IMG/VR virus record: IMGVR_UViG_3300017727_000170 | Location: 1-23,157 of that record | Length of the DNA stretch: 23,157 nt | Reading direction: 5' to 3' (one strand) | Source: a virus | Program-made: the position numbers and the translations under genes | Notes under the pieces: model-generated | Told to the model about the DNA's origin: nothing | The model's input: only the letters and a program-made list of their open reading frames with translations | Databases searched by the model: none | Shown here: piece after piece, positions 1-23,157 of the stretch | Layout of the letters: the number at the start of each line of letters is the position of its first letter | Numbering within the stretch: the first letter of the stretch is position 1

Positions 1-40
1 GCAGGTCCATTTGGATTTAATAAAGTAAAGGAGGGAGACG

Positions 41-307
41 ATGGCGACTTACCCAGTGATTAATAAAGAAACTGGTGAACAAAAGGATCTTGTAATCAGT
101 GTTCATGAGTGGACACAATGGTGCGAGGACAATCCTGATTGGCATAGAGATTGGAGTGATCCCTCTACATGCCCTGCCTCTGGTGAGGTTGGTGAATGGA
201 GAGATAAGATGGCAAAGACCCATCCTGGATGGAAAGACATCATGAAAAACAAGGTGATCCCTAAAGCACCACGAAACCGTACCATTACAGACAAATACAA
301 CTACTAA
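41..307 (+). CDS. Conserved small phage protein of unknown function, upstream of phoH
   Basis: An 88-aa, acidic and Trp-rich protein. It begins MATYPVINKETGE and has several W-D/W-R pairs (EWTQWCEDNPDWHRDW) and a PGWKD motif near residue 67. A strong ribosome-binding site (AAGGAGGGAG, 28-37) precedes the ATG. The opening resembles the small FmdB-like proteins (MxTYxxxNKETGE) of marine T4-like phages, but only two cysteines are present, so a zinc ribbon is not supported. It ends 2 nt before phoH and is probably cotranscribed with it. Function unknown. Positions 1-40 contain only the RBS and possibly the last codons of an upstream gene that cannot be identified. Confidence 0.75.
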   Translation: MATYPVINKETGEQKDLVISVHEWTQWCEDNPDWHRDWSDPSTCPASGEVGEWRDKMAKTHPGWKDIMKNKVIPKAPRNRTITDKYNY

Positions 308-308
308 A

Positions 309-1061
309 ATGCCACCTAGAAAGAAGACAACTAAGTCACCTGGACAAGGTATGACTGCGAAGCAGAAGAAGCGTCGTAAACCTATTAACGAGGAGTATAT
401 GATCCCCGTTGAACCTCTTACTCATAATCAAAAATTATTTTTTGATGAGTGGGAAAAGGGTCAGATGATTTATGCTTACGGTGTTGCTGGTACAGGTAAG
501 ACATTCATTGCATTGTATAAAGCACTCAAGGATGTACTGAATGAGTACACACCATATGAAAAGATCTATATTGTTCGTTCTCTAGTTGCAACTAGAGAAA
601 TTGGTTTCCTTCCTGGTGACCATGAAGATAAGTCTTCTCTCTATCAGATACCATACAAGAACATGGTTCAATCCATGTTTGAGATGCCTGATGATGCATC
701 GTATGATATGCTCTACGATAACCTGAAGGCACAAGAGACAGTATCATTCTGGTCTACTAGTTTCATCCGTGGTACTACACTAGACAATGCTATCGTTATC
801 ATTGATGAGTGTCAGAACCTAAACTTCCACGAACTTGATTCAATCATCACTCGTGTTGGACAGGATAGTAAGATCATTTTCTGTGGTGATGCTGCACAAA
901 CTGATCTGCAAAAGATTAGTGAGCGTACAGGTATCATTGACTTCCAACGCATCCTTCAGAAGATGGAGGAGTTTTCTCTTATCGAGTTTGGTATTGATGA
1001 CATCGTTCGTTCTGGTCTCGTTAAATCTTATCTCATTAACAAAATTAATCTAGGTCTATGA
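309..1061 (+). CDS. phoH: PhoH-like P-loop ATPase
   Basis: A 250-aa member of the PhoH family of cytoplasmic P-loop ATPases. The Walker A motif GVAGTGKT lies at residues 58-65, the Walker B stretch AIVIIDECQN at about 161-170, and a FCGDAAQTD segment at about 191-199 matches the family's sensor region. The first ~30 residues are a Lys/Arg-rich tail. PhoH-like genes are very common in marine phages. The name comes from the E. coli phosphate-starvation gene, but the phage role is not established; RNA or nucleotide metabolism has been proposed. Its stop overlaps the start of the next gene (ATGA at 1058), so the two are probably translationally coupled. Family assignment is firm; function is inferred. 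Confidence 0.93.
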   Translation: MPPRKKTTKSPGQGMTAKQKKRRKPINEEYMIPVEPLTHNQKLFFDEWEKGQMIYAYGVAGTGKTFIALYKALKDVLNEYTPYEKIYIVRSLVATREIGFLPGDHEDKSSLYQIPYKNMVQSMFEMPDDASYDMLYDNLKAQETVSFWSTSFIRGTTLDNAIVIIDECQNLNFHELDSIITRVGQDSKIIFCGDAAQTDLQKISERTGIIDFQRILQKMEEFSLIEFGIDDIVRSGLVKSYLINKINLGL

Positions 1062-1756
1062 AATTGTTTAATCACGTAGGTGGCATAGAACCTATTGAAA
1101 TGTCTGCTGATCAGGTGGATGGTAAACGCATGTATCTGACACCAGAAGGTTTCAAGTTCCCGTCTGTCACCACCGTGATTGGCAGTAACAAAGAGAAAAT
1201 GGCGGGTATCGCTAAGTGGCGAGCTCGTGTTGGTGAGAAGGCAGCAAATGCAAAGTCCACTCGTGCTACTGGACGTGGTACGAAATATCATTTAGTTGCA
1301 GAAGATTATCTGAACAATAATCTGGACCTAAAAAAGTATAGTAAGTCACCTCTACCTGTCCTTATGTTCCAGCACAGTCGCCCTGTTTTGGACCGTATAA
1401 ATAATATTTACTTACAAGAAGCGGCGCTCTACTCTAAACATTTAGAATTAGCGGGGCGTGTAGATTGTATTGCTGAGTTTGACGGAGTGCTGTCTATTAT
1501 TGACTTTAAGACAGCAGAGCAACCAAAGCGTGAACAATATCTTTACGACTACTTCGTTCAAGAAACTGCATACGCATGTATGTTACAAGAAAACTACGGG
1601 ATGAGTGTACAACAACTCGTCACAATCGTTGCTTGTGAAAACGGAGAAACTCAAGTTGTGGTACATCCACCTAAGAAAGAATTCTTTATGAAACTCATGA
1701 GTTACATCGACGAATACCAAGAACGATATGGACAAAAAACAATTATTAGAGGATAA
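1058..1756 (+). CDS. PD-(D/E)XK exonuclease (Cas4/RecB/MGME1-like)
   Basis: A 232-aa protein with the ordered motifs of a PD-(D/E)XK nuclease: GRGTKYH at about 72-78, Glu121 in a helix, GRVDCIAEFDG at about 133-143 with the metal-binding Asp136, IIDFKT with Asp149 and Lys151, and a downstream Q-E-T-A-Y helix (about 168-172). The GRGT..H plus QxxxY arrangement is typical of RecB/Cas4-type exonucleases, which cleave DNA ends with divalent metal. In T4-like cyanophages such a gene is placed among replication and recombination genes, which fits its position between phoH and gp33/gp32. The start lies in an ATGA overlap with phoH. The exact substrate (ssDNA or dsDNA ends) cannot be read from the sequence. 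Confidence 0.85.
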   Translation: MKLFNHVGGIEPIEMSADQVDGKRMYLTPEGFKFPSVTTVIGSNKEKMAGIAKWRARVGEKAANAKSTRATGRGTKYHLVAEDYLNNNLDLKKYSKSPLPVLMFQHSRPVLDRINNIYLQEAALYSKHLELAGRVDCIAEFDGVLSIIDFKTAEQPKREQYLYDYFVQETAYACMLQENYGMSVQQLVTIVACENGETQVVVHPPKKEFFMKLMSYIDEYQERYGQKTIIRG

Positions 1757-1760
1757 ATTT

Positions 1761-1982
1761 ATGACTGCTGCGAGATTCTCGCAGGAGGTGGAGAAGATTG
1801 CACACCACAATCCAGAAATGAATTACATTGATTCTGTTATCCACTACTGTGAACTAAACGAAATTGAATTGGATACTGTTAATAAATTAATCAGTAAACC
1901 ATTGAAAGAAAAGTTGCGTCATGATGCACAGCAACTTAACTTTATGAAAAAAACAAGTCGTGCCAAATTAATGCTAGTATGA
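1761..1982 (+). CDS. 33: gp33 late transcription coactivator
   Basis: A 73-aa protein beginning MTAARFSQEVEKIAHHNPEM. A longer frame opens at 1728, but the ATG at 1761 has the ribosome-binding site AGAGGA (1748-1753) at good spacing, and the 1728 start would run far into the exonuclease gene. Sequence and size fit the marine T4-like gp33 group: helical, with the stretch IDSVIHYCELNEIELDTV and a basic C-terminus. In T4, gp33 bridges RNA polymerase and the gp45 sliding clamp and, with sigma gp55, activates late promoters. This matches the many TATAAATA-like late boxes elsewhere in the window. Identification is by resemblance and gene order (gp33 before gp32). Confidence 0.75.
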   Translation: MTAARFSQEVEKIAHHNPEMNYIDSVIHYCELNEIELDTVNKLISKPLKEKLRHDAQQLNFMKKTSRAKLMLV

Positions 1983-2320
1983 GCTTTTTCCATTCCGATA
2001 TAGTTAGAGGTGACATCCAAGAGATGTTAGAGTTGCAGCAGTTCTGTTTCAGATCTGCTATGAACTTTATACTTCTAGATCCAGATAGAAAACTTGAATA
2101 TTTTGAAGCACTAGAAAGATTGATTAGTAAACAGCAGGTGTTCTATGCTCGTGCTAAACTGAGTGATGACCCTGAGGCAAAGTCAGTTGTCGAAACGATG
2201 AAGCAAGGTATCATCATGCTAGGTGCCACACCAGGTACTACCATTGAAAACATGTTCCAAGAACTCCTTGACCGAGTTCAAAAGATGAAGGGACAATTAG
2301 AAAGTGGCACAGAGGGTTGA
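1979..2320 (+). CDS. DUF1825-like protein
   Basis: A 113-aa, mostly helical protein. Features such as the MSFFHSDIVRGDIQEMLELQ opening, ISKQQVFYARAKLSDDPEAK in the middle (residues ~49-68) and a C-terminal FQELLDRVQKMKGQLE helix resemble the DUF1825 family, which is found in cyanobacteria and cyanophages. It overlaps gp33 by 4 nt (ATGA). Its stop codon lies inside a perfect hairpin (2306-2336) that also contains the -35 box of the gp32 promoter. Function unknown. The location between gp33 and gp32 suggests a role in replication or transcription takeover, but that is inference. Confidence 0.75.
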   Translation: MSFFHSDIVRGDIQEMLELQQFCFRSAMNFILLDPDRKLEYFEALERLISKQQVFYARAKLSDDPEAKSVVETMKQGIIMLGATPGTTIENMFQELLDRVQKMKGQLESGTEG

Positions 2321-2336
2321 CACCCGACTCTGTGCC
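2306..2336 (+). repeat. Perfect inverted repeat / hairpin around the gp32 promoter -35 box
   Basis: The arms GGCACAGAG (2306-2314) and CTCTGTGCC (2328-2336) are perfectly complementary over 9 bp. Inside the loop, GGGT/ACCC can pair further. The hairpin spans the stop codon of the DUF1825-like gene (2318-2320) and the TTGACA hexamer. It is not followed by a T-run, so it is not a standard terminator. It may act as an operator palindrome in DNA, or as an RNA stability/processing element in read-through transcripts. Confidence 0.7.
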
Positions 2337-2345
2337 TGTTATTAT
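2317..2345 (+). promoter_or_regulatory. sigma70-type promoter for gp32
   Basis: A consensus -35 box TTGACA (2317-2322), a 17-bp spacer and a -10 box TATTAT (2340-2345, one mismatch). Transcription would start near 2352. The resulting leader begins with a small hairpin (GTGA 2352-2355 pairing with TCAC 2363-2366). It continues as an A/C-rich, weakly structured stretch up to the ribosome-binding site GAGG (2390-2393). This would allow gp32 to be made early from host polymerase, independent of upstream read-through. Confidence 0.75.
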
Positions 2346-2399
2346 GATGAAGTGATCAGGGGTCACACAAACCAAATCCAAAACAATCCGAGGCAATCT

Positions 2400-3302
2400 A
2401 TGTCATTCGCAGATCTGAAGCGCAAGTCCAGCAACAATTTCCAGTTCCTACAGAAGGAACTTGAAAAATCATCCAGCGGTAAGAACGTTGATGAGAGATT
2501 CTGGAAACCAGAAGTTGACGCTTCTGGAAATGGATACGCTGTTATCCGTTTCCTCCCCGCCCCTGATGGTGAGACCATCCCATGGGCAAAACTGTACTCC
2601 CACGCCTTCCAAGGTGTTGGTGGTTGGTACATCGAAAACTCCCTGACTACACTCAACGATAAGGATCCCGTTGGTGAAGTGAACCGCCGTCTCTGGAACA
2701 GCGGTGATGATGCAGATAAAGAAACTGCACGTAAGCAGAAGCGTAAGCTCTCCTACTACAGCAACATCTATGTTGTGAAGGATCCTAAGCACCCTGAGAA
2801 TGAGGGTCGTGTATTCCTCTACAAGTATGGCAAGAAGATCCACGACAAGATCCTCGCTGCTATGCAACCTGAGTTCCAAGATGAAGAACCAGTAAACGTC
2901 TTTGATCTTTGGGAAGGTGCTAACTTCAAACTGAAGATCAAGAAGGTCGCAGGTTATTGGAACTACGATAGTTCTGAGTTTGATAATGTCTCTGCTCTCA
3001 GTGCAGATGATGACGTGCTGGAAGCAACCTGGAAGTCAGAGCACTCCCTGGAAGCATTCACTTCTAAGGAAAACTTCAAGTCCTATGAGGATCTTGAGCG
3101 TCGTCTGAACATGGTGCTTGGTATTGGGCAACGTCCTGTTACACGTCCCTCTGTTGATGATGAGGAGTACGAACCAGTGGTAACAACTGGTGGGTTCAAC
3201 GACTCTGACATCACTGCATCTGCTCCTTCTCCTGTCAAGCAGGAAGCAGTCGTTGATGATGACGATGCACTGTCATACTTCGCACGTCTTGCTGAAGATT
3301 GA
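2400..3302 (+). CDS. 32: gp32 single-stranded DNA-binding protein
   Basis: A 300-aa homolog of T4 gp32, the ssDNA-binding protein that coats replication and recombination intermediates. The start ATG at 2400 has a GAGG ribosome-binding site at 2390-2393; the open frame extends upstream to 2304, but the N-terminal 'LAST'-like segment (MSFADLKRKSSNNFQFLQ) begins here. The core contains DERFWKP, GNGYAVIRFLPAP (residues ~44-56) and the aromatic-rich LSYYSNIYVVKDP segment. The C-terminus is acidic (DDDDALSYFARLAED), as expected for the protein-interaction tail. No cysteine occurs anywhere, so the zinc site of T4 gp32 is missing. Its stop overlaps the next small gene (TGATG). Confidence 0.93.
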   Translation: MSFADLKRKSSNNFQFLQKELEKSSSGKNVDERFWKPEVDASGNGYAVIRFLPAPDGETIPWAKLYSHAFQGVGGWYIENSLTTLNDKDPVGEVNRRLWNSGDDADKETARKQKRKLSYYSNIYVVKDPKHPENEGRVFLYKYGKKIHDKILAAMQPEFQDEEPVNVFDLWEGANFKLKIKKVAGYWNYDSSEFDNVSALSADDDVLEATWKSEHSLEAFTSKENFKSYEDLERRLNMVLGIGQRPVTRPSVDDEEYEPVVTTGGFNDSDITASAPSPVKQEAVVDDDDALSYFARLAED

Positions 3303-3415
3303 TGGACGTAGTAAACGCATGGCATTCCATGGGTTACGGGGAGGGGTTTCTCTTCTCCCTTTGGGTCCTTGGAATGTACTATATTAAACTTCGTATGGAC
3401 AAATTCATTCGATGA
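3302..3415 (+). CDS. Tiny predicted single-span membrane protein
   Basis: A 37-aa ORF beginning MDVVNAWHSMGYGEG, followed by the hydrophobic segment FLFSLWVLGMYYI (residues ~16-28) and a basic tail KLRMDKFIR. This is the pattern of a single-span protein with a cytoplasmic basic C-terminus. It starts at the TGATG overlap with gp32 and ends at an ATGA overlap with the next gene, so it fits an operon exactly with no gap. No homolog is recognised. Confidence rests on the perfect packing and the coherent membrane-protein pattern. Confidence 0.6.
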   Translation: MDVVNAWHSMGYGEGFLFSLWVLGMYYIKLRMDKFIR

Positions 3416-3606
3416 AGAAAGTGCTAGGAGTTATCTTGCACCCTGTTACAATCCTAAACCTAACTTTTGTTGGGACCTTAGGATTGATTCAGGTAGTCCA
3501 CACTAAAGCACACCATACTTTAGAAACTGATGTACATGGTCATGTGCATCGAGCATTGAGAAAGAATCCAGAGTTGGCACGATCAGCTTGTTATGAACTT
3601 GACTAA
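3412..3606 (+). CDS. Small predicted membrane protein, unknown
   Basis: A 64-aa protein with an N-terminal hydrophobic stretch (VLGVILHPVTILNLTFVGTL, residues ~4-23), probably a signal anchor. A His-rich region follows (HTKAHHTLETDVHGHVHRAL, ~30-49), then a tail ending ACYELD. The His cluster could bind metal, but this is speculation. It overlaps the preceding 37-aa gene by 4 nt and the following gene by 1 nt (TAATG). Function unknown. Confidence 0.65.
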   Translation: MKKVLGVILHPVTILNLTFVGTLGLIQVVHTKAHHTLETDVHGHVHRALRKNPELARSACYELD

Positions 3607-3734
3607 TGAAGAAAAAAGAAATGATCGAGGCACTACGTAAGCGTCTCGATCAGGTGGAGGAAGACAACCTAGTTCTCCTCACGCGAGTAGCAAAACTAGA
3701 GACAAAATTTGATAATCAAATCTGTGAAAAGTGA
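3606..3734 (+). CDS. Small coiled-coil protein, unknown
   Basis: A 42-aa ORF beginning MKKKEMIEALRKRLDQVEED and ending KFDNQICEK. Leu/Val spacing (L-R-K-R-L-D-Q-V, L-V-L-L, V-A-K-L) gives heptads over nearly the whole length, so a short parallel coiled coil is likely. It starts in a TAATG overlap and is the last gene of this (+) run. The 37 nt that follow, before the convergent gp53 gene, hold no clear terminator. Confidence 0.55.
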   Translation: MKKKEMIEALRKRLDQVEEDNLVLLTRVAKLETKFDNQICEK

Positions 3735-3771
3735 AAAAATTATTCTGGTAAAAATTTGTTGAAAAAGTCGA

Positions 3772-4407
3772 TTAGATTCTTGCTCTTTTCAATCTAGCAG
3801 TGATATAATCATCACTCTTTTTATATCTATTTGTTTTCCTAAAATCATCTACAAATGATATGAAATAATCCTCTTTGAGAACAAAGATCTCACGCTTTTT
3901 CTCATTTTCTGCAGTGTAATGCTCCATAACAGTAATAGCTTTTGAAATTTCGTTACCATTTTTAGTAACGTAATTACCATCAGAGAAAAGGAACTTATGT
4001 TGACCATCGTAAAAGATCTTGTCAACATGGGTTCCTTTTTTGTATTGTCCATAATCATACGTTTCATAGTGATGAATGGTTCCATACGGATCATCAAATT
4101 CAGATTGAATTGATTTTGTCAACTCATAGTTAGATACGGGCCAATCAAACTGTGCATTGACAATATTATTTGATAGCAGCACTACCCAATCATACATCTC
4201 ATCACCATACACGCTCTTTGCTACATGTTCTGGTCTTTCTCTATCACCAATCTGATATAGATCAAAGAACACTGCATTCTCAAAGATATTTTTGTTTAGT
4301 TCATATCTTCTGAAGAAATTCTTAGCAACGGTAATATCTTCTTGTGTGAATGGATATCCAATAGGTTTGATTGGATATTGTATGTTTGGGATTAAAGAAA
4401 AATACAT
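3772..4407 (-). CDS. 53: gp53 baseplate wedge protein
   Basis: A 211-aa homolog of T4 gp53, a baseplate wedge subunit. It shows the N-terminal YFSLIPNIQYP motif, then FFRRYELNKNIFENAVFFDLYQIGDRERPEHVAKSVYG with the highly conserved 'RPE.vA..vYGd...dWvvll.N' pattern (VYGDEMYDWVVLLSNNIVNAQFDWP, residues ~67-91). Length is close to T4 gp53 (196 aa). Its start overlaps the gp48 stop by 1 nt. As the last gene of the (-) operon it runs convergently toward the gp32-region transcripts. Confidence 0.93.
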   Translation of the reverse strand: MYFSLIPNIQYPIKPIGYPFTQEDITVAKNFFRRYELNKNIFENAVFFDLYQIGDRERPEHVAKSVYGDEMYDWVVLLSNNIVNAQFDWPVSNYELTKSIQSEFDDPYGTIHHYETYDYGQYKKGTHVDKIFYDGQHKFLFSDGNYVTKNGNEISKAITVMEHYTAENEKKREIFVLKEDYFISFVDDFRKTNRYKKSDDYITARLKRARI

Positions 4408-5723
4408 TAGTGACCTCCGTGCAGAGCTTTATTTCCTTGTTTGAATGTACTTGGTCCAACTGGTCGAATGTCTTCTCTGTACACAAGTTTGAGTTCTTTG
4501 AATGATAATCTTAGTTCAGTTGCAACTGGATAACCATCTCTTGTTACAACATATTGTCCATCAGTAGTGTAGTTAACATCAACACTAACTAATGCACATG
4601 TTTTATATTGTGGAAGGAATGGATGTAAACCTCCTCCCTGCATGAATGCAAACTTAACTACACTAGGAACAGAAATAAAACCAACTTTTGATTCTGCTTT
4701 GCCTGCTATATTAAGTATCGATCCTAGATTTGACGCTTTACGCCCCTGCTGTTTACCAGGAATACCAAACGAAGAGTGTAAGCACATTTTAAATGTTCTT
4801 ACAATTTCAAAAATAATTTCTGCTTCAGCTTGATTATTTGGAACTAATTTATATGTAAAGTCAATGGTTCTCATTTGTGGGTTTCTGAATAGCAGTTCAG
4901 TGTTTGGATTTAACACTACTCCTGCTGATGACGAGAATAAATCATTTCTGCTAAGTTGTTCACCAGTTGCACTTGCAACTTGATTTCTAATAAAATCAGC
5001 ACCAGCAATTTCTGGTAATCTTCCTCCTGCATTCAGTCCATTTTCTACTTGACCTTGCAATGCTCCAATTACATTACCATCTCTTAGTGCCATACCACCT
5101 CTGACTTTAGCAACTGCTGTGTTACTAAAAGATTGATCGGACCACTCTGCTCCATATGTAGATGTTACATCAGGAGGAACATATAATACAACTTGATTCA
5201 ATTGTGTATCAACTTTTAAGGCACTTACTGATCTATTATATTCTGAAAGACTATCATACTCACCAGTACCTTCTCCTGTTAGGTTTGCAACAACGCCTTG
5301 ACCACCAAACGGTGGTTGATATCTAAAGAATTGGAACAGCATGTAATCTGTGCTTCCCAATATAGAATCGTTTGGATATCTCAGTGATGAATTATGAGCA
5401 TCGTTTCTATCGTTATCTCCTGTAATTGCTGATGGTTTTACCGTAAATGAAATTGCATCAGGACCAATAATATCATCCTTTAGATCACGGGCGGTTTGTT
5501 TGAGATCAGCAATTACATCTTCCAACAAATTACCAGCAGGACTATTTTCTATCCAATTAATCACACCTTCTAGATCATCATCTAGACCTAGTGCTTTAAG
5601 AGAACCTTTAATTGTCCAAGGAAGTGCATCAAACCAATCGTTACTTTGTTTGTTCGACTTTACTTCATCTTTGGTAGTAGTTTCCTCCTCTACCTGTTGT
5701 GATACTGGTTTTGGATCTGCCAT
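4407..5723 (-). CDS. 48: gp48 baseplate / tail-tube cap protein
   Basis: A 438-aa protein. The C-terminal two thirds resembles gp48: a tube-like fold including ILGSTDYMLFQFFRYQPP (~120-137), NPNTELLFRNPQMRTIDFTYKLVPN (~272-296), and an aromatic-rich end with VTRDGYPVATELRLSFKELKLVYREDI. The 'P..elLFr.p..R.f.f.fklvP.s..Ea..i..Ii..fK...' pattern is characteristic of T4-like gp48/gp54/gp19 relatives. In T4, gp48 sits on the baseplate hub and caps the first tube ring with gp54. The N-terminal 60 residues are acidic and low complexity. It lies between an unknown gene and gp53 with 1-nt overlaps on both sides. It is longer than T4 gp48 (364 aa) because of this N-terminal part. Confidence 0.88.
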   Translation of the reverse strand: MADPKPVSQQVEEETTTKDEVKSNKQSNDWFDALPWTIKGSLKALGLDDDLEGVINWIENSPAGNLLEDVIADLKQTARDLKDDIIGPDAISFTVKPSAITGDNDRNDAHNSSLRYPNDSILGSTDYMLFQFFRYQPPFGGQGVVANLTGEGTGEYDSLSEYNRSVSALKVDTQLNQVVLYVPPDVTSTYGAEWSDQSFSNTAVAKVRGGMALRDGNVIGALQGQVENGLNAGGRLPEIAGADFIRNQVASATGEQLSRNDLFSSSAGVVLNPNTELLFRNPQMRTIDFTYKLVPNNQAEAEIIFEIVRTFKMCLHSSFGIPGKQQGRKASNLGSILNIAGKAESKVGFISVPSVVKFAFMQGGGLHPFLPQYKTCALVSVDVNYTTDGQYVVTRDGYPVATELRLSFKELKLVYREDIRPVGPSTFKQGNKALHGGH

Positions 5724-6352
5724 TATTTACTTTGACCCGTAATTTTATCGTAGAAAGCGTCATCTGTATCTTTCCATACAGTTCTTTTATCTATAGGAAA
5801 GGTAACACCATTGACACTTTTCACAAATTCCTCTGTTGGTATGAGAATAGCACTATCCCACTCTGCTTGAGCAAGGTCAATGTATACTCCTTCTTGGACA
5901 TGGTTATGTAGGTATTTATGGAAACATGCCTTAGGTACGTCGATTCTTCCTTGTAATAATTTTTTGGTAGCAATCATCCTCTTTTTTGGTGACAAATAGT
6001 GCAAATTTATTCCTGTAAATTCGCTACCCTTTGACTTGAGAACATATACTAATGGAAATCTGTCATAGTAAGGCAACCATCTCATTTTTGCCTGATACTC
6101 AAACATATAAAAATGTTTCTCTAATGTAGTATTACGTAACTCATTGTTTGTTTGAGATACATCGGTACTACCTTTGTTATTAAAATTCTTTTGATATGCA
6201 CCAGATTCTGACTTTACTGCTGCTCTATACCATTTTATAGATTTCTTTTGTCCTGAGCTTTTACTTTTTATTTTGTCAAATAGAGTTTGATATCCCTCTG
6301 GTATTTTATTTGTGGTTCTAATAGTTTGTGTAGAACCAAATCCTTTTGGCAT
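5723..6352 (-). CDS. Conserved protein of the gp4-gp48-gp53 operon, probable structural or assembly role
   Basis: A 209-aa basic protein that I do not recognise with a named T4 gene. The N-terminal ~70 residues are basic and Ser/Lys-rich. The core has a well-formed pattern: EKHFYMFEYQAKM (~79-91), LPYYDRFPLVYVL (~94-106), FTGINLHYLSPKKRM (~113-127), and VYIDLAQAEWDSAILIPTEEF. The 'YYD.FPLv.vl......G.NLHYL.p..R' arrangement is a motif I associate with conserved virion or assembly proteins of large myoviruses. It lies 4 nt after gp4 and overlaps gp48 by 1 nt, so a role in baseplate or head completion is likely by context only. Confidence 0.7.
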   Translation of the reverse strand: MPKGFGSTQTIRTTNKIPEGYQTLFDKIKSKSSGQKKSIKWYRAAVKSESGAYQKNFNNKGSTDVSQTNNELRNTTLEKHFYMFEYQAKMRWLPYYDRFPLVYVLKSKGSEFTGINLHYLSPKKRMIATKKLLQGRIDVPKACFHKYLHNHVQEGVYIDLAQAEWDSAILIPTEEFVKSVNGVTFPIDKRTVWKDTDDAFYDKITGQSK

Positions 6353-6356
6353 TGTT

Positions 6357-6788
6357 CTATACTCCTAAATGGTCTTCGGTTAGTATTAAGAAGTTCATCT
6401 GCCTATCTTCACAATACTCACGCGCTGCTGACCATTTAGTTTGGTTTTTGGCGTATGTTAAAGCTGCATTACGATATGAGGCAGTTCGTTTATTTTTCTC
6501 ATTCGGTGGTTGTGTTTGTTTTTTGGGTTTTACTTCAATAATATATTTTGTGATGTTACCAGATTTTTCGCGAACTTTTATGTAGAAATCTGGATAATAT
6601 CTTCTTACCTTACCATCAGGAGCTCTGTATGGTATAATAATCTCTTCACTTCCCCACTGTAATATTGAAGGGTTATTGTCACAGAACACCATGAACTTTC
6701 GTTCCCATAGCGACCTGTAAACAACGTTTGTCGGGTTGCCACGGTACTTCTGAGGGTTTTTAGGTTTAAAATACCCAGAGTACGCCAT
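6357..6788 (-). CDS. 4: gp4 head completion protein
   Basis: A 143-aa homolog of T4 gp4 (head completion, also called gp50/gp4). The start was set at 6788 (MAYSGYFKPKNPQKYRGNPT) because this matches the family's N-terminus (SYSGKYxPKNPxKYxGNP); an open frame upstream to 6878 overlaps the divergent gene. Diagnostic stretches are NVVYRSLWERKFMVFCDNNP, GSEEIIIPYRAPDGKVRRYYPDFYIKV and YIIEVKPKKQTQPP. The family resembles TnsA/restriction-like nucleases: the E...PDF...EVKP positions match a PD-(D/E)XK core. In T4, gp4 is needed to finish the head before tail joining. It is the first gene of the (-) operon, behind a late box at 6811-6818. Confidence 0.93.
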   Translation of the reverse strand: MAYSGYFKPKNPQKYRGNPTNVVYRSLWERKFMVFCDNNPSILQWGSEEIIIPYRAPDGKVRRYYPDFYIKVREKSGNITKYIIEVKPKKQTQPPNEKNKRTASYRNAALTYAKNQTKWSAAREYCEDRQMNFLILTEDHLGV

Positions 6789-6793
6789 AAATA
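6787..6793 (+). promoter_or_regulatory. T4-type late promoter box (+) for the tube gene
   Basis: ATAAATA at 6787-6793 on the (+) strand matches 7 of 8 positions of the T4 late box TATAAATA. Transcription would start roughly at 6800-6804, a short leader ahead of the GTG at 6820. It overlaps the start codon of gp4 on the other strand. Confidence 0.6.
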
Positions 6794-6810
6794 TAAAAAG
6801 ACCAACGTAG

Positions 6811-6818
6811 GTATTTAG
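6811..6818 (-). promoter_or_regulatory. T4-type late promoter box (-) for the gp4 operon
   Basis: On the (-) strand the sequence reads CTAAATAC, preceded by CA. This is a common variant of the T4 late box in marine T4-like phages. Transcription would start near 6800 and run into gp4 (start 6788). It lies inside the region that would be bound at the (+) late box 6787-6793. Confidence 0.5.
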
Positions 6819-6819
6819 T

Positions 6820-7518
6820 GTGTCTATAGACAACTTTTTAAAGAAGATCGGTAATAGAGGTGGTATTGCTTCAAGCAATAACTTTGATGTGCATTTTTAT
6901 CTAACACCAGAACTTAAAAAAGCGTTGTCGTCATATTTTAAAGAAGAAGATATCAAAATTTTCTGTGATGAGGCACAGCTGCCAAATATTAGCACTGGAA
7001 CTGGATCAATTACTGGAAGATACTTAGGTGAGAGTCAAGTAAACTATGCAACCAGTCGTGTCTTCAGCACATTTCAATTAGGTTGGATGTTAACTGCTGA
7101 TCTACTTCCTCTGAAGTTCATTCAATCATGGAATGATTATATTTTTGGAGAGAATATGTTGTCACAAAAACCAGGAAGTGGACTTGAAAGTATGAGAACT
7201 ACTGATAGATTGAATGCAAAACGTCCAGTTCGACTAGCATACCCCGATGAATATAGATGTAACATAAGGATTACTAAAACTGAAATGGGTCCAGAAAGTA
7301 CACAAGAAAGAGCACCAATCAGTTATGTAATGGAAAACTGCTGGCCTGCAGAGGTTGATGCTGTTCCTCTCTCATATGGTAATACTCAAGTAGTTAAGTT
7401 CACAGCACAGTTCCAATATGAAAGACATTATGTTGTGATGAATGATACTACACAACAAACCTTTAAGCAGGTTGACACCCTCTATGATGAGAACGGACGA
7501 TATATTGGTGTAAGGTAG
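6820..7518 (+). CDS. gp54/gp19-type tail tube initiator or tube-fold protein
   Basis: A 232-aa protein with the GTG start MSIDNFLKKIGNRGG. Features of the gp19-like tube fold are present: FCDEAQLPNISTGTGSITGRYLGESQVNYATSRVF (~49-83), QLGWMLTADLLPLKFIQSWNDYIFG (~86-110), an internal DEYRCNIRITKTEM strand and the late VVKFTAQFQYERHYV strand (~200-214). The 'C..a.lP...i.t....g......A..r....f...f......lk.f..W.d.i' pattern is seen in T4 gp19, gp54 and gp48 relatives. Position beside the baseplate genes and away from the sheath genes favours a gp54-like baseplate cap role over the main tube protein, but this is inference. Confidence 0.7.
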   Translation: MSIDNFLKKIGNRGGIASSNNFDVHFYLTPELKKALSSYFKEEDIKIFCDEAQLPNISTGTGSITGRYLGESQVNYATSRVFSTFQLGWMLTADLLPLKFIQSWNDYIFGENMLSQKPGSGLESMRTTDRLNAKRPVRLAYPDEYRCNIRITKTEMGPESTQERAPISYVMENCWPAEVDAVPLSYGNTQVVKFTAQFQYERHYVVMNDTTQQTFKQVDTLYDENGRYIGVR

Positions 7519-7545
7519 GAAATTTGTAAACTCAATTCCATGAAA

Positions 7546-7564
7546 GTGGGAAAAAAATTCCCGC
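7546..7564 (+). other. Stem-loop after the tube gene, possible weak terminator
   Basis: GTGGGAA (7546-7552) pairs with TTCCCGC (7558-7564), giving 7 bp including one G-U around an A5 loop. The following TAAATTTTG has only four consecutive Ts, so termination would be weak. It could instead protect the 3' end of the upstream transcript. It lies in the 98-nt gap between the tube gene and gp26. Confidence 0.4.
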
Positions 7565-7588
7565 TAAATTTTGATTAAAAAAGTCACA

Positions 7589-7596
7589 CTAAATAA
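7589..7596 (+). promoter_or_regulatory. Late promoter box upstream of gp26
   Basis: CTAAATAA, in the context CACTAAATAATA, lies 21 nt before the gp26 ATG. It matches the core TAAATA of T4 late promoters and sits just downstream of the stem-loop at 7546-7564, as expected for the start of a new late transcript. Confidence 0.5.
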
Positions 7597-7616
7597 TATT
7601 ACTGAACGAGCATATT

Positions 7617-8330
7617 ATGTCACTACCGAAGATTGGTTATCCTATTTCTAGTATTACTGTGCCTTCTACAGGCAAAAATATTAAAATTAGACCATTTACC
7701 GTAAAAGAAGAAAAGGTGCTTTTACTAGCATCAGAAGATGGGAACGAAGATGGAATTAAAGATGCAGTTATTGACCTTCTTCAAAACTGTATTACAAGTA
7801 GAGGAGTAAAAATTGAAAGTTTAGCATCTTTTGATTTAGAGTACATTTACTTAAAAATTAGATCTGTCTCTGTTGGAAGCACAGTAGAATTCGTTATTAC
7901 TTGTAGAGATGATGGTGAAACAACTACAACTGTAACAGTAGACCTTGAAAGTGTGGAAATTGAGTTCCCAGAAGGTCATGATAAAAAAATCATGCTTGGT
8001 GACAAGCTTGGATGTGTTATGAAGTATCCTGGAATTGATACTTTTGTTAATGTTTCGCTTTTAAAGAAATTTGAAGAAGATGATGTAATTGACTTCATTG
8101 CAGATTCTATCGATCAAATCTTTGATGAGGATGAAGTATTTGACAGCTCAACTACTACAAAGGAAGAGTTTAAGACATTTGTTGAAAATCTAACCAGAGA
8201 ACAATTCGATAAATTCTCTGAATTTTTTGCAACTGCACCAAAACTGTCTCATACATTCGAGGCAAAAAATCCAAAAACTGGTGTTGTTGATGAATATACA
8301 ATTGAGGGATTATCTAATTTTTTCGGGTAA
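7617..8330 (+). CDS. 26: gp26-like baseplate hub / tail assembly protein
   Basis: A 237-aa homolog of T4 gp26, the T4_baseplate family (PF12322). The family pattern is seen in the N-terminal LPKIGYPISSITVPSTGKNIKIRPFTVKEEKVLLLASE, where 'P....t.lPStg..i..rPf.vkEeK.LL.A.e' is diagnostic, and in CITSRGVKIESLASFDLEYIYLKIRSVSVG (~57-86). It is also seen in the ITCRDDGETTTTVTVDLESVEIEFPE segment. The C-terminal ~80 residues are acidic and helical. The last sense codons before the TAA form a TTTTTTC run followed by a stem (see the frameshift feature). Part of the product may therefore read on into the next small frame, giving 294 aa. In T4, gp26 acts in hub/baseplate assembly. Confidence 0.88.
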   Translation: MSLPKIGYPISSITVPSTGKNIKIRPFTVKEEKVLLLASEDGNEDGIKDAVIDLLQNCITSRGVKIESLASFDLEYIYLKIRSVSVGSTVEFVITCRDDGETTTTVTVDLESVEIEFPEGHDKKIMLGDKLGCVMKYPGIDTFVNVSLLKKFEEDDVIDFIADSIDQIFDEDEVFDSSTTTKEEFKTFVENLTREQFDKFSEFFATAPKLSHTFEAKNPKTGVVDEYTIEGLSNFFG

Positions 8331-8356
8331 GCCTCTTCCATATGTCCTTGGAGGGG
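8304..8356 (+). promoter_or_regulatory. Putative programmed -1 frameshift cassette (gp26 to downstream ORF)
   Basis: The elements occur in order. GAGGG (8304-8308) is an SD-like stimulator about 10 nt upstream of the slip site. The heptamer T_TTT_TTC (8318-8324) is in phase with the gp26 reading frame (codons TTT 8319-8321 and TTC 8322-8324), so both tRNAs can re-pair with TTT after a -1 slip. The gp26 stop TAA follows at 8328-8330. An 8-nt spacer then leads to a stem of C8333-A8340 with T8349-G8356 (8 pairs, two of them G-U) with an 8-nt loop. The shifted frame continues through CGG GTA AGC into the ORF ending at 8500. The layout matches classic bacterial and phage -1 signals; it has not been tested. 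Confidence 0.65.
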
Positions 8357-8500
8357 TACTATAAAACTAATTTTGCTTTGATTCAGCACCATAAATATAG
8401 CTTGACGGAAATTGAAAATTTAATGCCGTGGGAACGAGATGTTTACACTGCATTATTGCAACAATATCTTGACGAACTTAAAAAAGCACAAGAAAGCTAA
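8342..8500 (+). CDS. Small ORF after gp26, probably the frameshift extension of a tail assembly chaperone
   Basis: 52 aa from the ATG at 8342 (MSLEGYYKTNFALIQHHKYS), then LTEIENLMPWERDVYTALLQQYLDELKKAQES. It is in the -1 frame relative to gp26. If entered by frameshift, it adds 58 residues (from codon CGG 8324-8326) to the first 236 of gp26. The 'y.l.ei..mPw.e...y..ll..yl' pattern and location directly before the tape-measure gene match the second ORF of tail-assembly-chaperone pairs. T4 gp51 follows gp26 in T4 but is much larger (~249 aa), so this is not simply gp51. The internal ATG has only a weak, poorly spaced SD (GGGTAAG) and lies in the loop of the predicted stem, favouring the fusion. 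The stop overlaps the next start (TAATG). Confidence 0.7.
   Translation: MSLEGYYKTNFALIQHHKYSLTEIENLMPWERDVYTALLQQYLDELKKAQES
8391..8397 (+). promoter_or_regulatory. Late promoter box upstream of the tape-measure-like gene
   Basis: ATAAATA (context CCATAAATATAG) lies about 100 nt before the ATG at 8500, within the small post-gp26 ORF. The 7-of-8 match to TATAAATA suggests a second late transcript beginning just upstream of the large gene. Confidence 0.5.
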
Positions 8501-11500
8501 TGGCATCGGGATCTTACGCAATTAAAGGTTTACAACTTGCGGACATTAAAAGGGTCTTCAAGGTAAAAGCTAACAGACAGCAGGCAAGAGCAGGTGATGT
8601 AATTAAATTTACAATCACTGCTACTGGTGTTTCTGATAGAACTGTTAGATCTTACTATATTGAAGGGGTTGCTCCAGAGGATCTTGCTGACCAAAAAACA
8701 GGTGGATTGTTTTATCTAAGACAAGGAGAGGCAGAAGTTTATGTTCAAATTGCCCCAGATTATGATAATGATAAAGATGTAGAACTAGTATTTAATGTAG
8801 TTGATAGTAAATCAACTCTATTCAGAATTAAACGTCCTCCACAAGCAAAAGTCCTTATTAAAGGAGATGGAGAACCAAGTCAGGAAAGAGATAGAAAAAG
8901 ATTAAAGGATCAAAATAGAAAAAGAATCCAGCAAGGAAAGGATGGACAATTAACAAGACAAGATCCAATTCAGAGAGTTCGTGTCAGTGAACAGCAACAA
9001 AAAGCACTAAAATATGGAGTAAAACAACTACCTGGAATGCGTCAGAGGGCATTACCTGCTGGAAGACCAAGAGCACTGCCAGGAGTAAGAGCACCTAAGG
9101 CACTACCTCCAGTTGGTGGAATGCCTGCTAGTAGTCAAATTGTTGATATAACTCCTATTAGCAAAAGTGTACGTCCTATGGGTGGATCACTTGCTAGATC
9201 TGGTGGTGGAGCACTTGCTAGATCTGGTGGCGCAGGCGCAATGAGAGGTGTTAGAGCTCCTGGTGCGCTTGGTGTGGCAACTGCTGGAATGGAATTTGGC
9301 AGTAGAATGAGTTCTGGACAAAATGTAGTACAAGCTGGTGCTGGAACTGCTGCTTCTGTTGGTGGTGGAATTGCTGGTATGAAAGCAGGTGCTGCAGCAG
9401 GCGCTGCATTGGGATCTATTGTTCCTGGTATTGGAACTGCTATTGGTGGAATTTTAGGTGGTGTTCTTGGTGGTATGGGTGGATCCATGCTGGCATCTAA
9501 AGCAACAGATACAGTAACTGGTGCAAATCGTCAAGAATTTGCAGAAGGTGGACATATCATTCCTAAAATGACTGATATGCCATTCAATCTACCTGGATTG
9601 AAAGGATCTTTTAATGAACCTGGAAATCCAGAAATGCTTAGTATTACTCCATTGGATGATCCTTTAAAAGCAGCACAATCTATCTCTGGTATTGCAAGTG
9701 CAGCTGGTGGTATGCTCCCTGGTATGGGTATGCTTGGTGGTATTCTCCCTGGTATGGGTATGCTTGGTGGTATTGGTTCTGCCGTTGGTGGTGGTTTAAA
9801 AAATATCTTTGGTGGTAAAGAAAAGGAATATAAAGGTATTGCATCAGCAATTGGTGCAGAAATGGAAAAAAGAGGTATTGGTGATCCACTTGGTTTGAAA
9901 GGTGGTAAATCGTTTGGTAATAGTGTTAGAGACCTCTTAGACAAAATTCCTGGTATCAAAGATATCTTTGGTAAGCGTGATGGTAATACACAAGGTCAAC
10001 AACAGGGTACTTCTCCTGGTGGTGGACAGATGAGTAATGTTGCTGGAAGCACAGCAGAAAGAAATGCTGCAGCATTCTTATCTACCTTAGAAGGCACCAG
10101 TGGACAGAATGCTGCGGATGCTATGCAAGTAATGCTTAATAGAACTGCTGATGCACAAGCAGGTGGTTCTATGAGTGCATACGGATCTACTTTGTTTGAT
10201 CAAATTACAGGCAAAGAACAATTCTCACCATTCTCTGCAGCAATTTATGGAACTAGTGCTGATCCTGATGCTGCAGCAAAATATGGTCCACTAGCGCAGC
10301 AACTTGGATCTAGTCCAGAAGAAAGAAAGCAAAGATTATTACAGATTGCAGGACAACCAGATGGAATGCAGCAATTAGAAAAATTATTTAAGGGTGGATC
10401 TGCATCTGCTGCTGGAGAAGTCCTTAACGATTTTGCCACTGGTGGTTCTTTATCTCAAACAGCTGCTCAAGGTATTGGATCTAAGGTATCCTTCAGAGGA
10501 TATAGTCGAGGTTTACCAGCGGATCGTTTTAATAGAGGAACAGGTGGAAATTATTTCTTCGACAATTCTTCTACAGGTAAAGTAGGTTCACTTAGTGATG
10601 TTTCACAATCACCAGCAATGCAACAACCTCAAGGAGCAGGTCAAACTGTAGTTCTTGCTGGTGGAACAAATAGTGCTGGTGATCCTGTTGGAGCAGGAAG
10701 AGATATGATGAACTCTATTAAAAATCTCAAGGAGAAGGGATACAGAGTTGTTGTAGTTCCACCTAATCAAAAAGAATATCCAGCAGCTTATGGTGCAATT
10801 AAATCTGCTGCTAAAAATGAAGGTGCAATTGTAGAGGAAGGAACTTACGAAATTAGCGATCCTTTGCATCTTACATCACAATTTTCAAGTCAACTTAACT
10901 CTAAGTATGCTGGTGCTATCTTCATGGGAGATAGTAATGCTGCAAGAATTGCTGGAGATCGTGGTTTAAAAAATGTTAGAAGAGAAGGTGCTGGAACTGG
11001 TGAAATTTTACAGCAGGCACAAAAAATGCAAAGAGCACCTGCTGCTAATAATCAATTGAATCCAGGTGTACAGCAGATGAGTTACTCACCATCTGCTGCT
11101 GGTACACAAGCTGCATCAAATGCAGCGGTTCAACCACAAACACCAATGCAACCAACTGCTATGTTGGAGGGTGCTGGAACATTCGTTCAAGGTAATAGTG
11201 GAAGTTCTCGTGGACCTCACTTCCATATTGGACCAGAACAAGAATTATGGGGTAAACCAGAAGGTAAAGCAGAAGTAAGACGTGCATCATTTAAGATCGC
11301 AAAGGCTCTTATTAATAAAGGAGAACATTTCTCGTTTACAAATGCAAATATCAATATTGATCCTAATAATCCACCCGATGATGCAACATTGATGAAATAT
11401 GTTGAACAAGAACAAATAGCTCATGCTGGTAGAGATGGTGGTGGATCTTTTGGTGGTATAGATATTGCTGGAAAACCTGGATTACGATTGCCTCTTGGTG

Positions 11501-11976
11501 TTTCTAATTACAAAGAGTCATCTACAGGATTTGGAAATACTGCAACAATTGCTGGAACTAGAGCATTTGTTGCACATGGTATGACTGGATCTGGCAACAC
11601 TCCTGGTGCAAATGCTTTAGCACCTGGTGCTTCTCCTTCTAATGGTGTACAGTTGATGAGTAATACATCACCAGCAGCACCAGCAGGAAACCCTGAAGAT
11701 TTCTTCAAATTCGCATTTGGTGCTCAAGGAAGGGAAAGTTCATATACAGCACCACCAAACGCTGCACCAACTGCTCTATTAGAGGCATCTTCTAATACAG
11801 CGATGGCATCAGCAGGACCAAAAGTTGCTATTGTAAATAACCCAGTTTCAAATTCAGCCAACGTTAGTAATGGTGGTGGATCTCAATCTCAACAATCAAG
11901 TAGAGGTTCTGATATGTCTGATGCGGGATTACTAGCATATATGGCTAAACAAAGATTATTAACCTTAGGAGCTTGA
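8500..11976 (+). CDS. Tape-measure-like tail protein with SleB-, SGNH- and M23-like hydrolase motifs
   Basis: 1158 aa. Residues ~15-112 form an Ig/Calx-beta-like domain (KANRQQARAGDVIKFTIT). A basic linker follows (~128-155), then an Ala/Gly-rich hydrophobic region (~281-335, with GxxxG runs) and a Gly/Met repeat (~403-425). Residues ~518-690 look like a SleB/Hydrolase_2 cell-wall hydrolase: LSTLEG with candidate Glu531, DAMQVMLNR, GKEQFSPF, GGNYFFDN. Residues ~717-835 carry SGNH motifs in the order GGTN (721-724), DPLHLT (787-792), GDSN (810-813). Residues ~895-1030 carry M23-like motifs: GPHFH (905-909), GGIDIAG (D988), VAHG (H1026). Position after the gp26/chaperone locus, the hydrophobic central region and wall-hydrolase modules fit a tape measure that aids DNA entry. 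T4 gp29 is much shorter (590 aa), so orthology is uncertain. Confidence 0.7.
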   Translation: MASGSYAIKGLQLADIKRVFKVKANRQQARAGDVIKFTITATGVSDRTVRSYYIEGVAPEDLADQKTGGLFYLRQGEAEVYVQIAPDYDNDKDVELVFNVVDSKSTLFRIKRPPQAKVLIKGDGEPSQERDRKRLKDQNRKRIQQGKDGQLTRQDPIQRVRVSEQQQKALKYGVKQLPGMRQRALPAGRPRALPGVRAPKALPPVGGMPASSQIVDITPISKSVRPMGGSLARSGGGALARSGGAGAMRGVRAPGALGVATAGMEFGSRMSSGQNVVQAGAGTAASVGGGIAGMKAGAAAGAALGSIVPGIGTAIGGILGGVLGGMGGSMLASKATDTVTGANRQEFAEGGHIIPKMTDMPFNLPGLKGSFNEPGNPEMLSITPLDDPLKAAQSISGIASAAGGMLPGMGMLGGILPGMGMLGGIGSAVGGGLKNIFGGKEKEYKGIASAIGAEMEKRGIGDPLGLKGGKSFGNSVRDLLDKIPGIKDIFGKRDGNTQGQQQGTSPGGGQMSNVAGSTAERNAAAFLSTLEGTSGQNAADAMQVMLNRTADAQAGGSMSAYGSTLFDQITGKEQFSPFSAAIYGTSADPDAAAKYGPLAQQLGSSPEERKQRLLQIAGQPDGMQQLEKLFKGGSASAAGEVLNDFATGGSLSQTAAQGIGSKVSFRGYSRGLPADRFNRGTGGNYFFDNSSTGKVGSLSDVSQSPAMQQPQGAGQTVVLAGGTNSAGDPVGAGRDMMNSIKNLKEKGYRVVVVPPNQKEYPAAYGAIKSAAKNEGAIVEEGTYEISDPLHLTSQFSSQLNSKYAGAIFMGDSNAARIAGDRGLKNVRREGAGTGEILQQAQKMQRAPAANNQLNPGVQQMSYSPSAAGTQAASNAAVQPQTPMQPTAMLEGAGTFVQGNSGSSRGPHFHIGPEQELWGKPEGKAEVRRASFKIAKALINKGEHFSFTNANINIDPNNPPDDATLMKYVEQEQIAHAGRDGGGSFGGIDIAGKPGLRLPLGVSNYKESSTGFGNTATIAGTRAFVAHGMTGSGNTPGANALAPGASPSNGVQLMSNTSPAAPAGNPEDFFKFAFGAQGRESSYTAPPNAAPTALLEASSNTAMASAGPKVAIVNNPVSNSANVSNGGGSQSQQSSRGSDMSDAGLLAYMAKQRLLTLGA
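9706..9765 (+). repeat. Tandem 30-bp repeat in the tape-measure-like gene
   Basis: Two adjacent 30-nt copies (9706-9735 and 9736-9765) differ at one base and encode GGMLPGMGML and GGILPGMGML. A partial third copy follows (GGIG). This is a short coding minisatellite that could expand or contract in frame. Confidence 0.85.
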
Positions 11977-11977
11977 C

Positions 11978-13396
11978 ATGGCAGATAGTATTCAATCACC
12001 TCAGGATTTTATTCTAAAGAAAGCATCAATATTTCTTGCTGGTAACAAGAATCCTACTGATATATCTGGTATGATATACTCTATTAATTATTTTGAAAAT
12101 ATTACTAGTCCTTATGTTGCAGCAACGATGATTGTATCTGACAATGCTGGACTTCTCACAGGAAGTAAAGAAAAGAAAAGAGCTCCTTTACAAGGTTCTG
12201 AAAGAGTTGAACTTGTTATTAGACATTCATTTTCAGAAGAACCCACTGTCTATGTTTTTAGAGTTTGGAAAATTGCAAATAGAGTATCTTCAAACAAAAC
12301 TCAAGTGTATACTTTGGGATTGATTGCAGAAGAGGGATTGGTAAACGAAGCTTCGTTTATCTCTAGAACACTTTCTGGTAGATCTGAAAAAATTATTGAT
12401 GATGTATTATTAAAAGAAACATTAAAATCTGAAAAAGAATTTTTCAGTGAGGATACTTTGTTTGAACATAAGATGACAACATCCAGACATAGACCTTTTG
12501 ATATTGCTGCTACTCTTGCTCCTAAATCTGTGAGACAAGAATCAAATGGAACAGGGACAGCAAACAACTCTCAAGGTTCTACTAAGGAAAAAGTCGAAGG
12601 TAGTGCTGGATATTTTTTCTGGGAAACTAATAAAGGATATAACTTTTTCTCTGTAGATTATCTTTGTGACAATAAAAATGATAAGGTAACAACTTGGGGA
12701 CCATACATTGAACAACATGCTAATCTAACTGATGATGAAGATACTAGAGATAGAATACAGGAAGCAAGTTTTACATCTGATGTAGATTTGATGAAATCTC
12801 TCAGAGAAGGTAAGTATTCTACATTAGTAGTATTCTTTAATCACTCAACGGGTCAGTATGAGGAATATGTTTATAGTTTAGATGAATCTTATGATAAGAT
12901 GAAACACTTGGGTGGTCAAGAAAAAATGGAAGGTCTAAGAGTAACACAGGAAAAATTATCTGCGTTTCCAACTAGAACCATGAGCATTTATCTTGATCAT
13001 GAAAGTTTTTACAATAAAACTGGTATCGCATCGCCTAATGATACTGATGGATCTACAGATGCATCTAAATTTGCTGACTGGCAGAAGTTTTATGCAACTC
13101 AATCATTGACAAGATATAGCATGATGAGAAATCAAGCAGGTATTATTGTAGTTGCAGGTAATCCACTGATATGTGCAGGAGACAGGATTGATATCAGAAT
13201 CAGATCTAAGTTATCAGACAAAGAAATCGAGAAACAACCATTTGATCTTGAGACCAGTGGACTGTATCTGATAGAAGAAGTTAATCATAGATATATGACT
13301 ACAGCAGGAACAAATGGTGAGGTAACCACAACAATTAAGGTTATGCGTGACTCTTTTGGAATGAAAGATGAAGGATCCTTGCGAGATGAATCTTGA
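11978..13396 (+). CDS. 27: gp27-like baseplate hub protein
   Basis: A 472-aa protein with an AGGAG ribosome-binding site at 11967-11971. The N-terminal half shows the gp27/hub pattern: INYFENITSPYVAATMIVSDNAGLL (~35-59), GSERVELVIRHSF, and YTLGLIAEEGLVNEASFISRTLSG (~111-134). A central GYFFWETNKGYNFFSVDYL segment (~211-229) is typical of hub proteins. The C-terminal region has GNPLICAGDRIDIRI (~397-411) and SGLYLIEEVNHRY (~429-441), matching the second beta domain. In T4 a gp27 trimer forms the hub cylinder that joins gp5 to the tube. The neighbouring gp5-like and tape-measure-like genes support this. T4 gp27 is 391 aa, so this one is longer. Confidence 0.88.
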   Translation: MADSIQSPQDFILKKASIFLAGNKNPTDISGMIYSINYFENITSPYVAATMIVSDNAGLLTGSKEKKRAPLQGSERVELVIRHSFSEEPTVYVFRVWKIANRVSSNKTQVYTLGLIAEEGLVNEASFISRTLSGRSEKIIDDVLLKETLKSEKEFFSEDTLFEHKMTTSRHRPFDIAATLAPKSVRQESNGTGTANNSQGSTKEKVEGSAGYFFWETNKGYNFFSVDYLCDNKNDKVTTWGPYIEQHANLTDDEDTRDRIQEASFTSDVDLMKSLREGKYSTLVVFFNHSTGQYEEYVYSLDESYDKMKHLGGQEKMEGLRVTQEKLSAFPTRTMSIYLDHESFYNKTGIASPNDTDGSTDASKFADWQKFYATQSLTRYSMMRNQAGIIVVAGNPLICAGDRIDIRIRSKLSDKEIEKQPFDLETSGLYLIEEVNHRYMTTAGTNGEVTTTIKVMRDSFGMKDEGSLRDES

Positions 13397-13412
13397 TGTA
13401 GTATAATAAATA
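13379..13412 (+). promoter_or_regulatory. Overlapping sigma70-like and late promoter elements
   Basis: TATAAT (13402-13407) with a weak -35 TTGCGA (13379-13384) at 17-bp spacing overlaps a late box AATAAATA (13405-13412). They lie in the 39-nt gap between gp27 and the 75-aa gene. The late box is the stronger candidate, given the structural genes downstream. Confidence 0.45.
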
Positions 13413-13435
13413 CAGTATATAGAGTTAATTACTAT

Positions 13436-13663
13436 ATGGAAAGCATCGAGCAACATATTCAAAAAGATAAGGAAATCCTAGATAATCCTAGCCTTTCCCC
13501 ACAACAACGCCGTCATATTGAAGGCGAACTACATGAGTTAGAAGAGTATGTGGAACATCACAAGAAAGAGATTGATGAAGGAGATCATCACGATCCCACA
13601 TACATTGAGCTCTATTGTGATCAAAATCCATCGGAACCAGAATGCTTAGTGTATGAAGACTAA
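13436..13663 (+). CDS. Small acidic helical protein between gp27 and gp5-like genes
   Basis: A 75-aa protein beginning MESIEQHIQKDKEILDNPSL, with SPQQRRHIEGELHELEEYVEHHKKEI forming long helices (~21-46). The tail DPTYIELYCDQNPSEPECLVYED carries two cysteines. The pattern looks like a conserved cyanophage small protein found beside the hub genes. Possible roles include hub assembly chaperone, from its location only. It overlaps the next gene by 1 nt (TAATG). Confidence 0.75.
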   Translation: MESIEQHIQKDKEILDNPSLSPQQRRHIEGELHELEEYVEHHKKEIDEGDHHDPTYIELYCDQNPSEPECLVYED

Positions 13664-16600
13664 TGGATAATGCGTTTTCTAATCTAATTCCAGAATATCG
13701 TATTGGAAGAGATAATTTTAATTGGTGGATTGGACAGGTTGAAAAACCATCCAGAACTACACCAGAAATTAAAGGTTCTAATCGATATAAAGTTCGTATT
13801 GTAGGTGAGCATCTCAAAGATTGTGAGATTGTCCCTCCTGATGATTTGCCATGGGCATCTGTAATAATGCCTGTGAACTTACCATTTAGTGTTGGAAATT
13901 TAACAGGAACGCATGCACAGTTAAAGCAAGGATCATGGGTAATTGGATTTTACCTAGATCCAGAAAAACAAAAACCAATTATCATGGGGTCAATTGGTAT
14001 GACCCCAGGTGCTACTAAGGTAGTAAATGAATTTCAACCTGGTGAATGTAATTCTTTCACTACATTTCTTGACCCAGATATTGATGTCAATAAAGATGGA
14101 TTACCATCACCAGCAAATAATAGAACACAAACATCATCACAATCTGCTGAATCAACCCCTTCTAGAGAACCAAAAAAATCTAAAGACGGTATACAAACAG
14201 GTGCAGTTCTCTTTGATGAAACTTTAACAGCAGATTTTAATAGTGTAGACCTAGGTCTCGGTATAGAGTATAGTCAGTTCTTTGGAGCTGGTGATGGAAC
14301 GTTTGCTACGTTCGCCACATCATCTGATGGTCTAGAAGGATTGCAAACATCAGTAGAACTATCTGCTGGTTGTCCACATCCATGGGCTCCTCCAGTACCA
14401 CCAGCAATGATTGCTCCTATTGCTGATGGATCCCAAGCATCTGAGGACTGGTGTCAAGAAAGAGCATCTAAGTGTGGTCCTGAAGATCTCAAGACATCAA
14501 CTACCCGTATTATGGGAGAGTTTCTTGCAGAAGTACAAAGAAATAATGGAAATATTGGTACGTACCTAGTTGGCGAAGCAACGGGTGGAATTACCGATGC
14601 TGTATACACAGCTAGGAAATATACAAACAAATTTGTTGCTGTCATTAAACACTTTATTGCTAAAATCAAAGGATTTATTATAGAAAAACTCACGGAAGGA
14701 GTTGAGGCATTAGTAAAAGCAGTGTTAAGACCAGATGGAACTGGAAATGTATTAACACCCGTAGTTGAGTGGTTTAATACTCTACTCAAAGATCTTGGTT
14801 GTAAAATGGCGGACATTGGAGAAAGATTAGTCCAATGGGTGACAGATCTTTTGATGGGTATTATCAATGACATTTACCAGAGTGTAGCATGTCAGATTGA
14901 TGCCATGGTAAATGGTATTCTATCCAAACTAACTTCATTAATGGAAAATATTATTGAAAGTATTCTTGGACCACTACAAGATCTCTTGGGACCAATTGCT
15001 GGCGCTTTAAATTTAGTTGGTGGAGCAATTGCTAAGGTTTTAGATTTCTTGGGCATTTCTTGTAGTGGTCCTGAAGCAAAATGTAGTGAAGAAGATAGTG
15101 AATGTACTAATGGTGAGGAGAAAAAGAAAGAAGGTGACTTCTTAGATGATCTATTAGATAGTATTGATAATCTTTTCCCAGACACTAGTGCTGATACTAA
15201 TCAGTATGTTTGTGATGAAGCGTATGAAGGTAAGAAATTACAACCAACTCGCATTGGGTTCCGTGGTGGCGTATTTGATAGTAACTATGCAAATTCACCT
15301 AAGAACAATCCGAATAGTAACACATACAAGAAGAAGATAGTATATGATATTCAAGACATTGATGTAAAAGAGGGTGATAACGCAGTATTTACAATCACTA
15401 GAAGTGGATATGTAACTGAAGCATCTTCTGTAACTTTTAAAACAGTTGGTGGATCAACAGCAACTCCAAAGAAAGATTTTATTATGGTCACTGATATTGT
15501 TGGTTTTGCTGTAGGAGAGACATCAAAAACAGTTGAAGTCAGAACAATCAATGATAATGATAATGATGAAGGAGATGAAATCTTTTTTGCTAGAATTAAA
15601 CTAAACAGTCCTGATACAACTAGTGGTATTACTACTAGATTCGAGAATAACGTTGCTAAGTGTACAATCAAACAAAAAATTAAAAACAATTTTGACGATT
15701 ATGATCCATATGATCCGTATGAATACACTTTTGATGGTATCATAGAAGAAATTGAAACTGGTATTCCTGACACTCCTGCAGGTGAGAGTTCTGATGATGT
15801 ATCTACAGATCCTTCCTATAAGGTAGTTGCCAACAGAACTTCTGTCTCTGCTGGTGAATTTATTATCTACACTGTTACTACAGAAAATGTTTCTAGTGGT
15901 AGTATTTTAAATTATCGCTTATCACCAAACTTTACTCCTACTCAAATCTTAGGTGGAATTATTTCTTCTAATTTTGTTATTAATGATAATCAGGCAAAGA
16001 TTACTGTTGGTATTGTAGATGAGTATGAATCTGAAACTGAAGAAGTGTTAACATTCAGTATATCTTCTACTAATGCATTTGCAGATGTTCTGGTTATACA
16101 AAACCAAGATATTACTGATGTTGACATCAGTGAAGGTGATACTCCAGAGAATGTATTTACATCTCCAACTGAACCAATTATTGATACAGGTGATATTATT
16201 ACTGATGATAGTGGAAAAATTATTGAGATTCCAGTAACTGTTCCTGGTGGTCCATATACTGAAGCTCCATTTGTAACAATTGGTGGTAATGGTATTGGAG
16301 CATCTGCTACAGCATTGTTGGATAGTGACGGGTTTGTAACAGAGGTTAGAGTGTTATCTGGTGGATATGGATATAAGAAGAATCTAGCATCCAACAACGA
16401 TAAGAGATGTATCATTGATACTTTTACTTTAATACGTCCTGGATTTGGATATCAAAGTTCTCCAACCATTTACATTGATGATGATCCAAGTATTGCTGAA
16501 GCAGTTATTAATCCAGATGGATTCCTTATTGGTGCTAGAGTATTGAATAGACAAGCAACCTTTGAACGAATTCCTAAAATTATTATTGTTGGTGGAGGTG

Positions 16601-16707
16601 GATATGGTGCAAAACTAATGCCATCCCTATCATGTCTATCAGAAGATAGATTGGTCGAAGTTGGTGCTACTAAGATTGGCACTGGTCGTTATGTAGATTG
16701 TCCGTAA
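13663..16707 (+). CDS. 5: gp5-type baseplate hub protein (OB fold, no lysozyme) with Calx-beta and beta-repeat modules
   Basis: 1014 aa. The N-terminal ~115 residues match the gp5/VgrG OB fold: WWIGQVE, RYKVRIVGEH, DDLPWASVIMP, LKQGSWVIGFYLDPEKQKPIIMGSIG. The region ~326-466 is hydrophobic and helical, followed by a Cys-rich patch (CSGPEAKCSEEDSEC). Residues ~556-663 are a Calx-beta domain (DVKEGDNAVFTITRSG; TPKKDFIMV; DNDNDEGDEIFFARI). Residues ~720-820 are a second Ig-like module related to the tape-measure N-terminus. Residues ~855-992 contain 'GG.GY..aP.v.i..g.GA.A.A..dsdGfv..v.v' repeats. No T4-type lysozyme motif is seen, and the spike is encoded by the next gene. In T4, gp5 combines OB fold, lysozyme and spike. 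Start overlaps the previous gene (TAATG). Confidence 0.8.
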   Translation: MDNAFSNLIPEYRIGRDNFNWWIGQVEKPSRTTPEIKGSNRYKVRIVGEHLKDCEIVPPDDLPWASVIMPVNLPFSVGNLTGTHAQLKQGSWVIGFYLDPEKQKPIIMGSIGMTPGATKVVNEFQPGECNSFTTFLDPDIDVNKDGLPSPANNRTQTSSQSAESTPSREPKKSKDGIQTGAVLFDETLTADFNSVDLGLGIEYSQFFGAGDGTFATFATSSDGLEGLQTSVELSAGCPHPWAPPVPPAMIAPIADGSQASEDWCQERASKCGPEDLKTSTTRIMGEFLAEVQRNNGNIGTYLVGEATGGITDAVYTARKYTNKFVAVIKHFIAKIKGFIIEKLTEGVEALVKAVLRPDGTGNVLTPVVEWFNTLLKDLGCKMADIGERLVQWVTDLLMGIINDIYQSVACQIDAMVNGILSKLTSLMENIIESILGPLQDLLGPIAGALNLVGGAIAKVLDFLGISCSGPEAKCSEEDSECTNGEEKKKEGDFLDDLLDSIDNLFPDTSADTNQYVCDEAYEGKKLQPTRIGFRGGVFDSNYANSPKNNPNSNTYKKKIVYDIQDIDVKEGDNAVFTITRSGYVTEASSVTFKTVGGSTATPKKDFIMVTDIVGFAVGETSKTVEVRTINDNDNDEGDEIFFARIKLNSPDTTSGITTRFENNVAKCTIKQKIKNNFDDYDPYDPYEYTFDGIIEEIETGIPDTPAGESSDDVSTDPSYKVVANRTSVSAGEFIIYTVTTENVSSGSILNYRLSPNFTPTQILGGIISSNFVINDNQAKITVGIVDEYESETEEVLTFSISSTNAFADVLVIQNQDITDVDISEGDTPENVFTSPTEPIIDTGDIITDDSGKIIEIPVTVPGGPYTEAPFVTIGGNGIGASATALLDSDGFVTEVRVLSGGYGYKKNLASNNDKRCIIDTFTLIRPGFGYQSSPTIYIDDDPSIAEAVINPDGFLIGARVLNRQATFERIPKIIIVGGGGYGAKLMPSLSCLSEDRLVEVGATKIGTGRYVDCP

Positions 16708-16716
16708 TATAGAATC

Positions 16717-17742
16717 ATGTCAGTAGGAAAAGGAGTCAAGTCAGCAGCAAAACTACCCACAGGGGTAGCAAAACCAAAAAAATCTCCAGAGACACAAGCT
16801 CTATCGGATTGTCTGGATTATAGTACCTTAATTAAGGCAGACGGATCACATATCTATACCAGAAAACTTCCTGGTGAGAATGGTAAGAAGACACTTAGGA
16901 TTGATGGACCAGGAGATAGTGCTGTAGCACTTGATAGTGAAGGAACTATTCGTCTGATCACAGGTATACATGATCCTAATAGGGGTGCAGCTAGTGGTAA
17001 GTTGTTGATCAAGACACAAGGTCAGCAACAAATGCATAAGGAACCATCCGTTATTCAGTATAACGCTGGTGGTGAGAACAAAGAAGCATTGAATGTTCTT
17101 TGTTATGGTGATGTTGTCACTGAAGCAAGAGGTTCTGAGTATACTGTCAGAGCAACGAAGATAACTTTTATCGCAGATGAAGAGTTAACGCTAATGGGTC
17201 AAGGTGGTGTTAAAATCCAAGCAGGTCAAAGTGGTAAAGGAACCATCGATATGGTCTGTGGTAGTTTAAATCAAAGAACCGTAAACTATAAAGAAGTTAT
17301 TACTGGTCAGAAAAAGACAGAAGGTGTATCTGAAGAATCTGTAGTACAATTTGATCCTAGAGCATCTGTAAACATTGTATCTGCTGGATCTATTAACCAT
17401 AAGATTATTGGTGACATGCAGCAACAGGTTGGTGGTGCATTCCATATGGATATATTAGGTAAGAAGATTCCAGGAGGACTTCTTACAGGAGATGGTGTAC
17501 TAAATGCCTATCAACTTAGGACAGTAGCAGGAAAGACAGAGATTACGACAGTAGATCTAGATCTCACTTCAGCAAAAACTACTGTTGAAACAGCAGATTT
17601 AGATCTTACTTCAGCAAAAACTACTCTTAAGACTGCAGACCTTGACATTGCTGCTGCTAAAGTGGATATTGTGGGTACTGCAGACGTTTCTATTACTGGC
17701 GCAAACGTTCGTATCACTGGCGCATTAATTTATCTTAACTAA
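16717..17742 (+). CDS. Baseplate spike protein (separate gp5 C-terminal beta-helix equivalent)
   Basis: A 341-aa protein. The centre contains short beta-strand repeats (GSHIYTRKLPGENGKKTLRIDGPGDSAVALDSEGTIRLITG, ~44-84, and LTLMGQGGVKIQAG, ~157-170). The end holds three 14-residue repeats (TVDLDLTSAKTTVE, ~278-319), then SITGANVRITGALIYLN. Short VxIxG-type repeats ending in an apex are the hallmark of gp5-C/VgrG-type triple-stranded beta-helices that pierce the outer membrane. It lies 9 nt after the OB-fold hub gene, suggesting that the two proteins together replace a single T4 gp5. No strong RBS is seen, so coupling to the hub gene is likely. Confidence 0.75.
   Translation: MSVGKGVKSAAKLPTGVAKPKKSPETQALSDCLDYSTLIKADGSHIYTRKLPGENGKKTLRIDGPGDSAVALDSEGTIRLITGIHDPNRGAASGKLLIKTQGQQQMHKEPSVIQYNAGGENKEALNVLCYGDVVTEARGSEYTVRATKITFIADEELTLMGQGGVKIQAGQSGKGTIDMVCGSLNQRTVNYKEVITGQKKTEGVSEESVVQFDPRASVNIVSAGSINHKIIGDMQQQVGGAFHMDILGKKIPGGLLTGDGVLNAYQLRTVAGKTEITTVDLDLTSAKTTVETADLDLTSAKTTLKTADLDIAAAKVDIVGTADVSITGANVRITGALIYLN
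17548..17673 (+). repeat. Three tandem 42-bp coding repeats in the spike gene
   Basis: The units 17548-17589, 17590-17631 and 17632-17673 encode T-V-D-L-D-L-T-S-A-K-T-T-V-E and diverged copies. The first two are nearly identical at the DNA level (both contain CACTTCAGCAAAAACTACT or TACTTCAGCAAAAACTACT). The third has diverged (ADLDIAAAKVDIV). This suggests growth of the beta-helix by in-frame duplication. Confidence 0.85.
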
Positions 17743-17771
17743 CTGGTAAGATATACTCATCGTAAACTGGC

Positions 17772-17818
17772 ACAAGGGGGGTTGTTTTTTGGACTCAACC
17801 CTGATAAATTAACCTTGT
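17772..17818 (+). other. Nested stem-loop after the spike gene
   Basis: An outer stem ACAAGG (17772-17777) with CCTTGT (17813-17818) and an inner stem GGGTTG (17779-17784) with CAACCC (17796-17801). The T6 run is in the loop, not after the stem, so it is not a standard intrinsic terminator. A smaller stem GGTGC/GCACC follows at 17832-17852. The 17743-17969 gap has no convincing ORF; it holds these stems and the promoter at 17860. Confidence 0.4.
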
Positions 17819-17859
17819 AGCAATCAGAGAAGGTGCCTCAACTAATCGCACCAACTCAC

Positions 17860-17888
17860 TTGACGCTTTCTGCATCATGTGCTATACT
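17860..17888 (+). promoter_or_regulatory. Strong sigma70 promoter with extended -10, for the beta-barrel gene
   Basis: -35 TTGACG (17860-17865), a 17-bp spacer and -10 TATACT (17883-17888) preceded by TGC (extended -10). Predicted start is about 17895. This host-type promoter sits among late-promoter tail genes, so the following gene is likely transcribed early. Confidence 0.75.
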
Positions 17889-17896
17889 TTTAAAGC

Positions 17897-17940
17897 AGTC
17901 GGAAACAACCGACTCTCCATCTGCGGGTAACCACTCCGCA
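17897..17940 (+). other. Two leader hairpins upstream of the beta-barrel gene
   Basis: AGTCGG (17897-17902) pairs with CCGACT (17909-17914) around an AAACAA loop. TGCGG (17922-17926) pairs with CCGCA (17936-17940). The first stem would lie at the extreme 5' end of the mRNA, as for transcripts protected from decay. An A-rich unstructured stretch then leads to the GAGG ribosome-binding site (17956-17959). Confidence 0.6.
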
Positions 17941-17969
17941 AGAAAACAAACAAACGAGGAAAAATTTCA

Positions 17970-18341
17970 ATGATCAAATCCGCATTCGCAGCTGCCGCTG
18001 CTTTGTCCGTCTCTGCTGGTGCCGCTTTCGCTGGTCCCTATGTCAATGTAGAAGCAAACTCAGGATTTACGGGATCCAGCTACAACGGAACTTCCACAGA
18101 CCTTCACGTAGGTTACGAAGGCGCACTAGGTGAAAGCGCATCATACTACGTCCAGGGCGGCGCTACTGTCGTCTCTCCTGACGGTGGCGAGAGCGACACT
18201 GTTCCTTCTGGCAAGGCAGGTCTTGGTATCGGTTTGACCGAAGCACTGGGTGCATACGGTGAAGTTAGCTTCGTCGGTTCTGGCGACAGCAACATCGACC
18301 GTGGTTATGGAACCAAATTGGGTTTGAAGTATTCCTTCTGA
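17970..18341 (+). CDS. Exported small beta-barrel (outer-membrane-like) protein
   Basis: A 123-aa protein. Residues 1-21 are a clear Sec signal peptide (basic MIKS, hydrophobic Ala-rich core, AFA before the predicted cut). The mature ~102 residues show alternating polar/hydrophobic strands: YVNVEANSG, DLHVGYEGAL, SASYYVQGGATVV, GKAGLGIGLTEALGAYGEVSFVG, YGTKLGLKYSF. They end in Phe, the usual C-terminal signature of BAM-assembled outer-membrane proteins. About six to eight strands could form a small OmpA/OmpX-size barrel. The gene has its own sigma70 promoter, leader hairpins and terminator, and higher GC and host-like codon choice than its neighbours. Roles such as altering the host surface or blocking superinfection are guesses. 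Confidence 0.7.
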   Translation: MIKSAFAAAAALSVSAGAAFAGPYVNVEANSGFTGSSYNGTSTDLHVGYEGALGESASYYVQGGATVVSPDGGESDTVPSGKAGLGIGLTEALGAYGEVSFVGSGDSNIDRGYGTKLGLKYSF

Positions 18342-18366
18342 TCCACGGATAATGTGATATAATAAC

Positions 18367-18392
18367 AAGGGACCTACGGGTCCCTTTTTTTT
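18367..18392 (+). terminator. Intrinsic terminator with UACG tetraloop
   Basis: GGGACC (18369-18374), loop TACG, GGTCCC (18379-18384), then eight Ts (18385-18392). Flanking AA/TT can extend the stem. The C(UACG)G loop is an extra-stable UNCG tetraloop. It ends the transcript of the beta-barrel gene. Confidence 0.92.
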
Positions 18393-18395
18393 ATT

Positions 18396-18403
18396 CTAAA
18401 TAC
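18396..18403 (+). promoter_or_regulatory. Late promoter box upstream of the 104-aa gene
   Basis: CTAAATAC directly after the terminator T-run, about 20 nt before the ATG at 18424. It is the same variant as the (-) strand box at 6811-6818. This probably starts a new late transcript of the small-gene cluster. Confidence 0.55.
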
Positions 18404-18423
18404 TCACGACTAATGAGAGGAAT

Positions 18424-18738
18424 ATGCTTTCTACTCAATATCGACTTCGCTTAGAATTTATTTGTAAGAAAATTGCAAATGGAGAGGAAGTCAAACTAGA
18501 TGATATGGTCTGGGCACAAAAACTTGCTAAGTCACATACCACTGCTAGAGATTGGTTACAAAAGGCAAGAAGACAAGCTGCTCAAGACATTGAGGAGGGC
18601 AGTATTGATGATTTTATGAATAGGATGGGTTTAGGAGATCCCGATCCATCCAATCATAAAACGGGATTCGATAGTGCTGATGATATCAAAGATTGGTTTC
18701 AAAGAGACAAACCTGATGACTGGAGACAAAGAGATTGA
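18424..18738 (+). CDS. Conserved cyanophage protein of unknown function
   Basis: A 104-aa protein. The N-terminal ~60 residues are helical with basic patches (MLSTQYRLRLEFICKKIANG, LAKSHTTARDWLQKARRQAA), resembling a small helix-turn-helix-like bundle. The acidic C-terminal part includes GDPDPSNHKTGFDSADDIKDWF and ends DDWRQRD. The pattern matches a protein I associate with T4-like cyanophages, usually labelled hypothetical. A GAGAGG motif (18415-18420) lies just before the ATG with short spacing. Function unknown. Confidence 0.75.
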   Translation: MLSTQYRLRLEFICKKIANGEEVKLDDMVWAQKLAKSHTTARDWLQKARRQAAQDIEEGSIDDFMNRMGLGDPDPSNHKTGFDSADDIKDWFQRDKPDDWRQRD

Positions 18739-18746
18739 GTAGCAAG

Positions 18747-19034
18747 ATGATGTTCGTAGTTGATGCTGGCAACGGCAGATGTATCACTCACGATGGATAC
18801 ATTCAACTCGGTAGTTTCTCTCATAGTGTAGAGAAGCATCTTGAACTATGTCCCGAACAAGAATGGCAGGTAACATATTGGATGCCTGATCCATTTTATA
18901 TGAGATATCCAAGACCAAACTATCAACATACTATGAAGGCGAATGAAGGTTCTCCTAAAACTGATAATGCTACTGATAGTAGACCGAGAGATTTCCCAGA
19001 CCAAGCAACAAATAGATTGGAGAGAACATTATGA
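18747..19034 (+). CDS. Hypothetical protein
   Basis: 95 aa from the ATG at 18747 (MMFVVDAGNGRCITHDGYIQ). A TTG at 18735 overlapping the previous stop would add four residues. The N-terminal half has beta-like segments (VVDAGNGRCITHDGYIQLGSF) and a YWMPDPFYMRYPRPNYQHT stretch. The C-terminal third is polar and probably disordered (DNATDSRPRDFPDQATNRLERTL). Its stop overlaps the next gene's ATG. No family is recognised. Confidence 0.6.
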   Translation: MMFVVDAGNGRCITHDGYIQLGSFSHSVEKHLELCPEQEWQVTYWMPDPFYMRYPRPNYQHTMKANEGSPKTDNATDSRPRDFPDQATNRLERTL

Positions 19035-19177
19035 AAATGTGGGAGACAAAATGCTCTGGGTGTGGTAAAATGACACCAGCAAATGAGTGTCCTCAAGTTG
19101 GATGCTATGTTCAGTCCGAGAAAAGATACAAAAATTCGTTATGTAAACCTTGTTGGTTAAAAAATGAAAAAGATTGA
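19031..19177 (+). CDS. Small zinc-ribbon protein
   Basis: A 48-aa ORF beginning MKMWETKCSGCGKMTPANEC and ending CWLKNEKD. Six cysteines fall in the order CxxC (8, 11), C (20), C (25), CxxC (38, 41), a pattern fitting a zinc ribbon with four of the six as ligands. It starts in an ATGA overlap with the previous gene and overlaps the next by 14 nt, so packing supports a real gene. Possible roles are nucleic-acid binding or protein contacts; neither is shown. Confidence 0.65.
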   Translation: MKMWETKCSGCGKMTPANECPQVGCYVQSEKRYKNSLCKPCWLKNEKD

Positions 19178-19397
19178 GATTACTCCCCAAACATACATTG
19201 ATATGAACAAAGAGTTCATTGAAGATGATATTCCATTCCGAATTGCTGTCCCCACACAAGAAGTGATTGATAAGTGGCAATCACAACCACCACAACATAT
19301 TGGTGTTGTTCATAATGTTGATATGGTTGCTGATATGTGGGCAGAGCACAATAGAATAGAGGAAGAACGCAAACTACAACTAGAACTTGATCTATGA
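19164..19397 (+). CDS. Hypothetical protein
   Basis: A 77-aa acidic protein (MKKIEITPQTYIDMNKEFIE). It has an alternating beta segment IPFRIAVPTQEVIDKWQ, then VVHNVDMVADMWAEHNRIEEERKLQLELDL forming a C-terminal helix. It overlaps the zinc-ribbon gene by 14 nt and the next gene by 4 nt (ATGA). Not recognised. Confidence 0.6.
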   Translation: MKKIEITPQTYIDMNKEFIEDDIPFRIAVPTQEVIDKWQSQPPQHIGVVHNVDMVADMWAEHNRIEEERKLQLELDL

Positions 19398-19582
19398 AAG
19401 ATTTTAACGAACCAGGATCCAATAAAAGTTGGATGGATGAAGGTTTCAAAAAATTTGCAGTTGATACCCAACTACATAATATATGCAAAATATTGGGTGG
19501 TGAAGCAAAGCATTATATTTGCACTGATAAAAAAACCCAGCATCAAAAAATCGTGATAGAATACGATCATCAAAACAAATGA
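19394..19582 (+). CDS. Hypothetical protein
   Basis: A 62-aa protein beginning MKDFNEPGSNKSWMDEGFKK, with two cysteines (HNICKILGG, HYICTDKK) and a basic, His/Gln-rich end. It overlaps both neighbours by 4 nt (ATGA). No family is recognised; gene status rests on operon packing. Confidence 0.55.
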   Translation: MKDFNEPGSNKSWMDEGFKKFAVDTQLHNICKILGGEAKHYICTDKKTQHQKIVIEYDHQNK

Positions 19583-19821
19583 CAACAGCAGTAATCTATT
19601 CAAATGGTAGTCAAGAATGTGAGCGTATTGCTCAACTTCTTCAATCCATCTCAACAGAGTTTCATAGATATGAACTCGGACGACACTTTGAGCAGCATCA
19701 ATTTGAAATGGAATTTGGGGGAGATGCATCATACCCTCAAGTTTCATTAGGTAACAAGCATATTGGTAATATGCATGATACACTAAACTACATGAAGAAC
19801 ATGCACATGCTTGACAAATGA
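19579..19821 (+). CDS. Glutaredoxin-like protein lacking the first active-site cysteine
   Basis: An 80-aa protein with a thioredoxin/glutaredoxin fold pattern: first strand TAVIYSNG, then GSQECERIAQLL where other glutaredoxins have GCPYCxxAxxLL, and a second strand EFHRYELG. The cis-Pro region is YPQVSLGNKHIGNMHDT (Pro53), followed by a last helix LNYMKNMHML. The nucleophilic first Cys of CxxC is Ser11; the second, Cys14, remains. Monothiol glutaredoxins keep the first Cys, so ordinary thiol-disulfide exchange is doubtful. It could serve as a glutathione-binding or scaffold protein. It overlaps the preceding gene by 4 nt. Its stop lies within the promoter at 19811. Confidence 0.75.
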   Translation: MTTAVIYSNGSQECERIAQLLQSISTEFHRYELGRHFEQHQFEMEFGGDASYPQVSLGNKHIGNMHDTLNYMKNMHMLDK

Positions 19822-19839
19822 CCAGGTGTCATATAGAAT
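19811..19839 (+). promoter_or_regulatory. sigma70 promoter for the 65-aa gene and downstream tRNA region
   Basis: A consensus -35 TTGACA (19811-19816), a 17-bp spacer and -10 TAGAAT (19834-19839, one mismatch). Predicted start is near 19846, only about 15 nt before the ATG at 19861. The -35 box overlaps the 3' end of the glutaredoxin-like gene. Confidence 0.65.
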
Positions 19840-19860
19840 ATAAACACACAAAACCTCATC

Positions 19861-20058
19861 ATGAATTATAAACCTTATAGTGTAGAATGGAATAGAAGGC
19901 GTTATCTAGCAGAAGCTATTAAAACCTACTTTAATGATGATGTTGACCCTAACATTGTTGTTGATGACATTCGTGATGTCCTCACAGAGGAGATCGATTA
20001 CTATAGGGGACGTGCTGATGATTTGCAACAAGTAATGGATGGTATCCAAAATGACTAA
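19861..20058 (+). CDS. Conserved small cyanophage-type protein, unknown
   Basis: A 65-aa protein beginning MNYKPYSVEWNRRRYLAEAI, followed by a VDPNIVVDDIRDVLTEEIDYYRGRADDLQQV helical region. The opening motif looks like a small cyanophage protein often found near tRNA genes. No Shine-Dalgarno sequence is visible in the very short predicted leader, so it may be translated from a near-leaderless mRNA. It overlaps the next ORF by 8 nt. Confidence 0.7.
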   Translation: MNYKPYSVEWNRRRYLAEAIKTYFNDDVDPNIVVDDIRDVLTEEIDYYRGRADDLQQVMDGIQND

Positions 20059-20191
20059 AAAGACCGTTAAGAAGATTGATAGACACGGACATGAAGAAAC
20101 TTGGGAGTGGGAAGAAACACCAGAATTAAAACAGTTCATCAAACAGCAGTCAATCATTAAACTGTCTGAACCACCCACACGTCCCGCTTAA
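20051..20191 (+). CDS. Tiny hypothetical protein
   Basis: A 46-aa ORF beginning MTKKTVKKIDRHGHEETWEW, then ETPELKQFIKQQSIIKLSEPPTRPA. It overlaps the 65-aa gene by 8 nt and fills the space up to the tRNA-Leu promoter. It has a basic N-terminus and a Trp-Glu repeat (ETWEWEE). Not recognised; accepted on packing and codon pattern. Confidence 0.5.
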   Translation: MTKKTVKKIDRHGHEETWEWEETPELKQFIKQQSIIKLSEPPTRPA

Positions 20192-20196
20192 TCTGC

Positions 20197-20202
20197 TATA
20201 AT
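20197..20202 (+). promoter_or_regulatory. Extended -10 promoter for tRNA-Leu
   Basis: A perfect TATAAT (20197-20202) preceded by TGC (extended -10). There is no good -35 box at 17 bp. The start would be near 20209, at the first base of the leader stem that abuts the tRNA. Confidence 0.6.
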
Positions 20203-20207
20203 TACAG

Positions 20208-20260
20208 AGTTGAGAGGTAAACCAAATGTGTTTCCTTACGTGAAACCGCCTCTCACAACT
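20208..20260 (+). other. Leader stem abutting tRNA-Leu
   Basis: AGTTGAGAGG (20208-20217) pairs with CCTCTCACAACT (20249-20260) as two 5-bp stems separated by a 2-nt CA bulge, with a 31-nt loop. The 3' arm ends exactly one base before the tRNA acceptor stem, allowing coaxial stacking on the pre-tRNA. This may guide 5' processing. Confidence 0.5.
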
Positions 20261-20343
20261 GCGAGTATGGCGGAATCGGTAGACGCATCAGACTTAAAAT
20301 CTGCTGACCATTGGTCGTGGGAGTTCAAGTCTCCCTACTCGCA
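20261..20343 (+). tRNA. tRNA-Leu (UAA)
   Basis: The acceptor stem GCGAGTA (20261-20267) pairs with TACTCGC (20336-20342), discriminator A20343. The anticodon arm CAGA-CTTAAAA-TCTG gives anticodon TAA. A long variable arm (TGACC ATT GGTC) is typical of class II tRNA-Leu. The T-loop is TTCAAGT. No CCA is encoded (TTC follows). Phage tRNAs of this kind can supplement codon supply in an AT-rich phage. Confidence 0.97.
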
Positions 20344-20381
20344 TTCCTGTGTAAATAACATTACTAGGAAACACTAACACA

Positions 20382-20645
20382 ATGATGAAGTTTACTATTA
20401 GTCGTCAACATTGTTTTGTTGATAATGAACCAGTAATGATGTACTTTATTCAGGGTATGCCATTTGCCTTTGATGTCCTAGAAAAGGAAGATAAAGAGGA
20501 TAAATGGATTCTATCTGAATGTGCAATTAATCAAGATTATACATTAGAGGACATCTTCAAATTCTCTGATTATCTCATTGCAGAAGAATGTCATCCCGTG
20601 TTATTTGAATTAGATCTTATTAATCCAGAACTTATACCAGAATGA
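20382..20645 (+). CDS. Hypothetical protein
   Basis: An 87-aa acidic protein beginning MMKFTISRQHCFVDNEPVMM. It has YFIQGMPFAFDVLEKEDKEDKW and YTLEDIFKFSDYLIAEECHPVLFELDLINPELIPE. It may start at either of two adjacent ATGs (20382 or 20385). The AGGAA at 20365-20369 is a weak, distant RBS. It overlaps cpeT by 4 nt (ATGA), suggesting coupled expression. Function unknown. Confidence 0.65.
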   Translation: MMKFTISRQHCFVDNEPVMMYFIQGMPFAFDVLEKEDKEDKWILSECAINQDYTLEDIFKFSDYLIAEECHPVLFELDLINPELIPE

Positions 20646-21157
20646 GTTTCATTGAACTATTGGTTGGGACATTTGCAAACAAACTTCAAGCACAATCCCA
20701 TCCCACTCGCTATGCACACATTCGTGTTTCTCACCGTTTGATTGGAGAGAATCGTATATATGGAGAGCAAGCATACAACTATCTACTTAACCGCCCCTAT
20801 CGTCAGTTTGTGATCGATGTAGTTCAAGATGGAGAAGAGTACCATCTCAAGAACTATGAGATTGCAAACCCACTTCAGTTTGCACAATGTCAGCGTTTGG
20901 AAGAAATTACGGAAGACATGTTGACATATCGCGAGGGTTGTGATATTATTATGAGACAGACAGGTTCGCAGTCATACTTTGGCGGAACTTCAACCTGTAA
21001 CTGCTACGTGAATTGGAATGGGACTAATACATACGTCCAAAATGAGGTTACCTTGACCGCAGATGAATACCACGTAGTAGACAAAGGTCTTCATGCAGAA
21101 ACCCATCAGAAAGTATGGGGTTCTGACTATGGTGCCTTTAAATTTGTGCGGCAGTAA
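20642..21157 (+). CDS. cpeT: CpeT/CpcT-type phycobiliprotein lyase
   Basis: A 171-aa homolog of the CpeT/CpcT family of T-type lyases, which attach phycobilin chromophores to specific cysteines of phycobiliproteins. Family motifs run in order: LLVGTFANKLQAQSHP (6-21), IYGEQAYNYLLNRPYRQ (39-55), YEIANPLQFAQ (72-82), EGCDIIMRQTG (98-108), F-GGTSTCNCYVNWNGTNTYVQNEVTL (113-138) and GLHAETHQKVWGSDYGAFKF (149-168). Phage CpeT genes are known from T4-like cyanophages, with roles proposed in host pigment remodelling during infection; full lyase activity of phage versions is uncertain. This gene ties the phage to a phycobiliprotein-containing cyanobacterial host. It sits between an unknown gene and tRNA-Thr. 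Confidence 0.92.
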   Translation: MSFIELLVGTFANKLQAQSHPTRYAHIRVSHRLIGENRIYGEQAYNYLLNRPYRQFVIDVVQDGEEYHLKNYEIANPLQFAQCQRLEEITEDMLTYREGCDIIMRQTGSQSYFGGTSTCNCYVNWNGTNTYVQNEVTLTADEYHVVDKGLHAETHQKVWGSDYGAFKFVRQ

Positions 21158-21167
21158 TGCTAGCACC

Positions 21168-21239
21168 GCCAAACTAGCTCAGTGGTAGAGCAGGGCTTTT
21201 GTAAAGCTCAGGTCGCAGGTTCAAATCCTGTGTTTGGCT
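21168..21239 (+). tRNA. tRNA-Thr (UGU)
   Basis: The acceptor stem GCCAAAC (21168-21174) pairs with GTTTGGC (21232-21238), discriminator T21239. The D arm GCTCAGTGGTAGAGC and anticodon arm GGGCT-TTTGTAA-AGCTC give anticodon TGT. The T arm is GCAGG-TTCAAAT-CCTGT. No CCA is encoded. A non-A discriminator is tolerated in threonine tRNAs. Confidence 0.95.
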
Positions 21240-21267
21240 CTCCCAAAATTTTTATTAATTCTTCTAT

Positions 21268-22314
21268 ATGACTACATCCCTTTTTGAAACACTTAACCTT
21301 GATGATTACACATGTGCGTTTTTTGATGAAAAGTTAATGAATCCTGATAACTGGTCTTTTCCAGTTACAGATAAGGGTATCGATGAAATTGAAATTATTG
21401 AAAAAAAGTTTGGTCTTTGGAAAGATACTGTAAAGCAGAATAATATCGGTCGTTACCTTGGCACAGATTCTCAGAAAGTTATCCTGATTAAGGAAGACAT
21501 CGAACAGAATGGTGTTGATTGCACTCAACCTCCTGTCTATATTGATATTGATACGGGAGATATCATTACTGGCGGTCATCGTCATGATGCATGTGCTATC
21601 CTTGGTATTCCTGGTTACATGATTGTATTTGTTCGTTGCAAAAACGAATGGGCTCGCAAACGTTTTGCTAAAGCTCTAAACAATGAGCGTGTGTTTCATG
21701 CAACTCTTAATAATGAAGAAGAAGTTGTAGAACACATCAAGTTTGGTATTGCCAAAGATGAGATTACTTGCCAGCAAGATATCGAAGATGAAGTTCGATT
21801 GATTTCTAACAATTCTTTGAGTAAAACCGTACAAGGTCGTCTTGTAAAAGAGATGGTCAGTTTTATTCATAATAGTGGTAACACTAATGTTAAGTTAGAG
21901 CGTTACACTTCTCATAATGAGAAAACTTATCAAGATTATATTGATCGTTCTACTGATAAGTATGTTAGAGATGTTTTGAATAATCCAGATGTCCGTAATT
22001 ATTATATTAATATGGATAACTGGGGTTCGCGAACTAATCCTTTGATTACTGAGGCAGCAAAAACTCCTCTCAATTCATGGATGAACATACAAGCATCTGT
22101 TTCACTTCCTTCGCGCACAGAATCTCTTTCAGTCAAGCGTGATAAAGTTCACGATGTTGCTATGACTACTCTTGCATCTACTCTTGATAAAGTATTCATG
22201 TATAAAGTTGCTAACGGTTGCTATCCATGGCAGCATAAAAACTCTAATCATGCTTTCTTAGCACAAGATCACCATATGGAAGGTGTCAAAGAAGGTGAAT
22301 TTATTCGCCTTTAA
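21268..22314 (+). CDS. ParB/sulfiredoxin-fold domain protein
   Basis: A 348-aa protein. The N-terminal ~130 residues resemble ParB-like nuclease domains: KVILIKEDIEQNGVDCTQPPVYID, then DTGDIITGGHRHDACAILGI with the ParB-box pattern GGHRxxA at 102-108. The middle is acidic and helical. The region ~230-275 includes YTSHNEKTYQDYIDRSTDKYVRDVLNNPDV, and the end contains HHMEGVKEGEFIRL. Free-standing ParB-fold proteins occur in phages as DNA-modification or nuclease-like enzymes, but no ParA partner is nearby and the exact role is not visible. It is flanked by tRNA-Thr and a UUCG terminator followed by tRNA-Asn, so it is its own cassette within a tRNA cluster. Confidence 0.6.
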   Translation: MTTSLFETLNLDDYTCAFFDEKLMNPDNWSFPVTDKGIDEIEIIEKKFGLWKDTVKQNNIGRYLGTDSQKVILIKEDIEQNGVDCTQPPVYIDIDTGDIITGGHRHDACAILGIPGYMIVFVRCKNEWARKRFAKALNNERVFHATLNNEEEVVEHIKFGIAKDEITCQQDIEDEVRLISNNSLSKTVQGRLVKEMVSFIHNSGNTNVKLERYTSHNEKTYQDYIDRSTDKYVRDVLNNPDVRNYYINMDNWGSRTNPLITEAAKTPLNSWMNIQASVSLPSRTESLSVKRDKVHDVAMTTLASTLDKVFMYKVANGCYPWQHKNSNHAFLAQDHHMEGVKEGEFIRL

Positions 22315-22319
22315 TACTT

Positions 22320-22337
22320 AGGGACTTCGGTCCCTTT
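22320..22337 (+). terminator. Hairpin terminator with UUCG tetraloop
   Basis: AGGGAC (22320-22325), loop TTCG, GTCCCT (22330-22335), then TT and C. The stem is nearly the same as the 18369 terminator and also has a UNCG loop. The T-run is short, so termination may be partial, letting some transcripts read into tRNA-Asn. Confidence 0.7.
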
Positions 22338-22340
22338 CAA

Positions 22341-22412
22341 TCCTCTTTAGCTCAGAGGTAGAGCGGTTGACTGTTAATCAATTTGTCCCTGGTTCGATCC
22401 CAGGAAGGGGAG
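22341..22412 (+). tRNA. tRNA-Asn (GUU)
   Basis: The acceptor stem TCCTCTT (22341-22347) pairs with AAGGGGA (22405-22411, one T-G), discriminator G22412. The D arm is GCTCAGAGGTAGAGC. The anticodon arm TTGA-CTGTTAA-TCAA gives anticodon GTT. The T arm is CCTGG-TTCGATC-CCAGG. No CCA is encoded. It begins 3 nt after the terminator hairpin. Confidence 0.95.
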
Positions 22413-22476
22413 TTATGACAACATACAAAGAACAATTTGAATACATCTACATATGTTTTAAAGAAGTATTTCTGAT

Positions 22477-22827
22477 ATGCCTTACAAAGATAAAGATAAA
22501 AATCGTGAGTATCAGCGTGAGTGGGCGAGAAAGAATTCCAAAACTATTAAAGCAAATCAAATTGGTCATAAGAGGAGAATGCAGATAGTAGATGATGCAA
22601 AGAAGCATTCATGTATCATCTGTAATAAACAATTTCATCCTGTACAAATGGATCTTATACATGTAGATCCATCACCCAAGAAACATAGTATATCAAAACT
22701 ATTACAGTTAGCGAGTTACAAAACATTAAAAGAAGAAATTGACAAATGTGCTCCTATATGTGCAAACTGTAATAGATTATTGCAACATAATATGGTAGAA
22801 CTACCTGAACTCATTATTATGCCATAG
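22477..22827 (+). CDS. HNH-family endonuclease-like protein, degenerate motif
   Basis: A 116-aa protein. The basic start MPYKDKDKNREYQREWARKN is the typical N-terminus of free-standing phage HNH endonucleases. Zinc-ribbon cysteines are C46xxC49 and C95xxC98. The usual DFHHxDP is DLIHVDP, so the first His of the pair is Ile61 and His62 remains. The usual CxNCHR...H is CANCNR...H, so His is replaced by Asn99, with His104 kept. These changes raise doubt about catalysis. It lies downstream of tRNA-Asn, and its stop runs directly into a tRNA-like T arm. Such genes often act as mobile homing endonucleases. Positions 22413-22476 hold no clear gene. Confidence 0.75.
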   Translation: MPYKDKDKNREYQREWARKNSKTIKANQIGHKRRMQIVDDAKKHSCIICNKQFHPVQMDLIHVDPSPKKHSISKLLQLASYKTLKEEIDKCAPICANCNRLLQHNMVELPELIIMP

Positions 22828-22849
22828 GGTTCAAATCCTTATGCATTAA
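22825..22849 (+). pseudogene. Probable tRNA 3' fragment (T arm plus acceptor strand)
   Basis: TAGGG (22825-22829), loop TTCAAAT (22830-22836), CCTTA (22837-22841) form a T arm with four canonical pairs and one G-T. TGCATTA (22842-22848) and an A follow, where an acceptor 3' strand and discriminator would be. A matching 5' strand (TAATGCA) and D/anticodon arms are not found in the sequence between tRNA-Asn and this point. It overlaps the HNH stop codon. It looks like the remnant of a tRNA gene; chance occurrence cannot be excluded. Confidence 0.5.
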
Positions 22850-22887
22850 AATCATAGAACCACACAGTATTTTCACTGGTTAACTGG

Positions 22888-22895
22888 TATAAATA
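22888..22895 (+). promoter_or_regulatory. Consensus T4 late promoter
   Basis: TATAAATA, a perfect match to the T4 late consensus, lies 40 nt before the ATG at 22935. It drives the structural gene that begins there and is the best late box in the window. Confidence 0.8.
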
Positions 22896-22934
22896 AACCC
22901 GAGGACAAAGTATCACCGCAGGGTCAGAGTAATC

Positions 22935-23157
22935 ATGCCATTAACACGTTTAGATAACCTTATTAGTTCAAAAACTGGTAAGTATCTTTATGTTTCGCCA
23001 GATGATTTTAACGCAACGGATGCGTTATCTAACAGAGGCAATTCACCAGTAACACCTTTTAAGAGTATTCAGAGAGCATTCTTAGAGATTGCTAGATATT
23101 CTTATCTACCTGGTTTCCAGAACGATAGGTTCGACCAGTTCAGCATTATGCTGATGC
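22935..23157 (+). CDS. Structural protein of T4-like cyanophages, N-terminal part (cut by window end)
   Basis: The first 74 codons of a gene that continues past the window. It starts MPLTRLDNLISSKTGKYLYV, then SPDDFNATDALSNRGNSPVTPFKSIQRAFLEIARYSYLPG. The 'SPDDFNATDA..NRGNSP..PFKSIQRA' pattern belongs to long virion proteins of T4-like cyanophages, often fibre- or baseplate-associated, where a repeated beta-helical body usually follows. The perfect late promoter 40 nt upstream supports late structural expression. Its full length and role cannot be seen here. Confidence 0.8.
   Translation, partial: MPLTRLDNLISSKTGKYLYVSPDDFNATDALSNRGNSPVTPFKSIQRAFLEIARYSYLPGFQNDRFDQFSIMLM

Follow-up and report, generated by a model that had tools for sequence, protein, structure and literature searches.

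Canonical SGNH esterases present their catalytic blocks in the order S-G-N-H (blocks I-II-III-V). Circularly permuted SGNH families are also known and, in the accessible parts of the sources, comprise AlgX/AlgJ and DHHW (PatB1) (PMC9487903, PMC4148444). Both have the order H-S-G-N according to the same partial text (PMC9487903); AlgX/AlgJ carry a DxH motif and a block III Tyr, and PatB1 carries DHHW. OatA is a cellular O-acetyltransferase whose C-terminal SGNH domain is in canonical order, has a membrane acyltransferase partner (SGNH-AT3), and contains the motifs GDS, G(T/V)N, and Dx(I/V)H, as given in the available portion of PMC5697884. It adds O-acetyl groups to MurNAc, and walls are thereby protected from lysozyme (PMC9487903, available portion). 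Some SGNH esterases are described on phage tails or tail fibres in the available portions of PMC8471582 and PMC11058221.

The domain described here, which lies in a large tail protein of a virus, has the order N-H-S-G (III-V-I-II). Its motifs and predicted chemistry are like those of PF13472 (Lipase_GDSL_2) and canonical SGNH esterases; however, its block order and its scores below the Pfam cut-off place it outside that family. Among solved structures, its best sequence relative is the OatA C-terminal domain (5UG1/5UFY). The two share the three OatA motifs named above, and OatA acts on peptidoglycan; in contrast to OatA, our domain is rotated, is not joined to an AT3 domain, and is part of a phage tail lysin. 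Its DxxH and Asn, in place of the DxH and Tyr of AlgX/AlgJ or the DHHW of PatB1, together with its order, place it outside those families as the accessible text defines them. The predicted N-H-S-G cut is thus different from that of both described permuted SGNH families. The literature searched, which consisted mostly of papers outside subscription, gave no description of phage tails with a permuted SGNH domain; this is not proof of absence.

The window analysed was the whole IMGVR_UViG_3300017727_000170 record (23,157 bases). Pfam and PHROG searches revealed T4-like tail genes encoding a tail tube protein, a gp26-type baseplate protein, and a gp5-type hub/lysozyme, and also a gp32-type single-strand binding protein gene. 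The gp26-like baseplate hub protein is encoded at 7617..8330 on the + strand (PF12322, T4_baseplate, 4.9e-63; phrog_150), and the gp5-like baseplate hub and tail lysozyme protein at 13663..16707 on the + strand (phrog_1922, 1.3e-248). Between them, an ORF at 8500..11976 (+) encodes a tail lysin/tape-measure-like protein of 1158 aa, with the gp26-type gene directly upstream and a phrog_350 tail protein gene downstream. A phrog_150 baseplate hub gene was likewise present upstream of the domain-bearing gene in the four relatives examined (L052, L070, L071, L076), and was preceded by a tail tube gene in L070 and L076. The window's block order recurs in the "endolysin" proteins of Synechococcus phages ACG-2014d and S-SSM4, and there, too, the next gene downstream is labelled tail protein. 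Because of these cyanophage relatives and the gene order, we infer that this marine T4-like virus probably has a cyanobacterial host.

The 1158-aa protein matched no Pfam family at E<=1. Its PHROG matches fell mainly on a glycine-rich stretch (residues ~230-346), with tail associated lysin at 1.1e-9 and tape measure at 5e-9; the tape-measure matches were limited to this stretch. Either a hub lysin or a tape measure would be consistent with where the gene lies, but the protein, located in a baseplate-hub gene cluster, looks more like a tail-associated lysin. Residues 19-103 (8554-8808, +) and a segment of the gp5-like hub protein (15814-16071, +) had ~25% identity (E 4.7e-6). This common stretch adjoins or overlaps a Calx-beta match, and is a shared domain that possibly serves in docking. 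The window protein and that of relative L001 were identical across most of the C-terminal part, including the domain stretch; however, their N-terminal parts (window 8500-9900 vs L001 1160-2500) were quite different over several hundred residues. The window N-terminus resembled L046, unlike L001. The mismatch may reflect either a recombination breakpoint or an assembly chimera.

The putative permuted SGNH domain, recognized from motifs, profiles, and an AlphaFold2 model, spans residues 710-847 (10627..11040, +). The first-pass annotation had placed SGNH motifs within this protein, and all of them were found at the positions it gave. Block III is GGTN at residues 721-724 (10660..10671, +) and supplies the predicted oxyanion-hole Asn724. 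Block V is DPLH at 787-790 (10858..10869, +), with predicted catalytic Asp787 and His790. Block I is GDSN at 810-813 (10927..10938, +), with predicted nucleophile Ser812, and block II is EGAGTG at 829-834 (10984..11001, +), in which alignment identifies Gly830 as the oxyanion residue. The window has a GDS whose Ser is followed by a helix in the model, a G-x-N (GTN, 722-724), a DxxH, and a block II Gly. GTN...DxxH...GDS at loose spacing did not occur in any of 200,000 shuffles of the 138-residue domain, and GTN, GDSNA, and G830 did not vary when the window was compared with five relatives at 42-86% identity. The shuffle test and, more tellingly, this conservation make a chance origin of the motifs unlikely.

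Viral-contig scans and phage records yielded 42 distinct copies of the domain, nearly all on viral contigs, and the block order was III-V-I-II in all 42 when aligned. Several copies read GTND...DGYH...VVVGDSIA, which is textbook SGNH; the motifs of L063, L070, and L076 (GTND(W)...GYH(P)...GDSIA.G...G) are equally typical. Among isolates, the domain occurs in Synechococcus phages ACG-2014d and S-SSM4/S-SSM6b, in a form without Ser or His. The ACG-2014d domain is ~28% identical to that of the window, and, unlike the latter, it and the S-SSM4 domain have lost both residues. Two pattern scans of bacterial and archaeal genomes matched 41 and 158 stretches, none of which was confirmed as a relative; these scans thus provided no known cellular source. 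The L071 and L076 domains had no match when phages were searched by tblastn. A Desulfofustis phage tail protein (tblastn E 0.05) was rejected since no SGNH blocks were visible in it.

The first-pass annotation had proposed splitting the domain and re-joining it in canonical order for a profile search. A family profile of 10 diverse rows in native order (A9) gave the SGNH enzyme OatA as its top PDB sequences (5UG1, E 2.3e-4; 5UFY, 6.3e-4). HMMER aligned A9 to OatA as two swapped pieces, query 97-113 on chain 5-21 and query 6-77 on chain 56-123. When the same rows were re-joined canonically, with the tail trimmed by a few columns (A10), the best match was again OatA, now as a single alignment spanning almost the entire domain (E 8.6e-7, 32.2 bits), and a weak match was added to 4C1B (0.021), which we take to be an SGNH esterase. 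In rotation controls, the trimmed rows cut between beta-3 and beta-4 scored 20.6 bits against OatA and those cut between beta-4 and beta-5 scored 22.9 bits (E 3.9e-3 and 6e-4), compared with 24.3 bits for the native order. Relative to each of the other orders, the canonical rotation thus scored ~8 to 12 bits higher. Earlier profiles had given OatA E values of 0.016 (6 native rows) and 0.0014 (5 re-joined rows). Profiles were used for the rotation test because a single-sequence Pfam scan of L070 did not discriminate: the canonical cut scored 19.4 bits against PF13472 (another cut 19.6, native 17.8) and 20.6 bits against PF00657 (another cut 21.1, native 21.0), and was not singled out.

Pfam points in the same direction as the profile test, more weakly. 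In native order, the best Pfam matches of L043 and L041 were Lipase_GDSL_2 and SGNH models, and PF13472 was matched only over its block III-V half; after L041 was re-joined, the match extended to profile positions 1-141. The best PF13472 score (23.4 bits, re-joined L043) did not reach the curated cut-off of 32.9, and all Pfam SGNH scores of the domain copies were below curated cut-offs. The window domain had no Pfam match in native order even at E<=10, and reached only 0.026 when re-joined. Its rotation controls gave no match (cut at 35) and a PF13472 match at 0.051 (cut at 60); a shuffle gave no match. The degenerate L021 domain, when re-joined, had no SGNH match in Pfam. The rotation-controlled profiles, the relatives with textbook motifs, and the correlated retention of Ser and His described below support the first-pass claim of a circularly permuted SGNH domain, and residues ~710-847 very probably adopt this fold.

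AlphaFold2 predicted a confident alpha/beta fold in a second run with 28 rows (pLDDT 89.5, pTM 0.86); a first run with 12 rows had given 71.8 pLDDT and 0.69 pTM. In window residues, the model consists of strand 716-720, helix 729-745, strand 749-753, helix 761-773, helix 793-802, strand 807-810, helix 812-818 opened by Ser812, and helix 833-842. DPLH lies just before helix 793-802 and the block II motif before helix 833-842. Strands 716-720 and 807-810 precede GGTN and the Ser of GDSN, respectively. The block II strand was poorly formed, with lower confidence. The elements in the model follow one another as in SGNH, beginning from beta-3. In canonical SGNH, the sheet order is 2-1-3-4-5; renumbered from beta-3, it becomes 3-2-1-4-5, which is the Rossmann order. 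Foldseek, a sequential aligner, retrieved nothing from the PDB at E<=0.001 for either model, and the 50 matches listed contained no SGNH. Both Foldseek and VIA gave mainly Rossmann-like chains; the best VIA matches were Z 8.7 (rmsd 3.3, 121 aligned) for the first, weaker model and Z 7.2 (rmsd 3.9, 121 aligned) for the better one, with Z values near the background that the tool itself states. No SGNH was present among the VIA matches listed; VIA tests Foldseek candidates only, and this result was hence not counted against the fold. The best structural match in BFVD was A0A0E3G768 of ACG-2014d (E 2.6e-9), followed by another viral model, A0A6J5QC57 (E 7e-3), with the database label "SGNH_hydrolase domain containing protein".

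In the alignment, the Ser column had a letter in 39 of the 42 distinct rows and a gap in 3 rows from cut contigs. Ser was present in 27 of these 39 and replaced by another residue in 12. The Ser-bearing rows had the block III Asn in 27/27 cases and His in 26/27 (Gln in L035); no row lacking Ser retained His (0/12). This co-retention gave a Fisher p of 3e-9, computed ignoring relatedness. Across all distinct rows with a letter at the position, Asn occurred in 32/41 and the block II Gly, assigned by alignment only, in 31/34. A strict DxxH was found in 11 of the 27 Ser-bearing rows, and most others had an Asp further upstream. A tree of 38 rows, from which the 3 cut rows and L024 were left out and whose columns included the catalytic ones, required two changes of Ser state (bootstrap range 1-2). 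Thus, Ser and His behave as one functional unit that was kept in most lineages, including that of the window, and was lost together at least once, probably twice. Because the two residues are kept or lost together, catalysis is likely, and we consider the domain probably active in this phage. The 12 Ser-less rows show that it can persist without catalysis. In the clade of L064, L067, L068, and L069, which neighbours the intact L043, Ser and His are gone together with the block V segment and the rest of the domain is kept, apparently a recent loss of the predicted esterase active site.

Upstream of the SGNH domain, residues ~524-707 (10069..10620, +) resemble an SleB-type wall hydrolase by eye, a likeness that a Pfam search did not confirm. 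The enzyme module at this position (window ~10042-10620, +) is exchanged among relatives L002, L004, L046, and L087: by eye, the modules of the window, L004, and L087 are SleB-like, and L046 has another one. In L002, a GH24-type Phage_lysozyme (6.3e-13) stands in place of the window's module, and in L087 the swapped module precedes an HxH domain rather than an SGNH domain. We examined 28 full proteins, those of the 27 Ser-bearing rows and the window's own, at Pfam E<=0.001. Peptidase_M23 was found in 16, Amidase_5 in 2, Phage_lysozyme2 in 1, and Phage_lysozyme in 1, so that ~20 of the 28 have a wall-cutting Pfam domain provided that none has two; L002, L052, and L076 each have a single one at this threshold. 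The window's own protein had no wall-cutting Pfam domain (E<=0.001), and no AT3 domain was among the Pfam families matched by the 28 proteins. Several relatives were labelled endolysin or tail lysin by PHROG. Among Ser-lacking proteins, M23 was present in 4/11, including L064.

We favour the reading that the domain is a catalytically competent, permuted SGNH (acetyl)esterase that forms a module within a tail lysin and would prime a host wall or envelope glycan. The chain would start at beta-3 (block III, Asn724) and pass via beta-4 and beta-5 to block V (Asp787, His790), from which a short helix would lead to beta-1 with nucleophile Ser812 (block I), ending at block II (Gly830). The old N- and C-termini would thereby be joined and new termini opened between blocks II and III. 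The folded domain would have a Ser-His-Asp triad and an oxyanion hole formed by Ser, Gly, and Asn, and would hydrolyze esters. The lysin would be tail-borne and produced together with the baseplate hub, and the domain would be one of its interchangeable modules. At infection, the esterase would strip O-acyl groups, probably O-acetyl, from a glycan of the host wall or envelope and thereby open the way for the wall cutter next to it. Removal of O-acyl groups is suggested by the location of an esterase beside interchangeable wall cutters; we tentatively name peptidoglycan O-acyl groups as the target, with somewhat less than even confidence.

Two alternatives concern the fold. An ordinary Rossmann-like domain in native order (sheet 321456), with convergent GGTN, DPLH, and GDS, would account for the Rossmann-like proteins that sequential aligners matched over nearly the whole model (Z 8.7 / 7.2). 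Those values are near the tool's stated background, and a permuted SGNH topology (21345 -> 32145) must itself look Rossmann-like; such matches are what a cut at beta-3 predicts. The first match of the family profile was moreover OatA, with blocks I and III-V each on their own counterparts, and the Pfam models matched were SGNH/GDSL. A non-SGNH domain is therefore very improbable. Equally improbable is that two half-domains fold by swapping between adjacent subunits of a tail oligomer instead of forming one permuted chain. Tail hub proteins are oligomeric, but here the halves are linked by a short helix, AlphaFold2 confidently folds a single chain into a single domain, and the compact unit of ~135 residues recurs in different proteins.

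Other alternatives accept the permuted fold and differ as to its role. It may be a binding or spacer module whose catalysis is unused in this lineage, as the loss of Ser, and of His too, in two separate clades (11/38 tree rows) would allow; one of these includes ACG-2014d and S-SSM4, isolates in which the protein nonetheless bears the endolysin label. The window, however, retains Ser, His, Asp, Asn, and Gly, and the constancy of His and Asn in Ser-bearing rows (26/27 and 27/27) is unexpected for a drifting non-catalytic fold. We regard such a pseudoenzyme as improbable, though less so than either alternative fold. An active esterase may instead have a lipid as its target, or a polymer at the surface (O-antigen, capsule, or S-layer glycan), and so help the tail through the outer layers. 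Tail-fibre depolymerases act on surface sugars. SGNH enzymes have many carbohydrate targets, according to the accessible part of PMC9487903. The peptidoglycan-cutting Pfam domains in ~20/28 full proteins and the PHROG endolysin and tail lysin labels argue against a surface target. Surface depolymerases, moreover, are usually carried on tail fibres, not in hub genes. This role is unlikely, although it is the most credible of the four alternatives.

Downstream of the SGNH domain, residues ~891-1037 (11170..11610, +) contain M23/LAS-metallopeptidase-like motifs in an apparently swapped order: HFHIG, then HAGRD...GGID, then GFGN...VAHG. The motif order of M23 peptidases is H..D, xH, HxH. Relatives of this module were found at 28 viral loci (L081-L108), and an alignment of 19 distinct rows, drawn from 21 of these loci, kept the motif residues; its occurrences include aquatic viral contigs and S-CAM3 gp009. 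The M23 assignment received no support from Pfam, in native or re-joined order, or from a PDB sequence search. The module is possibly a permuted metallopeptidase-like domain. That the tail lysin has two permuted enzymes in a row, an SGNH esterase and an M23/LAS-like metallopeptidase with its HxH strand first, and that T4-like cyanophages repeatedly use permutation to fit wall enzymes into their tail proteins, is a doubtful proposition. If it is true, moved termini would let wall enzyme domains be threaded, tethered, or unfolded in the tail.

With the predicted domain, the SGNH fold gains another cut, between blocks II and III, beside the H-S-G-N of AlgX and DHHW. Both Pfam and NCBIfam miss this domain, which occurs in large tail proteins that aquatic T4-like phages encode and now gains a putative function. 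An order-blind reading of motifs can thus find enzymes overlooked by order-bound profile searches. Our reading predicts that these phages carry an esterase along with their wall cutters, and that their hosts may protect their walls by acylation.
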